Positions 1 to 64,000 of a stretch of DNA of 64,000 bases are shown one piece after another. Position 1 is the first letter of the stretch, and each line of letters begins with the position of its first letter. This stretch comes from Piscibacillus halophilus. GTDB taxonomy: Bacteria > Bacillota > Bacilli > Bacillales > Alkalibacillaceae. A program made the position numbers and the translations under genes. The stretch is from positions 1-64,000 of the forward strand of contig NZ_FOES01000010.1 of the NCBI RefSeq assembly GCF_900110685.1, given 5' to 3'. Under the pieces are notes generated by a model. The model was not told where the DNA came from and did not search any database. It was given only the letters and a program-made list of their open reading frames with translations.

Positions 1-256
1 GCTGATAGGGTTGGAACACTTGTGTCTGAAATGCGTTTTCTCGATCTCGTGGCACCTGAAGGTCTTGGATGCGACCGTATTTCGTATCCAATTGACGACC
101 GTAACTGCCGTTCTTATAGTTTTTTAGCTCAGGATTTTCTTCGAAAAATTGATTCATTTCTTCCTTCATAATTGTTTCTAGCTTCTCTTGGACGAAAGAG
201 CGGACTAATTCGTCCAGTTGATTTTCGAGGTTGTTTTGTCCTATACTTGTAAACAT
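1..256 (-). CDS. IS256-family transposase, N-terminal part (cut by window edge)
   Basis: Partial gene read on the minus strand; only the first 85 or so codons lie in the window. The translation starts MFTSIGQNNLENQLDEL and later reads KNGSYGRQLDTKYGRIQDLQVPRDR, the conserved N-terminal block of IS256-type (mutator-like) DDE transposases. The DDE catalytic residues would lie beyond the edge. The ATG at 256 is preceded by AAAGGAG about 12 nt upstream; an in-frame ATG four codons earlier sits directly on that site and is less likely. The gene moves its own element by cut-and-paste. The element's end lies near 347, just before the next gene. Confidence 0.85.
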   Translation of the reverse strand, partial: MFTSIGQNNLENQLDELVRSFVQEKLETIMKEEMNQFFEENPELKNYKNGSYGRQLDTKYGRIQDLQVPRDRENAFQTQVFQPYQ

Positions 257-350
257 GAGGTAGGGCATCTCCTTTCATGAGTTGATTTCGTTGTTTACTC
301 TGAGGATACCCTGCCTCTTTTTTTGTCTTCAAGAGTTTTACACAAACTAT
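1..350 (-). mobile_element. IS256-family insertion sequence, one end
   Basis: This is the transposase-proximal end of an IS256-like element. Read on the minus strand, the sequence at about 330-347 is GTTTGTGTAAAACTCTTG, which resembles the terminal inverted repeats of the family. The other end is outside the window, so neither the repeat partner nor the expected 8-9 bp target duplication can be verified. The element ends roughly 13-15 bp before the Shine-Dalgarno of the downstream symporter gene, so it occupies the place where that gene's promoter would normally be. Confidence 0.7.
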
Positions 351-380
351 TGTACGTCATCAAGGGAGGTATGAGAAAAG

Positions 381-1625
381 ATGAAAAACTTAACAAAGTA
401 CATTATCTACTCATTAATACTCGGTCTAGTAGTCGGTTTAGGAATGAATATATTTGCTCCTGACCTATTTGGTCCAGTAGATAAGTATTTCTTTGCGCCA
501 TTAGGTGATATCTTCTTACGTCTTATTCAAATGATGGTGATCCCAATCGTCTTCATTTCAATTGTTCTTGGTACAGCTAATATTGGTGACCCTAAAAAGT
601 TAGGACGTATTGGTGGAAAGACTATTCTATTTTTCTTACTCTCAACTGCGGTAGCGATTACAATCGCGATGGCGCTAGCATTTATCGTTCAACCAGGTGA
701 ACCTGGATTGTTAGATGAAGAAGCGGCAAACTTTGAAAGTTCTGAGGCTCCATCTGTGGTTGATACATTAGTGAACATTATACCAACTAACCCTATTGAA
801 GCTATGCAAAGTGGGGAAATGCTTCAAATTATTTTCTTTGCCATTTTTATCGGTTTTGGTTTAGCTATGTTAACAAAGAAAACAGACCGCATTTATCGTT
901 TATTTGAACAGGGTAACGAACTTGTTATGTACTTAATCATGATTGTGATGTACACAGCTCCATTCGGTGCGTTTGGTCTAATTGCATCAGCGGTTGGTGG
1001 AGCAGGGATAGGCGCTATTAAATCAATGGCAGCATATTTCTTCGTTGTCTTATTTGCCTTAATCCTTCATGCCATCATCACTTATGGTGCTGTCGTTAAG
1101 TTTGTTGCGAAAAAGAGCCCTTGGTGGTTCTTTAAAAACTTTGCACCAGCTATGAGTGTTGCGTTTGGTACAGCAAGTAGTGGTGCAACATTACCGGTCA
1201 GTATGAAAACGGCTCAAGAACGACTAGGTGTTCGTAAATCTGTGAGTAGTTTCGTTCAACCTTTAGGTGCTACCATTAACATGGATGGTACGGCTATTAT
1301 GCAAGGTGTTGCGACCGTTTTCATTGCGCAAGTCTATGCTGTAGACTTAAGCTTTACACAACTTATGACAGCCCTTCTTATTGCGATTCTTGCATCGATT
1401 GGTACGGCCGGGGTACCTGGTGTTGGATTAATTATGTTAGCTATGGTATTAGATCAAGTTGGATTACCAGTTGAAGCAATTGGTTTAATTCTAGGTGTTG
1501 ACCGATTACTAGATATGACTCGTACAGCAGTTAACATTACGGGTGATGCTACTTGTGCATTATTTGTATCTGAAACAGAAAAAGATATAGAAAAGAATAA
1601 ACCATCGATTAGTGATGAAGCATAA
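381..1625 (+). CDS. Dicarboxylate/amino acid:cation symporter (glutamate/aspartate, DAACS family)
   Basis: A 414-residue integral membrane carrier that takes up glutamate, aspartate or C4-dicarboxylates with Na+ or H+. Visible family signatures are the serine-rich hairpin motif FGTASSGATLPVS, the substrate/cation motif NMDGTA, and GVPGVG, in the usual C-terminal half; hydrophobic segments run along the whole chain. The length is normal for GltP/GltT/DctP carriers, and I cannot tell which substrate is preferred. The ATG at 381 has AGGGAGG about 11 nt upstream. A terminator follows at once, so it is a single-gene unit. An IS256-family element ends just upstream and may have replaced the native promoter. 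Confidence 0.93.
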   Translation: MKNLTKYIIYSLILGLVVGLGMNIFAPDLFGPVDKYFFAPLGDIFLRLIQMMVIPIVFISIVLGTANIGDPKKLGRIGGKTILFFLLSTAVAITIAMALAFIVQPGEPGLLDEEAANFESSEAPSVVDTLVNIIPTNPIEAMQSGEMLQIIFFAIFIGFGLAMLTKKTDRIYRLFEQGNELVMYLIMIVMYTAPFGAFGLIASAVGGAGIGAIKSMAAYFFVVLFALILHAIITYGAVVKFVAKKSPWWFFKNFAPAMSVAFGTASSGATLPVSMKTAQERLGVRKSVSSFVQPLGATINMDGTAIMQGVATVFIAQVYAVDLSFTQLMTALLIAILASIGTAGVPGVGLIMLAMVLDQVGLPVEAIGLILGVDRLLDMTRTAVNITGDATCALFVSETEKDIEKNKPSISDEA

Positions 1626-1626
1626 C

Positions 1627-1655
1627 AAAAGTCGCCTTTGGGCGGCTTTTGTTTT
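1627..1655 (+). terminator. Rho-independent terminator after symporter
   Basis: AAAAGTCGCC and GGCGGCTTTT form a stem with a TTTG loop, followed by a T-rich run (GTTTTT). Confidence 0.85.
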
Positions 1656-1754
1656 TAAATAAGTCATTAACAATAAAATCAACTTGCGAAATAACTCATA
1701 ATTGTGCTACATTTATATTATGGAATTGTCCGTATGAACTAGGAGGTCAATAGA

Positions 1755-1985
1755 ATGTATACATTTTTAGTCACCCTATTATTTATCGCTACTGTTGGAC
1801 TTATTGTTGTCGTATTATTACAGTCAGGTAAAAGTGCTGGTTTATCTGGTGCTATTTCTGGCGGTGCTGAGCAATTATTTGGTAAACAAAAAGCTCGTGG
1901 AATCGATGGTGTCTTACATCGATTAACGATTATTTTTGGTGTAGCATTTATGATCATTACGTTTTTATTAGGTTATATTGTTTAA
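1755..1985 (+). CDS. secG: Preprotein translocase subunit SecG
   Basis: A 76-residue membrane protein with two hydrophobic segments (about 2-22 and 52-75) joined by the conserved loop with [17 protein letters not shown], which identifies SecG. It is the small auxiliary subunit of the SecYEG channel and assists SecA-driven export. AGGAGG lies about 9 nt before the ATG. Its place upstream of est, rnr, smpB and ssrA is the arrangement I know from B. subtilis. A terminator hairpin follows directly, so it is probably a monocistronic unit here. Confidence 0.96.
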
Positions 1986-2003
1986 TAAATTCATGGGCCT
2001 GAA

Positions 2004-2033
2004 AACAGTAAGTATAAACTTACTGTTTTTTTA
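2004..2033 (+). terminator. Terminator after secG
   Basis: AACAGTAAGT and ACTTACTGTT form a 10-bp stem with an ATAA loop, followed by a T run. A second G/C-rich imperfect hairpin lies at about 2063-2082. Confidence 0.85.
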
Positions 2034-2165
2034 TCTTACATAAATATATTTTTTCATATATGGCTCGCCATGTGGCGGGTCTTCTTTGTGAAAAAATTTT
2101 CAATCGCGATGATTAGTCGTATGTTAATTAGGGAAACTAATATATAGAAACGGAAGGGGATTCAT

Positions 2166-2912
2166 ATGCAAATCAAACAACCAGAACCATTTACATTTGA
2201 AGCAGGAAATCGAGCAGTTTTATTATTACATGGATTCACTGGACATTCGGCAGATGTGAGAATGTTAGGGCGATTTTTAGAGAAAAAAGGTTATACGACA
2301 CATGCTCCGATTTATAAAGGACATGGAGCACCTCCTGAAGAGTTAGTCCAGTCTACTGCAAAAGATTGGTGGCAAGATGCTCTAGGTGGTTACGAACATC
2401 TTAAAAATTTAGGCTATGATGAAATTGCTGTAGCAGGTCTTTCATTAGGCGGAGTGATGGCATTACGTCTCGCTTATAACAAGCCTGTCAAAGCTGTTAT
2501 TCCTATTTGTTCACCCGTTTTCTTCGATAATGTTGAAGAATTGACGCAAGGTTTTCGTCAATTTGCGAAAGAATATAAGCAGTTACAGCAAAAAGATGAT
2601 GATGAAATCCAAAAAGAAATTGATGAACTCATTGAGAATTCAGATGAAACATTTCAGTCACTAAGCAAGCTCATTCAAGAAGTTCATGATGAAGTCGATA
2701 CCATCTATGCTCCGACATACGTCCTTCAAGCTGAAGAAGATGAAATGATTAACAAAGATAGTGCTCAATATATTTATGATAATGTGGAATCCGATGTTAA
2801 AGAAATTAAGTGGTATGAAGGGGCACCGCACGTCATTACATTAAGTGATTATAAGGAACAAGTTCATGAAGATGTGTATCAATTTTTAGAAAAAATAGAT
2901 TGGTCCGAATAA
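2166..2912 (+). CDS. est: Alpha/beta-hydrolase carboxylesterase (Est30 / YvaK type)
   Basis: A cytoplasmic 248-residue serine hydrolase. The catalytic triad can be placed by eye: Ser93 in GLSLGG, Asp192 in EEDEMIN and His222 in GAPHVITL; the oxyanion-hole HGFTG motif is at residues 22-26. These motifs and the C-terminal IKWYEG...HVITL block match the Geobacillus Est30/B. subtilis YvaK family, which cleaves short- to medium-chain esters; the natural substrate is unknown. The ATG at 2166 follows GGAAGGGGA. The next gene, rnr, begins 18 nt after the stop, so the two are probably co-transcribed. Confidence 0.92.
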   Translation: MQIKQPEPFTFEAGNRAVLLLHGFTGHSADVRMLGRFLEKKGYTTHAPIYKGHGAPPEELVQSTAKDWWQDALGGYEHLKNLGYDEIAVAGLSLGGVMALRLAYNKPVKAVIPICSPVFFDNVEELTQGFRQFAKEYKQLQQKDDDEIQKEIDELIENSDETFQSLSKLIQEVHDEVDTIYAPTYVLQAEEDEMINKDSAQYIYDNVESDVKEIKWYEGAPHVITLSDYKEQVHEDVYQFLEKIDWSE

Positions 2913-2930
2913 TAGAAATGAGGTGACGAT

Positions 2931-5141
2931 ATGGAAAAACTAAAGCAACGACTTAAAAATTTCTTTGAAGAAGAAGCCACTCGACCGATGAGTGTGACCG
3001 ATTTACAAGAAGAGCTAGAGCTTCATTCAAGTGATGAATTACAAATTTTAATGAAGAATTTAAATGAACTTGAAAATGAAGGCGAGCTTGTACGAAACCG
3101 TAAAAATCGTTATGGTTTACCTGAAAAGATGAACCTTATAAGAGGGCGTATTCAAATGCACTCTAAGGGATTCGCTTTTTTAATTCCTGAGGATGAAGAT
3201 CAGTCTGATATTTATATTCACCAATCAGATTTAATGACTGCGATGAACGGGGATACAGTATTAGTTCGGGTTGAAACACCGTCTGAAACGGGTAACCGTC
3301 CAGAAGGTATTGTCGTGCGTATCGTTGAACGAAATAATGCGCCAATTGTTGGAACTTATCAAGATAATGGACGCTTCGGATTTGTGATTGCTGATGACAA
3401 ACGAATTCCGAATGATATTTTTATTCGTGAAGGAAATTCTGGTGGAGCCGTGGATGGGCATAAGGTTATTGTCAAAATTACTGAATACCCTGAAGGGCGT
3501 AAAAGTGCTGAAGGGGAAATTATAAATATTTTAGGACACAAGAATGATCCTGGGATTGAGATCTTATCCATCATTCATAAACATGGAATTAAAGCCGAGT
3601 TTGATGAAGAAACATTGAAACATGCGAATGAAGTACCTGATGAAATTTCAGAAAGTGAGATTGGTAATCGCAAAGATTTACGTAACGAACAAATTGTAAC
3701 GATTGATGGTGCAGATGCGAAGGACCTGGATGATGCTGTACGCGTTCAAAAATTAGATAACGGAAATTATTTGTTAGGAGTTTATATTGCGGATGTTTCT
3801 TATTACGTTAAAGAAGGCTCTCCAATTGATAAAGAAGCATTTGAACGTAGTACAAGTACTTATTTAACTGACCGCGTGGTACCGATGATTCCACATCGTT
3901 TATCCAATGGGATTTGTTCTTTAAACCCTCAAGTAGATCGTCTCACGTTAGGATGTGAGATGGAAATCGATTCAAGTGGTGACATTGTGAGCCATGAAAT
4001 CTTTCAAGCCGTTATTAATACGACAGAACGCATGACTTATGTAGATGTGAATGCTATCTTAGACGGTGATGAGGAGCTTAACCAACGTTATGAGCCACTT
4101 GTTCCGATGTTTAAAGATATGCACGAGCTTGCTCATATTTTAAGGAGAAAGCGTATGGCTCGTGGTGCCATTGACTTTGATTTCAAAGAAGCTCAAGTAT
4201 TAGTCGATGATCAGGGCAATCCAACCGATGTTGTATTACGAGAACGAGGTGAAGCAGAACGTATCATTGAAGATTTCATGTTAGCGGCTAACGAGACCGT
4301 TGCTGAACACTTCCACTGGATGGATGTTCCGTTCATACATCGTATTCACGAAGATCCAGATCCAGGTAAATTACAAACGTTCTTTGAATTTATTGCGAAT
4401 CTTGGTTATACGATAAAAGGTTCGGTTGATACAATTCATCCTAAAGCTTTACAAGGACTTTTAGAAGAAATTAGAGGAAGTAAAGAGGACTTAATTGTAT
4501 CGAAGCTTATGCTGAGATCGATGCAAAAAGCACGATACGCACCAGAAAGTGTCGGGCACTTTGGATTAGCGACGAAGTTTTACACACATTTTACGTCACC
4601 AATCCGACGTTATCCAGATCTCATTGTTCACCGATTAATTAGAACTTATATAATTGAAGGCGATATAGGGATTGATACACAAGATGATTGGAAAAATAAA
4701 CTTCCAGATATCGCGCGCCATACTTCTGAGATGGAGAGACGTTCGATTGATGCTGAACGCGAGACAGATGACTTCAAGAAAACTCAGTTTATGAGTCATA
4801 AAATCGGTGAAGAGTTCGATGGAATTATTAGCTCCATTACTAACTTTGGCATGTTTGTGGAACTGCCGAATACCATAGAAGGTCTAGTTCACGTCAGTTA
4901 TTTAACCGATGATTATTACCACTTTGATGATAAACACCATGTCATGATTGGTGAGAGAACCGGAAATATTTTTAGAATTGGTGATGAAGTCAGAGTGCGA
5001 GTCGTCGATACCAATATTGAAGAACGCGTAATTGACTTTGAAATCGTTGGTATGGAACAAAAGAAGAAGAAAAAAGACGACGATGAAAAAGTGATAAAAG
5101 CGAAGAAGTTGAACAAAAAGCCGCGTAAAAATAAGAAATAA
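2931..5141 (+). CDS. rnr: Ribonuclease R
   Basis: A 736-residue 3'-to-5' exoribonuclease of the RNase II/R family. An N-terminal winged-helix-like region (residues 1-65) is followed by cold-shock/OB domains (about 70-225), the RNB catalytic domain (about 245-580, with the metal-binding [13 protein letters not shown] motif) and an S1 domain near 625-705 ([17 protein letters not shown]). A lysine-rich tail ends the protein. RNase R degrades structured RNA and, in bacteria where this is known, works with SmpB-tmRNA on defective mRNAs, which fits its neighbours. The ATG has GAGGTGA upstream. It follows est by 18 nt. Confidence 0.96.
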
Positions 5142-5176
5142 TTAAAACGCCACAGTTAGAAGCTGTGGCGTTTTAA
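5142..5176. terminator. Bidirectional terminator between rnr and acetyltransferase
   Basis: A 14-bp perfect inverted repeat (TTAAAACGCCACAG / CTGTGGCGTTTTAA) with A and T tracts on either side. It lies between convergent genes and can end both transcripts. Confidence 0.9.
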
Positions 5177-5191
5177 ATGAACGTTCGGTTC

Positions 5192-6055
5192 TTAGATCCA
5201 CTCTCCGTGTAAAACCCATGGATCTTGAATTTCAAATGCTTCATCATTCGTATCTTTTCTTGAAGCATCAGTTAAATCTGTCCGAATCATGGTGTCTTCA
5301 CCGTATTGTTGCTGGAATAACTTATGTGTCTCAAAAATGGTTTCCCACAAACCAGGTTGCTTGAATAAGTCATCCCATAAATAAACAACATGCGCATAAT
5401 CATATTTTTTCTGATCATGGTAAATGATTAATACTCTGTCTCCAATTGGATTCTTGAAGAAGTACCAATCTTTAATTTCATCATCCTTAAAAAGCTTAGG
5501 TGAAGCAGGGAATGGATAATAAGCTTGATAAGGAAAAATAATATCAGGTTTATTTTCGATGGTTGAAATCCATTCGCGCTTTTCTTCAAGTGATGTGATT
5601 GGAGTCCAAATCGGACCCTTTGCATATGATAATGATTCAGGTTTAACTAAAGTCGAGGCGTGAAATGTTTTTATTTGGGGAAGCTCACATTTTTCCAAAA
5701 CTCTAAGTGCTGAATAATTGTGCAATTGAGTATTAGCACCAATCCATTTGATCTCTGGTAACTTCTTAAGCTGGCTCACAACATATTGCATGATTTGAGT
5801 GGCATACCCTTTACCTGTATAACGGAGATCACTTCTTAAGCGCCCAAGCATAGCATATTCATCAGCAAATATAGTATAACCAGCAATCGATACTAATTGT
5901 CCATCAACAAATAAACCGAATACTTTATGTTCATCATTCGTCGTCAAGCGGTCAAAGATTCGTATAATATAATCATCTTCAATACCCGTATGCATTTGTT
6001 TATACGTATCTAAATCATCTAATGTCAAAGCCCTAATTTGTATGGTGTCAATCAT
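5192..6055 (-). CDS. GNAT family N-acetyltransferase, two-part
   Basis: A 287-residue protein. Residues about 5-145 show a GNAT fold pattern: IQIRALTLDDL at the start, a central strand VFGLFVDGQLVSIAGY, and the acetyl-CoA loop region LRYTGKGYATQIMQYV followed by GANTQLHNYSALRVLEKC. The C-terminal half (about 150-287) is less recognisable, though aromatic-rich; it may be a second degenerate acetyltransferase domain. The acyl acceptor is unknown. The gene is convergent with rnr and divergent from smpB, so it interrupts the rnr-smpB linkage seen in B. subtilis. A purine-rich AAC/GGGGGAAAC stretch precedes the ATG. Confidence 0.8.
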   Translation of the reverse strand: MIDTIQIRALTLDDLDTYKQMHTGIEDDYIIRIFDRLTTNDEHKVFGLFVDGQLVSIAGYTIFADEYAMLGRLRSDLRYTGKGYATQIMQYVVSQLKKLPEIKWIGANTQLHNYSALRVLEKCELPQIKTFHASTLVKPESLSYAKGPIWTPITSLEEKREWISTIENKPDIIFPYQAYYPFPASPKLFKDDEIKDWYFFKNPIGDRVLIIYHDQKKYDYAHVVYLWDDLFKQPGLWETIFETHKLFQQQYGEDTMIRTDLTDASRKDTNDEAFEIQDPWVLHGEWI

Positions 6056-6134
6056 GGCGTTTCCCCCTAATAAATCTTATCTAATTACTAATATTGCCAT
6101 ATTGAATTCGTTATTGTCTATTAAAATGTTTAGT

Positions 6135-6162
6135 TTGAAACATGTGCTGTTTTTGATAAAAT
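6135..6162 (+). promoter_or_regulatory. Probable sigma-A promoter of smpB
   Basis: TTGAAA at 6135-6140 and TAAAAT at 6157-6162 with a 16-bp spacer, about 28 nt before the smpB ATG. Confidence 0.6.
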
Positions 6163-6189
6163 AACGTTATGCAGTGAGGAGGAAGAGAA

Positions 6190-6651
6190 ATGGCTAAAAA
6201 AGACCCAAATGCCATTGCGACAAACCGAAAAGCTAGTCATGATTACTTTATAGAAGAAACCTATGAAGCGGGTATGGTATTAAAAGGAACTGAAATTAAG
6301 TCCATTCGTGCTGGACGCGTTAACTTAAAAGATGCCTTCGCAAGGATTTCAAATGGAGAAGCCTATGTTCATAACTTGCATATTTCACCATACGAACAAG
6401 GTAACCAATTTAACCATGAACCGACTCGTGCGAGAAAACTGTTACTTCATAAAAAAGAAATTAATAAGCTAATTGGCCAGACGCAGCAAAAAGGTTATTC
6501 ATTAGTTCCTTTAAAAATTTATATTAAAAATGGCGTTGCTAAACTTCTAATCGGTTTAGGTAAAGGTAAAAAGAAATATGATAAACGTGAAGACTTGAAA
6601 CAAAAAGCGATGAAACGCGACGTTGAACGTGCTTTAAAGGATAACTACTAA
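6190..6651 (+). CDS. smpB: SsrA-binding protein SmpB
   Basis: A 153-residue basic RNA-binding protein that loads tmRNA onto stalled ribosomes. Family features are visible throughout: the N-terminal [18 protein letters not shown] block, [18 protein letters not shown], the [18 protein letters not shown] segment and the lysine-rich C-terminal tail ([17 protein letters not shown]) that enters the mRNA channel. The length is typical. AGTGAGGAGGAAGAG precedes the ATG. The tmRNA gene follows 74 nt after the stop, so the protein and its RNA partner are adjacent. Confidence 0.97.
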
Positions 6652-6687
6652 GCAAGTTTTTCCATTTTCAATTGTAAATGTGCGTGT

Positions 6688-6693
6688 TATAAT
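6688..6693 (+). promoter_or_regulatory. ssrA: Probable -10 element of ssrA
   Basis: A perfect TATAAT lies 32 nt before the mature 5' end. The best -35 at 17-bp spacing is only TTTTCA (6665-6670). Confidence 0.5.
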
Positions 6694-6725
6694 ATTGAAT
6701 ACAAATGGATATTGATTGTTTATTC

Positions 6726-7081
6726 GGGGACGTTACGGATTCGACAGGGATAGGTCGAGCTTAAGTAGCGAGCCGAGGCGACGACTCGTAAAACGTCATC
6801 AGTTAATAATAACTGGCAAACAAAACGATTTCGCTGTAGCTGCGTAAGCAGATTCTACAGGATCCTTCCTGCCATCGCCCGTGTGGCAGATTGAAGGGTC
6901 TCAAACTAAGCGGGCTACGCTAGAATTCGCCGTCTGAGGATTCTAGAAGAGACTAATCAGACTAGCCACTCGGAAGCCTGTCGGTAGGCTGAAGAGTTGG
7001 CGAATGATAATATACCGACTACGCTCGTAGAAGCTTAAGTGATGATATCCTTGGACGTGGGTTCGACTCCCACCGTCTCCA
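6726..7081 (+). ncRNA. ssrA: tmRNA (transfer-messenger RNA)
   Basis: The 5' end GGGGACGTTACGGATTCGAC and the 3' end GTTCGACTCCCACCGTCTCC are the conserved tRNA-like termini. GGGGACG pairs with CGTCTCC as a seven-pair acceptor stem (one G-U), and the T-arm GGGTTCGACTCCC is intact. The tag reading frame is at 6815-6847 and encodes GKQNDFAVAA then TAA; with the charged alanine the tag would be AGKQNDFAVAA. This is shorter than the B. subtilis tag I remember but ends in the same proteolysis-competent AA. After the discriminator A the DNA reads TAT, so CCA is not encoded and must be added enzymatically. smpB lies immediately upstream. Confidence 0.97.
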
Positions 7082-7164
7082 TATTTGTTTGATTAATAGC
7101 GTCAAATCAACCTTTTGATATAATGGATAAAATTAATAAGTAAATTCATATATTTTCGCTAGTT

Positions 7165-7202
7165 AGAAGTCGTCTTCGAAATAGAAGACGACTTCTTTTT
7201 TG
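7165..7202 (+). terminator. Strong terminator downstream of ssrA
   Basis: A 13-bp perfect stem (AGAAGTCGTCTTC / GAAGACGACTTCT) with a short GAAATA loop and a T run, about 85 nt after the tmRNA 3' end. Confidence 0.88.
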
Positions 7203-7390
7203 GTTGAAGGTTATAAATGATTATACACTCACCAGTTTATGTTCTTCTACAGTTTTCCTTTTCTTTTTATTCACCCTCAACTTTCAACGAGTTAGCCTAT
7301 ATGAAAACTTTCTATTTCCATGGGTTTCTCTTGTAATGCCCCTCTATTAAGATGATTCAATTTAGTTTTGTAGACGAAAGGACGATTAGG
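7203..7390. other. Non-coding gap ahead of the zinc dehydrogenase
   Basis: AT-rich sequence with no gene that I can support. No copy of the ssrA 3' end and no integrase remnant is visible here, although this is a position where islands often integrate. A promoter for the following gene must lie in it, but I cannot assign one with confidence. Confidence 0.4.
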
Positions 7391-8614
7391 TTGAAAGCGA
7401 TTCAATTTGATTATAGGCTACCACGCTATGTAATGACTAAAATTGCAGGGAAAATTAGTCCATCGCATTACTGGAATTCAAAGATTTCCTGTATAAGGTT
7501 AGAGGAACGAGCCGATTTAAATTTACCCAATGAACATTGGGTAAAGGTAAAAGTTAAATATGGTGGTATATGCGGAAGTGACCTTAACCTAATCTTCCTA
7601 AACGATAGTCCAGCTACGTCTCCTTTTGCTTCATTTCCTTTCACGATCGGACATGAAATTGTAGGAGAAATTGCCGAAGTAGGCTCTAAAGCGAATCAGT
7701 TCAATACAGGAGAACGGGTGGTGGTTGATCCCATCCTATCTTGTGAACCGAGAGGGTTTTTAGAACCTTGTTCTGAATGTCAAAAGGGTAACTTTAGCTT
7801 GTGCTTACATAAAACGGAGGGGGATTTATCCCCAGGATTGTTAACCGGTACTTGCCGAGATACAGGTGGAGGCTGGAGTTCTTATATCGTAGCCCATAAA
7901 AGTCAAATATTTAAGTTACCCCCTGAAGTGGATGATTTAAATGGTGTCATGGTGGAGCCATTTAGTTGTGCATTACATAGTGTTTTACAGAACCCTCCAA
8001 AAGATGGTGACACAGTTCTTGTGATTGGTGGAGGGGTTATTGGGTTATGTGTGATAGCTGCCATTCGAGCCCTCGATATTAAATGTAAAATTGTATCTTT
8101 AACGAAACACAATATTCAAGCTGAATTCGCTACGCGTTATGGAGCAGATGAAGTGGTCTTCTTAGGGGATCAAGATTATACCTCAACATTGGCAGACACA
8201 CTTGGAGGAAAAGTATTAAAACCAATATTTGGCCCTAAAACTATATTGGGTGGGGCTGATATAGTATTTGAATGTGTTGGAAAAAAACAAAGTATTAATG
8301 ATGGTCTACGTTTTACAAAAAATGGTGGGAAAGTAGTTCTGTTAGGGTTGGCAGGAATAATGGATGGAATAGATTGGACAACCATTTGGCTTAATGAATT
8401 AGATATTACAGGCAGCTTTGCTTATAGTACGGAAGATTATCAAGGAAAGAGAGTTAGAACATTTGATATTGCGATTGAATTAATGCGTCTTGGAAAAGTA
8501 GATCTATCTTCACTGGTGACGCATCAATTTACGCTTGAACAATATAAAAACGCTTTATCTACAGCCTCAAGGAAAGGAACAAAGTCAGCCATTAAAGTAG
8601 TGTTTGAACCTTAA
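7391..8614 (+). CDS. Zinc-dependent alcohol dehydrogenase family protein (MDR)
   Basis: A medium-chain dehydrogenase/reductase of about 407 residues. It shows the catalytic zinc ligand motif GGICGSDL, GHEIVGEIAEVGS with the conserved His and Glu, a structural-zinc cysteine cluster (C..PCSECQKGNFSLC) and the nucleotide-binding GGGVIGLCVIAA turn. I choose the TTG at 7391 (MKAIQFDYRLPRY) because AAAGGA lies 8 nt upstream and the family starts this way; a longer frame back to an ATG at 7352 has no clear ribosome site. The substrate is unknown. The class II aldolase-like gene starts 19 nt later, suggesting one operon on a hydroxy-acid, sugar or polyol substrate. Confidence 0.85.
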   Translation: MKAIQFDYRLPRYVMTKIAGKISPSHYWNSKISCIRLEERADLNLPNEHWVKVKVKYGGICGSDLNLIFLNDSPATSPFASFPFTIGHEIVGEIAEVGSKANQFNTGERVVVDPILSCEPRGFLEPCSECQKGNFSLCLHKTEGDLSPGLLTGTCRDTGGGWSSYIVAHKSQIFKLPPEVDDLNGVMVEPFSCALHSVLQNPPKDGDTVLVIGGGVIGLCVIAAIRALDIKCKIVSLTKHNIQAEFATRYGADEVVFLGDQDYTSTLADTLGGKVLKPIFGPKTILGGADIVFECVGKKQSINDGLRFTKNGGKVVLLGLAGIMDGIDWTTIWLNELDITGSFAYSTEDYQGKRVRTFDIAIELMRLGKVDLSSLVTHQFTLEQYKNALSTASRKGTKSAIKVVFEP

Positions 8615-8633
8615 ATAAGAAGGAGGGATTAAC

Positions 8634-9722
8634 ATGCACTCATTTACTGTAGCCGGTCATCAAGAAACCTCATTTCTAACGTGGTTTATGAATAATATTA
8701 GAGAAAAATTCACAGAAAAAGGTTATCGCTATCTACAGGAACCAGAGGACAATATAAGAATTGTATTTAACCTTTTAGACCGACAGAAGCCACGTCCATT
8801 TAGAAGAAAAGCTCAAGCCACCTTTGTGGTATCGATTATAGAGGAGCACGAAAAACCTGAAGACATATTCAAGGCGGCTTATCCTTACTTGATTCGGTCT
8901 TTAGCTAACCATTTGATTTATGTATTACATCATGATGATCATGTAGAATTTTATTTTATTACGCCTGAACAAGGATTCTATAAAATAAGATATGATGGTG
9001 ATGATGAGTCATTTTTCCAGAAAGTATTTGAACGGTTAGAACCAGTTGCTTCATCAGAGTTAGTTATAAATAATGAATTTTACGATGATCTTGATCAAAG
9101 TTTATGGAACGGAAATATTCATACGGAAAAGATCTATCATTCAGGTAGGAAACTTAATGAAATGAACTTACTGCCGGCACCGTTTCCATTAGAAGAATAT
9201 TTAACGCCTCGTGATATGAGACAGTTGAAAAGATTGTATGGAATCGGAGGATTAAGTTACGGTAATTTAAGTAGTCGGGATGATAATGAAAGTCATTTTT
9301 GGATGAGTGCTAGTGGTGTGGACAAAGGAAATATGAGAAATGTAGGACAAGATATTTTATATATAACGGGTTTTAACCGTGATAAAAATGCTATGGAAAT
9401 TAGAGTTCCCCCTGAAATCACGCCTAAAAGGGCTTCTGTTGATGCCATTGAGCATTGGATGATTTATAAGGAGTATCCAGATGTTGGTGCGATTGTTCAT
9501 ATTCATGCTTGGATGGACGGTGTTCAGGCCACGGAAATCAATTATCCTTGCGGAACCATCCAATTAGCTAAAGCTGTAGCGGATTTAGTTCGAAGTTCTG
9601 AAGATCCGTCTAGGGCGGTGATCGGATTGAAGAATCACGGTTTAACCATTACAGGTCGTGATTTAGATGATATTTTTGAAAGAATCGATGGAAAAGTCGT
9701 TAACCAAGTACCAATGACTTAA
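8634..9722 (+). CDS. Class II aldolase/adducin-like protein with an unrecognised N-terminal domain
   Basis: A 362-residue protein. The C-terminal half (about 185-362) is a class II aldolase/adducin domain: SYGNLSSRDD, the metal-binding IVHIHAW pair of histidines, GLKNHGLTITGRD with the third histidine, and a C-terminal helix. Family members cleave or epimerise phosphorylated sugars such as fuculose- or ribulose-phosphate. The first 180 residues do not resemble a domain I know; they are mixed alpha/beta with acidic and aromatic stretches (HHDDHVEFYFITPEQGFYK). AGGAGGGATTAAC precedes the ATG. It follows the zinc dehydrogenase by 19 nt and a terminator follows it. Confidence 0.78.
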   Translation: MHSFTVAGHQETSFLTWFMNNIREKFTEKGYRYLQEPEDNIRIVFNLLDRQKPRPFRRKAQATFVVSIIEEHEKPEDIFKAAYPYLIRSLANHLIYVLHHDDHVEFYFITPEQGFYKIRYDGDDESFFQKVFERLEPVASSELVINNEFYDDLDQSLWNGNIHTEKIYHSGRKLNEMNLLPAPFPLEEYLTPRDMRQLKRLYGIGGLSYGNLSSRDDNESHFWMSASGVDKGNMRNVGQDILYITGFNRDKNAMEIRVPPEITPKRASVDAIEHWMIYKEYPDVGAIVHIHAWMDGVQATEINYPCGTIQLAKAVADLVRSSEDPSRAVIGLKNHGLTITGRDLDDIFERIDGKVVNQVPMT

Positions 9723-9728
9723 TAGCTT

Positions 9729-9763
9729 AACACGCGTTTACTTATAGTAGACGCGTGTTTTTT
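9729..9763 (+). terminator. Terminator after class II aldolase gene
   Basis: AACACGCGT and ACGCGTGTT form a strong stem, followed by six T. It separates the dehydrogenase/aldolase pair from the next operon. Confidence 0.88.
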
Positions 9764-9841
9764 GATGCCGTATAAATCACCATTAACTTGGAAAAATATT
9801 AGATACCTTATTGTTGTTTGAACAAAGGAGCGACATTAATT

Positions 9842-11413
9842 TTGCTAAAATTAATCATATATGTGTTGATTATTTTATTAATCTTATTTTTATTTTACAT
9901 ATATATATTTCAACCGCTTAGTAAAACAAATCAATTAAATCAACCTGCCAATATACCATCATCTAAGCCTGTTGTGATGATTATTGTTGACTCTTTAATG
10001 GATGAGCCGTTACAAAAATCGATTAAGGATGGGAAAACGCCAGCACTGAAGTTCCTAATAGACCATGGCAAGTATTATCCTGATATGATCAGCAGTTATC
10101 CGACTATGTCCGTATCAATAGAAGGTTCTTTATTAACGGGAACATACCCAGATGAGCATCGAGTACCTGCATTAGTTTGGTACGATGAAAATAAGAAGCA
10201 GTTTATAAGTTACGGTAGTGCCCGAAAGGAAATTATGAAGCTAGGGATAAAAGAGGTTCTAAGGAACAGTGTTTTTAAATTAAATCAAGAACACTTAAGT
10301 AATCAAGTCAAAACGTTGCATGAAGAAGTAGAACAATCTGCGTCGATCAATGCCCTTATATATCGTGGTAATAACACTAAGCCATTACAAGTCCCAAGAT
10401 TATTTAATATGATGAATTATATGGATCGAAATGCGTCTGTAAAAGCTCCCGATTACTTTTCATTTGGCTTATTGTCCACTATAGATCCACGAAATAACTA
10501 CACTTATTTATGGCAATCTTTTGGATTAAACGATAAATTCGCTGCGAAAGAATTAAAATATTTAATTAATCAAGACCGAGTACCATCCTTTAGTCTAGTC
10601 TTTTTTCCAGAAAACGATAAGGCAGTTCACAAAATGGGCACTAGTGATAAAAAGGGAATCGAAAAAGCGGATCAACAACTGCAAGAAATTTTTAATACTT
10701 ATCCTACTTGGGAAGATGCGTTGAGAGATATCGTGTGGGTTGTAATGGGAGATAGTGGTCAAACGGATGTTATAAATGATGAAAGTCAGGCTTTAATTGA
10801 CCTAAGAGAATTGTTATCAGATTACCAAATCCATCAAATTAGTAAACCGATTCAAGTTAAAGATGAAATTGTTTTAGGTTTAAATGAAAGAATGTCTTTT
10901 GTATATCTGTTAGATGAGGAAATAACGTTTGAAGAAGTGGCTTCTAAACTGAATCATGATGAACGTATCGGATTTACCGCATGGAAAGATGGGGAGTGGG
11001 TCCATGTTTTGTCTGGAGATGGTGAAGGTCAGCTGACATTCAAACCCGATGGAGAATATAAGGATTCATACAATCAAACTTGGACGTTAGAAGGAAACCC
11101 GAATGTTCTAGATCTATCCATTAATGAAAAGAACGAAATTTCTTACGATCGTTACCCTGATGGACTGGCTCGATTATATAGTTCACTTCATTCCCATTCG
11201 GGTAAATATCTTATAGTCGACGCCAAGCCTGGATACGAATTTGTTGGAGAGGGTTCACCGACTCATGTTGGGGGAGCAAGTCATGGCTCTCTTCATAAAC
11301 AGGACGCTTATTTTCCACTTATTGTGACTGGAACGGACTTAGAACCAAAACATAAGAGAATCATCGACTTGAAAGAGTGGATTATGCAAATAATTGAAAA
11401 GAATAATGAATAG
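9842..11413 (+). CDS. Membrane-anchored phosphodiesterase/alkaline phosphatase superfamily protein
   Basis: A protein of about 523 residues with an N-terminal membrane anchor (residues about 3-25) and an extracytoplasmic domain of the type I phosphodiesterase/nucleotide pyrophosphatase class. Visible marks are PVVMIIVDSLMDEPL (metal-binding Asp), the SYPTMSVSIEGSLLTGTYPDEH block with the likely nucleophile Thr or Ser, WVVMGDSGQTDV, and a late THVGGASHGS metal-site histidine region. I choose TTG 9842 because AAAGGAG lies 11 nt upstream; the frame is open back to another TTG at 9818 that lies upstream of that site. The substrate is unknown. The patatin gene begins 8 nt after the stop, so the pair is one operon. 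Confidence 0.8.
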   Translation: MLKLIIYVLIILLILFLFYIYIFQPLSKTNQLNQPANIPSSKPVVMIIVDSLMDEPLQKSIKDGKTPALKFLIDHGKYYPDMISSYPTMSVSIEGSLLTGTYPDEHRVPALVWYDENKKQFISYGSARKEIMKLGIKEVLRNSVFKLNQEHLSNQVKTLHEEVEQSASINALIYRGNNTKPLQVPRLFNMMNYMDRNASVKAPDYFSFGLLSTIDPRNNYTYLWQSFGLNDKFAAKELKYLINQDRVPSFSLVFFPENDKAVHKMGTSDKKGIEKADQQLQEIFNTYPTWEDALRDIVWVVMGDSGQTDVINDESQALIDLRELLSDYQIHQISKPIQVKDEIVLGLNERMSFVYLLDEEITFEEVASKLNHDERIGFTAWKDGEWVHVLSGDGEGQLTFKPDGEYKDSYNQTWTLEGNPNVLDLSINEKNEISYDRYPDGLARLYSSLHSHSGKYLIVDAKPGYEFVGEGSPTHVGGASHGSLHKQDAYFPLIVTGTDLEPKHKRIIDLKEWIMQIIEKNNE

Positions 11414-11421
11414 GTGACTAT

Positions 11422-12339
11422 ATGAAAATTTTATGTATGGATGGTGGCGGTATTAGGGGTGTTTATGCCATTGCTATTTTGCAAGCAATAGAAGAGGAAT
11501 ACGGTACCCCGATAGGTGAGCATTTTGATTTAATTGCTGGTTCAAGTACAGGTGCCATCATTGCAACCTCTATTGCATTGAATAAAAAAATGAGCGAGGT
11601 TATGAATCATTATAAGAAGTATGGGAAAAAGATTTTTAAACGTCAAGCAAAGATTGGGTTTTTTAAAAGTGTATACAGTGATCGGTATTTAAGATATTTT
11701 TTTCAAAAATCTTTTGGTGATTATACTCTTGAGGATATCCAAAAACCGCTTCTGATTCCTGCGGTAGACGCGACCCACGGTAAACCCTATATTTTTCGTT
11801 CAAATTATGGTCACTCCAACCATGATGACCTATCTATTAAATTATGGGATGCTGTTCTTTCTTCTTGTTCAGCACCCATCTATTTTCCGCCGAACAATAT
11901 CAATAATCAATACCTATCCATTGACGGTGGTTTATGGGCCAATAACCCTTCATTAGTATGTATGACAGAGGCAATAAACTATTTTAATACTTCCATTAGT
12001 GAAATAGAAATATTGTCGTTGGGGACAGGATTACAAAAAATTAATTTCAACATAGATCAAGAAGGTTGGGGGGTACAAAAATGGCTTCCATTAAATTTTA
12101 CATCGTTAAAAGTAACACCAAAGCTATTAGACCTAGCCCTTCACCTTTCCTCAGAATCTACAACTTATCATTGTAAATTACTTCTTAAGAAAAATTATTT
12201 AAGATTAAACAAGGAACTAGGAGAAGAAGTACCATTTGATGATATCAGCTATATTGATAAGCTAAACGATTTGGGAATAGAAACCTATAACGAACAAACA
12301 GAGAAAATTAAGATGTTTTTGGGAGGGGGAACTCCGTAG
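11422..12339 (+). CDS. Patatin-like phospholipase
   Basis: A 305-residue patatin-family acyl hydrolase, probably cytoplasmic (no signal peptide). The oxyanion motif DGGGIRGVY is at residues 7-15, the nucleophile is Ser42 in GSSTG, and the catalytic aspartate is Asp168 in DGGLWANNP. Such enzymes cleave acyl chains from phospholipids with a Ser-Asp dyad. AGGTGACTAT precedes the ATG, 8 nt after the phosphodiesterase-like gene, so the two are probably co-expressed and may act on membrane lipids, though this is inference. Close relatives serve as CBASS effectors, but no nucleotide cyclase lies nearby. Confidence 0.85.
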   Translation: MKILCMDGGGIRGVYAIAILQAIEEEYGTPIGEHFDLIAGSSTGAIIATSIALNKKMSEVMNHYKKYGKKIFKRQAKIGFFKSVYSDRYLRYFFQKSFGDYTLEDIQKPLLIPAVDATHGKPYIFRSNYGHSNHDDLSIKLWDAVLSSCSAPIYFPPNNINNQYLSIDGGLWANNPSLVCMTEAINYFNTSISEIEILSLGTGLQKINFNIDQEGWGVQKWLPLNFTSLKVTPKLLDLALHLSSESTTYHCKLLLKKNYLRLNKELGEEVPFDDISYIDKLNDLGIETYNEQTEKIKMFLGGGTP

Positions 12340-12420
12340 AAATTTTATTTCTAGACGCCTTTTATGACTCATTTATTGAAAGGTTTTGAGCCGTTTTGAA
12401 TGGTTATTTAAGCTATGATG

Positions 12421-12443
12421 AACCCCCGTTTATGGGGTTTTAT
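12421..12443 (+). terminator. Possible terminator after patatin gene
   Basis: AACCCC(C) and GGGGTT form a short stem with a GTTTA loop, followed by TTATT. It is modest in strength. Confidence 0.5.
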
Positions 12444-12447
12444 TGAC

Positions 12448-12482
12448 AATAGGCAAAGCACTAAATAGGTACTTTGCCTATT
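12448..12482. terminator. Inverted repeat at the end of the M42 peptidase gene
   Basis: AATAGGCAAAG and CTTTGCCTATT form an 11-bp perfect stem directly beyond the stop codon of the minus-strand peptidase gene. The T tract on the minus strand is short. Confidence 0.6.
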
Positions 12483-12486
12483 AACA

Positions 12487-13548
12487 TTATTTCAAATTAA
12501 ATTTATAGTCTTTTGATGTTTTCATCTTTTTCACAAACTCTGTTAGAAGTTCCTTGGTCGCATCCAAATCGTTCAAATCAATTAATTCGATAGAGGAGTG
12601 GGCGTTTCTAGAAGGAATGGACAGCACTCCAGTAGGGACTCCTTGTTGAGCTAAACTTAATTCACCCGCGTCAGTCCCTATTCCAGGGAAAATTTCTAAC
12701 TGATAGTTAATATTTTGTTGCTCCGCAATGTCTACTAAATGATTTTTGACTTTTTTATTAGCGATTAAGCTAAAGTCTAACACTTTAATTCCGGTACCTG
12801 CTCCAAGTGCGAGCGTTTGATCCATCATTTCTTCGGTTGTATCACTCACAGCAGTTGTATCCAGCGCAATCGCAACATCAGCGTTGTGTTGGTGACTCGC
12901 CACTCGTGCCCCTCTTAGACCGACTTCCTCTTGTACTGAAAAAACTCCTACGATTTCTCCACAAAAGTTGCTCGAATCTAGTTCTTCTAATGTTTGAATT
13001 AAAACGGCACAGCCCGCACGGTCATCAAAAGCTTTCCCTGCTATACGATGTTCTGTCAATTGATCGATATAAGGTTGCCAAGTAATCGAATCGCCAACTT
13101 TTATACCCATAGAATCAATCTCTTTTTTAGATGTAGCTCCAACATCAATATATAGCTGTTGATGTTTTCTTACTTTTTGAGGGTCATCAAACTTTTTCAT
13201 ATGTGCTGAAATCGTACCAATAACTCCTGATTGAAATCCTTTAGACGTTTTAATTTGTACTCGTTGGGACAATAAAATTCGATCGTCATGACCACCCAGT
13301 TTTTCAAAGCGTAAGAGACCATTTTCTTCAATCTTTTTAACGATAAAACCTACTTCATCCATATGAGCAGCGACAACGATTTTAGGACCTGGTTGACGTC
13401 CTTTTTTACTTACAATGAGGTTACCAACTCCATCAACTTCAATCGAATCAACAGTCCCCTTTAATCTATTAGCTATGTACTTTCCGACATCTTCTTCAAA
13501 TCCACAAGGTCCATGAATGTGGGTGAGTTCTTCTAATATTTTCTTCAT
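12487..13548 (-). CDS. M42 family metallopeptidase (tetrahedral/glutamyl aminopeptidase type)
   Basis: A 353-residue cytoplasmic aminopeptidase of family M42. The di-metal ligands and catalytic residues can be placed: His62 and Asp64 in AHMDEVGF, the bridging Asp176 in FDDRAGC, the catalytic Glu-Glu pair near 207-208 in VQEEVG, a later VAIALDTT aspartate and a C-terminal His in RNAHSSIE. Such enzymes form large oligomers that trim peptides from the N-terminus; some were named glucanases in error. AAGGAGAATCAC precedes the ATG. It is monocistronic and convergent with the patatin operon. Confidence 0.92.
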   Translation of the reverse strand: MKKILEELTHIHGPCGFEEDVGKYIANRLKGTVDSIEVDGVGNLIVSKKGRQPGPKIVVAAHMDEVGFIVKKIEENGLLRFEKLGGHDDRILLSQRVQIKTSKGFQSGVIGTISAHMKKFDDPQKVRKHQQLYIDVGATSKKEIDSMGIKVGDSITWQPYIDQLTEHRIAGKAFDDRAGCAVLIQTLEELDSSNFCGEIVGVFSVQEEVGLRGARVASHQHNADVAIALDTTAVSDTTEEMMDQTLALGAGTGIKVLDFSLIANKKVKNHLVDIAEQQNINYQLEIFPGIGTDAGELSLAQQGVPTGVLSIPSRNAHSSIELIDLNDLDATKELLTEFVKKMKTSKDYKFNLK

Positions 13549-13699
13549 TGTGATTCTCCTTTTTGATTGTTTTAAAAATTACTATAACAGATTTATATAA
13601 AACTAGTTACTAACTTGCATAGAAATTCCAGTAATTCATTAAATATTCAAATAATTGACTATATTGACTATAATCGTAAGTTAAACTGAGAATAAGTAG

Positions 13700-14899
13700 G
13701 TGATGAGCTTGTTTTCATGGAAGAATTCAATTCTATTAATATTAGGTATTGGTGTATCTCATTTAGGTAATTGGATATACTTAGTCGCTATTAATTTGTA
13801 CATATTAAATTTAACAGGTTCTGCAGCAGCAGTTGCAGGTCTGTTTATCATTAGGCCAATAGCAACGATTTTAACTAACACTTGGGCTGGGAGTGTCATT
13901 GATCGTGTAAATAAAAAGAGGATGTTGGTCACCGTAGATTTAGTTAGAGGCGCCATTGTGTTTGTGATTCCATTTATAGAAAGCTTATGGGGAATCTATG
14001 GACTTATTTTTATGATTAATTTAATTGGATCATTTTTTGGTCCGACATCTCAGGTTTATATCACTCAACTAGTTCCTGTAGAAAAACGTCAACGCTTTAA
14101 TTCTTTAATGAGCACCATGAGTTCTGGAGCCTTTTTAGTAGGGCCTGCGTTATCTGGAGTATTAATTATGTACTTTGGAACCGATGTGAGTATCTTTGTG
14201 AATGCAGTTACGTTTTTGGTTTGTGGAGGCATCATTGCGCTTCTTCCTAATATTAATGGTGCATTAATAAACTCGAAGGTAAAAGGAATACAAGCTTGGT
14301 TCAATGACTGGAAAGTGGTCGCTTCATTTTTCAAAAGAGCCTCTTACTTTGTGTTTGTTTATATACTGTTTCAGACCGCAATGCTCATTGGATTTGCTTT
14401 GGATTCCCAAGAAGTGACTTATATTAAACAATATCTTGGTTTATCTGATGAATATTATGGTTTGCTAATGAGCATCACGGGGGCTGGTTCGATTGCTGGT
14501 GCTTTAATTGCGGCTCTTATAGCCAGTAAAGTTCCTCTTCGGTTTTACATAGGTGGAGGAGTTTTATTATCTTCTTTAGGATATGTCTTATTTTATTCTT
14601 CATTTAATTTTATCTCGGCCTTAATAGCTTTTATTATTCTGGGTTTCTTTATGGCTTTTGCGAATGCCGGGTACGCCACATTTTTTCAAAACCATGTACC
14701 GACGAATATTATGGGACGTATCGGAAGTGTTGCTAATATTATTCAATCTATTATTCAAATCATGTTCACTTTGATCTTAGGCTTTTTTGCAGAAATCCTC
14801 ACTCTTCAATTAGTCACATTAATAGGCTCTTTAATAGGTTTAATTATTAGTTTTCTATTACTCATCTATTTAATAAAAAAGGCTGATGCTACTAGGTGA
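13700..14899 (+). CDS. MFS transporter (drug-efflux-like)
   Basis: A 399-residue, 12-helix major facilitator. GNWIYLVAINLYILNLTGSAAAVAGLF opens the first helices, the loop 2-3 motif appears as GSVIDRVNKKRMLV, and the second half has the related GFALDSQEV and SKVPLRFYIGG loops. This matches the subfamily of bacterial exporters often annotated as macrolide or multidrug efflux; the substrate is not predictable. The start is uncertain between GTG 13700, ATG 13703 and TTG 13709. The last would best use AGGTGATG as a ribosome site. It is a single gene. Confidence 0.85.
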   Translation: MMSLFSWKNSILLILGIGVSHLGNWIYLVAINLYILNLTGSAAAVAGLFIIRPIATILTNTWAGSVIDRVNKKRMLVTVDLVRGAIVFVIPFIESLWGIYGLIFMINLIGSFFGPTSQVYITQLVPVEKRQRFNSLMSTMSSGAFLVGPALSGVLIMYFGTDVSIFVNAVTFLVCGGIIALLPNINGALINSKVKGIQAWFNDWKVVASFFKRASYFVFVYILFQTAMLIGFALDSQEVTYIKQYLGLSDEYYGLLMSITGAGSIAGALIAALIASKVPLRFYIGGGVLLSSLGYVLFYSSFNFISALIAFIILGFFMAFANAGYATFFQNHVPTNIMGRIGSVANIIQSIIQIMFTLILGFFAEILTLQLVTLIGSLIGLIISFLLLIYLIKKADATR

Positions 14900-15017
14900 G
14901 TCACTATTTACAGGGCATTATATGATATCAGTCTATACCATTTTGATACAAATAACATAGAAGTAACTAGAAAGAGAAATTATATTCTCTTATAAAGGAT
15001 GAAAGGGGGCTAGAGTC

Positions 15018-15101
15018 ATGGGATACAACTACGGTGAAAAATTTGCGTTAATCGTTGTACTATTCATTTTGTTAATTATTGTTGGTGCTGCTTGGTACTA
15101 A
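15018..15101 (+). CDS. YjcZ-family tiny membrane protein, copy 1
   Basis: A 27-residue protein: MGYNYGEKFALIVVLF followed by ILLIIVGAAWY. The Gly/Tyr-rich N-terminus, single membrane segment and invariant IIVGAAW(V)Y end define the tiny bacillus membrane family called YjcZ, associated with sporulation. AAAGGGGGCTAGAGTC precedes the ATG. It is not visible to a normal gene finder because of its length. A second copy lies 208 nt downstream with the same C-terminus. Confidence 0.85.
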   Translation: MGYNYGEKFALIVVLFILLIIVGAAWY

Positions 15102-15309
15102 GGTAACAAACAAACAGATTTATTGGCCCAATTTATCATTCATGAACAGTATAATGATGGAGCTTTCTAGACTAACTATTATGAAGCCTTACCGTAGAAT
15201 GGTAAGGCTATTTGATAAGGAAAAGTCATTGAAATTGTGCATTAGCCTTATCAATGTGTTGCACAAAACATATATTGATAATGAACATGTGTAAAAGGAG
15301 GAAATGTTT

Positions 15310-15399
15310 ATGTCAGGAGGACACGGTTACGGCGGTGGCTTCGCGCTAGTTGTCGTATTATTTATCTTATTAATTATTGTTGGTGCTGCTTGGTACTAA
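15310..15399 (+). CDS. YjcZ-family tiny membrane protein, copy 2
   Basis: A 29-residue protein: MSGGHGYGGGFALVVVLF followed by ILLIIVGAAWY. The ribosome site AAAGGAGG is 7 nt before the ATG; another ATG two codons upstream is in frame but too close to it. Its last 30 nt are identical to copy 1, which points to a tandem duplication. A terminator follows. Family members are linked to the spore or its mother cell in Bacillus, but a specific role is not known to me. Confidence 0.88.
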   Translation: MSGGHGYGGGFALVVVLFILLIIVGAAWY

Positions 15400-15410
15400 G
15401 ATGAAGAAGA

Positions 15411-15437
15411 AAAGGCTGCGAATTTTCGCAGCCTTTT
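15411..15437 (+). terminator. Terminator after YjcZ copy 2
   Basis: AAAGGCTGCGAA and TTCGCAGCCTTTT form a tight stem ending in T. Confidence 0.85.
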
Positions 15438-15481
15438 ATACATAAAGAAAAAAGACAAGCCTAAAAAAATGATTTTGTATA

Positions 15482-15512
15482 TTGAAGTTTACGTTAACGT
15501 AAATGTTAAACT
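15482..15512 (+). promoter_or_regulatory. MerR-type promoter with a perfect palindrome in a 19-bp spacer
   Basis: TTGAAG at 15482-15487 and TAAACT at 15507-15512 are separated by exactly 19 bp, the over-long spacing typical of promoters activated by MerR proteins. The spacer holds the perfect 16-bp palindrome TTTACGTTAACGTAAA (15488-15503). The gene just downstream encodes a MerR regulator, so this is its probable operator and an autoregulated promoter for the acyl-CoA operon. Confidence 0.75.
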
Positions 15513-15553
15513 TAGTTTAAAGAATTTTTTGACAAATAGGAAGGAGGTCATTG

Positions 15554-15946
15554 GTGAACAACTTTTATAGCATTTCCGACATGGCGGATATGTTCAATGT
15601 CTCCACAAGAACGATTAGATATTATGAGGAAATTGGTTTGTTAAAACCTGAACGAAATCAAAATGGATACAGAATATATGGCAAGAAAGAAAAGATTCAA
15701 CTTCAACTCATATTCAGGGGCAAGAAATACGGATTTTCGCTTGATGAGATTAAAGACATGATATTACTGTTCGATGAAGATCCGACAGGTCGCGAACAAT
15801 TGAAGAAAACGATTGAGTATGGAGAGAGGAAAGTCCAAGAGGTGACACAAAGTATTGAAGAACTTATGTCGTTAAAGAATGAAATGGAAAAGTTTCTAGG
15901 TGAATTTAAAAAAATGTTAGCAGATTTGGAGGAAAATAAGGTATGA
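15554..15946 (+). CDS. MerR-family regulator of an acyl-CoA operon
   Basis: A 130-residue regulator. The winged-helix DNA-binding domain is residues 1-70 (YSISDMADMFNVSTRTIRYYEEIGLLKP, GYRIYG) and a coiled-coil dimerisation helix fills 80-125. There is no cysteine metal site and no large effector domain, as in the MerR regulators that control acyl-CoA degradation. I choose GTG 15554 because GGAGG lies 6 nt upstream; TTG one codon earlier is too close. The stop overlaps the next start as ATGA, so the regulator and the acyl-CoA synthetase are translationally linked. Confidence 0.85.
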   Translation: MNNFYSISDMADMFNVSTRTIRYYEEIGLLKPERNQNGYRIYGKKEKIQLQLIFRGKKYGFSLDEIKDMILLFDEDPTGREQLKKTIEYGERKVQEVTQSIEELMSLKNEMEKFLGEFKKMLADLEENKV

Positions 15947-17463
15947 ATATTTCAAAATTATTATCTTATCAATCAAGAAAGTTCCCGAATCAAGAGGCTA
16001 TTTTGACACCTACTGAACGCATTACATATCAAAAATGGGAAGAAGACGTGAATATTCTAGCTAAAAATTTACAAGCACTAGGGTTCGAAGCTGGAGATAA
16101 GTTCATCATTCACATGCCGAATACAAAAGAGTTTTTATATTTATATATGGCCGTCATTCGGTTAAAAGGGATCGTGATTCCAATCAATGCTAAATTAACG
16201 ACGAATGAAATGGAATACATCATTAATCATAGCGATGCTAAATTTTTTGGGACGCATGAATTATTATTTGATCAATCGGGTCCAATTGAAGACATCCGTC
16301 ACTTAACTTGCATTAAAACGGGTGAATCCGTTGGGAAATGGATCGCTTTTGACGAATTATTACAAGGTGAACCTACTGTCATAGAAAATGATTCTACAGA
16401 AGATGAAGAGGTGTCAATTCTATATACATCAGGTACGACAGGAAATCCAAAAGGTGTCTTATTTACACATCGAAATATTTTAACCGTTGCGACGATGATT
16501 TGTATAGAAATGGACGTTAAACAGGATAGTCGAATTCTTCATATGATGCCGTTAAGTCATTCAGCACCACTGCATTTATTTATGGCTGCTGGATTATATG
16601 TTGGAGCGACACATGTCTTGGCTCCTACGTTTACACCAGATTTATTGTTGAAGACTGTGGAAAAAGAGCGTATTACACATTTCTTTGGAGCGCCAGTCGC
16701 TTATTTATTAACCGCTAAACAACCTGATATAAATGAATGCGATCTTTCTTCTGTGAAATATTGGATCTATGGTGGCGCACCATTAGGTCAACAAGAAGTC
16801 GAATTTGTTAAAAGACGATTCTCGACCGAGTCATTAGTATGTGTGTATGGACTCACAGAAGCTGGACCTAATGGCACACTATTACTTCCTGAAGATCACG
16901 AGTATAAATCAGGTAGTATAGGAAAACGTGCAGCTCTTCATTGTGAAATTCGCTTAGTTAATGAAGAAGGGCAAGATGTAGGGATTAATGAACCAGGGGA
17001 GATTATTTTACGTGGTGAAGGAACCATGAAAGGGTATTATAAGGACCCTAAAAAAACGAATGAATCCATAAAAGATGGATGGTTATACACAGGTGATATC
17101 GCAACGCGTGATGAAGAGGGGTTTTTCTGGGTTATTGATCGGAAGAAAGACATCATTATATCGGGTGGCGTTAATATTTATCCAAGTGAAGTCGAAAATG
17201 TGTTAATGACTCACCCACAGGTTGAGGATGTTGCGGTTGTAGGAGTTCCTCATTCAGAGTGGGGTGAGACAGCTAAAGCTTATGTTGTTCTTCACGAGAA
17301 GATTGATTCACTAGAAACAGAGTTTAGGCAGTTCCTTGAAAATCAAATTGCTTCATATAAAATTCCTTATTTATATGAAGAATTGGAAGCGTTACCAAGA
17401 AATGCGACCGGTAAACTTTTGAAAAATCAATTAAGAGAGCTCCATCAAGAAAGGACTGTATAA
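15943..17463 (+). CDS. Acyl-CoA synthetase (AMP-forming, ANL superfamily)
   Basis: A 506-residue enzyme that activates a carboxylic acid with ATP and CoA. The P-loop ILYTSGTTGNPKG, the YGLTEAGP motif (A5), YTGDIA (A7), DRKKDIIISGGVNIYPSEVE (A8 hinge) and the catalytic lysine in RNATGKLLK (A10) are all present in order. The organisation suits medium-/long-chain or branched/aromatic acids; the exact substrate is unknown. It overlaps the MerR gene by 4 nt and the acyl-CoA dehydrogenase starts 1 nt after its stop. Substrate activation followed by dehydrogenation is the implied pathway. Confidence 0.92.
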   Translation: MNISKLLSYQSRKFPNQEAILTPTERITYQKWEEDVNILAKNLQALGFEAGDKFIIHMPNTKEFLYLYMAVIRLKGIVIPINAKLTTNEMEYIINHSDAKFFGTHELLFDQSGPIEDIRHLTCIKTGESVGKWIAFDELLQGEPTVIENDSTEDEEVSILYTSGTTGNPKGVLFTHRNILTVATMICIEMDVKQDSRILHMMPLSHSAPLHLFMAAGLYVGATHVLAPTFTPDLLLKTVEKERITHFFGAPVAYLLTAKQPDINECDLSSVKYWIYGGAPLGQQEVEFVKRRFSTESLVCVYGLTEAGPNGTLLLPEDHEYKSGSIGKRAALHCEIRLVNEEGQDVGINEPGEIILRGEGTMKGYYKDPKKTNESIKDGWLYTGDIATRDEEGFFWVIDRKKDIIISGGVNIYPSEVENVLMTHPQVEDVAVVGVPHSEWGETAKAYVVLHEKIDSLETEFRQFLENQIASYKIPYLYEELEALPRNATGKLLKNQLRELHQERTV

Positions 17464-17464
17464 A

Positions 17465-19147
17465 ATGGTTGAGAGAAATTTTTATACGGAAGATATTGTT
17501 TTACAACGAATCCTTAAAAAGCATTTGGGTCATGAGTTTTTTGATTATGCGGAAGAACGTTTGACAGAGTTTGGTGAGCGAGTAGCTGGTATCATCGATG
17601 ACCGTGCCAAACATACCGATCGGGAAGGGCAGCCTAAATTAATTAAGTACGACAAAATGGGCGACGATGTTTCAAAAGTTTGGGTAAATGAAGGGTATAT
17701 GCAAACGGTTAAGGAAACTTATAACACTGGTATTGTCGCTTATCCGCACAAAGAAATCCCTGAGCTTGGTCAGGTAGGAAATTACTTGTATTCTTACGCG
17801 CAAGGCTATTTATTATCTCAATCTGAACCTGGGTTTTACTGTCCAGTAACGTTAACGATGGCAACAGCCTATTTAATCGATCACTATGCGGATGGAGAAT
17901 TACGGGATCAATTTTTACCACATGTGATTTCAACAGGAGAGGTTGAACTTTATGAAGGGGCGACCTTTTTAACCGAACGCCAAGGAGGATCAGATGTCGG
18001 AGCTAATGTTGTTGAAGCCGTAAATGAGGGCGACAGTTACCGCTTATACGGTGAGAAGTACTTTGCGAGTAATGCTGGTATGTGTGGTGTTGCCATGGTG
18101 TTGGCTCGTATGGAAGGTGCTCCGTCCGGAACAAAAGGGTTGAGCTTATTTTTAGTGCCGTGGGAGGAAAATCGCGCGAATCAACAACTGAGTATTAGAC
18201 GACTAAAGGACAAATTGGGCGTGCGAGCCGTTCCTTCTGCGGAAGTTGAGTTTCAAGGGGCCAAAGCCTATTTAGTTGGGGACCCTAAGCAAGGTTTTAA
18301 ATACATGATGGAGGCGTTGAATCTTTCTAGAGTCTGTAATGCTGTCGCGTCTATCGGAATAATGCGTCGTGCTTATGTAGAGGCACGTGACTATGCCTTT
18401 AACCGTGAAGCATTTGGCAATAAACTGAATCATTATCCGATGGTTAAAGATACTTTAGTGAATATGCTTGCCAAGCTTGAAGTCGAGACGTATGCCACAT
18501 TTGATGTCGTCAACTTGTTTGATCAGGTTATGAATAAAGATGCGAATGTAACAGAAGAGGAACAAGCATTATTACGTCTATATATAGCTATTATGAAAAA
18601 AGAAACAGCTGAGCAAGCGATTCATTATTCGCATGAAGCGATTGAAATGCATGGTGGAAATGGCTTTATTGAGGACTTTGTAACTCCGCGACTGCTTAGA
18701 GATGCTCAAGTGTTAACGGTCTGGGAAGGGACAGCCAATATTTTAGGCCTTGAAGTGTTAAGGTTGTTAGAGAAATATCAAATACATGAATTATTTTTAC
18801 AAGATCTTGAAGCACGTTTGCGTCACGTAACGCCTAAGGCTCAGAAGTTGACGGACCCAATTAAAGAAAAAATGGAACGCCTTAAAGAAACGCTTGTTAA
18901 GCTTTCTCAAGCACCCGATGACGTTAAGCTGATGTATCCTAAAAAACTTGCGAAGGATATGAGTGATCTTTTTGAAGGAGTTGTGGCCTTAGAACAGATC
19001 GAAGAAGGCCTTACTTTTGAAAGAGACTTTGCAGTGGCAGAAGTATTTATTCATCAGACGTTTAGATCAAGCAAGTATAATCAAGAGCCGTTAGCTTTAA
19101 AATATTATGATTTAATCGTGAACCAACATCACCCTGTGTCGATCTAA
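17465..19147 (+). CDS. Acyl-CoA dehydrogenase, long AidB-like form
   Basis: A 560-residue flavoprotein, longer than the usual 380. An N-terminal extension (to about 80) precedes the acyl-CoA dehydrogenase core: the FAD/substrate loop EGATFLTERQGGSDVGAN, a middle beta-domain, and the C-terminal helical domain with REAFGNKLNHYP and IEMHGGNGFIEDF...WEGTANILGLEVLR. The extra C-terminal helices (about 440-560) resemble the AidB-type subfamily. It likely oxidises the acyl-CoA made by the preceding synthetase. It is the last gene of the three-gene operon, and the terminator overlaps its end. Confidence 0.9.
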   Translation: MVERNFYTEDIVLQRILKKHLGHEFFDYAEERLTEFGERVAGIIDDRAKHTDREGQPKLIKYDKMGDDVSKVWVNEGYMQTVKETYNTGIVAYPHKEIPELGQVGNYLYSYAQGYLLSQSEPGFYCPVTLTMATAYLIDHYADGELRDQFLPHVISTGEVELYEGATFLTERQGGSDVGANVVEAVNEGDSYRLYGEKYFASNAGMCGVAMVLARMEGAPSGTKGLSLFLVPWEENRANQQLSIRRLKDKLGVRAVPSAEVEFQGAKAYLVGDPKQGFKYMMEALNLSRVCNAVASIGIMRRAYVEARDYAFNREAFGNKLNHYPMVKDTLVNMLAKLEVETYATFDVVNLFDQVMNKDANVTEEEQALLRLYIAIMKKETAEQAIHYSHEAIEMHGGNGFIEDFVTPRLLRDAQVLTVWEGTANILGLEVLRLLEKYQIHELFLQDLEARLRHVTPKAQKLTDPIKEKMERLKETLVKLSQAPDDVKLMYPKKLAKDMSDLFEGVVALEQIEEGLTFERDFAVAEVFIHQTFRSSKYNQEPLALKYYDLIVNQHHPVSI

Positions 19148-19164
19148 GACACAGGGTTTTATTT
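19131..19164 (+). terminator. Terminator overlapping the acyl-CoA dehydrogenase stop codon
   Basis: ACCCTGTGTC and GACACAGGGT form a 10-bp stem; the stop codon TAA lies in the loop. A T-rich tail follows. Confidence 0.85.
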
Positions 19165-19167
19165 GAT

Positions 19168-19305
19168 TTGGCGAAAGAGGAGGCTTTTTTAGCGAAACCT
19201 TTTAACGAACTGGCGAAACCATTTTCAAGTTTAGCGAAAAAAAGAAGTCAATTGGCGAGAGTTAGTAAAGATTTAGCGAAACTTCATTCAAAATTGGCGA
19301 AATGA
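19168..19305 (+). repeat. 21-bp phased intergenic array A (core TTGGCGAAA/TTAGCGAAA)
   Basis: Seven copies of a nine-base core start at 19168, 19189, 19210, 19231, 19252, 19273 and 19294, every interval exactly 21 bp. The core alternates strictly between YTGGCGAAA-like and TTAGCGAAA, so the higher-order unit is 42 bp. The 12 bases between cores are not conserved. Because 21 is a multiple of three, one frame stays open (TTG 19168 to TGA 19303-19305) and reads as LAK-led heptads; I doubt it is a gene. The array begins 4 nt after a terminator. Confidence 0.85.
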
Positions 19306-19369
19306 CCTTGGGAAAAAGACCCCACAGGCCGCGTATCCTATCCGTAAAAATGCCCTAATTAATCCTTTT

Positions 19370-20254
19370 TCATTCGGACACCTTTTTATTATATTGACCC
19401 GTGATATAAATTCCGATAAATATGAACAACATACCTATAATGAGGTTTGTGGTAATGGGTTCGCTCAATATCAAGTAGCTGGCCACAATGGCTGTTATCG
19501 GAATAATATATGCAACTGTTGCGGCGAACTCTGGGGTTCCGTTAATAATCATGTAATAAAGCAATACATGCGCCAGCCCAGAGCCAATTGTTCCTAAACC
19601 TAAAATAATAATTCCTGTATGGAAATCAATCATAGCGACATTTGGTAAATCATTCATAATTAATCCAATCAGTAAACCAACTAGTGAGGCAACAAATAAG
19701 GAAATCGTAATGGTCACAATTAAGTCTTCATGTTGAAGGTTTTTCTTCAAATATTGAGATCCAAAACCATAAAAAATAGTGGCTAATACCATCGTTCCAA
19801 TTCCGATAAAATCATGTCCGAACAGTTGGTGGATTTGAAATTCAGTTAATACAACAATTCCAAAAAAGCCTATAAGAATTCCAAACCATTGTCTTCTCAA
19901 TAATCTTTTCTTAAAAAATAAATATCCAATTAAGGCTGTAAATAAAGGGGTTAAGGCGTTAATGACAGAGGTCGTATTACTGTTGATGACAGTTTCGCTC
20001 CATGCAAGTAAGCCCCAAGGTATTCCTGCATTTAGAACACCTAAAATAACGAGGTGCTTGTAAGGAATCGGAGAGATTCTTTTACGGATTTTGATGAGGA
20101 AGATAGGTAGTAAAAAGAAGGATCCAAGAAAACATCTTAAAAATACCATCCCCCAGACTCCTGTCTCATCGACTGTCATTTTTATAAAAATAAATGTTAA
20201 TCCCCATATGATGCTTAAGCTAAGTAAGGCTAAGTATATTCTCATTTTATTCAC
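19370..20254 (-). CDS. DMT-superfamily transporter (EamA domains)
   Basis: A 294-residue membrane protein with ten predicted helices in two EamA repeats (about 5-135 and 150-285). The first helix has SLSIIWGLTFIFIKM and the repeat ends show ALTPLFTALIGYLFFKKRL and AYIIPITAIVASYLILSEPIT, the typical EamA signatures. Family members export amino acids, metabolites or drugs; no substrate can be assigned. The ATG is preceded by a weak AGGTG. It converges on the acyl-CoA operon, with repeat array A between them. Confidence 0.87.
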   Translation of the reverse strand: MNKMRIYLALLSLSIIWGLTFIFIKMTVDETGVWGMVFLRCFLGSFFLLPIFLIKIRKRISPIPYKHLVILGVLNAGIPWGLLAWSETVINSNTTSVINALTPLFTALIGYLFFKKRLLRRQWFGILIGFFGIVVLTEFQIHQLFGHDFIGIGTMVLATIFYGFGSQYLKKNLQHEDLIVTITISLFVASLVGLLIGLIMNDLPNVAMIDFHTGIIILGLGTIGSGLAHVLLYYMIINGTPEFAATVAYIIPITAIVASYLILSEPITTNLIIGMLFIFIGIYITGQYNKKVSE

Positions 20255-20364
20255 CTATATTTAATATATTGTGGCCTTTTAGAAGGGTGCTTGCCTAGTT
20301 AAGTATCAAAAGTTTTTTATTGTAAAAAATAATATAAGATATTTTAAAGAGAAGAGGTTAAAGC

Positions 20365-21333
20365 ATGTGGGAACTTCTTAAGAAAGGGAACAAATCATCA
20401 GGAATTTCTGCTTTAGGTAATGTAGGAATAGCAATTGTGAAATGGATCGCTGCCGTTATTAGTGGGAGTGGTTCCATGTTAGCCACTGCCATTCACTCGA
20501 CAGCAGATGCATTGAACCAAGGGATGGTTTATTTCGGCAGCGCCTTAGCTGAAAAAGAACCTACTAAACGTTTTCCAACAGGGTTTAACCGTGTAGTGAA
20601 TTTATTCGTTTTATTAGCTGTTATTATTATTTCAATTATGGCTTATGAGACGATTCACACGGGGTGGGAAATCATTAAACATCCTCAAGAGGCTAAAAAC
20701 TTTTGGCTGAACGTTATTATTTTGGTGATTTCGATTACTGTGGATGGGTATGTATTGATTAAAGTGATGAAGGAAATTGTCGAGGGATCTGATGATGACA
20801 CATCAGAACAAGGATTCATAAAAACAGTCCTCCAAAATGTGAAGTATTCAGCACCTCCTACAAGGCTGGTTTTCTATGAAGATATAGTCGCAACATTAGG
20901 TGCTTTTGTGGCTCTTGTTGCCGTTGTCATTGCACACTATACTGGGAATTTTATTGTGGATGGGATAGGGACGATCTTGATTGGAGTACTCCTAATCGGT
21001 ATAGCAATAAAAATTGGTTATGAAAATACGATTGGTTTAGTTGGCGTGTCAGCACCTAAAAAGGTTAAAGACCGGGTAGCAAAAATCATTTTAGATCATT
21101 CTAAAGTAGTTGATATTCATAAGTTACGTGTATTACAAGAAGGAAGGCAATATCATGTGGAAGGTTATATTGAATTAGAAAAAGGGATGTCGTTAGCTGA
21201 TGCTGATGATATCAAATTTGAAGTAGTCGATTTATTATTAGAGGATAAGGATATTGATGATGCTACAATCGGCGTCATAGAATCCGATGATCAACAAAGC
21301 TATAAATTAAATGAAGAAAATGAGGGCGAATAA
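20365..21333 (+). CDS. Cation diffusion facilitator (metal efflux)
   Basis: A 322-residue CDF-family protein with six membrane segments in the first 220 residues. The metal-binding site motif HSTADALNQG (helix 2) is seen at about 47-56 and helix 5 carries the expected DGIGTILIG. A cytoplasmic C-terminal domain (about 230-310: HKLRVLQEGRQYHVEGYIEL) follows. It likely exports Zn2+, Mn2+ or Fe2+ against H+. AGAGAAGAGG precedes the ATG. It is monocistronic; a bidirectional terminator separates it from the convergent MFS gene. Confidence 0.88.
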   Translation: MWELLKKGNKSSGISALGNVGIAIVKWIAAVISGSGSMLATAIHSTADALNQGMVYFGSALAEKEPTKRFPTGFNRVVNLFVLLAVIIISIMAYETIHTGWEIIKHPQEAKNFWLNVIILVISITVDGYVLIKVMKEIVEGSDDDTSEQGFIKTVLQNVKYSAPPTRLVFYEDIVATLGAFVALVAVVIAHYTGNFIVDGIGTILIGVLLIGIAIKIGYENTIGLVGVSAPKKVKDRVAKIILDHSKVVDIHKLRVLQEGRQYHVEGYIELEKGMSLADADDIKFEVVDLLLEDKDIDDATIGVIESDDQQSYKLNEENEGE

Positions 21334-21347
21334 CCCTCATTTTCTTT
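21315..21347. terminator. Bidirectional terminator between convergent genes
   Basis: AGAAAATGAGGG and CCCTCATTTTCT form a 12-bp stem. It overlaps the end of the CDF gene and reaches the end of the minus-strand MFS gene. Confidence 0.85.
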
Positions 21348-22551
21348 ACGTTGTTTTATTTGGCTTAATGAATGTAAAGATACAAATTAAAATTCCAAAC
21401 CCTAATATTCCTGCCATAATAGAGGTGACCTGCAGCCCGTTCTGCATAAAAATAGATATTAGAGGTGGACCTGCTGCAACTCCAATAAATCTGGCTGAAC
21501 TGTAAATCGATGTAATCGTCCCACGTTCTCCTTTTTCAATGTTCTCCGTAATCATCGCATCTAATGTTGGCAATAATGCTCCAATTGCTAGACCAATCAC
21601 ACTTGATATTAGTAATAATATTCGTACATTCTGTTCAAAAAATCCTACAAATGGAACTAATAATCCCATGATGATTAATCCTACAATTAAAATCATGCGC
21701 ATGACATTTAGGTCGTCTTTAATTTGTTTTCCAGTAATCAGTGAGGCAATACATAAGACGAGTAATGGAATTGCTAGGATAATCCCTTTTTTCACTCCAT
21801 CAATGCCATGTTGCTTTTCTAAGATATCAGATAGGTAAAATAAAATCGCAAATAAAATGAGCATGGTATAAATTCCGATTCCAAATACAACATAAAGCCA
21901 ATTACCTTCTCGTCGAAAGGTTTCTTTTGTGTTCTGTAAAAAGGTTTTAAAAGAATCTTTTGGTTCGTTGTCCTTTGGAACTTTAATAAAAAAGAATACA
22001 AAGATGAGTGACACGAAGCTGAATACAGATATAGCAAAGAATGGAATATGCCATACAATCGCTGCTAGAGCTGCTCCAACGATTGGGCTGAGAACTTTAC
22101 CAAAAGTATTGGAAGTTTCGATAATTCCAAGACATGAACTCGCTTGCTCATCGTCGTCTTTATAAAGATCCCCGACTAAAGGCAAAACAATAGGTGCCGC
22201 ACCTGCTGCACCAAACCCTTGTAAGACCCTTCCAATTAGAATCCAAATGAATGGGCTACTCACCATGATCGAAGCTAATCCAGCTACTAGACCGCCGATT
22301 AAGGTTAAGAGAAGACTAGGTATGATGACTTTTTTTCTGCCATAGCGGTCAGATAAGTAACCAGCTATTGGAATTAATAAAATAGCAGCAATCGAGTAGA
22401 CCGTAATGATTAAACTCGATTGAAAGGAATTGATATTCAATTGTTGCTCAAATATCGGTAAAACAGGAATGAGCATCGAATTCCCTAATGTCATGACTAA
22501 AGGAATCGATGCCATTGAAATAATACACCACACACTAATTTGTTTATTCAT
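21346..22551 (-). CDS. MFS drug-efflux transporter
   Basis: A 401-residue, 12-helix major facilitator of the DHA1 class. The loop 2-3 signature is GYLSDRYGRKKVI, and motif C of antiporters appears as GKVLSPIVGAAL near helix 5. It starts MNKQISVWCIISMASIPLVMTLGNSML, similar to YitG-like exporters of Bacillus. The substrate is unknown. AGGGAAAAACATC lies before the ATG. It is monocistronic and divergent from the pseudogene/ABC-F region. Confidence 0.87.
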   Translation of the reverse strand: MNKQISVWCIISMASIPLVMTLGNSMLIPVLPIFEQQLNINSFQSSLIITVYSIAAILLIPIAGYLSDRYGRKKVIIPSLLLTLIGGLVAGLASIMVSSPFIWILIGRVLQGFGAAGAAPIVLPLVGDLYKDDDEQASSCLGIIETSNTFGKVLSPIVGAALAAIVWHIPFFAISVFSFVSLIFVFFFIKVPKDNEPKDSFKTFLQNTKETFRREGNWLYVVFGIGIYTMLILFAILFYLSDILEKQHGIDGVKKGIILAIPLLVLCIASLITGKQIKDDLNVMRMILIVGLIIMGLLVPFVGFFEQNVRILLLISSVIGLAIGALLPTLDAMITENIEKGERGTITSIYSSARFIGVAAGPPLISIFMQNGLQVTSIMAGILGFGILICIFTFIKPNKTT

Positions 22552-22694
22552 GATGTTTTTCCCTCATTAGTTTACATTTACTACTTAATTTACTCATTTC
22601 AAGATTTTATATAAAAGGTATAAATAGGAATTTTAAAGACGAATAGGGTGAGTGTTCAATATGAAAACTAAAAGAAAAAATGGAGTGAAAGATT

Positions 22695-22960
22695 GTGAAA
22701 GCTGTAATTTATCGAATGCCATATAAAGTTGGTGTAACCGAATTCCTTTAGGAGCATTTTTCACTCGGAATGTCACACTTAAAATGGGTCAGGCACCCGT
22801 CATCCCCATCATGCCCAAATTATATGACATGATTATAGATGAAAAAATTGATCCAACAGAAATCATTACCCATAAGATCCCGTTAGAAGAAGCGGCACAT
22901 GGATACCATATATTTAACGGGCATGAAGACAATTGTATCAAAGTTGTATTAAAGCCTTAG
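22695..22960 (+). pseudogene. Zinc-dependent alcohol dehydrogenase (formaldehyde dehydrogenase-like), internal deletion
   Basis: A GTG at 22695 starts a typical zinc-ADH N-terminus (MKAVIYRMPYKVGVTEF) that stops after 18 codons. After a junction near 22745-22755, a second frame resumes with PLGAFFTRNVTLKMGQAPV and runs to a proper C-terminus (THKIPLEEAAHGYHIF... CIKVVLKP) and stop at 22960. A full gene of this family encodes about 375-390 residues, so roughly 280 internal codons, including the zinc and NAD sites, are missing and the frame is shifted. It cannot make an active enzyme. Confidence 0.85.
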
Positions 22961-23036
22961 CTTAAATTCGTCAAACCCTCCACATAGATGCTATAATGGT
23001 AAAGGTTAACTTTATTTGTGTGGAGGACTTTTAATT

Positions 23037-24647
23037 ATGTTACAAGCAACGAATGTTAGTTTGCGGTTTCCGAGTCGCAAGCTATTTGAAAATGTTTCAA
23101 TAAAATTTACGAACGGAAACTGTTACGGATTAATCGGTGCCAATGGTGCTGGGAAATCAACATTTCTAAAAATATTATCCGGCGAAATTGAACCTCAGGA
23201 AGGTCATGTATCAGTCGGTAAAGACGAACGAATTGCTGTGTTAAAACAGGATCACTATGCTTACGAGGATGAAAAAGTATTAGATGTGGTCATTATGGGC
23301 CATACCCGTTTACATGAAATCATTCAGGAAAAAGATGCGATTTATGCTAAAGGTGATTTTACTGAAGAAGATGGTATGCGTGCTGCAGAATTAGAAGGTG
23401 AATTCGCAGAGTTAAACGGTTGGGAAGCAGAAGGAGACGCCGCAACTTTATTGCGCGGTTTAGGTGTTGGAGACGAGCTTCATGATAAACAGATGTCCGA
23501 GCTATCGGAAGCGGAGCGAGTTAAAGTACTACTTTCTCAAGCACTATTTGGTAATCCGGATATTTTACTTCTTGATGAGCCGACAAACGGTTTAGACATT
23601 CAAGCTATTCGTTGGTTAGAGGAATTTTTAATTAACTTTGAGAACACTGTTATTGTTGTATCCCACGACCGTAATTTCTTAAACAACGTCTGTACTCATA
23701 TTGCTGATTTAGACTTTGAGAAAATAACATTATATGTCGGAAACTATGATTTCTGGTATGAATCAAGTCAATTAGCATTAAAAATGCAACAAGAACAAAA
23801 CAAGAAAAAAGAAGAGAAGATTAATGAATTAAAAGAGTTTATCGCTCGATTCAGTGCTAATGCGTCTAAATCTCGCCAGGCAACTTCTCGTAAAAAGTTA
23901 TTAGATAAAATTGAACTTGATGATATTAAACCTTCTTCAAGGAAATATCCATATATTGCGTTCACGCCAGAGCGTGAAATCGGAAATGATTTATTAGAAG
24001 TTAAAAATATCAGCAAGACGATAGACGGCAAGAAGGTATTGAATAACGTATCATTCAGGCTTGAAAAAGATGATAAAGTCGCTTTATTAGGTGATGATCT
24101 TGCGATAACAACGTTAATGAAGATACTGATGGGTGAAATGGATCCAGATGAAGGAAGTTATAAGTGGGGAGTCACCACGTCACAATCTTATTTCCCTAAG
24201 GACAATTCGGAGTTCTTTGAGAATTCGGATCTAAATCTGATTAACTGGTTACGCCAATATGCACCTGAAGACGAGACAGAAACGTTTATCCGTGGCTTCT
24301 TAGGTCGTATGTTATTCTCTGGTGATGATGTATTTAAAAAAGCAAGCGTTCTTTCTGGTGGAGAAAAAGTTCGTTGTATGCTCTCACGTATGATGTTAAG
24401 TAATGCTAACGTACTTCTATTGGATGATCCAACGAACCACCTAGACTTAGAGTCGATTCAATCGTTAAACAATGGTTTGATTAAGTTCAAGGGTTCGGTC
24501 ATCTTTAGTTCTCACGACCACCAGTTTATTCAAACTATTGCTAATCGAATTATAGAGATTCAAGATGAAGGCATCATTGATAAGTCCATGACTTATGAAG
24601 AGTATTTAGATGATGTTAAAAAGATTAACACACAACCAACGATTTAA
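23037..24647 (+). CDS. ykpA: ABC-F family ATPase, YkpA/YbiT type
   Basis: A 536-residue cytoplasmic protein with two ATP-binding cassettes and no membrane segments, as in ABC-F ribosome-associated factors. Domain 1 (about 1-245) has an intact Walker A GANGAGKST and LLLDEPTN; the signature is LSEAE instead of LSGGE and the D-loop is NGLD instead of NHLD. A charged linker (about 240-295) follows. Domain 2 has a degenerate Walker A (LGDDLAITT), a good LSGGEKVR signature and a Walker B of LLLDDPTNHLD, where residue 464 is Asp in place of the catalytic Glu. GGAGG lies before ATG 23037; a longer frame to 23016 includes that site. It is a single gene with its own terminator. Confidence 0.9.
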   Translation: MLQATNVSLRFPSRKLFENVSIKFTNGNCYGLIGANGAGKSTFLKILSGEIEPQEGHVSVGKDERIAVLKQDHYAYEDEKVLDVVIMGHTRLHEIIQEKDAIYAKGDFTEEDGMRAAELEGEFAELNGWEAEGDAATLLRGLGVGDELHDKQMSELSEAERVKVLLSQALFGNPDILLLDEPTNGLDIQAIRWLEEFLINFENTVIVVSHDRNFLNNVCTHIADLDFEKITLYVGNYDFWYESSQLALKMQQEQNKKKEEKINELKEFIARFSANASKSRQATSRKKLLDKIELDDIKPSSRKYPYIAFTPEREIGNDLLEVKNISKTIDGKKVLNNVSFRLEKDDKVALLGDDLAITTLMKILMGEMDPDEGSYKWGVTTSQSYFPKDNSEFFENSDLNLINWLRQYAPEDETETFIRGFLGRMLFSGDDVFKKASVLSGGEKVRCMLSRMMLSNANVLLLDDPTNHLDLESIQSLNNGLIKFKGSVIFSSHDHQFIQTIANRIIEIQDEGIIDKSMTYEEYLDDVKKINTQPTI

Positions 24648-24660
24648 ACGTTTGGATATA

Positions 24661-24691
24661 GCTGCTCAGAGAACAACTGAGCGGCTTTTTT
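24661..24691 (+). terminator. Terminator after ABC-F gene
   Basis: GCTGCTCAG and CTGAGCGGC pair (one G-U) around AGAACAA and are followed by six T. Confidence 0.85.
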
Positions 24692-24769
24692 ATATCAACT
24701 CTATTAAATTTATAAGGAGCAAAAAATCCTATTCTGTTTGTCTAGTTTTTCAGTTATGATATAGATAGG

Positions 24770-25951
24770 ATGGTGTTAGGATTGAAAAAACATTTAAGAA
24801 ATTTAGATTATCCATTATTAGTGATTATATTAATATTATCTTTGTTTGGGTTAGTCATGGTTTATAGTGCTAGTTTTGTAGAAGCAGGATTAGACCCAGG
24901 GATTAATGATTCGGGTTATTATTTTCGCCGACAAAGAATGTGGCTCATATTAGGGCTGATGATATTTTTTGTTGCGAGTATGTTTTCTTATCGTTCCTTG
25001 CGAAAACTGACTCAGCCATTTTTCTTTATTACCGTTTTAATGTTGATTTTAGTATTAGTCGGTTTTGGTGTCAGTGTAAACGGAGCAACACGTTGGTTAG
25101 ATTTTAAAATCTTTTTATTCCAACCTTCTGAAATGGCTAAAATTACAATGGTTCTTTATTTCGCTCATATACTGACGAGTAAACAAGATCGGTTGGATAA
25201 TTTTTCCCAAGGAATCTTACCACCCATTATGTTGTTAATGTTCGTCTTCGGTTTAATCGTCTTACAACCCGACTTAGGGACGGCCACATCAATTCTGATT
25301 GCTTGTGGTATCATCTTACTTTTTTCTGGGGCTCGGTTTCGTCATTTATTTGCTTTAGGAGCTTCAGGTATAGCGTTAGTGGTTGGGCTGATTTTTATCG
25401 CAGGTTACAGACGTGATCGTTTAACGTCATTCCTTAACCCATTTGAAGATCCGTCAGGTGAGGGGTATCAGCTCATCCAATCATTAATTGCGATTGCTTC
25501 TGGAAAACTCAATGGAGTTGGACTAGCTAATGGTGTCCAGAAAGCTGGATACTTGCCAGAGGCCCATACCGATTTTATCTTATCGATTATTGCGGAGGAA
25601 CTTGGTTTATTCGGTGTCTTGTTTGTCATTGTTACGTTTATGGCGTTTATGTATAAAGGGGTTCTCATTGCGAAAAGAGCACCCGATCATTTTGGTCGTC
25701 TATTAGCGTTAGGAATAACATTTCAGGTGATCAGTCAGGCTATTATTAATATTGGCGCCGTTTCTGGAAGCATGCCAATTACAGGTATTACACTTCCGTT
25801 AATCAGTTATGGTGGTTCATCCATGTTAATAACGTTTGCAACATTGGGAGTATTAATGAATATTGCCATAAAAGGGAATATGAAGCGAGGATATGAGACA
25901 GAAGAAGAGGAAGAGACAAAAGATTTTCAGCCAATACGTTCAGTGAAGTAG
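24770..25951 (+). CDS. ftsW: Peptidoglycan polymerase of the SEDS family, FtsW-like
   Basis: A membrane protein of about 390 residues with some ten helices. SEDS motifs are seen: FGLVMVYSAS in helix 1, RWLDFKIFLFQPSEMAKI, LQPDLGTATS, the LTSFLNPFEDPSGEGYQLIQSLIAI region with the essential aspartate loop, and the final LPLISYGGSSMLIT. The start LKKHLRNLDYPLL resembles Bacillus FtsW more than RodA, so septal synthesis is my preferred role, but SpoVE-like function cannot be excluded. The start is uncertain between ATG 24770 and TTG 24782; a -10-like TATGAT at 24756 is very close to the former. It is a single gene. Confidence 0.85.
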   Translation: MVLGLKKHLRNLDYPLLVIILILSLFGLVMVYSASFVEAGLDPGINDSGYYFRRQRMWLILGLMIFFVASMFSYRSLRKLTQPFFFITVLMLILVLVGFGVSVNGATRWLDFKIFLFQPSEMAKITMVLYFAHILTSKQDRLDNFSQGILPPIMLLMFVFGLIVLQPDLGTATSILIACGIILLFSGARFRHLFALGASGIALVVGLIFIAGYRRDRLTSFLNPFEDPSGEGYQLIQSLIAIASGKLNGVGLANGVQKAGYLPEAHTDFILSIIAEELGLFGVLFVIVTFMAFMYKGVLIAKRAPDHFGRLLALGITFQVISQAIINIGAVSGSMPITGITLPLISYGGSSMLITFATLGVLMNIAIKGNMKRGYETEEEEETKDFQPIRSVK

Positions 25952-25984
25952 TGAAGCTATAAATCCTTATTCATAAAGATACCC

Positions 25985-26012
25985 TAGGTAGTGAAAAGTC
26001 CTACCTGGGGGT
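25985..26012. terminator. Hairpin downstream of ftsW
   Basis: CCCTAGGTAG and CTACCTGGGG form a 10-bp stem with one G-U pair around TGAAAAGTC. No strong T tract follows, so it is only a possible terminator. Confidence 0.4.
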
Positions 26013-26093
26013 TCTCTGATCTGCACTTGAGTCGCTGTACGGTATTTGGGACGCGCTTTTTGATATCCATAATTATTTCTAGCATTAGCTTAT

Positions 26094-26442
26094 AAAAACG
26101 AGGCTGAGACAAAAATAATGATTAAATAAAAGAAGGCGAACTTTAGACTGTATTAAATATCCAAAGTTCGCCTTCTTTATGGTAGCTACGTCAAAATGCT
26201 TCGCTTTCCGCAGGCACGGCTTCAACTTCCCGAAACTCACTTCCGCTCGAAGACTTAAGGATGTTCGGCTAATGACGCAACATCCTGTTGCAACGCCGAA
26301 CTGACCCACATCCTGTGGCCCCTCAGCTCGTGCTGTTCTGCGACGATCTGGACGACCTGGAGTCTCGCATTTTGACTACGCTAACTCCATTTTCGTTCGG
26401 ATTTTATTGACCTATTTATCTTTTGTCCTAGCCTCGTTATTT
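26094..26442. repeat. MITE-like intergenic repeat with terminal inverted repeats
   Basis: A 340-bp element without a gene, bounded by CGAGGCTGAGACAAAA (26099-26114) and TTTTGTCCTAGCCTCG (26421-26436), which match as inverted repeats at 14 of 16 positions. Inside are a perfect 16-bp hairpin (AAAGAAGGCGAACTTT at 26129-26144 with its complement at 26163-26178) and a higher-GC core with CGCTTTCCGCAGGCACGG and CCCCTCAGCTCGTGCTGTTC. From memory, similar ends and a similar core recur in many Bacillaceae and Staphylococcaceae genomes. Its right end abuts the zur stop codon. It encodes no transposase, so it would depend on one elsewhere if mobile. Confidence 0.7.
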
Positions 26443-26862
26443 TTAATTACAATTCGGACAAAGTCCATAAATTTCAAATTTATGATTTTCAATTAAATAA
26501 CCATTAAAATCTATATTTAACAGATTCATAGGGCAAGATTTAATGGCTTTTGTTTTACCACAAGATTTACAAATAAAATGATGGTGGTGTTCCTCATGCC
26601 CACACGCAAGACGAAAATGCTTTTCACCGTCTAGTTCTGTAGACTCTAATATATTAAGTTCACTAAAAAGGTGTAAATTACGGTAAATCGTATCATAACT
26701 AATGCCTTCATACTTTTTACTCAAAAAGCTCAACAAATCACTAGCAGTACGATAACCATCTTCTTTATTAAAGAAGCTCAGAATATCTTCACGCTTCTCC
26801 GTATATTTATAACCTTCATCTTTCAAAATTGTTAGAGCTTGATTAAGCTGCATACCCATCAT
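26443..26862 (-). CDS. zur: Zinc uptake regulator Zur (Fur family)
   Basis: A 139-residue Fur-family repressor. An N-terminal winged helix (1-80, with ISYDTIYRNLHLFSELNIL) precedes the dimerisation/metal domain, with the histidine-rich CGHEEHHHHFICKSCGKT and the C-terminal YGLCPNC. The paired CxxC motifs bind structural zinc. It is the last gene of the zinc operon and its start overlaps znuB by 20 nt, so it is probably the zinc sensor that represses the operon through the box at 29591. Two ATGs (26862 and 26859) are equally usable. Confidence 0.92.
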   Translation of the reverse strand: MMGMQLNQALTILKDEGYKYTEKREDILSFFNKEDGYRTASDLLSFLSKKYEGISYDTIYRNLHLFSELNILESTELDGEKHFRLACGHEEHHHHFICKSCGKTKAIKSCPMNLLNIDFNGYLIENHKFEIYGLCPNCN

Positions 26863-27706
26863 CCTTTTTAAGAGATCTGACCGCCTTTAACTTATTAAAT
26901 AAGAGTGTTAATCCTAGTAATAAGGCTGATGTGATCACAATCGTACCACCTGGCGGAATCTCAAAATAATAACCTGTAATTAATCCTACTATAACAGCTA
27001 TCTCTCCATAAATAATACTATAAAAAATAGTTTGTTTAAAGCTTTTTGCTATTCTCATACCTGTTGCGACCGGTAACGTCATCAGTGCAGATACTAGTAA
27101 TACACCAACAATTCGAATCGATGCTGAAATAACTAAAGCTGTCATTAAAATAAAAACAAAATTAAGTGTTTTGGATTTTACACCAGATACAATCGCAAAT
27201 TCAGAATCAAAAGATAAGGCAAATAAATCCTTATAACACACAAAGATAAAAATAATGACCAACAAGGAAATGAAGATAATTAAACGAAGGTCACTGCTAC
27301 TAATTGCCGCAATTGACCCAAATAAATACGTGTAAATATCGGTATTAATTCCATCTGCTAATGCGATGAATACAATACTTAAACCGACACCTACTGACAG
27401 AATAATCGGAATCGCGATTTCTTGAAAGGCTTTATAGACATCACGTAAATTTTCAATAATTAAAGCACCAATAATTGAAAACAAAATTCCAGTGTGAAAA
27501 GGAGCGAACATGAGCAGTGTATATTTCTTTTGCATAAACAGACCAAATGCTAGTCCTGCTAATGTCACGTGGGATAGCCCGTCTGCAATCATGGACTGTC
27601 GTCTTACAACAATAAACGCTCCTAATAAAGGGGCAATTAGACCAACGAGCAGACCTGTATAAAATGTGTTTCTGAGTAGTTCATATTGAAAAAATGCATC
27701 TAACAT
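26843..27706 (-). CDS. znuB: Zinc ABC transporter permease
   Basis: A 287-residue membrane protein of the ABC-3 family with about eight helices. Conserved segments include GLLVGLIAPLLGAFIVVRRQSMIADGLSHVTLAGLA near the start and LLVSALMTLPVATGMRIA, the loop that contacts the ATPase. It forms the channel of the zinc importer with ZnuA and ZnuC. AAAGGGGCGAAC precedes the ATG. It lies 15 nt after znuC and overlaps zur. Confidence 0.93.
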   Translation of the reverse strand: MLDAFFQYELLRNTFYTGLLVGLIAPLLGAFIVVRRQSMIADGLSHVTLAGLAFGLFMQKKYTLLMFAPFHTGILFSIIGALIIENLRDVYKAFQEIAIPIILSVGVGLSIVFIALADGINTDIYTYLFGSIAAISSSDLRLIIFISLLVIIFIFVCYKDLFALSFDSEFAIVSGVKSKTLNFVFILMTALVISASIRIVGVLLVSALMTLPVATGMRIAKSFKQTIFYSIIYGEIAVIVGLITGYYFEIPPGGTIVITSALLLGLTLLFNKLKAVRSLKKDDGYAA

Positions 27707-27721
27707 ATTGTTCGCCCCTTT

Positions 27722-28486
27722 CTAGTGATTGTGTGTAATCGTATTAATCTGATGTCCGTATAAAATAGAACGTTGTTCATCAGTCAAGCTTTCAAATTCA
27801 TTAGGATTTCCATGATAATGGATTGAACGATTCAAGCATAATAAATCTGTAACATAAGTGGTAATAGCCCCAATGTCATGAGAGACAAGGACAAGTGTGA
27901 TTCCAAGCTCTTGATTTAATTTGGATAGTAAATCATAAAATTGTTCCACGTTTTGGGAGTCGACACCCACAGTCGGCTCATCTAATATGAGAAGCTTTGG
28001 ATTATTGGCAATCGCACGAGCGATAAATACACGTTGTTGTTGACCACCAGATAAATCTCCGATATTACGATTGATATACTCTTCCATATTAACTTTTTGA
28101 AGGGCACTCTTAACTAATCCCTGATCCTTTTTTTGATCGGGTAGGAAGCGCCTCTGGTTATGAATGACTCCCATTGATACAACCTCTTTAACTGTCGCTG
28201 GAAAACCGCGACTAAATGAGTTTGCTTTCTGAGAGACATAACTGATTCGCCCTTTGTTTTTAAACTTCTGGATTGGTTGCCCAAATGCTGTAATGTTTCC
28301 GCGTTGAAGTTTTTCAATTCCTAACATCAATTTAATTAATGTCGTTTTTCCAGAACCGTTGGGACCGACGAGGCCCACAAATGCCCCTTCTTCAATATTG
28401 AAGTTGATATTTTCTAAAACCGTTTGCTGATCATAACGGTGGTATACATTTTGAACGGTTACGATTGGGTCTGACATATCAATCAC
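27722..28486 (-). CDS. znuC: Zinc ABC transporter ATP-binding protein
   Basis: A 254-residue ATPase. Walker A GPNGSGKTT, signature LSGGQQQRVFIARA, Walker B LLILDEPTVGVD and the switch histidine in LVSHD are all in place. It drives zinc import with ZnuB and ZnuA. The ATG at 28486 is followed by a second in-frame ATG three codons on. It sits 3 nt after the znuA stop, so translation is probably coupled. Confidence 0.94.
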   Translation of the reverse strand: MIDMSDPIVTVQNVYHRYDQQTVLENINFNIEEGAFVGLVGPNGSGKTTLIKLMLGIEKLQRGNITAFGQPIQKFKNKGRISYVSQKANSFSRGFPATVKEVVSMGVIHNQRRFLPDQKKDQGLVKSALQKVNMEEYINRNIGDLSGGQQQRVFIARAIANNPKLLILDEPTVGVDSQNVEQFYDLLSKLNQELGITLVLVSHDIGAITTYVTDLLCLNRSIHYHGNPNEFESLTDEQRSILYGHQINTITHNH

Positions 28487-28489
28487 CCT

Positions 28490-29539
28490 TTAATGATTAA
28501 TTTCATTTAGTACATTAAGATTATCGATCATAATATCGTAGTAATCTTTTTCTTCATTTATTTCTTCTTCCGTACGAGTTGATAGGTTGCTTAAGTGATA
28601 CTTTTCCAATCCTAGTTCATCTGCAATAGTTTGTGCTAACCGATCGTCAGAGCTCGTTTCTAGTATAATGTGTTCGATGTGTAATTCCTCAATTTGATCA
28701 AATAATAGTTGTAATTCTCTTTGAGATGGTTCCTGAGCTGATGAGATTCCTCTAATGGAAAATTGTTTAACAGGATAACGTTGTTCAATATAAGAAAATG
28801 ATTTATGAGTCACTAAAATACTGACTTCTTCATCAAAGCTTTCTTGATATTGTTCATCTAACTCTTCCATTTTGCTTTTAAAAGTTTCAAAGTTTTGTTT
28901 GAATGTTTCTTCTTCTTCTGGATACATTGAAACTAATTTATCAAGGACGATTTCCCCTGCATCAACCATGCGGAGTGGATCTAGCCAGAAGTGGGGATCA
29001 ACATCGTGATTATGACTGTGATGTCCCTCGCTTTCATCATGGGCATGTTCTTCATTGTGATTGTGCTCTGCATCATCATGTTCATGCTCATGATCGTGAT
29101 GTTCTTCACTTTCATCATTATGCTCTTCATTGTCTTCTGAATTTATTTCTATTGCCTCACCTTGATGAAAGTCTTCAAATAATGGTTCATGTTCGGCTAG
29201 TTTTAAAAGCTCAACATTTTCTTTTTGGACCGTATCTGCCATTGCTTCTGAGAAGCTCTCCATACTTTCACCAATGAAGAAAAATCCATCAGATGATGAT
29301 AATTCAATCATCGTTTTAGTAGATGGCTCGTATGAATGAGCATCGGCGCCAGAAGGAACAATCGTTTCAACATCGACATAATCTCCAGCAATTTCAGTGA
29401 CCAAATATTCAATGGGATAGATTGACGTAGCAATACTGCGTTCTGAGTCATTTTGAGTGTCCTCGTTTGAATTTGTATTACAGGCCGTCATTAATATTGA
29501 TAATGTAAATAATACGCTAATCATTTTTAATAATTTCAT
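28490..29539 (-). CDS. znuA: Zinc-binding lipoprotein of the ABC importer
   Basis: A cluster A-I substrate-binding lipoprotein of about 349 residues. The signal peptide ends in the lipobox LMTAC, giving Cys20 as the lipidated residue. The metal-binding histidines lie in GADAHSYEP, DPHFWLDP and THKSFSY. Between the first two is a long His/Asp/Glu-rich loop (about 125-170) typical of zinc rather than manganese binders. I choose ATG 29539, with GGAGG 9 nt upstream; the frame is open to 29587 but would put 16 polar residues before the signal peptide. It is the first gene of znuA-znuC-znuB-zur. Confidence 0.94.
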   Translation of the reverse strand: MKLLKMISVLFTLSILMTACNTNSNEDTQNDSERSIATSIYPIEYLVTEIAGDYVDVETIVPSGADAHSYEPSTKTMIELSSSDGFFFIGESMESFSEAMADTVQKENVELLKLAEHEPLFEDFHQGEAIEINSEDNEEHNDESEEHHDHEHEHDDAEHNHNEEHAHDESEGHHSHNHDVDPHFWLDPLRMVDAGEIVLDKLVSMYPEEEETFKQNFETFKSKMEELDEQYQESFDEEVSILVTHKSFSYIEQRYPVKQFSIRGISSAQEPSQRELQLLFDQIEELHIEHIILETSSDDRLAQTIADELGLEKYHLSNLSTRTEEEINEEKDYYDIMIDNLNVLNEINH

Positions 29540-29590
29540 AGGTTTATCCTCCGAGAATCTTTCATTCTTTATTATAACCTTATACATTTT

Positions 29591-29607
29591 ATCGTAATGA
29601 TTACGAT
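29591..29607 (-). promoter_or_regulatory. Zur box
   Basis: ATCGTAATGATTACGAT is a perfect 8+1+8 palindrome, 52 bp upstream of the znuA start. It matches the B. subtilis Zur operator as I remember it (AAATCGTAAT-N-ATTACGATTT). A further half-site-like TTTACGATTT occurs at 29623-29632. It is the likely zinc-dependent switch of the operon. Confidence 0.9.
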
Positions 29608-29756
29608 TTGTAAATAAGAATGTTTACGATTTAAAGGGGATTTTTATAAAGAGGGTTTTATATGTGAGGTTTTGACGGTAAAGAGAGATTCCGTAGAAAA
29701 GAGTAAATCGTACCTTGAAATAGGTCACTAAATTATTATGAAACTTTGAAACTTTA

Positions 29757-29785
29757 TAGACAAGGATTTTTTCTATTATTATAGT
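29757..29785 (+). promoter_or_regulatory. Probable promoter of proline dehydrogenase gene
   Basis: TAGACA (29757-29762) and TATAGT (29780-29785) are separated by 17 bp, about 75 nt before the start codon. Confidence 0.5.
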
Positions 29786-29814
29786 TATCTTTTTTGTCGA
29801 AAAAATGGTAAAAT

Positions 29815-29828
29815 AGAAACCGGTTTCA
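29815..29828 (+). promoter_or_regulatory. Probable cre (CcpA) site
   Basis: AGAAACCGGTTTCA matches the cre consensus TGWNANCGNTNWCA at 13 of 14 positions and contains the perfect palindrome GAAACCGGTTTC. It lies about 30 nt downstream of the predicted -10, a common place for repression by CcpA, so the gene is probably under carbon catabolite control. Confidence 0.6.
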
Positions 29829-29859
29829 CTTATATAGATGCAAAATGGGGGGATACATC

Positions 29860-30780
29860 ATGATAGAGAAATTAATGCGTAAATTTTTCTTATTCCTATC
29901 TAATAATAAGTTTTTCACGAAGTTAGCCAAAAAATATGGGTTTAAAATGTTTGCTTCGCGTTTTGTTGCAGGTGAAACGATTGATGAGGCAGCAGAGGCT
30001 ATTCGTGAGCTAAATCAAAAAGGAATGACCGTTACATTAGACCATTTAGGTGAGTTTGTGAACGATGAACAAGAGGCTCGTGATCGCACTGAGGAATGTG
30101 TTCGTGCTATTGAAGTTATTGCGGAGAAAAAGCTAGACTCGCAACTATCATTAAAAATGACGTCTATGGGGCTAGATATCTCTCGAGAACTTGTTATGGA
30201 AAATATGCATAAAATATTAGAAGCAGGGGAAAAGCATGGTGTTTTCGTAACGATTGACATGGAAGACTACGAGCGTTGTCAGATGACACTTGATATATTT
30301 GAAGAATTAAAACAAAAATATGATGGTTTAGGTACCGTGTTACAAGCTTATCTATATAGAACGGTAGAGGATTTAGAAAAGCTAGATCAATATAATCCTA
30401 ATCTACGTTTAGTTAAAGGTGCTTATAAAGAGTCACCCCAAGTGGCTTATCCTGATAAAAAAGACGTGGATGAGAACTTCAAGAAGATTATTAAAATACA
30501 TTTACTAAATGGTAATTATACAGCAGTGGCAACACACGATGATGCGATGATTGATTATACAAAAGAATTAGTGAAAGAACACGGAATTTCAAATGATCAA
30601 TTTGAGTTTCAAATGTTATATGGAATTAGACAAGAATTACAAGAAAAACTAGTTCAAGAAGGATATACGATGAGAGTATACGTTCCTTACGGTAATGACT
30701 GGTTTGGCTATAACATGAGACGTTTAGCAGAACGTCCAGCGAATGTGGCTTTCGTTTTAAAAGGAATTTTCAAAAAATAA
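29860..30780 (+). CDS. fadM: Proline dehydrogenase
   Basis: A 306-residue FAD-dependent enzyme that oxidises proline to pyrroline-5-carboxylate. The beta/alpha-barrel motifs are TLDHLGEFV, SLKMTSMGL, TIDMEDYERC, VLQAYLYRTVEDL, LRLVKGAYKES, ATHDDAMI, FEFQMLYGIR and the C-terminal RVYVPYGNDWFGYNMRRLAERP that closes on substrate. I choose ATG 29860, with GGGGGGA just upstream; the open frame reaches 29845. A terminator separates it from fadN, but the order fadM-fadN-fadA-fadE is the same as in B. subtilis. Confidence 0.92.
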   Translation: MIEKLMRKFFLFLSNNKFFTKLAKKYGFKMFASRFVAGETIDEAAEAIRELNQKGMTVTLDHLGEFVNDEQEARDRTEECVRAIEVIAEKKLDSQLSLKMTSMGLDISRELVMENMHKILEAGEKHGVFVTIDMEDYERCQMTLDIFEELKQKYDGLGTVLQAYLYRTVEDLEKLDQYNPNLRLVKGAYKESPQVAYPDKKDVDENFKKIIKIHLLNGNYTAVATHDDAMIDYTKELVKEHGISNDQFEFQMLYGIRQELQEKLVQEGYTMRVYVPYGNDWFGYNMRRLAERPANVAFVLKGIFKK

Positions 30781-30836
30781 AGATAAAGTGTTTGCGAAAT
30801 ATCAGAAAATATTTTATAGTTAAATTAGATAATTAA

Positions 30837-30867
30837 TTGGATAGTTTAACCTATCCAATATTTTTTA
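30837..30867 (+). terminator. Terminator after proline dehydrogenase
   Basis: TTGGATAG and CTATCCAA form an 8-bp stem around TTTAAC, followed by TATTTTTT. Confidence 0.75.
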
Positions 30868-30876
30868 CGATAAAAA

Positions 30877-30894
30877 TGAATGAGTATTCATTCA
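30877..30894 (+). promoter_or_regulatory. FadR-type operator before the beta-oxidation operon
   Basis: TGAATGAGTATTCATTCA is a near-perfect palindrome (16 of 18 positions symmetrical) 20 bp before the fadN start. It matches the B. subtilis FadR (YsiA) box from memory, TGAATGA-N4-TCATTCA. Long-chain acyl-CoA would release the repressor. Confidence 0.85.
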
Positions 30895-30913
30895 AGAATA
30901 GGGGGAACATTTC

Positions 30914-33316
30914 ATGAACCGGAAAATCAAGCGCGCAGCAGTATTAGGATCTGGTGTAATGGGATCTGGTATTGCGGCTCACTTGGCCAACATAGGGATC
31001 CCGACACTCATGTTGGACATTGTACCTCGTGAACTAACGGAAGCAGAAGAGAAGAAAGGTTTAACATTAGATGACGCTGTCGTTCGCAATCGAATTGCAG
31101 CCAGCAATAAGGAGAAACTCAAGAAACAAAAACCTTCTCCAATTTCGAGTCAAAAAAGTTTAGAGTTAATTGAAGTTGGTAACTTTGAAGACCACATGGA
31201 ACAGTTAAAAGATGTTGACTGGATTATTGAAGTGGTTGTTGAGAATTTAGATATTAAGAAGAAAGTATATGAACAAGTAGAATCGCATCGTAAAGAAGGA
31301 ACGATTGTTTCATCTAATACATCAGGTATTTCGATTAACGCAATGGCAGAAGGGCGTTCAGAGGATTTCAAAAAGCATTTCTTAGGAACACACTTCTTTA
31401 ATCCACCACGTTACTTAAAACTATTAGAAGTGATTCCTAATCAAGATACGGACCCTGAAGTATTAGAATTTATGAAGACATTTGGAGAAGACGTATTAGG
31501 TAAAGGCGTCGTTGAAGCCAAGGATACACCAAACTTCATAGCGAATCGCATAGGGACATATGGTTTATTAGTAACCGTAAAAGAAATGTTAAATGGCGGT
31601 TATACAATCGGGGAAGTTGATTCGGTAACAGGTCCTATGATTGGACGTCCGAAAAGCGCCACTTTCCGTACATTAGATGTCGTCGGTTTGGATACTTTTA
31701 TTCATGTGGCGAAAAATGTCTATGACAATGTTGAGGGAGAAGAGAAAGAAGCGTTTGTAGTACCAGAATTTATGAGACAGATGAATGAAAAAGGCTGGTT
31801 AGGAGCCAAGTCTGGTCAAGGCTTTTTCTTAAAGAAAAAAGGTAAAGATGGAAGTCAGATTTTAGAATTAAACCCTGAAACATTAGAGTATGAAGAACGT
31901 AAGAAGTTAAAAACTCAAGCAACCGAAATGGCCAAACAAGAAAAAGGTCCAAAGCGCAAGGTACGCGCGATTGTTAATGCGAATGGTGATCGTGCTGGAG
32001 AACTTGTCTGGAACATTTCAAAACCAACATTAATTTATTCAGCACAGCTTGTTGGTGAAATTGCTGATGATATTAACGCGATTGACGAAGCGATGAAATG
32101 GGGCTTCGGATGGGAACTTGGTCCTTTTGAAATGTGGGATGCCATCGGTGTTAAACAATCAGTAGAGCGCATGAAAGAAGAGGGTGCTAGCGTTCCTAAT
32201 TGGATTACAGAGATGCTTGAAGAAGGCTATGAAACATTCTATAAAACTGAAAATGGTAAAGTTTATTTCTATCACAACGGTGAGTATGTAGAGAAAACTT
32301 TCAACCCTAAAGAAATTAACTTAAAACTCCATAAAGAAGCAAATGGGGTTATTAAGAAAAACGCTGGTGCTAGTTTAATAGATTTAGGAGACGATGTAGC
32401 TTTACTTGAATTCCATTCACAAAGTAACGCTATTGGCTTAGATACCATTCAAATGATTAATCAGGCATTAGAGGAAGTTAACAAGAATTACAAAGGTCTT
32501 GTTATTGGAAACCAAGGTAAGAACTTCTGTGTTGGTGCGAACCTTGGCATGATGTTAATGGAAGCACAAGATTATAACTTTATGGAATTAGAACTAGTTG
32601 TAAAACAATTCCAACAAGCGATGATGAATATTAAGTACAACGAAAAGCCTGTTGTATCGGCACCTTTTGGTATGACTCTTGGCGGTGGAACAGAGGTATG
32701 TTTACCAGCTCATAGTGTTCAGGCTTCGCATGAAACTTATATGGGACTCGTTGAAGTTGGCGTTGGCCTCATCCCAGGAGGTGGCGGTAACAAAGAATAC
32801 TATATTAAGCAGTTAAGCGGCCTCCCTGAAGGTGTTGATTTGGATTTACAAAAAATCACCAACGATGTTTTTGAAAAAATTGCGATGGCAAAAGTTTCAA
32901 CATCGGCAGCGGAAGCATTTGAAAACGGTTTATTAGACGATAGAACAGATCACATTAGTGTTAATGGAGATCATTTAATCCATGATGCGAAGCAAAAGGT
33001 GATCAGTCTATCAGATGCTGGATTTAAACCATTAAAACGTCAAAAAGTTCCTGTCGTAGGAGAAACAGGCTTCGCGACGATGTTACTTGGTGCTAAAGGT
33101 CTAGCTAACAGTGGATATGCGTCTGAACATGATCTAAAGATTGCTGAAAAACTTGCATTCGTATTAGCAGGAGGCCGTCTGAAATATGGCACGTTAGTTG
33201 ATGAAGATTACTTACTAGATTTAGAGCGTGAAGCATTCTTAAGTTTAATTGGTGAACCTAAAACACAACAACGGATGCAACACATGCTATTAAAAGGAAA
33301 ACCACTTCGTAACTAA
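30914..33316 (+). CDS. fadN: Bifunctional 3-hydroxyacyl-CoA dehydrogenase / enoyl-CoA hydratase
   Basis: An 800-residue multifunctional beta-oxidation enzyme. The N-terminal part is the NAD-binding domain (LGSGVMGSGIAAHLANIG at about 12-29) with the dehydrogenase catalytic HFFNPP motif (about 161) and C-terminal helical domains (about 200-460). The crotonase-type hydratase domain follows (about 495-690), with GNQGKNFCVGANLG and the GLVEVGVGLIPGGGG oxyanion/catalytic loop. This order, dehydrogenase first, is that of B. subtilis FadN. AGGGGGAAC precedes the ATG. It is the first gene of fadN-fadA-fadE. Confidence 0.95.
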   Translation: MNRKIKRAAVLGSGVMGSGIAAHLANIGIPTLMLDIVPRELTEAEEKKGLTLDDAVVRNRIAASNKEKLKKQKPSPISSQKSLELIEVGNFEDHMEQLKDVDWIIEVVVENLDIKKKVYEQVESHRKEGTIVSSNTSGISINAMAEGRSEDFKKHFLGTHFFNPPRYLKLLEVIPNQDTDPEVLEFMKTFGEDVLGKGVVEAKDTPNFIANRIGTYGLLVTVKEMLNGGYTIGEVDSVTGPMIGRPKSATFRTLDVVGLDTFIHVAKNVYDNVEGEEKEAFVVPEFMRQMNEKGWLGAKSGQGFFLKKKGKDGSQILELNPETLEYEERKKLKTQATEMAKQEKGPKRKVRAIVNANGDRAGELVWNISKPTLIYSAQLVGEIADDINAIDEAMKWGFGWELGPFEMWDAIGVKQSVERMKEEGASVPNWITEMLEEGYETFYKTENGKVYFYHNGEYVEKTFNPKEINLKLHKEANGVIKKNAGASLIDLGDDVALLEFHSQSNAIGLDTIQMINQALEEVNKNYKGLVIGNQGKNFCVGANLGMMLMEAQDYNFMELELVVKQFQQAMMNIKYNEKPVVSAPFGMTLGGGTEVCLPAHSVQASHETYMGLVEVGVGLIPGGGGNKEYYIKQLSGLPEGVDLDLQKITNDVFEKIAMAKVSTSAAEAFENGLLDDRTDHISVNGDHLIHDAKQKVISLSDAGFKPLKRQKVPVVGETGFATMLLGAKGLANSGYASEHDLKIAEKLAFVLAGGRLKYGTLVDEDYLLDLEREAFLSLIGEPKTQQRMQHMLLKGKPLRN

Positions 33317-33370
33317 TAGATTTTTGTTCGCATGAAGAGTGAAGACTCTAATAGAAGAGGGGGAACAATT

Positions 33371-34546
33371 GTGAGAGAAGCAGTTATAGTCGCAGGTGCT
33401 AGAACACCTGTTGGAAAAGCTAAAAAAGGAACACTTGCTAATTCTCGACCAGACGACTTAGCGGCCCTAACCGTTAAGGAGACTTTAAAACGAGCTAATA
33501 ACTACGATGGTCCAATAGATGATGTCATTATCGGATGTGCCATGCCTGAAGCTGAGCAAGGTATGAATATGGCCCGTAACATCGCAGGATTAGCAGGCTT
33601 ACCTAACGACGTACCTGGAATCACGATTAACCGTTATTGTTCATCAGGATTACAGAGTATTGCTTATGCTGCAGAACGTATTATGGTAGGTGGAAGTGAA
33701 GCGATTATTGCTGGGGGAGCAGAATCCATGAGTCTAATTCCAATGGGAGGCCATGTGATTAGACCAAACTTAGAATTAGTACAAAATGCTCCAGGTTATT
33801 ATATGTCCATGGGGCATACGGCAGAAGAAGTCGCTCAACGTTTTGGTGTTTCTCGTGAAGATCAAGATGAATTTGCAGTCCGAAGCCATGAGCGTGCAGC
33901 TAAAGCTCTAGCTGAAGGTAAATTCGATGATGAAATTGTGCCAGTTGAAGTGACCAATCGTGAGTTAGGTCCAGACAATAAAGTGAAGGAAACGACGGTG
34001 ACACTTGACCGTGATGAAGGGGTTCGTGCTGGAACAACAAAAGAAGTGTTAGCTAAGTTAAAACCTGCCTTTAATGTTAAGGGTAGTGTAACAGCTGGTA
34101 ACTCATCACAAATGAGTGATGGTGCCGCTTCTGTTTTAGTGATGGATCGTGAGAAGGCGGAAAAAGAAGGGTTATCACCGATATTAAAGTTCCGTTCATT
34201 CACGGTGGCTGGTGTCGAACCTGAAATCATGGGAGTTGGACCAGTTAAAGCGATTCCTAAAGCTGTTGAGCAAGCAGGTTTAACATTGGACGATATTGGA
34301 TTATTTGAATTAAATGAAGCTTTTGCATCTCAATCATTACAAGTCATCCGTGAACTTGGTTTAAATGAAGAGATTGTAAACGTGAATGGCGGTGCGATTG
34401 CGTTAGGCCATCCATTAGGTTGTACAGGAACCAAATTGACGATTTCACTCATGAACGAGATGAAACGTCGTGATGTGAAATATGGTGTTGTAACGATGTG
34501 TATTGGCGGCGGAATGGGCGCTGCTGGAGTATTTGAGTTACTTTAA
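33371..34546 (+). CDS. fadA: Acetyl-CoA C-acyltransferase (3-ketoacyl-CoA thiolase)
   Basis: A 391-residue thiolase that cleaves 3-ketoacyl-CoA to acetyl-CoA and a shortened acyl-CoA. The acyl-accepting cysteine is Cys90 in NRYCSSGLQ, the catalytic histidine lies in [14 protein letters not shown] and the second cysteine in [15 protein letters not shown] choose GTG 33371 ([13 protein letters not shown]), preceded by GAGGGGGAAC; the frame continues upstream to 33332 but that extension has no family counterpart. It follows fadN by 54 nt and precedes fadE by 21 nt. Confidence 0.94.
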
Positions 34547-34567
34547 TATCCAAAGGGGGATTTTAAA

Positions 34568-36352
34568 ATGAGTGAAACAACTGAAAAAGTATTTAAAGGT
34601 GGCGGCTTTTTAATCGAAGATGTTAAAGCAGAAGATATTTTAACACCTGAAGATTTTACTGAAGAGCATAAAATGATCGCCAAGACAACTGAGGAATTTG
34701 TTAAAAACGAAGTATGGCCAGTGATCGACAATTTAGAGAATCATGAGTTTGATAAGTCAGTTGAACTATTAAAGAAAGCTGGTGAACTTGGGCTTTTAGG
34801 AGCAGATGTACCTGAAGAGTATGGCGGTTTAGAGCTTGATAAAATTACGTCATCACTTATTACGGAGAAGATGTCGCTTGCAGGTGGTTTTTCGATTACT
34901 CATGGTGCACACGTAGGTATTGGATCATTACCGATTGTGTTCTTCGGTAATGAAGAGCAAAAGCAAAAATATTTACCTGCATTAGCAACTGGTGAGAAAT
35001 TGGCGGCTTATGCATTAACGGAGCCTGGTTCTGGTTCAGACGCATTAGGTGCAAAAACAACGGCTAAATTAAATGAAGCGGGCACTCACTATGTTTTAAA
35101 TGGTGAGAAGCAGTGGATCACTAACTCAGCATTTGCGGATGTTTTCGTAGTCTATGCGAAAATCGATGGAGAAAAATTTACAGCCTTTATTGTGGAGCGT
35201 GACTTCCCTGGTGTTTCAACTGGTGCAGAAGAGAAGAAAATGGGGATTAAATCATCTTCTACTCGTACTTTAATTTTAGAAGATGCTGAAGTGCCGGTTG
35301 AGAATGTTTTAGGTGAAATTGGCCGTGGACACGTGATTGCGTTTAACATCTTAAACGTCGGCCGTTATAAATTAGCAATTGGTGGCGTTGGTGGTGCTAA
35401 ACACGCGATCGAAGTGGCCACTAAATATGCGAATGAACGTAAACAGTTCAATACACCAATTTCTAAGTTCCGTCTCATTCAAGAAAAACTAGCTAGTGTA
35501 GCAGCGAACACTTACGCTAATGAAAGTGCCGTTTATCGCACAGTTGGTTTATTTGAACAGCGCCTAGGTGGTTTAACAAAAGAGCAGTTAAATGAAGGTA
35601 ATGAAGTAGCGAAAAGTATCGCTGAATATGCGATTGAGTGTTCCATGAATAAATACATGGCAACGGAATTATTAGACTTTGCAGTTGATGAAGCGGTACA
35701 AATTCACGGTGGTTATGGATTTATGCAGGAATACGAAGTTGAGCGTATGTACCGTGACTCTCGTATCAACCGTATTTTTGAAGGTACAAACGAAATTAAC
35801 CGTATGCTAGTACCTGGAACGTTCATGAAGAAAGCATTAAAAGGTGAGCTTCCATTACTTCAAAAAGCCCAAGGCCTACAAGAAGAGCTTATGACGATGA
35901 TGCCTGAGCCAGTTGGGGATGAACCACTTGAACAAGAGTTTTACCTACTTAAGAACGCTAAGAAAATTGGCTTACTTGTTGCAGGAGTTGCGGCTCAAAA
36001 GTACGGTGAAAAACTAGAAAAAGAACAAGAATTATTAGTAAACATTGCGGACATTGCTGCTGAAGTTTACAACATGGAATCAGCTATTTTACGTACACAA
36101 AAGTCACTTGATCAAGACGGAGTTGAGAAGAGCCAGCAAAAGCTGAACTTAACTCAAGTGTACGTACAAGAAGCATTCAACCGCATTGAAGCACACGCAA
36201 AAGAAACCCTCATTGCTAGTGATGAAGGTGATAGCCTACGAATGATGCTAGGAGCGTTACGCAAACTAACTCGTCACGATCCGATAAACGTGATTGAGAA
36301 GAAACGTGATATTGCAGCTGCGATTATCGAAGCTGAAAAATATGTCGTTTAA
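34568..36352 (+). CDS. fadE: Acyl-CoA dehydrogenase
   Basis: A 594-residue FAD enzyme that introduces the first double bond in acyl-CoA. The core (about 35-410) shows AYALTEPGSGSDALGAKTTA, the WITNSAFADVFVVYAKI flavin loop, ANERKQFNTPISKF and QIHGGYGFMQEYEVERMYRDSRINRIFEGTNEI with the catalytic-base region, quoted here in parts. A C-terminal extension (420-594) of helices is typical of the B. subtilis FadE/VLCAD-like group. AAGGGGGA precedes the ATG. It completes the beta-oxidation operon and is followed by a terminator. Confidence 0.94.
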   Translation: MSETTEKVFKGGGFLIEDVKAEDILTPEDFTEEHKMIAKTTEEFVKNEVWPVIDNLENHEFDKSVELLKKAGELGLLGADVPEEYGGLELDKITSSLITEKMSLAGGFSITHGAHVGIGSLPIVFFGNEEQKQKYLPALATGEKLAAYALTEPGSGSDALGAKTTAKLNEAGTHYVLNGEKQWITNSAFADVFVVYAKIDGEKFTAFIVERDFPGVSTGAEEKKMGIKSSSTRTLILEDAEVPVENVLGEIGRGHVIAFNILNVGRYKLAIGGVGGAKHAIEVATKYANERKQFNTPISKFRLIQEKLASVAANTYANESAVYRTVGLFEQRLGGLTKEQLNEGNEVAKSIAEYAIECSMNKYMATELLDFAVDEAVQIHGGYGFMQEYEVERMYRDSRINRIFEGTNEINRMLVPGTFMKKALKGELPLLQKAQGLQEELMTMMPEPVGDEPLEQEFYLLKNAKKIGLLVAGVAAQKYGEKLEKEQELLVNIADIAAEVYNMESAILRTQKSLDQDGVEKSQQKLNLTQVYVQEAFNRIEAHAKETLIASDEGDSLRMMLGALRKLTRHDPINVIEKKRDIAAAIIEAEKYVV

Positions 36353-36360
36353 TTGTTGAG

Positions 36361-36398
36361 CTAACCAGCCGTGGAGAATTCCCCATGGCTGGTTTTTT
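36361..36398 (+). terminator. Terminator after fadE
   Basis: AACCAGCC and GGCTGGTT enclose an inner GTGGAGAATTCCCCAT arm; six T follow. Confidence 0.88.
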
Positions 36399-36412
36399 AT
36401 GTTTACGAGAGG

Positions 36413-36517
36413 AACATGTCGATAGAACTTTCGAACATGTCCATGGAAATCGAAAACATGACGATAGAACTTTCGAACATGCCCATAGAAATCGAAAACA
36501 TGTCGATTGATTATTAA
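36413..36517 (+). repeat. 21-bp phased intergenic array B (core AACATG)
   Basis: Five copies of AACATG start at 36413, 36434, 36455, 36476 and 36497, every interval exactly 21 bp. The units alternate between a GATAGAACTTTCG type and a CATAGAAATCGAA type, so the higher-order period is 42 bp. One frame is open (ATG 36416 to TAA 36515) and reads as MSIE-type heptads. More degenerate relatives with TAGAA and AATAAAC continue to about 36593 at 20-23 bp spacing. It begins 15 nt after the fadE terminator. Confidence 0.85.
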
Positions 36518-36666
36518 TGATTCTCTAAAGAAAGAGATACACTCATAGAAACTGAATAAACACCCCTATAGAACCCAAATAAACCCCATAGAATTAGGTT
36601 AACAACTTGCTTATTAATCCTCATTCAATTCTTTTTATGTTATGATACATCCAAGGAGGTGCTCTT

Positions 36667-37023
36667 ATGAGTTTAACAGTCTATCAATACCCTAAATGTG
36701 GGACTTGTCGTAAAGCATTAAAATGGTTAGATGAAAACGGCGTAGAGTATGAGGCGATACATATTGTGGACAACCCTCCGTCTCAATCTGAGCTAAAATC
36801 ATTTATTGAAAAAAGTGATCTACCTGCGAAAAAGTTTTTCAACACATCAGGTAAAAAATATCGGGAACTTGGGTTGAAAGACAAACTGAAGGATTTATCA
36901 GAAGATGAAATGACAGAACTATTGGCATCTGATGGGATGTTAATAAAACGTCCAATCGTAACAGACGGTCAAAAGGTGACGGTTGGGTTTAAAGAAGAAA
37001 CTTTTGAAGAAAATTGGAAATAA
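36667..37023 (+). CDS. yusI: ArsC/Spx-family reductase-like protein YusI
   Basis: A 118-residue thioredoxin-fold protein of the ArsC/Spx family. The active-site region is YPKCGTCRKALKWL with Cys11 and Cys14. The region KKFFNTSGKKYRELGLKD and LIKRPIV are the conserved segments of this family. It lacks a clear Spx RNA-polymerase-binding signature, so an oxidoreductase-like role is likelier than transcription control. AAGGAGGTGCTCTT precedes the ATG. It lies next to fadE as in B. subtilis. Confidence 0.9.
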   Translation: MSLTVYQYPKCGTCRKALKWLDENGVEYEAIHIVDNPPSQSELKSFIEKSDLPAKKFFNTSGKKYRELGLKDKLKDLSEDEMTELLASDGMLIKRPIVTDGQKVTVGFKEETFEENWK

Positions 37024-37100
37024 CTTTAATGAGAATGTGTTAAAAGTAGTTCATTTATTGTATGATTAATTTGAGAATTCGAATTTGGAGGGTCAGAGAC

Positions 37101-37484
37101 ATGAGCTTACCGAAAGACTATCGTTATTCTAAAGAACACGAATGGGTAAAAGTTGAAGGAGACAAAGTTAGAATTGGAATTACAGAATTCGCACAAGACG
37201 AACTAGGAGACATCGTTTTTGTTGAACTTCCTGAAGTTGGAGACGAACTAGAACTAGATGAACCGTTCGGTAGCGTTGAATCTGTAAAAACAGTTTCAGA
37301 GCTTTACGCTCCAGTGTCTGGTAAAATTGTTGAAATTAACGAAGAGCTAGAAGATAGCCCTGAGCTAGTAAATGAATCTCCATTTGAGAAAGCTTGGATG
37401 GTTGTAGTTGAGCCAAGCGATACGTCTCAAATTGAAGATTTAATGAGTGCAGACGAGTATCAAGAAATGACAGATTCAGAGTAA
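37101..37484 (+). CDS. gcvH: Glycine cleavage system H protein
   Basis: A 127-residue lipoyl carrier protein. The lipoylated lysine is Lys63 in [12 protein letters not shown]. It shuttles the aminomethyl group in glycine cleavage and, in Firmicutes, is a lipoyl relay to other enzymes. I choose ATG 37101, with GGAGGGTCAGAGAC upstream; the frame is open to 37062. The P and T genes are not in the window, as in B. subtilis where gcvH stands apart. A terminator follows. Confidence 0.96.
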
Positions 37485-37492
37485 TGTGAAGA

Positions 37493-37519
37493 AAAAGCTG
37501 ATCCTCGGGGTCGGCTTTT
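37493..37519 (+). terminator. Terminator after gcvH
   Basis: AAAAGCTGATCC and GGTCGGCTTTT pair (with one mismatch/wobble) around TCGG. Confidence 0.75.
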
Positions 37520-37551
37520 CTTATATATAAAAAATTATAGATGGTGATGAC

Positions 37552-37911
37552 ATGGATGAAACGTCAAGAGTGTTAATTGTAGAAGGGAAGCAGGATCGTA
37601 AAAAAATCCAAAAGATTTTAGACGATGAAGATGTTTTTATTTTATGTACATTTGGAACGTTAGGCATTGATGCTTTAGAACACTTAGTCGATGATTACCA
37701 TTTATTCGACCGTGATGTATATATTTTTACAGATACAGATGAACCAGGTGAAAAGCTTAGGAAAATGTTGAATCGTGAGCTTTCACACGCGAGGAACATC
37801 TATATTGATAAAAAATATCGTGAAGTTGAAGATACGCCAGAACCTGTGTTAGCATCCATTTTGCAAGCAGCTAATATGAAAGTAAAAGTTGAATACTTGA
37901 AAGGATTTTAA
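37552..37911 (+). CDS. yusF: TOPRIM domain protein YusF
   Basis: A 119-residue single TOPRIM domain. The glutamate of the first motif lies in LIVEGKQDRKKI and the metal-binding aspartates in YIFTDTDEPGEKLR, the pattern of small primase/nuclease-like TOPRIM proteins such as RNase M5. The biological role is unknown to me. It follows gcvH and precedes yusE by 2 nt; this order is conserved in B. subtilis. Confidence 0.88.
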   Translation: MDETSRVLIVEGKQDRKKIQKILDDEDVFILCTFGTLGIDALEHLVDDYHLFDRDVYIFTDTDEPGEKLRKMLNRELSHARNIYIDKKYREVEDTPEPVLASILQAANMKVKVEYLKGF

Positions 37912-37913
37912 TT

Positions 37914-38225
37914 GTGATCGAAATTAATCAAGAACAAGTGCATTTTTTGACTCAAAAAAAGGACTATCACATCGTGTTTGTGAATAGTCCTTTTTGTGGG
38001 ACGTGTAAGGTGGCACGTCGAATGTTGGAATACATCGAGGGCACTTTAGAAAGAGAAACCTTCTATGAACTTAATGCAACATTAGCGCCTGACTGGGTTC
38101 AAAAACAAGAGGTGACGAGTGTGCCTTGTTTAATGGTGTTTAAAAAAGGACAACTCGTTGACCGCTTGTACACGTTTCACTCCGTCCCTTATTTATTAAA
38201 AGAATTGGGCCCTTATTTAATCTAG
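37914..38225 (+). CDS. yusE: Thioredoxin-like protein YusE
   Basis: A 103-residue thioredoxin-fold protein with the active site CGTC (Cys28, Cys31) in NSPFCGTCKVARRML and the cis-proline loop VTSVPCLMVF. It probably reduces disulfides in the cytoplasm. GTG is the start, with AAAGGA 8 nt upstream inside the end of yusF. Its stop codon abuts the stop of the convergent downstream gene without any gap. Confidence 0.9.
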   Translation: MIEINQEQVHFLTQKKDYHIVFVNSPFCGTCKVARRMLEYIEGTLERETFYELNATLAPDWVQKQEVTSVPCLMVFKKGQLVDRLYTFHSVPYLLKELGPYLI

Positions 38226-38645
38226 TTATAAAACACCGCTAAGCGTATGGATGACTTCTACAAAGTCTGATTTGTCACCGAAGCGACCGATGATTTCTCC
38301 TTCACGATTAATCACAATCGTCATAGGAACGCCTGTACATTCATACAAATCATAAACCTCACGACCATGATCTTTTAAAACCGGTTGAGTTAAAAATTGA
38401 TCTTGGTATTTTAAAGCTTCTTCCTCTCCATGTTCACGGTCGGTGACGTTGATCGTGAGCATTTCTAAATCATCATTTCGCGAGGTTTTATAAAATTGTT
38501 CCTTCTTTGGTAAGTCTCTCGCACAATCTGGGCACCATGACACCCAAAATGTTAAGACCACTACTTTTTCACCTAACACATCTTCTAAGCGGAATGTTTC
38601 GTCTTGTTGATCTAAATAAGGAAGTTCAAATAATGGTGCTTTCAT
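38226..38645 (-). CDS. TlpA/ResA-like thioredoxin-family protein
   Basis: A 139-residue protein of the AhpC/TSA-Redoxin class. The active site WCPDC (Cys38, Cys41) lies in LTFWVSWCPDCARDLPK and the cis-proline loop is CTGVPMTIVI. There is no signal peptide or anchor, so it is cytoplasmic, unlike ResA. The partner is unknown. GAGGATGATCC precedes the ATG. It converges on yusE and is divergent from the methionine transporter operon. Confidence 0.85.
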   Translation of the reverse strand: MKAPLFELPYLDQQDETFRLEDVLGEKVVVLTFWVSWCPDCARDLPKKEQFYKTSRNDDLEMLTINVTDREHGEEEALKYQDQFLTQPVLKDHGREVYDLYECTGVPMTIVINREGEIIGRFGDKSDFVEVIHTLSGVL

Positions 38646-38674
38646 AGTTGGATCATCCTCTTATAAAATTTTTA

Positions 38675-38703
38675 TTGACTTGATCACATTACCATGCTAA
38701 CAT
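38675..38703 (+). promoter_or_regulatory. Sigma-A promoter of metNPQ
   Basis: TTGACT (38675-38680) and TAACAT (38698-38703) with a 17-bp spacer, just before the first SAM riboswitch. Confidence 0.7.
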
Positions 38704-38732
38704 AAAAATCAGCCAAAATAACATAACTTGAT

Positions 38733-38841
38733 TTCTTATCCAGAGAGGTGGAGGGAACTGGCCCTATGAAACCCAGCAACCATCGGGATTGTCCTGACAG
38801 GTGCTAATTCCAGCAATGATTTATTCATTGCAAGATAAGAA
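38733..38841 (+). ncRNA. SAM-I riboswitch (S-box), first of two
   Basis: P1 is TTCTTATC (38733-38740) with GATAAGAA (38834-38841). The S-box core follows in order: AGAGAGGTGGAGGGA, ACTGGCCCTATGAAACCCAG, CAACC, and the P4/junction ACAGGTGCTAATTCCAGCA. AAGAAAAG at the 3' side of P1 can instead pair with CTTTTCTT in the following terminator, which is the usual transcription-attenuation switch: with SAM bound the terminator forms. Confidence 0.95.
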
Positions 38842-38859
38842 AAGTGACGATGTTTTTCG

Positions 38860-38894
38860 ACTCTTTTCTTGCGCTTGCAGGAAAAGAGTTTTTT
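38860..38894 (+). terminator. Attenuator terminator of the first SAM riboswitch
   Basis: ACTCTTTTC and GAAAAGAGT pair across TTGCGCTTGCAG and are followed by five T. Confidence 0.88.
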
Positions 38895-38929
38895 AATGAA
38901 TGATAGAAAAATGATAAATACAAATAATA

Positions 38930-39036
38930 CTCTTATCGAGAGTGGTGGAGGGATTGGCCCTATGAAGCCCGGCAACCATCAGGGGAACCTGACAGGTGCT
39001 AAATCCAACAAAGCTTTGGGCTTTGAGAGATGAGAG
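38930..39036 (+). ncRNA. SAM-I riboswitch (S-box), second of two
   Basis: P1 is CTCTTATC (38930-38937) with GATGAGAG (39029-39036). The core reads GAGAGTGGTGGAGGGA, TTGGCCCTATGAAGCCCGG, CAACCATCAGG and GACAGGTGCTAAATCCAAC. Its loops differ in sequence from the first copy, but the core is intact. It has its own terminator, so the met operon leader contains two complete switches in series. Confidence 0.95.
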
Positions 39037-39044
39037 AACGGATG

Positions 39045-39083
39045 AATACCTTTCTGTTCTCTTATGAGCGGAAAGGTATTTTT
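39045..39083 (+). terminator. Attenuator terminator of the second SAM riboswitch
   Basis: AATACCTTTC and GAAAGGTATT form a 10-bp stem, followed by TTTATT. Confidence 0.85.
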
Positions 39084-39139
39084 ATTAGATAAAATATTAA
39101 TGTTTAAAAGGGATAAAATTTTGTAGAGGAGTTTCAAGC

Positions 39140-40168
39140 ATGATTACAATCAAAGGATTGTCCAAGATATTTAAAACAAATCAACAAGAAGTCAAAGCTG
39201 TTGATGATGTATCCATAAACATAGAGAAAGGCGAAATCTTTGGCGTCATTGGATATAGCGGCGCAGGGAAAAGTACGTTTATCCGCTTAATAAATCGTCT
39301 TGAGGAACCTTCAAGCGGTGATGTAGTGATCAATGATACGAACATTACCAGTTTATCAGTAGGGAAATTAAGAAAAGAACGCCAAAAGATCGGGATGATT
39401 TTCCAACATTTTAACCTATTATGGTCAAGAACCGTATTTGAAAACATCGCATTCCCACTTGAGATTGCTGGAATACCAAAAGCAGAACGCAGAACTAAAG
39501 TGCTTGAATTAATTGAGCTCGTGGGGCTGAAGGGAAGAGAGAATTCTTATCCATCCCAATTAAGTGGTGGACAGAAACAACGTGTTGGGATTGCACGTTC
39601 GCTTGCAAATGATCCAGATGTTCTGCTTTGTGACGAAGCGACATCGGCATTAGATCCTGAAACAACAGATGATATTCTCGATTTACTGGTATCCATCAAC
39701 AAGAAGTTAAATTTAACGATTATAATGATTACACATGAGATGCATGTGATTCAAAAAATATGCCATCGCGTAGCCGTAATGGACCAAGGAAGAGTCGTTG
39801 AACAAGGAGACGTGCTAAGTGTCTTTGTCAAACCGCAATCAAAAACAGCTAAACGTTTCGTCCAACAATTGAGTCCATTAGAGCATCAGCAAGATGAGTT
39901 AAAACGATTTATTACGAATGATCCAAATCGTGAAGTGGTTAAACTTCATTTTATCGGCAATGATGCTAAACGAGCATTAATTTCAGATGTATTAAGAAAA
40001 TTTGATATTGAGATTAATATTTTACAAGGGTCTATTTCACCGACTCAAGAAGGTGCTTACGGCACACTTTATGTGGAGTTAAGTGGTAATAAGGCATTGA
40101 TCACCGAAACGATTGACTATATTCAGTCATCAGGTGTGGAAGTAGAGGTGATTGAAAATGTTAACTAA
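39140..40168 (+). CDS. metN: Methionine ABC importer ATP-binding protein
   Basis: A 342-residue ATPase. Walker A is GYSGAGKST, signature LSGGQKQRVGIAR, Walker B VLLCDEATSALD, and the switch histidine lies in MITHEMHV. The C-terminal NIL/ACT-like domain (about 265-340) is the regulatory methionine-binding domain of this family. AGAGGAGTTTCAAGC precedes the ATG. It overlaps metP by 11 nt. Expression is set by the two SAM riboswitches upstream. Confidence 0.96.
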   Translation: MITIKGLSKIFKTNQQEVKAVDDVSINIEKGEIFGVIGYSGAGKSTFIRLINRLEEPSSGDVVINDTNITSLSVGKLRKERQKIGMIFQHFNLLWSRTVFENIAFPLEIAGIPKAERRTKVLELIELVGLKGRENSYPSQLSGGQKQRVGIARSLANDPDVLLCDEATSALDPETTDDILDLLVSINKKLNLTIIMITHEMHVIQKICHRVAVMDQGRVVEQGDVLSVFVKPQSKTAKRFVQQLSPLEHQQDELKRFITNDPNREVVKLHFIGNDAKRALISDVLRKFDIEINILQGSISPTQEGAYGTLYVELSGNKALITETIDYIQSSGVEVEVIENVN

Positions 40169-40826
40169 CTGGTTTGAAAATGTGAATATGGAAGAGATGT
40201 GGATTGCCACATATGAAACGCTTTATATGACAGTGATATCTGTTATAGGGACATTGGTTCTTGGAATCATCCTAGGACTTTTATTATTTCTAACTGAAAG
40301 AGGAAACCTATGGCAGAACCACTTTTTAAATATGGTAACGGCATCAGCAGTTAATGTCTTTCGAGCTATTCCATTTATTATATTAATTTTATTGTTATTC
40401 CCGTTTACTGATTTTCTAATGGGAACGATTCGAGGCCCTAAAGCAGCTTTACCTGCTCTAATCATTGGAGCTGCTCCATTCTACGCAAGATTAGTTGAAA
40501 TCGCCTTTAAGGAAGTGGATAAAGGAGTTATTGAAGCAGCCAAATCTATGGGGGCTAAAACTCATACGATTATATTTAAAGTCTTATTACCTGAATCGAT
40601 GCCTGCCTTAATTTCAGGTATTACCGTAACAGCTATTGCTTTAATTAGTTACACAGCCATGGCTGGAGTTATTGGAGCTGGTGGTCTAGGTGATTTAGCT
40701 TATATGAAAGGGTTCCAACGACGAGACTTTGATGTTGTATTCGCTTGTACGATCTTTATAGTGATTATTGTTTTCATCTTCCAATTTATTGGAGATACCT
40801 TATCAAGAAAATTAGATAAAAGATAA
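40158..40826 (+). CDS. metP: Methionine ABC importer permease
   Basis: A 222-residue permease with about five helices. The EAA loop reads EAAKSMGAKTHTIIFKVLLPES, which contacts MetN. AVNVFRAIPFIILILLLFPF is the typical helix 2-3 region of D-methionine/methionine permeases. I choose ATG 40158, with GAGGTG 7 nt upstream; a TTG two codons earlier is also possible. It lies inside metNPQ, overlapping metN and 20 nt before metQ. Confidence 0.95.
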   Translation: MLTNWFENVNMEEMWIATYETLYMTVISVIGTLVLGIILGLLLFLTERGNLWQNHFLNMVTASAVNVFRAIPFIILILLLFPFTDFLMGTIRGPKAALPALIIGAAPFYARLVEIAFKEVDKGVIEAAKSMGAKTHTIIFKVLLPESMPALISGITVTAIALISYTAMAGVIGAGGLGDLAYMKGFQRRDFDVVFACTIFIVIIVFIFQFIGDTLSRKLDKR

Positions 40827-40846
40827 TGCTGAAGGGAGAAGTTTAA

Positions 40847-41662
40847 ATGAAAAAATTATGTTTAGTAGCATTCATTAGTTTATTAGGATTCGTATTAGTC
40901 GCTTGTGGTCAATCATCAGGTGGTTCTTCAGATGAAATTGTAGTAGGTGCAACGAGTGTTCCACACGCAGAGGTATTAGAAGAAGCAAAACCATTGCTTG
41001 AAGAAGAAGGAATTAACCTAGAAATCGAAACGTATCAAGATTACGTATTGCCGAACGAAGACTTAGATAACGGCACATTAGATGCAAACTATTTCCAACA
41101 CATTCCTTACTTAGAAGACCAAATTGATGAGTTTGGATATGATTTTGTTAACCTAGGTGGAATCCATATTGAGCCGATGGGAATTTATTCTCAAAATGTA
41201 TCGAGTATCGATGAAATTGAAGAAGGTACAGAGGTTCTTCTAAGCCGTTCAGTTGCGGATCACGGACGTGTATTAGCGCTTTTACAAGAACATGATCTTA
41301 TTACGATTAAAGATGGTGTTGATCCAGTTACAGCAACTTTAGATGATATTGAAGAAAATCCACTAAACTTAAAATTTGATGCAAGTATTGAAGCTGGACT
41401 TTTACCAGAATTTTATGAGCGCGAAGAAGATGCATTAGTTGCGATTAATACGAACTATGCTATTGAAGCAGATCTTGTACCAGCAGATGATGCAATCATT
41501 TTAGAAGGTTCTGAATCACCGTACGTGAATGTTATCGCAGCACGTAGTGAAGATGAGGACAATGAAAAACTTCAGACCTTAGTAGAAGTCCTACATTCTG
41601 AAGAAATTCAGGCATTCATTGAAGAAAATTATGAAGGTGCGGTCGTTCCTGTAAGTGAGTAA
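40847..41662 (+). CDS. metQ: Methionine-binding lipoprotein
   Basis: A 271-residue NlpA/MetQ-family solute-binding lipoprotein. The signal peptide ends in VLVAC, so Cys20 is lipidated. The mature part opens with EIVVGATSVPHAEVLEEAKP, and DANYFQHIPYLEDQ and NTNYAIEADLVP are family motifs. The chain is strongly acidic. AAGGGAGAAGTTTAA precedes the ATG. It is the last gene of the SAM-regulated operon. Confidence 0.95.
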   Translation: MKKLCLVAFISLLGFVLVACGQSSGGSSDEIVVGATSVPHAEVLEEAKPLLEEEGINLEIETYQDYVLPNEDLDNGTLDANYFQHIPYLEDQIDEFGYDFVNLGGIHIEPMGIYSQNVSSIDEIEEGTEVLLSRSVADHGRVLALLQEHDLITIKDGVDPVTATLDDIEENPLNLKFDASIEAGLLPEFYEREEDALVAINTNYAIEADLVPADDAIILEGSESPYVNVIAARSEDEDNEKLQTLVEVLHSEEIQAFIEENYEGAVVPVSE

Positions 41663-41722
41663 ATAACATTTTTTCGACTATTTCAAAAAAAATTATAGGA
41701 TTTACTTCAAAAAATAAAGGGT

Positions 41723-41762
41723 AAGGATATGAGTAAGGTTCAACCACTCATATCCTTTTTTA
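41723..41762 (+). terminator. Terminator after metQ
   Basis: AAGGATATGAGT and ACTCATATCCTT form a 12-bp stem, followed by six T. Confidence 0.88.
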
Positions 41763-41850
41763 TGGTTATTATTAAGGATATTTGGAGTTTTAGCATAAAA
41801 AGAGTCCATGGTAATATAATAATTGTAATTCAAGAAAGGATGATTTAGAT

Positions 41851-42045
41851 ATTTTAAACGAAAATGAAATCGACCTGACGTACACAAGTGAAATGGAAAA
41901 AGCCATGCACCAATCACGTGGTGTTGGTTACACAGAGTATAGTCAGAATCTTGAGAAACGCATTAAAGTTGAAAAAGAGCGTGAAAGAGAGTATAAAGAG
42001 AGCCGACGAGTGGTAGCTGAAGTCGATCGTCAAGTACATCGTTAG
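41851..42045 (+). CDS. Small charged protein of unknown function, non-standard start
   Basis: A reading frame of about 64 codons ending at TAG 42043. It encodes a charged, helical protein (IDLTYTSEMEKAMHQSRGVG, then EYSQNLEKRIKVEKERERE, ending AEVDRQVHR). TAATATAAT-like -10 sequences precede it and a strong terminator follows, as for a real gene. No ATG, GTG or TTG lies at the right distance from the AAAGGATGAT ribosome site; an ATT at 41851 does. The first in-frame ATG is 41893, without a good ribosome site. An ATG at 41840 in another frame stops after two codons, so a frameshift or assembly error is an alternative. I do not recognise the family. Confidence 0.55.
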   Translation: MLNENEIDLTYTSEMEKAMHQSRGVGYTEYSQNLEKRIKVEKEREREYKESRRVVAEVDRQVHR

Positions 42046-42052
42046 TTGATAT

Positions 42053-42089
42053 AAAAATCCATTACCTTTTGAAGGGTAATGGATTTTTT
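42053..42089 (+). terminator. Terminator after the small unknown gene
   Basis: AAAATCCATTACC and GGTAATGGATTTT form a long stem around TTTTGAAG, followed by T. Confidence 0.88.
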
Positions 42090-42280
42090 CTATATATGAT
42101 GTAGTATATGGTTTTTCGTTTAAATCTGACAAATTTTCTTATATAATGGTATAGGTGTTAACCTTATGGTTATTCTTATGGTTATATAAGTTGAATATAG
42201 ATTGTAAATGTTTTAAAATTATAATGAGAATAAATTGAGAATGACCATCAATTTAATCATAGAAAAATGGAGGTATTCAA

Positions 42281-43066
42281 ATGGCAGGATCAACTTTAGA
42301 AATTAAAGATCTTCATGTCGAAATTGAAGGACAAGAAATCTTAAAGGGAGTTAACTTAACCATCAAAGGTGGAGAGTTCCACGCGGTAATGGGACCTAAC
42401 GGAACTGGTAAATCTACATTAGCTAGTGCAATTATGGGTCACCCTAAATACGAAATCACTAAAGGTACCGTATTACTTGATGGTGAAGATGTATTAGAAA
42501 TGGAAGTTGACGAACGTGCTCAAGCAGGTTTATTCCTTGCTATGCAGTACCCAAGCGAAATTAGCGGGGTCACAAACTCTGACTTTTTACGTTCATCTAT
42601 TAACGCTCGCCGTGAAGAAGGCGATGAAATTCCATTAATGCAGTTCATTAAAGAAATGGACAGTACAATGGATTACTTAGAAATTGACAAAAACATGGCA
42701 CAACGTTACTTAAACGAAGGGTTCTCTGGCGGTGAGAAAAAACGTAATGAAATCCTTCAATTAATGATGTTAAAACCAGCGATCGCAATTTTAGACGAGA
42801 TTGACTCTGGTCTAGACATTGATGCATTAAAAGTTGTATCTAAAGGTATTAACAAAATGCGTAATGATGAATTCGGATGCTTAATCATTACTCACTATCA
42901 ACGTCTACTTGACTATATTACTCCAGATAAAGTACACGTTATGATGCAAGGACGCGTTGTAAAATCTGGTGGTCCTGAACTAGCACAACGTCTAGAAGCT
43001 GAAGGTTATGACTGGATTAAAGAAGAGCTAGGGATTGAAGACGAAACTGTTGGTCAAAACGCGTAA
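42281..43066 (+). CDS. sufC: Fe-S cluster assembly ATPase SufC
   Basis: A 261-residue ABC-type ATPase of the SUF system. Walker A GPNGTGKST, the SufC-specific Q-loop AMQYPSEISGV, signature GFSGGEKKRNEILQ and Walker B AILDEIDSGLD are present. SufC drives the SufB-SufD scaffold and is not a transporter. ATGGAGGTATTCAA precedes the ATG. It opens the sufC-sufD-sufS-sufU-sufB operon, the Firmicutes gene order. Confidence 0.97.
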   Translation: MAGSTLEIKDLHVEIEGQEILKGVNLTIKGGEFHAVMGPNGTGKSTLASAIMGHPKYEITKGTVLLDGEDVLEMEVDERAQAGLFLAMQYPSEISGVTNSDFLRSSINARREEGDEIPLMQFIKEMDSTMDYLEIDKNMAQRYLNEGFSGGEKKRNEILQLMMLKPAIAILDEIDSGLDIDALKVVSKGINKMRNDEFGCLIITHYQRLLDYITPDKVHVMMQGRVVKSGGPELAQRLEAEGYDWIKEELGIEDETVGQNA

Positions 43067-43086
43067 CTTGGATAGGAGGTAAAAGA

Positions 43087-46053
<2,967 letters not shown>

Positions 46054-46090
46054 AGGTTAGACACCTAATTATTTAAAGGAGGGGTATTAC

Positions 46091-47488
46091 ATGGCTAAAA
46101 AGGCACCAGAAGTAGGCGATTATAAGTATGGTTTCCATGACCGTGACGTGTCTGTTTTCCGTACAGAGCGTGGTTTAACGGAAAAGGTTGTTCGTGAAAT
46201 TTCAGCACGAAAAGATGAACCTGAATGGATGTTAGAGTACCGCTTAAAAGCTTTAGAGCAATTCTACAGCAAGCCAATGCCACAATGGGGCGGTGACTTA
46301 AACGAGTTAGATTTTGATGAAATTACGTACTATGTAAAACCATCTGAACGTACTCAACGTTCTTGGGATGAGGTACCAGATGAGATTAAACAAACATTTG
46401 ACCGTTTAGGTATTCCAGAAGCTGAACAAAAATATCTTGCAGGTGTTTCAGCACAATATGAATCAGAAGTTGTTTATCACAACATGGAAAAAGAGTTAGA
46501 AGATATGGGTGTTGTATTCAAAGATACAGATACGGCACTTAAAGAAAACGAAGATCTGTTTAAAGAATACTTCGGTAAACTAATTCCTGCTTCTGATAAC
46601 AAGTTCGCAGCACTTAACACAGCAGTATGGTCTGGTGGTTCATTCATCTACGTACCGAAGAACACTAAAGTGGAAACTCCACTTCAAGCGTACTTCCGTA
46701 TTAACTCTGAAAACATGGGTCAGTTCGAGCGTACGTTAATTATTGTAGATGAAGGTTCATCAGTACACTATGTAGAAGGTTGTACGGCACCCGTTTACTC
46801 AACTAACTCACTACACAGTGCGGTTGTTGAAATCTTTGTTAAGAAAGATGCTTACTGCCGTTATACGACGATCCAGAACTGGGCTAACAACGTATATAAC
46901 CTAGTTACGAAGCGTGCGTCGGCTGATGCAAACGCAACGATGGAATGGGTTGACGGTAACTTAGGTTCTAAGCTTACAATGAAATATCCAGCAGTACTTC
47001 TAAAAGGGGAAGGCGCTCGCGGTATGACATTATCAATCGCGTTAGCTGGTAAAGGTCAGCACCAAGATGCAGGTGCAAAAATGCACCACTTAGCTCCAAA
47101 TACGTCATCTACCATCGTTTCAAAATCCATCTCTAAACAAGGTGGTAAAGTAACGTACCGTGGAATCGTACACTTTGGTAAAAATGCTGACGGGGCACGT
47201 TCTAACATTGAATGTGACACATTAATCATGGATAACGAATCAACTTCAGATACGATTCCTTACAACGAAGTGTTAAATGAGAACATCTCGTTAGAGCACG
47301 AAGCTAAGGTTTCTAAAGTATCAGAAGAACAATTATTCTATCTCATGAGCCGCGGTATTTCTGAAGAAGAAGCAACAGAAATGATCGTCATGGGCTTTAT
47401 CGAGCCATTCACAAAAGAACTTCCAATGGAATATGCGGTTGAAATGAACCGTCTAATCAAGTTCGAAATGGAAGGCTCTATTGGTTAA
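46091..47488 (+). CDS. sufB: Fe-S cluster assembly protein SufB
   Basis: A 465-residue SUF scaffold subunit. The beta-helix core includes [21 protein letters not shown], the conserved cysteine region [15 protein letters not shown], and [22 protein letters not shown]; it ends with [23 protein letters not shown]. It forms the cluster-building SufBC2D complex with SufC and SufD. AAAGGAGGGGTATTAC precedes the ATG. It is the last gene of the operon; a terminator follows. Confidence 0.97.
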
Positions 47489-47496
47489 TATGATTA

Positions 47497-47530
47497 AAAG
47501 TATCACAGGGATTCCCTGTGATACTTTTTT
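47497..47530 (+). terminator. Terminator after sufB
   Basis: AAGTATCACAGGG and CCCTGTGATACTT form a 13-bp stem with a tiny loop and six T. Confidence 0.9.
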
Positions 47531-47549
47531 GCTTTATAAAGGGGATTTT

Positions 47550-47680
47550 GCAAATAAAGTAAGTCAATTCGCAAATAAACTAAAAGAACTTCCAAATATA
47601 ATGAGAAAACTCGCAATTAGAATGAAGACTTTTGCAAATAAAACGATGATAGACGCAAATAGAGGGGGATACTTGCAAAT
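47550..47680 (+). repeat. 21-bp phased intergenic array C (core GCAAATAAA)
   Basis: Seven copies of GCAAAT or close variants start at 47550, 47571, 47592, 47613, 47634, 47655 and 47675; the first five intervals are exactly 21 bp and the last is 20. The third and fourth copies are CCAAATATA and GCAATTAGA. One frame is open through the array and reads as FANK-type heptads. It begins 20 nt after the sufB terminator. Confidence 0.85.
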
Positions 47681-47816
47681 TAAATTAAAAAGGAACAATT
47701 AATTATTAGAAAATTTGAAAGTATATCATGATTACTGTAAATAAATTGTTTGCTACTTTATAATAGAAAATTATGCTATTGTATAAATAGAGAAAAATTC
47801 AATAAGAGGGATCCAT

Positions 47817-48638
47817 ATGTTACTAATCGTCATGATAATCATAGGTTTAGCAAGTGCTTTTGTAGGAAGTTTAGTTGGTTTAGGTGGAGGATTAATTTTT
47901 GTTCCATCACTTTTATTTTTATCCAAATTCTCGGATGCATTCAGCTGGGTTACACCACAAAACGTTGTGGCGATGTCATTATTGATCATGATTTTTACGG
48001 GGGTGTCATCAACTCTTACATATATTAAAGGTAAACGGGTAGATGTATATAGTGGACTCATATTTTTAATTGGAAGTATTCCAGGAGCATTAGTTGGTGT
48101 CTGGTTAAACGGTTATGTAGCTATAGATGCGTTCGAACTTTATTTTGGAATTTTAATGTTAATATTGGCAAGCTTATTTTTTGTGAAAGATTATTTACTC
48201 CAATATGCTAAAAACCGAAATGTTCAAGATAAAAAACTGTACATCCACCGTGAATTTGATCTATCGGGAGAAACAGTTCAATATTCCTATTCTATTATTT
48301 TTGGTGTTATCATTTCATTTTTTGTTGGATTGATTTCAGGACTATTTGGTATTGGTGGCGGTTCTTTAATGGTGACCGCTATGATCTTATTCTTTAGTTT
48401 TCCTGCGCATATAGCAGCACCGACATCTATGTTTATGATTTTTATTTCAAGTATTGTCTCATCTAGTGCTCATGTCATGGCAGGGAATGTTATATGGGAA
48501 TATGCATTATTAGCTGTTCCAGGCGCATGGTTTGGGGGAGTATTAGGTGCTAAAGTGAACCAAAAATTAAACAGTCGTGTGCTAGAATGGATATTACGTC
48601 TACTAATGATTATAATTGGAATACGGTTGATTTTGTAA
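47817..48638 (+). CDS. yunE: Sulfite exporter TauE/SafE family membrane protein
   Basis: A 273-residue membrane protein with about eight helices in two repeats. The repeat motif appears as GSLVGLGGGLIFVPSLLFL (about 18-36) and GLISGLFGIGGGSLMVTAMIL (second half), both of the TauE/SafE family. Members move sulfonates, sulfite or other organic anions. GAGGGATCCAT precedes the ATG. Its place between sufB and yunD matches B. subtilis yunE. It may share a transcript with yunD, which starts 25 nt later. Confidence 0.88.
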   Translation: MLLIVMIIIGLASAFVGSLVGLGGGLIFVPSLLFLSKFSDAFSWVTPQNVVAMSLLIMIFTGVSSTLTYIKGKRVDVYSGLIFLIGSIPGALVGVWLNGYVAIDAFELYFGILMLILASLFFVKDYLLQYAKNRNVQDKKLYIHREFDLSGETVQYSYSIIFGVIISFFVGLISGLFGIGGGSLMVTAMILFFSFPAHIAAPTSMFMIFISSIVSSSAHVMAGNVIWEYALLAVPGAWFGGVLGAKVNQKLNSRVLEWILRLLMIIIGIRLIL

Positions 48639-48663
48639 TCGCCAACGATGAAGGAGATGGAGT

Positions 48664-50043
48664 ATGAAGGAAACGCTACATTTTTATTTCACTAGCGATT
48701 TACATAGTCATTTTGAAAATTGGCCAAAAATCATGCATGACATAAAAGAAAAAACATATAAACACCAACTTGACGAAGAGTTCTATATGCTTTTGGATAA
48801 TGGAGATCATATGGATCGCTCTCATCCAATTTCTGAAGCTTCTTTAGGGAAAGATAATATTGAACTGTTAAACCACTCTAACTTCGAAGTAGCCACATTA
48901 GGTAACAATGAAGGAATTACCTTACCATCTGAACAATTATTTCATTTGTATGATGATGCTGAGTTTGATGTGGTGTGTGCTAACATTAAGCCTATAAAGG
49001 GGCCATCTCCGAAGTGGTTAAAACCTTATCAAGTTTATGAGACACCATCAGGGATTAACATTGGTGTCATCGGATTAACAGCACCTTTCCAAGCTTTTTA
49101 TGAAAAGTTAGGTTGGAAAACTTTATCACCTCTTGAGACTTTAGAACAATGGTTGCCTGAAATAAAAGCACAAACGGACGTCATGATCGTATTATCTCAT
49201 TTAGGTATTAATTCCGATGAAACAATGGCGGAAAGATATGATATAGACCTTATTATGGGTGGCCACACCCATCATTTATTAAATCAAGGTCAAGAAAAGA
49301 ACGGGACCTTAATAACAGCTGTTGGGAAGCATGGATATTATTATGGTGATGTTTCGCTAACATTTGATCATAACCAGCGCAAGGTCGTTCAAAAAGAAGG
49401 TTATGCGATTCCTATAGAAAATGAAGCAGAAGATCAGAAATCTAAAATTTTGCTAGAACAATTAAATGAAAAAGCAGAAGATCAACTCAGTCGAACTGTC
49501 GCACATTTAAAACAACCTTACCCCATCAACTGGTTAAATGAAACGCCTTTAATGAATGCTTTCGTCAATACATTAAGACATTGGACTAAGTCTGACTGTG
49601 CTATGTTAAATTCAGGTGTTTTATTAACAGGATTTGAGAAAGGCCCAGTGACAAGACGTGATGTCCATCAAAGTTGCCCTCATCCGATGAACCCGTGTGT
49701 GATGGTTTTAACGGGTCGTGAACTTATTGAAACCGTGCGAATGATTGAACAAGAACGGTTTATTCATTTTGAGTTAAAAGGGCTAGGGTTTAGAGGTAAG
49801 AAAATTGGAAAAATGGTCTATTCAAATCTCACAATAGACTATCATGATGAAACGAATTACGTAGAGACGGTTTTTGTAAATGGAGAAAAGGTGGACCCAC
49901 ACACCACATATACCGTTGCTACAGCCGATACCTTCTCATTTCCTTGGTTAGTACCTCCTATTTCATCGGTAAAAGAAAAACATTATTTCCTCCCTGAGTT
50001 TTTACGTGACGTATTAGAGGAGTGTCTATCTACCTTAAATTAA
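48664..50043 (+). CDS. yunD: Bifunctional metallophosphatase/5'-nucleotidase-like protein YunD
   Basis: A 459-residue enzyme of the calcineurin-like phosphoesterase plus 5'-nucleotidase C-terminal design. The metal ligands lie in FTSDLHSHFEN, LDNGDHMDRS, TLGNNEGI, VLSHLGIN and MGGHTHHL (residues 1-210). The C-terminal domain (about 280-455) carries the nucleotide-binding SGVLLTG and late TVATADTFSF. There is no signal peptide, so it is cytoplasmic. AAGGAGATGGAGT precedes the ATG. The physiological substrate is unknown. Confidence 0.9.
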   Translation: MKETLHFYFTSDLHSHFENWPKIMHDIKEKTYKHQLDEEFYMLLDNGDHMDRSHPISEASLGKDNIELLNHSNFEVATLGNNEGITLPSEQLFHLYDDAEFDVVCANIKPIKGPSPKWLKPYQVYETPSGINIGVIGLTAPFQAFYEKLGWKTLSPLETLEQWLPEIKAQTDVMIVLSHLGINSDETMAERYDIDLIMGGHTHHLLNQGQEKNGTLITAVGKHGYYYGDVSLTFDHNQRKVVQKEGYAIPIENEAEDQKSKILLEQLNEKAEDQLSRTVAHLKQPYPINWLNETPLMNAFVNTLRHWTKSDCAMLNSGVLLTGFEKGPVTRRDVHQSCPHPMNPCVMVLTGRELIETVRMIEQERFIHFELKGLGFRGKKIGKMVYSNLTIDYHDETNYVETVFVNGEKVDPHTTYTVATADTFSFPWLVPPISSVKEKHYFLPEFLRDVLEECLSTLN

Positions 50044-50108
50044 AAAAGGTATGACAGGCACTTCTTATTTTTTGCCTTCATACGGTATATGAGAAGGAGG
50101 CTGAGAAA

Positions 50109-50414
50109 ATGGTACATGTAGAACCAATATGGATTGAGGATGTTCCATTTACATTTGTTCATGTTGAATTACCCAAAACAGATTTATTAGTGGTGTCTAA
50201 TGACATTGGCTACATTATGTGTGGCGCTTTAGATGTAGATTTATTAAATGAAAAGCTATCAGATCGAAAAATTGTTGCAGGTAGAGCAGTTGGTGTCCGA
50301 TCATTAGATGAATTATTGTATGCCCCATTACAAAAAGTGACCAATTATTCGAAAGAAAAATACGGTTGGGAAGAAGGCATGATTGGAAAGCAAGCACTTC
50401 TACGCTTGAGGTAA
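50109..50414 (+). CDS. yunC: YunC-family protein (DUF1805)
   Basis: A 101-residue cytoplasmic protein of the small YunC/DUF1805 family, found next to yunB and yunD in Bacillus. Its most conserved part is SNDIGYIMCGALDVDLLNEKL followed by IVAGRAVGVRSLDELL. No catalytic motif is evident and the function is not known. AGAAGGAGGCTGAGAA precedes the ATG. Confidence 0.87.
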   Translation: MVHVEPIWIEDVPFTFVHVELPKTDLLVVSNDIGYIMCGALDVDLLNEKLSDRKIVAGRAVGVRSLDELLYAPLQKVTNYSKEKYGWEEGMIGKQALLRLR

Positions 50415-50478
50415 ACATTGAAAAATTTGACGTAAAAGCTTATGATAGTAAAAAAGTGGTTCAACTAAGGGGAAAATT

Positions 50479-51576
50479 ATGAAAGCCGTAACAATGAATG
50501 CACTTAGACCTGGAGATCAACTTGCGAATCCAATTATTGATGCTTATGGTCGTGTATTACTACAAAAAGATGTTATTTTCACCGAAAAATTAATCAAAAG
50601 ACTTAAGGATTTTGATTTTCGATATGTTTATATAGAAGATTCGTTATCCGAGGATATTGCACCACAGAACATTATTAATGAGCGTCTTCGAGTGGAAGCT
50701 ATTTCAAAAATTCGACAGACGTTTAAAGTTTTTGATGAGTATGATCATCAAAAGCATAAGCAATATATGTTAGAGCGCTCAATGAATGAGGTCCAAAGTA
50801 CGGTTAACGAAATCATTGATGTGGTTAAAAGCCATGATGAGATTTTATCCATCATGTCAGATATTTTCATGTTTGACGATTACTTATACAATCACTCTGT
50901 TAATGTGACTGTTTACACCCTTGTATTAGCACGTGAACTCCATTTTTCCGATAGACAAATTGAGGAAATTGGGATAGGGGCTATGCTCCATGATATCGGT
51001 AAGATGAAAGTACCGAAAACAATCATTGATAAACCAGGCAAATTAACAGATATGGAATTTGAAGTGGTTAAAGAGCACACAACTTACGGATATGACATTT
51101 TAAAGCAGTTTAAAAATATACCACAGTCAGTGGCGTATTGTGCGTATCAACACCATGAACGATTGGATGGCAGTGGATATCCATTAGGTCTTAAAGAACC
51201 GAATATCCATGAATATGCCAAAATCATGGCCGTATCAGACGTGTTTGATGCGGTCACCTCCAATCGTGTCTATCGAAATGCTTTCTTACCACACGAAGGA
51301 TTAGAGATTCTTTACTCGGGTAGTGATACTCAGTATTCTCCAAAATATATTAATCTTTTTAGGCGACATATTTCCATATATCCGAATGGGTCTTACGTCG
51401 CTTTAAGCGATGGACGAAAAGGAATCATTGTTAGGCAAACTAAAGTTCCTGATAGACCAGTGATTCGAATTTTAGAGGAACAAGATCATGAAATTCATGC
51501 AAGTCAAGTCTATGATCTGGACTTAACGAAACATTTGTCACTTGTGATAACAGATTGTAATACAACCCCGTCCTAA
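50479..51576 (+). CDS. HD-GYP domain protein (probable cyclic-di-GMP phosphodiesterase)
   Basis: A 365-residue protein. Residues 1-125 form an N-terminal region with VTMNALRPGDQLANPIIDAYGRVLL, common in this family. The HD-GYP domain follows: HDIGK at 171-175, KEHTTYGYDIL near 199, and the diagnostic HHERLDGSGYP at 225-235. Such domains hydrolyse cyclic-di-GMP or related dinucleotides. No sensor or receiver domain is seen. AAGGGGAAAATT precedes the ATG. It stands between yunC and yunB; B. subtilis has no HD-GYP gene at this place in my memory. Confidence 0.88.
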   Translation: MKAVTMNALRPGDQLANPIIDAYGRVLLQKDVIFTEKLIKRLKDFDFRYVYIEDSLSEDIAPQNIINERLRVEAISKIRQTFKVFDEYDHQKHKQYMLERSMNEVQSTVNEIIDVVKSHDEILSIMSDIFMFDDYLYNHSVNVTVYTLVLARELHFSDRQIEEIGIGAMLHDIGKMKVPKTIIDKPGKLTDMEFEVVKEHTTYGYDILKQFKNIPQSVAYCAYQHHERLDGSGYPLGLKEPNIHEYAKIMAVSDVFDAVTSNRVYRNAFLPHEGLEILYSGSDTQYSPKYINLFRRHISIYPNGSYVALSDGRKGIIVRQTKVPDRPVIRILEEQDHEIHASQVYDLDLTKHLSLVITDCNTTPS

Positions 51577-51592
51577 TGTGTACATAACCAAT

Positions 51593-51626
51593 CCCCCTCG
51601 AACATAAAATGTCTCGAGGGGGTTTT
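51593..51626 (+). terminator. Hairpin with T tail that includes the yunB ribosome-binding site
   Basis: CCCCCTCGA (51593-51601) and TCGAGGGGG (51614-51622) form a 9-bp perfect stem, followed by TTTT. It has the form of a terminator for the HD-GYP gene, but the right arm is also the only Shine-Dalgarno-like sequence (GAGGGGG) for the next gene, whose ATG is at 51630. Confidence 0.75.
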
Positions 51627-51629
51627 CTA

Positions 51630-52445
51630 ATGCGCGTTACTCACCGACCTAAACCTTTCAAGAAAAGAAAGCCAAAAACTTTCGGTCAGATTATCATATA
51701 TACTTTTATAAGTTTTATCGTATCCCTAGTTTTATCCATATATATTATTAATCGTGGAATTGAACCAACATTGATTCATATTGCAGAAACATTAACAGGT
51801 CAATATGCACGTGAAGCGATCAATGAAGCCGTCAGTAAACGTATTGTACGTGATTTAGATATTGATGATTTGATTCAAGTTGAAACAAATGAAGACGGTA
51901 ATATCGTTTCGATGGGGTGGAACTCTGTAGTCGTAAACACAGTTCTTCGTAATGCGACGTTCCGTGTTCAAAACTATTTAAAACGATTGGAACGAGGAGA
52001 ACGTCCTATTGGTGATTCATTAGATTTTGATATTGATGAAGATCAAATTATAGAGTCAGATGAAACTGTTGAAAATGAAGCGTTAGTTGAAATTCCTATT
52101 GGTCAAGCTACTGGTAATGCATTACTAGCTAATCTGGGTCCCCGTGTTCCAGTACATTTTAGTGTGATTGGGGAAGTTCAGCCAGATTTTATTACAGATG
52201 TTAAGGAATATGGCATTAATAATGCGATGATTAATATTGAAATTGAGGTAAAAGTTAATGTGCAAATCGTTATCCCGTTTTCTACTAAAACCACAGAAGT
52301 TGTAGCACGAATCCCTGTCGATACACGAGTCATTCAAGGATTAGTACCAGATTTCTATAGTAGTGGTAATAATAATCCACCAAGCATTTCCATTCCTTTT
52401 AGTGAATATCAACAACAAGAACAACAAAGAGGTTTACAAGAATAA
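51630..52445 (+). CDS. yunB: Sporulation protein YunB
   Basis: A 271-residue membrane-anchored protein. A basic N-terminus (RPKPFKKRKPKT) precedes one membrane segment (about 20-40), and the rest lies outside the cytoplasm. The part ATGNALLANLGPRVPVHFSV and the region after it (INIEIEVKVNVQIVIPF) are the conserved block shared with YunB, needed for normal spore formation in B. subtilis. I choose ATG 51630; a frame from 51609 would start in the hairpin loop. The ribosome site lies in the hairpin described above, which may limit its expression. Confidence 0.88.
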   Translation: MRVTHRPKPFKKRKPKTFGQIIIYTFISFIVSLVLSIYIINRGIEPTLIHIAETLTGQYAREAINEAVSKRIVRDLDIDDLIQVETNEDGNIVSMGWNSVVVNTVLRNATFRVQNYLKRLERGERPIGDSLDFDIDEDQIIESDETVENEALVEIPIGQATGNALLANLGPRVPVHFSVIGEVQPDFITDVKEYGINNAMINIEIEVKVNVQIVIPFSTKTTEVVARIPVDTRVIQGLVPDFYSSGNNNPPSISIPFSEYQQQEQQRGLQE

Positions 52446-52498
52446 TCATTCTGTGCTATATTAACAAAGTGAAAATTAAACAACTAGATAAACCTTAT

Positions 52499-52685
52499 CC
52501 ATCGATGAGGTAGAGGCGCAACTAACATGAGTAATGTGCATGAGGATGACAACTATGACTGTACATGAAAGGGTTATTTGCCGAAGCACTTAGTTTCTGT
52601 CAGGAATCAAGTGTTGGTGTATATCTGAATAAGGTATATACTCTCGCAAAGCGGGGAGCTACTGATCGAGAAATAACCAGTCTGT
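52499..52685 (+). ncRNA. Lysine riboswitch (L-box)
   Basis: The L-box landmarks appear in order: GATGAGGTAGAGGCGCAACT, an AGTAATGTGCATGAGGATGA stem-loop, TGAAAGGGTTATTTGCCGAAGC, a loop-receptor pair of hairpins (ACTTAGTTTCTGTC, GTATATCTGAATAAGGTATATAC in parts) and the closing GGGGAGCTACTGATCGAG. It ends just before a terminator and controls the NhaC-type gene that follows. Lysine binding is expected to favour termination. Confidence 0.9.
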
Positions 52686-52687
52686 GT

Positions 52688-52723
52688 AAAGTAATGGTAG
52701 ATTTCTCTATCATTACTTTTTTT
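52688..52723 (+). terminator. Attenuator terminator of the lysine riboswitch
   Basis: AAAGTAATGGTAG and CTATCATTACTTT pair with an ATTTCT loop, followed by T. Confidence 0.88.
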
Positions 52724-52768
52724 ATTTGGAATAAACTTTATTAAACTAGTCAATTAGGAGGAATGAAA

Positions 52769-54355
52769 ATGGATTTTGTCGGTACGGCTTATTCATTAAT
52801 TCCACCTCTCGTGATGATTATTCTTGTTCTTCTGACGAGGAAAGTTCTATTATCACTTGGGGCTGGAATTGTTGTTGGAGCTTTAATGATTGAAAGTTTC
52901 AATCTGAAAGCTACCATTATCACTATTTGGGCATCATTTAGAGATTTATTTTATGCCGGGGGTATGAACTTATCCTTTAGTGAATTTTCAATCGGAGAAT
53001 GGGATGTTTGGAGTATTCAGTTAGTTCTGTTCCTACTCTTATTAGGTATTTTAATCGCTTTCTTAACAGCAACAGGTGGTGCAAGAGCATTTGGAAACTG
53101 GGCCATTCAAAAAATTAAAACAAGAGAAGGCTCACAATACACAGCTGGTTTACTAGGTCTCGGAATTTTTATAGATGATTATTTTAACAGTCTTACAATT
53201 GGACAGGTTTCTCGCCCTATTACGGACCGCCAAAAAGTATCTAGAGCAAAGTTAGCTTACTTAATTGATTCAACTTCTGCTCCTGTAACAGTCTTATCAC
53301 CTATATCTAGTTGGGGTGCTTATATTATAGGAACCATTGGGGGAATCTTAGCAACACAAGAATTAACAGATTTCACTGCTTTTAATGTGTTTGTTGGTAC
53401 GGTTCCACTTAATTTCTACGCTATTGCAGCTATTATTCTTGTCTTTTTAGTTATTAAAATGAAATTAGATTTCGGTCTGATGAGAGAACATGAGGTAAGA
53501 GCACAAAAATCTGGAGAATTAATCGATCCACTACGTTCAGATGTACCAGGTGACTTACAAGATGATGTTCAAGAAAGTGAATATGGCAAGATTTATCATT
53601 TAGTGGTACCCATCTTAGTATTAATTATGGTAACCGTTGGATTTATGATTTCTACTGGTATTCAAGCTACAGAAGGTGCGGTAACTGTTGTTTCAATCTT
53701 TGCCAACACCGATGTAAACTTTTCACTCGTAGCAGGTGGTTTATCTTCAGTAATTGTGGCATTATTATTTTTCCTAATTCAGCCAGGCGAAAAGTCAAAT
53801 ATCTTTAGAGTCATTTGGGAAGGTATTAAAGCTATGTTACCAGCCATTTATATACTTGTACTCGCTTGGATGATTGTCGGTATTATCGATGGCATGGGAA
53901 CTGGAGAATTTTTATCAGAAGTGGTTGTAAATGCTAACTTCAATATTGCGTTCCTACCATTGATTATTTTCCTTGTATCAGGAGGAATGGCTTTTGCTAC
54001 TGGTACATCATGGGGAACATTCGGTATTATGTTAGGAATTGCTGGTGAGATTGCAGCTAATACAGATCCTGATTATCTAGTAGCGTCATTAGCTGCTGTA
54101 CTAGCTGGTTCAGTATTTGGTGATCACTGTTCTCCAATCTCAGATACGTCTGTTCTTTCATCAACAGGTGCTGGATCGAACCATATTGACCACGTTTTAA
54201 CGCAGATACCATACGCGTTATTAGCAGCTTTAGCATCTGTCTTCGGTTATCTAATGTTTGCCTTTACTCAATCTATGATTTTAGGCTTATTAGTAACAGT
54301 CGGTACTTTAGTCTTAATGGCTTATGGAATTTATAAAAAGGTCATTAATAGTTAA
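52769..54355 (+). CDS. NhaC-family antiporter, probable lysine transporter
   Basis: A membrane protein of about 528 residues with 11-12 helices. Family motifs include LGLGIFIDDYFNSLTIGQVSRPITD, read here in parts (FIDDYFNSL), STSAPVTVLSPISSWGAYI and FATGTSWGTFGIML; the last also occurs in amino-acid-exchanging relatives, and GDHCSPISDTSVLSSTGAGS is typical. Na+/H+ antiport is the family label, but the lysine riboswitch upstream makes lysine import the better guess. I choose ATG 52769, with AGGAGG 7 nt upstream; an ATG two codons earlier touches that site. A terminator follows. Confidence 0.88.
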   Translation: MDFVGTAYSLIPPLVMIILVLLTRKVLLSLGAGIVVGALMIESFNLKATIITIWASFRDLFYAGGMNLSFSEFSIGEWDVWSIQLVLFLLLLGILIAFLTATGGARAFGNWAIQKIKTREGSQYTAGLLGLGIFIDDYFNSLTIGQVSRPITDRQKVSRAKLAYLIDSTSAPVTVLSPISSWGAYIIGTIGGILATQELTDFTAFNVFVGTVPLNFYAIAAIILVFLVIKMKLDFGLMREHEVRAQKSGELIDPLRSDVPGDLQDDVQESEYGKIYHLVVPILVLIMVTVGFMISTGIQATEGAVTVVSIFANTDVNFSLVAGGLSSVIVALLFFLIQPGEKSNIFRVIWEGIKAMLPAIYILVLAWMIVGIIDGMGTGEFLSEVVVNANFNIAFLPLIIFLVSGGMAFATGTSWGTFGIMLGIAGEIAANTDPDYLVASLAAVLAGSVFGDHCSPISDTSVLSSTGAGSNHIDHVLTQIPYALLAALASVFGYLMFAFTQSMILGLLVTVGTLVLMAYGIYKKVINS

Positions 54356-54362
54356 CCTTAGA

Positions 54363-54407
54363 AAAATAGCGTCAAAGAAGGAATTAATTCTTTGACGCTA
54401 TTTTTTA
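54363..54407 (+). terminator. Terminator after NhaC-type gene
   Basis: AAATAGCGTCAAAGAA and TTCTTTGACGCTATTT form a 16-bp stem, followed by T. Confidence 0.9.
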
Positions 54408-54442
54408 TTTGATTATGCTTATTGAAATTTCAGAAAAAAACT

Positions 54443-54471
54443 TTGACAGTCTATAGGCCATTCGTTACAAT
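54443..54471 (+). promoter_or_regulatory. Sigma-A promoter of the NSS transporter operon
   Basis: A perfect TTGACA (54443-54448) and TACAAT (54466-54471) with a 17-bp spacer. The leader is about 100 nt and contains the inverted repeat GGTCTTAA (54489-54496) / TTAAGACC (54527-54534). Confidence 0.8.
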
Positions 54472-54578
54472 ACTTTATATACAGTTGTGGTCTTAATTAT
54501 CAGAAAATATATAAAATTCATTAAAGTTAAGACCAGGGCATAAACTATTAGAAATAGAAATTGAGAGGAGAGTAAAAA

Positions 54579-56135
54579 ATGGAAAATCGTGCTCAATGGG
54601 GGACGAGACTGGGGTTTATCCTAGCAGCTGTTGGTTCGGCGATTGGGCTAGGTAATATCTGGCGATTCCCAGCAACAGCTTATGAAAGTGGTGGGGGTGC
54701 ATTCTTCATTCCATACCTCATCGCGCTATTAACGGCTGGTATTCCACTATTAATTTTGGAATTTTCATTAGGTCATAAATATCGTGGATCAGCTCCGTTA
54801 ACATTTTCACGTTTAAGCAAGAAAACAGAGTGGCTCGGTTGGTGGGCCGTATTTGTATCATTCGTTATATCAACTTATTATGCAGCTATTATCGCTTGGG
54901 CGATTATGTATTCTTATTTTGCATTTGGTCAAAAGTGGGGGGCAGACACAGAGACGTTTCTATACGATTTCTTAGGTATTACAGCCGAAGGAGTTGAACC
55001 AGGAAAAGCAGGTGTATTTGTGCCCGAAGTGTTAATCCCACTATTAATTGTATGGGCAGTTGTTTTATTCGTATTATTTAAAGGTGTACGTAAAGGAATT
55101 GAAGTTGCAAACCGTATTTTCATTCCTGCCTTAGTCGTTATTTTCTTAATTATTGTCTTACGTGCGGTTACGTTAGAAGGAGCTGCAGAAGGACTAACTG
55201 CGTTCTTTAGCCCTGATTTTTCTAAAATTGCTGATCCTTCTGTATGGGTAGCAGCATACGGACAAATCTTCTTTAGTTTATCCATCGCTTTTGCGATTAT
55301 GATTACTTATTCTAGCTATTTGGATAAAAAGTCAGACATTACTGGTAACGCCTTTATCGTAGGGTTTGGTAACTCAAGCTTTGAACTATTAGCGGGTATT
55401 GGTGTATTCGCAGCGTTAGGTTACTTAGCTGGACAGTTAGGTGAACCAGTTCAAGAAGTTGTAGCTGGTGGGGTTGGATTAGCATTTGTAATCTTCCCGT
55501 TAATCATTAATGAGTTCCCTGGTATGAATGGGTTATTTGGGTTCTTATTCTTCGCCTCACTAGTTTTAGCAGGTATGTCATCACTTATTTCAATCGTAGA
55601 GACATACGTCGCAGGTTTCTCTGAGAAGTTTAATATATCAAGAAGTAAAGCAGTACTATTTGGTGGAGGTTTAGCAACGCTTGTATCGTTACTGTTTGCG
55701 ACACAAGGTGGTCTATTCTTCCTAGATGCAGCAGATTACTTTATTAACCAGTTCGGTGTTGCATTTATCGGTTTAGTCGAAGTAGTAGTTGTCGTATGGT
55801 TCTTACGCAAGCTTGGCGATTTACAAGATCACGCAAACAGTGTATCTTCAATCAAGCTTGGTGGCTGGTGGAAAGCCTCTCTAGGTGTCATTACGCCAAT
55901 CGTCCTTGGTTACATGATGTTTGGTTTATTCAAATTAAATCTACTTAGAGAACACACTGGTGAAGGAAATGAAACTGGTAACTACGAAGGCTATTCTGAT
56001 GCATTCATTCTCTATGGCGGTTGGGCCGTTGCAGCAGCAGCCTTAATTTTAGGTTTACTATTAACGCTGAAAAAGTGGAATCCAGAGCTTTTAGGTCAAG
56101 CTTCTGATTCGTCAAAGGAGGATAAAGCTGTATGA
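54579..56135 (+). CDS. Sodium-dependent amino acid transporter (NSS/SNF family)
   Basis: A 518-residue carrier with about 12 helices. It starts with QWGTRLGFILAAVGSAIGLGNIWRFP, the Na+/substrate-site helix 1 of LeuT-type transporters (shown in parts: GSAIGLGNIWRFP). GGGAFFIPYL (helix 2) and YGQIFFSLSIAFAIMITYSSYL (helix 6) follow. The small partner gene overlaps its stop, as in the MetP/MetS methionine-alanine uptake systems of corynebacteria, so methionine or alanine is a plausible substrate. GAGAGGAGAGTAAAAA precedes the ATG. Confidence 0.92.
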   Translation: MENRAQWGTRLGFILAAVGSAIGLGNIWRFPATAYESGGGAFFIPYLIALLTAGIPLLILEFSLGHKYRGSAPLTFSRLSKKTEWLGWWAVFVSFVISTYYAAIIAWAIMYSYFAFGQKWGADTETFLYDFLGITAEGVEPGKAGVFVPEVLIPLLIVWAVVLFVLFKGVRKGIEVANRIFIPALVVIFLIIVLRAVTLEGAAEGLTAFFSPDFSKIADPSVWVAAYGQIFFSLSIAFAIMITYSSYLDKKSDITGNAFIVGFGNSSFELLAGIGVFAALGYLAGQLGEPVQEVVAGGVGLAFVIFPLIINEFPGMNGLFGFLFFASLVLAGMSSLISIVETYVAGFSEKFNISRSKAVLFGGGLATLVSLLFATQGGLFFLDAADYFINQFGVAFIGLVEVVVVVWFLRKLGDLQDHANSVSSIKLGGWWKASLGVITPIVLGYMMFGLFKLNLLREHTGEGNETGNYEGYSDAFILYGGWAVAAAALILGLLLTLKKWNPELLGQASDSSKEDKAV

Positions 56136-56236
56136 CATTAGATGCGATTGTCGTTATGATTATCGGAATGGTCATTATTTGGGGAGGATTAGCAGCAAGT
56201 ATTTATACAGCTGTTAAACGCTCAAAAGAAAATTAA
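56132..56236 (+). CDS. MetS-family small subunit of the NSS transporter
   Basis: A 34-residue membrane peptide: MTLDAIVVMIIGMVIIWGG then LAASIYTAVKRSKEN. A single helix with the central IIWGGLAAS motif and a basic end match the MetS-like NSS transporter small subunits. Its ATG overlaps the transporter's stop (ATGA), with AAGGAGG upstream inside that gene, so both are made together. A terminator follows. Confidence 0.9.
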   Translation: MTLDAIVVMIIGMVIIWGGLAASIYTAVKRSKEN

Positions 56237-56248
56237 TGATGAATCAAA

Positions 56249-56278
56249 GTGAGCAGATATTATCTGCTCACTTTTTTT
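56249..56278 (+). terminator. Terminator after the NSS operon
   Basis: AGTGAGCAGATA and TATCTGCTCACT form a 12-bp stem, followed by seven T. Confidence 0.9.
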
Positions 56279-56296
56279 ATGGAACCAAAGCTGTAA

Positions 56297-56420
56297 TTGT
56301 CTAGTAAATAAACCATTTTTCAGAAAAAATTTAGAATTTGTCTACTAAAAATTTTGATTTGTCTAGTAAATTGAATATTTGACTAACATTTGCACAGAAA
56401 ACTTATGAAATGTCTAGTTA
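56297..56420 (+). repeat. Degenerate ~21-bp intergenic array D (core TTGTCTAGTAAA)
   Basis: GTCTAGTAAA or variants start at 56299, 56340 (GTCTACTAAA), 56361, 56381 (GACTAACA) and 56412 (GTCTAGTTAA); intervals are 41, 21, 20 and 31. A weaker TTCAGAAAAA near 56319 would fill the first gap. In the forward sense the core contains stop codons (TAG, TAA), so this array is not coding. It begins about 19 nt after a terminator, like the other three. Confidence 0.65.
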
Positions 56421-56454
56421 AGAATAAATTTTTTGAAAAATTTAAATTTAACGG

Positions 56455-56483
56455 TTGCATTTTTTGGGAAAAAGACATAAACT
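56455..56483 (+). promoter_or_regulatory. Probable promoter of the glyoxylate-shunt operon
   Basis: TTGCAT (56455-56460) and TAAACT (56478-56483) with a 17-bp spacer. The first operator-like repeat (56482-56495) overlaps the end of the -10. Confidence 0.65.
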
Positions 56484-56688
56484 GTTTTATAACAGAATTA
56501 AAATGATTAAATTGTTTTGCAACAGAAGGAGGTATATGATGAAACACATTTGCCAAGAGTGTGGGAAACCAGTTGAAGAAAGAGTTGCACTTTTAGAATG
56601 TGAACATTGTCTTTCCAAAAAGGAGGACTAATTTTTTTGCAACAGTTGTTATATAACAAAATATATAATGATTTGTGTAGTATAACAG
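56482..56688 (+). promoter_or_regulatory. Five operator-like TGT-N6-ACA repeats before aceB
   Basis: Fourteen-base dyads occur at 56482 (CTGTTTTATAACAG), 56512 (TTGTTTTGCAACAG), 56632 (TTTTTTTGCAACAG, left half weak), 56646 (TTGTTATATAACAA, perfect palindrome, directly adjoining the previous site) and 56675 (GTGTAGTATAACAG). Two precede the small zinc-ribbon gene and three lie in the leader of malate synthase. A dedicated repressor of the operon is likely but not identified. Confidence 0.65.
56536..56631 (+). CDS. Tiny zinc-ribbon protein, YhfH-like
   Basis: A 30- or 31-residue protein: [17 protein letters not shown] then [13 protein letters not shown]. Two CxxC pairs (CQEC and CEHC) spaced for a zinc ribbon are its only clear feature; CxECGK..EE...C..CL resembles the B. 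subtilis YhfH pattern as I recall it, though shorter. AGAAGGAGG lies just upstream of the two adjacent ATGs (56536 and 56539). It is the first gene behind the glyoxylate promoter and lies 71 nt before aceB, so it may be co-transcribed and have a role there, which is inference. Confidence 0.7.
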
Positions 56689-56702
56689 ATGGGGGTAATA
56701 GT

Positions 56703-58271
56703 TTGATTGAAAATGTGAAACGTATGGAGGTCAAAAAACAAATTCCACGACATGGGGAGGTATTAACAGAAGGGGCACTAGATTTTTTGTATGAATTACA
56801 TGAAAAGTTTAATACAAGACGTCAACAATTAATTCAAGAACGAGATGTACAAACAAAAAAATTGCAAGAAGGAGAACAACTCAACTTCTTAGGTGAAACC
56901 GAACATATTCGATCGAGTGATTGGACGGTTTCACCTTTGCCAGAGGACTTATTGGACCGACGTGTAGAAATTACAGGACCCGTCGATCGGAAAATGATAA
57001 TTAACGCACTTAATTCTGGTGCTCAAACGTTCATGGCAGATTTTGAAGATGCCTCATCACCGACCTGGGAAAACATGGTGAATGGACAAATTAATTTAAT
57101 GGATGCGATTAGACGAAATATTGATTTTCAAGCAGAAAATGGTAAAACGTATGAGTTAAATGATGAAACAGCCGTTCTTATTATAAGACCAAGGGGGTGG
57201 CACTTAGATGAATATCATTTGTTAGTTGATGATGAACCTATGTCCGCCAGTTTAGTAGATTTTGGGCTCTATTTCTACCATAACACGAAAGAACTGATCC
57301 ATCGGGGGACTGGACCTTACTTTTACTTGCCAAAACTTGAAAACCATTTAGAAGCGAGATTATGGAATGATGTTTTTGTTTTTGCCCAAGATTATCTCGG
57401 CATTCCACAAGGTACCATTAAGGCTACTGTGCTGATTGAGACCATTACTGCAGCATTTGAAATGGATGAAATTTTATATGAATTACGCGAACACTCTGCA
57501 GGTTTAAATTGTGGCCGTTGGGATTATATTTTTAGCTTTATTAAAAAATTTCACCATGATTCCCATTACCTTTTGCCTGATCGAGCAACGGTAACGATGG
57601 AAACCCCATTTATGAGAGCGTATTCGTTACTAGCTATACAAACCTGTCACAAACGAAATGCACCCGCTATTGGTGGAATGGCGGCACAAATTCCTGTAAA
57701 AAATGACCCAGAAGCGAATGCTGTTGCTTACGAAAAAGTTCAAAAAGATAAAGAGCGAGAAGTACGTGATGGGCACGACGGGACTTGGGTCGCTCATCCT
57801 GGTATGGTCAATCTCGTCAAAGAGGTTTTCACTAACTATATGGATGGAACGAATCAAATTAACCGTCAACGAGATGACATCCATATAACGTTTAGAGATT
57901 TATTAGAAGTGCCTAAAGGAAACATCACAGAAGAAGGGTTAAAAACAAATGTAGTTGTGGGCATTCAATATATCGCTGCTTGGTTAAATGGACGTGGTGC
58001 AGTTCCACTCAATCATCTAATGGAAGATGCGGCAACCGCTGAGATATCACGTGCCCAAGTGTGGCAATGGATTCACCATGAAAATGGTCGCTTAGAGGAT
58101 GATAGAAAAGTGACGGTTTCTTTAGTTGAATCTTTCATTCCTGATGATTTAAAAAAGCAATATCCTAAAGCTTGTCACTTGTTTATGGAGTTAGTTAGTT
58201 CAGATGAATTTGAAGCGTTTTTAACCATTCCGGCTTATCAAATCTTAATTCAAGGGGGAGAAGATACATGA
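56703..58271 (+). CDS. aceB: Malate synthase (A type)
   Basis: A 522-residue enzyme that condenses glyoxylate with acetyl-CoA. Family motifs are present: [44 protein letters not shown] (in parts), [30 protein letters not shown] and the C-terminal [21 protein letters not shown] with the catalytic-base region. I choose TTG 56703, with GGGGG 7 nt upstream; a frame is open to 56607, but that stretch overlaps the tiny zinc-ribbon gene and is not family-like. Its stop overlaps aceA (ATGA), so synthesis is coupled. Confidence 0.93.
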
Positions 58272-59539
58272 ATTTTAATCGAGTTGAGCAATTAAGAAAT
58301 GAATGGGAGACGAACGAAAGATGGAGTGATATTGAACGTCCATACTCTCCGGTAGATGTGGAACGTTTAAAAGGATCAATCGACATTGAATATACGCTAG
58401 CTAAAAGAGGAGCAGAAAAGCTTTGGAATTTACTACATGAAGAAAACTATGTTCACTCGTTAGGAGCCTTGACGGGTAATCAGGCCGTTCAACAAGTCAA
58501 GGCGGGTTTAAAAGCCATATACTTAAGTGGTTGGCAAGTAGCAGCCGATGCGAATTTATCAGGGCATATGTATCCAGATCAAAGCCTATATCCTGCCAAC
58601 AGTGTCCCACATGTCGTCAAACGATTAAATCAAGCGTTACAGCGTGCCGATCAAATCCACCATGCTGAAGGTGATGATCAAGTTGATTGGTTTGCACCGA
58701 TTGTAGCTGATGCTGAAGCAGGTTTTGGAGGTCAATTAAATGTGTTCGAATTAATGAAAGCCATGATCGAAGCAGGTGCAGCAGCTGTTCACTTCGAAGA
58801 CCAACTTGCTTCCGAGAAAAAATGTGGTCACATGGGTGGAAAAGTGTTATTACCCACTCAAACAGCTGTAAGAAATCTGATTTCTGCTCGTTTGGCAGCT
58901 GACGTCATGGGAACCCCTACGTTAATTATTGCGCGTACGGATGCGAATGCGGCTGATTTAATTACCAGTGATATGGATCCGAACGATGAACCGTTTATTA
59001 CAGGAGAACGTACAGCGGAAGGCTTTTATCGTACAAAAGCTGGCCTTGATCAAGCTATAGCAAGAGGGCTAGCTTATGCCCCTTATGCTGATTTAGTATG
59101 GTGTGAAACAGCTGAGCCAAACCTGGAAGAGGCACAGCGTTTTGCGGATGCCATTCATGAAAAATTTCCTGGAAAATTATTAGCATATAACTGTTCTCCA
59201 TCATTCAATTGGAAGCGCAAACTATCCGAACGAGACATAAAAAATTTCCAAAAAGAATTAGGGCAAATAGGATACAAGTTCCAGTTTGTGACCCTAGCAG
59301 GCTTCCACGCATTAAATCACAGTATGTTCGAGTTAGCTAGAAAATACCGTGATCAAGGAATGGCCGCTTATTCTGAATTACAACAGGCTGAGTTTGCAAG
59401 CGAAGAGAATGGCTATACGGCTACAAGACACCAACGAGAGGTCGGTACAGGATATTTCGATGAAGTTGCACAGGTCATTACGGGTGGTACTTCATCAACG
59501 ACAGCTTTAGCTGGTTCTACAGAAACGGAACAGTTTTAA
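58268..59539 (+). CDS. aceA: Isocitrate lyase
   Basis: A 423-residue enzyme that splits isocitrate into succinate and glyoxylate. The catalytic cysteine is Cys186 in the signature KKCGHMGGK. Other marks are [21 protein letters not shown] (metal-binding aspartates), [11 protein letters not shown] and [12 protein letters not shown]. With malate synthase it forms the glyoxylate shunt, which lets the cell use acetyl-CoA from fatty-acid oxidation. It overlaps aceB by 4 nt, with AAGGGGGAGAAGATAC as the ribosome site. A terminator follows. Confidence 0.96.
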
Positions 59540-59547
59540 GTAAAAGT

Positions 59548-59574
59548 AGGGATGCATTGAGCGTCCCTTTTTTA
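59548..59574 (+). terminator. Terminator after aceA
   Basis: AGGGATGC and GCGTCCCT pair (one G-U) around ATTGA, followed by six T. Confidence 0.8.
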
Positions 59575-59668
59575 TTTGAAGAAAAGTGAAAACAAATGGA
59601 ATATTATGTTAAAATAAAGGGGGATAAGGGAGAGGTATAGACGAGTTCAAAAAATTTGGGTGGGGAAA

Positions 59669-60346
59669 TTGATCAAAAAATATAAGCCATTATTGTACAT
59701 TATATTAATTGTGATTTTATTATTAATAGTCTTTAAACAACACGAAGAAAAGAGTATGTATGAAAAACATATTTCTCTAGAACTGAATAATGATATTCAG
59801 AGCCTCACAAACGGAATTATTTCGAATTACAACATTCTCGATGAAATTATAAATTCTGGTAAAATAACCAAACAACAAGCACAACTCCTTACACAATATA
59901 GTAAAGACATTGTGTTGATGGTTAATAAATATGAGAATTTAGCAATTAGTTTTAATCGTCCTGACAATAGTCATTTTAACAATGAAACATTTAATCAAGC
60001 TCAAAAAATTTTTTCATTCTTTTTCTCGATAAAAGGCAGGGACGATTTTGCATTAGATGAAATGGATGAGACATTAATAGAACTTGACTCCAAACTGACT
60101 AAAGATATTAAAACCCTAATGACATTACACCATCATTGGTTGGAAGCTTCTGAAAATCATATTTATGGGGTCACGATTATGGACGGTTATGCGGAGTTCC
60201 AAGGAAATGAATATCTCAATTATTACGGGGATCATAGTGTGACTGATCTTTTTTGGTCTGATTTTATTGTTGAATTAAACGAAAAGACAAAGATATTCTT
60301 AGACCAGTATGAAGTTAATCATATTGAGGAACTGTTTGAATACTGA
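59669..60346 (+). CDS. Unknown membrane-anchored protein
   Basis: About 225 residues. A short basic start (IKKYKPL) precedes one hydrophobic segment (residues about 8-22: YIILIVILLLIVF), then a soluble, mainly helical domain without cysteines. Nothing in it matches a family I know. I choose TTG 59669, near GGTGGGG; GTG 59660 is an alternative without a clear ribosome site. It is single, between the glyoxylate operon and the acetyltransferase gene, 16 nt before the latter, so the two may be co-transcribed. The topology suggests an extracytoplasmic domain. Confidence 0.7.
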   Translation: MIKKYKPLLYIILIVILLLIVFKQHEEKSMYEKHISLELNNDIQSLTNGIISNYNILDEIINSGKITKQQAQLLTQYSKDIVLMVNKYENLAISFNRPDNSHFNNETFNQAQKIFSFFFSIKGRDDFALDEMDETLIELDSKLTKDIKTLMTLHHHWLEASENHIYGVTIMDGYAEFQGNEYLNYYGDHSVTDLFWSDFIVELNEKTKIFLDQYEVNHIEELFEY

Positions 60347-60362
60347 TATTTAGGGGGGTGTA

Positions 60363-60821
60363 TTGTTGGAATCAGACATCATTTTCCGAGAAGCTACCGA
60401 ACAGGATTTAAATAAAATTGTTGAAATGCTTGCTAATGACGCTTTAGGTAGTAAGCGCGAACGTTATGAATTACCACTTCCTGAAAGCTATAAAGACGCA
60501 TTTAAGGCCATTAGTAGTGACCCCAATAATGAGTTAGTGGTTGCCTGTGATGAAGAAAAAGTCATTGGGGTGCTACAAATAACTTTTACACCATACATCA
60601 CTCACCAAGGTGGGTGGAGAGCGACTGTTGAGGGAGTAAGAACCTTATCTTCGGAACGTAGTAAAGGTATAGGCACTAAATTGATTAAATGGGCTATTCA
60701 ACGAGCCAAGGAACGCAACTGTCATTTAGTTCAACTGACAACGGATAAAGAAAGACCTGATGCTTTACGTTTTTATGAACGGATAGGTTTTAAAAGCCAC
60801 TCACGAGGGGCTAAAGTTTAA
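60363..60821 (+). CDS. GNAT family N-acetyltransferase
   Basis: A 152-residue acetyltransferase with one GNAT domain. IFREATEQDLNKIVEML opens it; the acetyl-CoA loop is SSERSKGIGTKLIKWAIQRAKERNC (in parts, RSKGIGTKLI), and ALRFYERIGFKSHSRGAKV closes it. This is the small-molecule or amino-acid N-acetyltransferase type; the acceptor is unknown. The start is TTG 60363 or 60366, following AGGGGGGTG. The terminator palindrome includes its stop codon. Confidence 0.85.
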   Translation: MLESDIIFREATEQDLNKIVEMLANDALGSKRERYELPLPESYKDAFKAISSDPNNELVVACDEEKVIGVLQITFTPYITHQGGWRATVEGVRTLSSERSKGIGTKLIKWAIQRAKERNCHLVQLTTDKERPDALRFYERIGFKSHSRGAKV

Positions 60822-60835
60822 ACTTTAGTTTTTTT
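60811..60835 (+). terminator. Terminator overlapping the acetyltransferase stop
   Basis: CTAAAG and CTTTAG flank TTTAAA in an 18-bp perfect palindrome; nine T follow. The stop codon TAA lies within it. Confidence 0.7.
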
Positions 60836-60918
60836 ATTCAACAAATAAAGTTATAAGATTGTTGAGAATGTCGGTTATTCTTATGAAAATGCGAATGAGC
60901 GGTATTCTCGTAAATATA

Positions 60919-60966
60919 AAATAATGAGAGGTACCAATCTTTATGTGGATGGTACCTCTCATTATT
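60919..60966. terminator. Bidirectional terminator after htrB
   Basis: ATAATGAGAGGTACC and GGTACCTCTCATTAT form a 15-bp perfect stem. It lies between the plus-strand acetyltransferase and the minus-strand protease gene. Confidence 0.88.
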
Positions 60967-60975
60967 TTGTATTTA

Positions 60976-62205
60976 TTATATTGCTTGATCAAGGGTAAGG
61001 GTAGTTGTATGTTCTTCTCCGTCACGATAATAAGTTAATTCTACCTCGTCATTTAATTCCACTTCATTATATAAATAGAGTTTTAAATCGAGAAGACTTT
61101 TAATCTCTTGATCGTTAATTTTAGTAATGACATCATATTGCTTAAGTCCTGCGTTGTCGGCTGGTGAGTCGCTCTCAACTTGTGCAATTACAATGCCTTC
61201 TTCAACACCTTCTGGGATTTGGATGTTTTGGGCGTAAGGTTGAGGCACTTCATTTATTTTAACGACACTAATTCCAACAAGCGGGCGTTGAACTTCTCCG
61301 TGTTCTTCAATTTCACTAATGATGTTTTGTGCTTGTTCAATCGGAATCGCGAATCCCATTCCTTCTACTTGATTCTGAGCTATTTTCATAGAGTTGATTC
61401 CAATGACTTCTCCATTAGAGTTAACCAATGCACCGCCGCTATTACCAGGGTTAATCGCCGCATCCGTTTGGATAACATCAGTGACCCAATCTGGTTGTCG
61501 GTCACCGTTAGTATCAACGCTAAGTGAACGGTTCTTTCCACTTATGATGCCTTTTGTGACAGAGTTCGAAAACTCTAAACCTAGTGGATTACCAATAGCA
61601 ACAACTGTATCTCCAACTTTCGATTCCTCTGAACTACCTAATTTGGCAACAGTATCCACATGTTCTCCATCGATTTTTAATACAGCAAGATCTGTTAGAG
61701 GGTCTTTGCCTAAAATTTCTGCTTCCACACGCTTTTCTTGGTTTAAAGCGACTTCAACAGCTTTAGCTCCTTCAATAACATGTTGATTTGTAACGACATA
61801 GGCTTCATTGCCATCTTTTTTGTAAATAATGCCTGAGCCAGTTCCTGCATCAGACCCTTGGTCAAATATGTTTTGTGTTTGAATATTAACGACTCCTACA
61901 ATCGCTTTTGATAGCTCATTTATATTGGTTGAAATTGAAGTGTCATCGTTAAATATTTGATCGGATATTTCCTCATTTTGAGAGTCAGTTGGTTCTTCGT
62001 TAGATGCACTGGTTAAGACATTACTAGATAACAAGAATATCGTGAGAACAGTCGCGATAAGCCCACCTAAAATACCAGCTGTAAGGATTTTTCCTATTCC
62101 AGTTGAATTTCGATCCTTTTGATTCATCTGATGTGTGGTAGATTCTTGATGTTGATTATCTTCATTTCTTTCTAAAGGTTGATCATCATGATACATCCTC
62201 ATCAC
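60976..62205 (-). CDS. htrB: HtrA-like membrane serine protease, HtrB type
   Basis: A 409-residue quality-control protease. A hydrophilic cytoplasmic start (1-36) precedes one membrane segment (about 37-62). The trypsin-like domain carries the triad His142 (VVTNQHVIEG), Asp172 (DPLTDLAVLK) and Ser256 (INPGNSGGALV), and a PDZ domain covers about 305-405 (DSPADNAGLKQYDVITKIND). It cleaves misfolded exported proteins. It is divergent from the cssRS genes, as htrB is in B. subtilis, where CssRS induces it under secretion stress. The start may be GTG 62205, ATG 62202 or ATG 62196. Confidence 0.9.
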   Translation of the reverse strand: MMRMYHDDQPLERNEDNQHQESTTHQMNQKDRNSTGIGKILTAGILGGLIATVLTIFLLSSNVLTSASNEEPTDSQNEEISDQIFNDDTSISTNINELSKAIVGVVNIQTQNIFDQGSDAGTGSGIIYKKDGNEAYVVTNQHVIEGAKAVEVALNQEKRVEAEILGKDPLTDLAVLKIDGEHVDTVAKLGSSEESKVGDTVVAIGNPLGLEFSNSVTKGIISGKNRSLSVDTNGDRQPDWVTDVIQTDAAINPGNSGGALVNSNGEVIGINSMKIAQNQVEGMGFAIPIEQAQNIISEIEEHGEVQRPLVGISVVKINEVPQPYAQNIQIPEGVEEGIVIAQVESDSPADNAGLKQYDVITKINDQEIKSLLDLKLYLYNEVELNDEVELTYYRDGEEHTTTLTLDQAI

Positions 62206-62355
62206 CTACCTTACTTTTATCAATTATTATTATGGTTCATTTTTGTGGCAATCATTTAAGAAAAATGTATAAAAAGTGTGTAATTTTAGATGTGTTTTCT
62301 TATTTTTTATAAAATAGTTGTAACATAGGGTATAGAATGAGTGGAGGTGAAATCG

Positions 62356-63042
62356 GTGAAACGAATTGCGATTGTGGAGGACGACCCCAATATTCAACAG
62401 ATTGTTTCAGCTTACTTGGAAAAATCAAATTTTGAAACGACAGTTTTGGACTCGGCTGAAGAAGGATTGGAATTACACGTATCCAATCCACCTGATATGT
62501 GGATTTTAGATATTATGCTACCAGGAATGGATGGATATGATTTTTGTAAAAAAATAAGAGAAGTCAGTGATGTACCGATTATCATTATTTCTGCTAAGGA
62601 TGATGATATTGATAAGATATTAGGTTTGGAGTTAGGGTCAGATGATTATTTAACAAAACCGTTTAGCCCGGGTGAATTAGTAGCTAGGGTTAAGCGATTG
62701 TTTAAACGTGTGAATCATGTTTCTCAACATCAATCTATACAAGAAAAAGATATACATATCCATGACTTGAAGGTTGATGTGATCGAAAGAAGAGTCTTCT
62801 GGCAACATGATGAGATAGATTTAACATCAAAAGAATTTGATATGATAGTATTATTAGCTAAATACCCAAACCGAGCTTTTTCAAGAGAAGAGTTATTATC
62901 TCGTGTATGGGGTGACGATTATTTTGGGAGTGATCGAGCGGTTGACGACTTGATCAAGCGTTTACGAAAAAAATTGCCAAATATACCTCTAGAAACGGTT
63001 TGGGGATATGGATACCGTTTTAAAGTTGATGAGGGATCTTAA
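62356..63042 (+). CDS. cssR: Response regulator CssR
   Basis: A 228-residue OmpR/PhoB-family regulator. The receiver domain has the acidic pair near residues 9-10, phospho-acceptor Asp52 in WILDIMLPGMDGY and Lys101 in YLTKPF. The DNA-binding winged helix is about 130-228 (INLTSKEFD-like LTSKEFDMIVLL, SREELLSRVWGDDYFGSDRAVDDLIKRLRKKLP in parts, VWGYGYRF). MWILDIMLPGMDGY and LGLELGSDDYLTKPF closely resemble B. subtilis CssR. I choose GTG 62356, with GGAGGTGA upstream; the frame is open to 62341. cssS follows with no gap. Confidence 0.88.
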   Translation: MKRIAIVEDDPNIQQIVSAYLEKSNFETTVLDSAEEGLELHVSNPPDMWILDIMLPGMDGYDFCKKIREVSDVPIIIISAKDDDIDKILGLELGSDDYLTKPFSPGELVARVKRLFKRVNHVSQHQSIQEKDIHIHDLKVDVIERRVFWQHDEIDLTSKEFDMIVLLAKYPNRAFSREELLSRVWGDDYFGSDRAVDDLIKRLRKKLPNIPLETVWGYGYRFKVDEGS

Positions 63043-64000
63043 ATGAGATTAAGAACACAACTAAACTTAGCGTTTTCTACTTTATTAATGGTTATTTTAA
63101 CTATTACAGGCTTTTTGACCTATTCTTTGATTATGGATATGTTAATTGATAAAGAAGAAGCTCAGTTAAAACAAAAAGGTGAAATATTAATCGATATATT
63201 AAATCGAGAGTACGATTCCATTCGTTCAGCGAATGAATTTCAAGAGTTTTTGCACTCCCAAGATGGAGAATTAATTTTATTTAACACTAATGAGAATGCA
63301 GTCCTATTCTCAACGATGTCTATTGATCATACACGAAAATTTTATAACGAAGGTTACTTTAATAATTATTCGGAAGAGATTTGGAATGGAATGAACCAAA
63401 AATATGTGACAGCTCGAATTGTTAGGCAACCTAACTCGAGTGGGGTTGAACTTATTTTATTAACCCCAATCAAAGATTTACAAGAAGTGCAAAGTAGTTT
63501 TTTTAATCGGTTGTTAATGGTGTTCTTAATTGGTGGTGTATTAGCTGTTTTATTAAGTTATTTTTTAACGAATCGCCTAGTAAAACCGTTAACCCTATTA
63601 AAACATGAGTTGAAAAAAGTGGAGAAAAGGCGTTTTGATGATTTGAATCGGGTGGAAGCAACAGGAGAAATTAAAGAAGTAGAACAAAGCCTGTTTGATA
63701 TGGCGAATGAATTAGAAGGATATATGAAATCACAGCAGGCCTTTTTCCAAAATGCCAGTCATGAATTAAAAACCCCATTAATGACCATTCAAGGGTATGC
63801 AGAGGGCATTAAAGAAGGTGTATTTCAAGGTGAGGAACGGGACAAAGGTCTCGAAACAATGGTTGAGGAAATCAGTAGATTGAAAAAAATCATTAACGAA
63901 ATGATCTGGCTGGCTAAACTCGAAAGTGAGGAGTTACCGTATAATCGAGAGTGGGTGGAAGTTAACCAGTTGATCGAGGATATTTATCATCGTATGATTC
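63043..64000 (+). CDS. cssS: Sensor histidine kinase CssS (truncated by the window end)
   Basis: The first 319 codons of a membrane histidine kinase. Two membrane segments (about 8-35 and 155-175) flank an extracytoplasmic sensor domain of about 120 residues. A HAMP domain follows (about 175-230, RLVKPLTLL). The phosphorylated His240 lies in the H-box NASHELKTPLMTI. The ATP-binding domain is beyond the edge. The ATG overlaps the region of the cssR stop (TAAATG), and the order is that of the B. subtilis secretion-stress pair. It probably senses misfolded exported protein and activates htrB. Confidence 0.87.
   Translation, partial: MRLRTQLNLAFSTLLMVILTITGFLTYSLIMDMLIDKEEAQLKQKGEILIDILNREYDSIRSANEFQEFLHSQDGELILFNTNENAVLFSTMSIDHTRKFYNEGYFNNYSEEIWNGMNQKYVTARIVRQPNSSGVELILLTPIKDLQEVQSSFFNRLLMVFLIGGVLAVLLSYFLTNRLVKPLTLLKHELKKVEKRRFDDLNRVEATGEIKEVEQSLFDMANELEGYMKSQQAFFQNASHELKTPLMTIQGYAEGIKEGVFQGEERDKGLETMVEEISRLKKIINEMIWLAKLESEELPYNREWVEVNQLIEDIYHRMI

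Follow-up and report, generated by a model that had tools for sequence, protein, structure and literature searches.

The array of short direct repeats at positions 19168 to 19302 (plus strand) of the window, as we call the whole 64,000-nt stretch of DNA analyzed, is probably a multi-site recognition platform for one protein, NERD-A, in a system that would behave like REPIN-RAYT. This reading is built on the geometry of the arrays, their dispersal in the genome, the pairing of genes with arrays, the change of the core as the protein diverges and the presence of intact nuclease and zinc-ribbon residues.

A phased array between convergent genes

Array A consists of seven 9-bp cores, TTRGCGARA, separated by 12-bp linkers in an exact 21-bp register (core starts at 19168, 19189, 19210, 19231, 19252, 19273 and 19294). 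In order, the cores read TTGGCGAAA, TTAGCGAAA, CTGGCGAAA, TTAGCGAAA, TTGGCGAGA, TTAGCGAAA and TTGGCGAAA. The array is located between two convergent genes, one for a FadE-like acyl-CoA dehydrogenase (560 aa, 17465..19147, plus strand; recognized by its ORF and its orthologues) and one for an EamA-type transporter (294 aa, 19370..20254, minus strand; recognized as an ORF). Immediately before the array, at the 3' end of the acyl-CoA dehydrogenase gene, the sequence contains a terminator-like inverted repeat, CCCTGTGTC...GACACAGGG, with a T-rich tail (19129..19163, plus strand). On both strands the predicted RNA fold of array A is weaker than that of shuffled sequences (z of +1.04 and +1.48), and a DNA-level search detected no plasmid copies. 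Arrays with the A core were absent from the 60 relatives examined, so this particular core has no family-wide conservation.

A sequence-only reading of the same DNA had already described seven cores at exact 21-bp steps, which the core starts (19168-19294) bear out, and a G/A alternation from copy to copy, which we found to be strict at core position 3. Given four G and three A, however, strict alternation is expected by chance in 1 of 35 orders and carries little weight. The linkers, said to differ completely, do so within array A, but they show 50 to 75% position-by-position identity to the linkers of seven sister arrays located at other sites of the genome. The membership of array A in a dispersed nuclease-linked family had been overlooked.

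Dispersed copies of the array

A pattern search for spaced core pairs in the source genome of the window (2.99 Mb, 83 contigs) found 84 pairs, nearly all of them within 15 A-core arrays. Exactly seven cores in perfect register were present in 13 of the 15; of the other two, C41c keeps seven cores but is out of register by 1 bp, and the degenerate C25b has six or seven. The arrays lie between genes or run into the end of one, in convergent, co-directional, divergent and antisense settings, and many adjoin terminators. Eight (C7, C25a, C35, C38, C39, C65, C78a and C78b) have homologous linkers, with 47 to 86% identity position by position, and flanks at background similarity, and must therefore have been copied as discrete units of ca. 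155 bp. In another five (C15, C41a, C41b, C47 and C56), the linkers are at background similarity (0.26 to 0.36 between them) with the core and the copy number unchanged; here, core positions 4 to 7 (GCGA) have diverged by 0 to 11%, versus 52 to 78% in the linkers. Since cores have been kept in these old arrays after their linkers were randomized, the core appears to be under selection, and the near invariance of the core in all five supports the earlier proposal to this effect. As to a possible insertion sequence or MITE, the borders of C78a and C78b are located at about -12 and +10 of the array, and the position of array A is unoccupied in G001, a congener; no terminal inverted repeat or target site duplication was apparent by eye. 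At array borders, neither target site duplications nor inverted ends were seen, which counts against a REPIN-RAYT-like platform.

The 13 registered A-core arrays also bear on the alternation, which is strict in only two of them. Together with the lack of a 42-bp signal in the linkers, this indicates that alternation is not the key feature of the array. The sequence-only reading had favored a functional alternation, or the amplification of a 42-bp dimer followed by linker drift, and we consider both quite improbable. There is precedent for the idea in the two-unit superperiods that are clear in several arrays with unrelated cores (14 strictly alternating units at locus L302, a 40-bp superperiod at L263, and further cases at L205 and L198). 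In array A, however, units are as similar at even lags as at odd ones (p = 0.78), the alternation is missing from most sister arrays, and seven is an odd number. Moreover, an orthologous array of another family (E) has eight units in one genome and five in the other, a difference that does not correspond to two-unit steps.

The same arrays speak to a possible gene. The frame that would encode a heptad-repeat peptide (LAKxxxx) is open (frame +0) in array A and in 10 of the 13 registered sister arrays, but we rejected this reading, which has next to no credibility, as there is no excess of changes at the third codon position. The most variable linker position in paralogous arrays is codon position 2 (0.50 versus 0.24 and 0.31), nearly all cores encode Ala by GCG, without any change at the wobble position, and up to four stops interrupt the LAKxxxx frame of other arrays.

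A constant geometry with diverse cores

Scans made without reference to any core gave 15 arrays of period 21 in 457 kb of the source genome and eight in 400 kb of G001, against zero or one for each other period from 12 to 45; by this measure, the register of array A goes far beyond what chance would give. In 20-kb stretches of the sampled genomes, there were 21 arrays of period 21 and eight of period 42 (a two-unit superperiod), with zero or one for the others. All the period-21 arrays of this survey belonged to members of the bacterial family, and none was found in the 20-kb stretches of 12 genomes of other families. The surroundings of dnaB at 80 named Bacillaceae loci (1.63 Mb) contained a single array. 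The cores are diverse at this constant geometry (TTRGCGAAA, TTAGATAATAAA, ACATGTCTATAGAA, GCAAATAAA, TTGTCTAGTAAA, CGAACAGTT and others). The most common copy number is seven (26 of 58 arrays), with a range of 4 to 21 cores beside some NERD genes, and in three species of one genus three consecutive seven-core modules (counted by eye) are found beside one NERD gene. That the number is not always seven is a point against the platform reading.

A neutral satellite that has a period of 21 by chance would agree with the presence of some units that are recent tandem copies (locus L057), but such an origin is most improbable. Period 21 is the only one that stands out in two genomes, the only addition from the family survey is its double, 42, and many cores share one geometry; the tight association with NERD genes described below refutes it.

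Some arrays depart from the common geometry. NERD genes with period-20 arrays were found at L231, L253, L254, L263, L275, L300 and L303, the proteins at L253 and L254 having no zinc ribbon. In Ornithinibacillus halotolerans (L125, 19100-19640), a NERD gene is located beside a tandem array with a period of ca. 51 bp and GGTAACATAG cores in both orientations; the association of NERD gene and array is as elsewhere, and the geometry is different. At L205 (1536-2120, genome G009), TTGTTGAAT arrays are located beside arrays of the reverse complement, ATTCAACAA, and form with them a large inverted structure in which a 42-bp superperiod is clear.

Pairing of arrays with NERD genes

Of the seven NERD genes in the source genome, six are stand-alone, and each of these is accompanied by an array no more than a few hundred bases away, with a core that varies between genes. 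Among these cores are TTAGATAATAAA, which characterizes the dispersed family E, and ACATGTCTATAGAA, that of a second array (B) in the window. NERD-A (355 aa, contig C25) is flanked by two A-core arrays, C25a and C25b, and in genome G005 another NERD gene is flanked by two TTCGACGGC arrays. Each repeat family is paired with a single NERD gene, which it adjoins. Two families in the source genome, C (GCAAATARA) and F (TGTACGTGA, L057, position 13671), weigh against the preferred reading, as no cognate NERD gene was found for either core in this genome.

The pairing extends well beyond one genome. Among the Bacillales loci coding for a NERD protein with a zinc ribbon, 41 of 55 had an array of 20 or 21 bp within 800 bp, and none of the 55 had one with a period of 18 to 19 or 22 to 25 within the same distance. 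The background of random windows is 6% inside the family; outside it, 11 of 15 such loci had an array, versus 0.5% of random windows. NERD genes without the zinc ribbon had one in 2 of 25 cases (versus 41 of 55; Fisher p = 1.7e-8). The dispersed arrays show the same link: with a core match defined as r > 0.7, 37 of 52 in six genomes matched a NERD-flanking array of their own genome, where only one to six candidates were available, versus 17 of 52, mostly shared families, when the 35 to 40 candidates were foreign.

Cores also change as the proteins diverge. The mean r between cores was 0.87 for NERD pairs with at least 70% identity, 0.51 for those between 50 and 70% and ca. 0.40, the background value, below 50%. 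Over all pairs, the rank correlation between protein identity and core similarity was weak and driven by the close pairs (Mantel r 0.10, ca. 2.5 SD above the null); it is small because most NERD pairs are distant. This overall weakness is an argument against the recognition of cores by their NERD proteins, as is the exception in genome G048, where a GATAATAAA core is found beside a NERD protein only ca. 31 to 39% identical to the others, NERD-E included.

The array-linked proteins are stand-alone, 300 to 390 aa long, and carry a C4 zinc ribbon. In the source genome, the six stand-alone genes match PF08378 at 65 to 79 bits (cut-off 22). Across 55 proteins, the active-site residues E74, D107, K122 and Q154 were present in 100% and E120 in 95%, and little or no variation is seen in the signature (G..GE, D, ExK, Q) or the four Cys; judging by these residues, both a PD-(D/E)xK nuclease site and the zinc ribbon look intact. 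Of the 61 Bacillales genomes sampled, 54 had NERD-domain matches, and the zinc-ribbon type is often present in several copies per genome. Searches of Pfam, NCBIfam and PADLOC with the array-linked proteins yielded nothing curated other than the NERD domain, and among solved structures there were only weak matches to the zinc ribbon. Membership in a defense system was considered and rejected, the similarity to PglW, MADS6 and MkoA being weak and confined to the NERD domain; the weak matches included NERD-containing kinases of the BREX and MADS defense systems. A phage origin was rejected as well: viral contigs contained no relatives of two NERD proteins, and phage records no relatives of NERD-E.

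Stability and turnover

G001 has the two genes that surround array A in synteny but lacks the array itself (empty site). The NERD-E gene and its array share a common locus in the source genome and G003, with synteny between genera, and a FadE-linked NERD gene is conserved in G005, G014 and G018. One solo E-family array is found at the orthologous position in G007, with eight versus five cores. From the synteny, the empty site and this orthologous array, NERD genes look stable, while most of the solo arrays come and go and some are retained. A NERD-L235 family array at L330 (1677-1880) borders directly on the last ca. 25 codons of a gene whose intact form is found in G007 (L324, 594 aa, SgrR-like), which suggests a deletion junction; in the source genome, this array adjoins the solo E-family array.

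These data bear on two rivals. The main one is a static regulatory or architectural role, in which NERD proteins would be regulators or nucleoid architectural proteins and the nuclease would not mobilize the arrays; those beside NERD genes would be autoregulatory operators, and the rest insulator-like sites. We regard this as possible, though clearly the less probable view. It would account for the maintenance of cores after the randomization of linkers, for the location of most sites near terminators and between convergent genes, for the solo array retained at an orthologous site between genera and for the fact that, outside the family, arrays are almost only found beside NERD genes, in many cases on the 5' side. 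It sits poorly with the eight A-core arrays copied as units with homologous linkers, the empty site in G001, the conservation of catalytic residues in nearly all NERD proteins and the occurrence of divergent and antisense settings.

The second rival is an LTR-like mobile unit, array-NERD-array, whose solo arrays would be the remains of recombination between direct arrays. The two flanking arrays do have the same orientation, the position of array A is empty in G001, and the array at L330 abuts a gene remnant, but we consider this reading unlikely, as each family has one NERD gene, no genome examined having several identical copies, the NERD-E and g5 NERD loci are at conserved positions, and no target duplications were seen.

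Possible mechanism and comparison with known systems

Within the platform reading, the arrays would be the binding sites of cognate NERD nucleases, with about six NERD genes in the source genome, most of them having their own core and set of dispersed arrays. One protomer would occupy each core, every 21 bp, so that some seven subunits could assemble cooperatively side by side; 21 bp being two helical turns, all the sites would face the same side of the helix. NERD proteins may thus bind the cores, and their nuclease activity, together with host repair, may copy the arrays into other intergenic sites or gene borders. Selection on the cores of old arrays could act through a host role or through continued recognition by NERD.

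The closest parallel is found in the REPIN-RAYT or REPtron systems, made up of TnpA_REP and REP repeats (PMC3116915, PMC8266576, PMC8049555). There, the RAYT transposase, present in a single copy and passed on vertically, duplicates dispersed REPINs (PMC8049555), and the HUH enzyme TnpA_REP acts on GTAG-tagged hairpins (PMC8266576). In both cases, a single-copy, vertically inherited gene of nuclease type is adjoined by its repeat, which has many dispersed extragenic copies, and separate repeat families each have their own gene. Vertical inheritance at stable loci is seen here for NERD-E (source genome and G003) and for the FadE-linked NERD gene, and a single-copy nuclease gene of this kind flanked by its own dispersed repeat is the reason why we propose a REPIN-RAYT-like behavior. 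The enzymes differ, an HUH/Y1 transposase there and a NERD PD-(D/E)xK fold with a zinc ribbon here: in six proteins, NERD was the only domain above the cut-off, with an E..D..ExK..Q signature. The repeats differ too, GTAG-tagged palindromes there and ca. seven phased 9-bp cores here, which are direct and have no RNA fold. As enzyme class and repeat type were both tested and neither agrees, the NERD-array system falls outside the REPIN-RAYT family.

Iterons and partition centromeres are also arrays of direct repeats, of around 20 bp, to which copies of one protein bind next to each other. The spacing is similar here, and side-by-side binding would be a further likeness, but the arrays studied here have many dispersed chromosomal copies, a nuclease-fold partner and several core families per genome. 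CRISPR arrays, with direct repeats of ca. 23 to 50 bp and unique spacers, share short repeats and variable linkers with ours; we rejected this assignment given the 9-bp cores, the 21-bp period and the linkers common to dispersed copies, and no link to cas genes was seen. Other PF08378 proteins (BREX PglW, the MADS kinase, NERD-helicases and staphylococcal SmdA) have the NERD domain in common with the array-linked proteins, which differ in being stand-alone with a C4 zinc ribbon.

None of the families or systems in the libraries consulted covers the combination of NERD protein and phased array. The open-access literature on NERD proteins with repeats and on 21-bp arrays in Bacillaceae contained no description, although subscription journals may differ. 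The dispersed arrays and the nuclease gene that appears to be their partner suggest an undescribed nuclease-plus-repeat system in relatives of Bacillus. The fuller claim, that NERD/zinc-ribbon proteins form a class that assembles side by side on arrays of ca. seven cores and propagates them, each protein with a core of its own, is to us about evenly balanced. A widespread group of orphan proteins gains a concrete, testable DNA target, with dozens of natural protein-core pairs for studying how NERD proteins read DNA, and the dispersed 20/21-bp arrays and spurious heptad ORFs are explained as one system. If the nuclease does copy the arrays, this would be a second, independent REPIN-RAYT-like solution with an unrelated enzyme.

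Other arrays and features of the window

The window contains three more arrays, all on the plus strand. Array B (36414..36511) has five ACATGNCNATRGAA cores at 21 bp with alternating linkers (a 42-bp superperiod), and its core matches that of the array beside the NERD gene at L234 in the same genome (core r = 0.90). Array C (47550..47684), detected in the sequence scans on the 3' side of a terminator, has seven GCAAATARA cores, the last step being 20 bp, and relatives elsewhere in the genome at L046 and L048. Array D (56297..56420) is degenerate, with TTGTCTAGTAAA-like cores, and the intact family flanks the NERD gene at L310 in G001. This family is degenerate in the source genome both in the window and at L061 (18390), and a NERD gene with the D core is absent there, while G001 has 39 three-core family D matches in addition to the L310 gene flanked by D arrays; cores may decay once the partner NERD is lost. 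Two tandem SAM riboswitches, ca. 90 bp apart, were identified with Rfam at 38733-39036.
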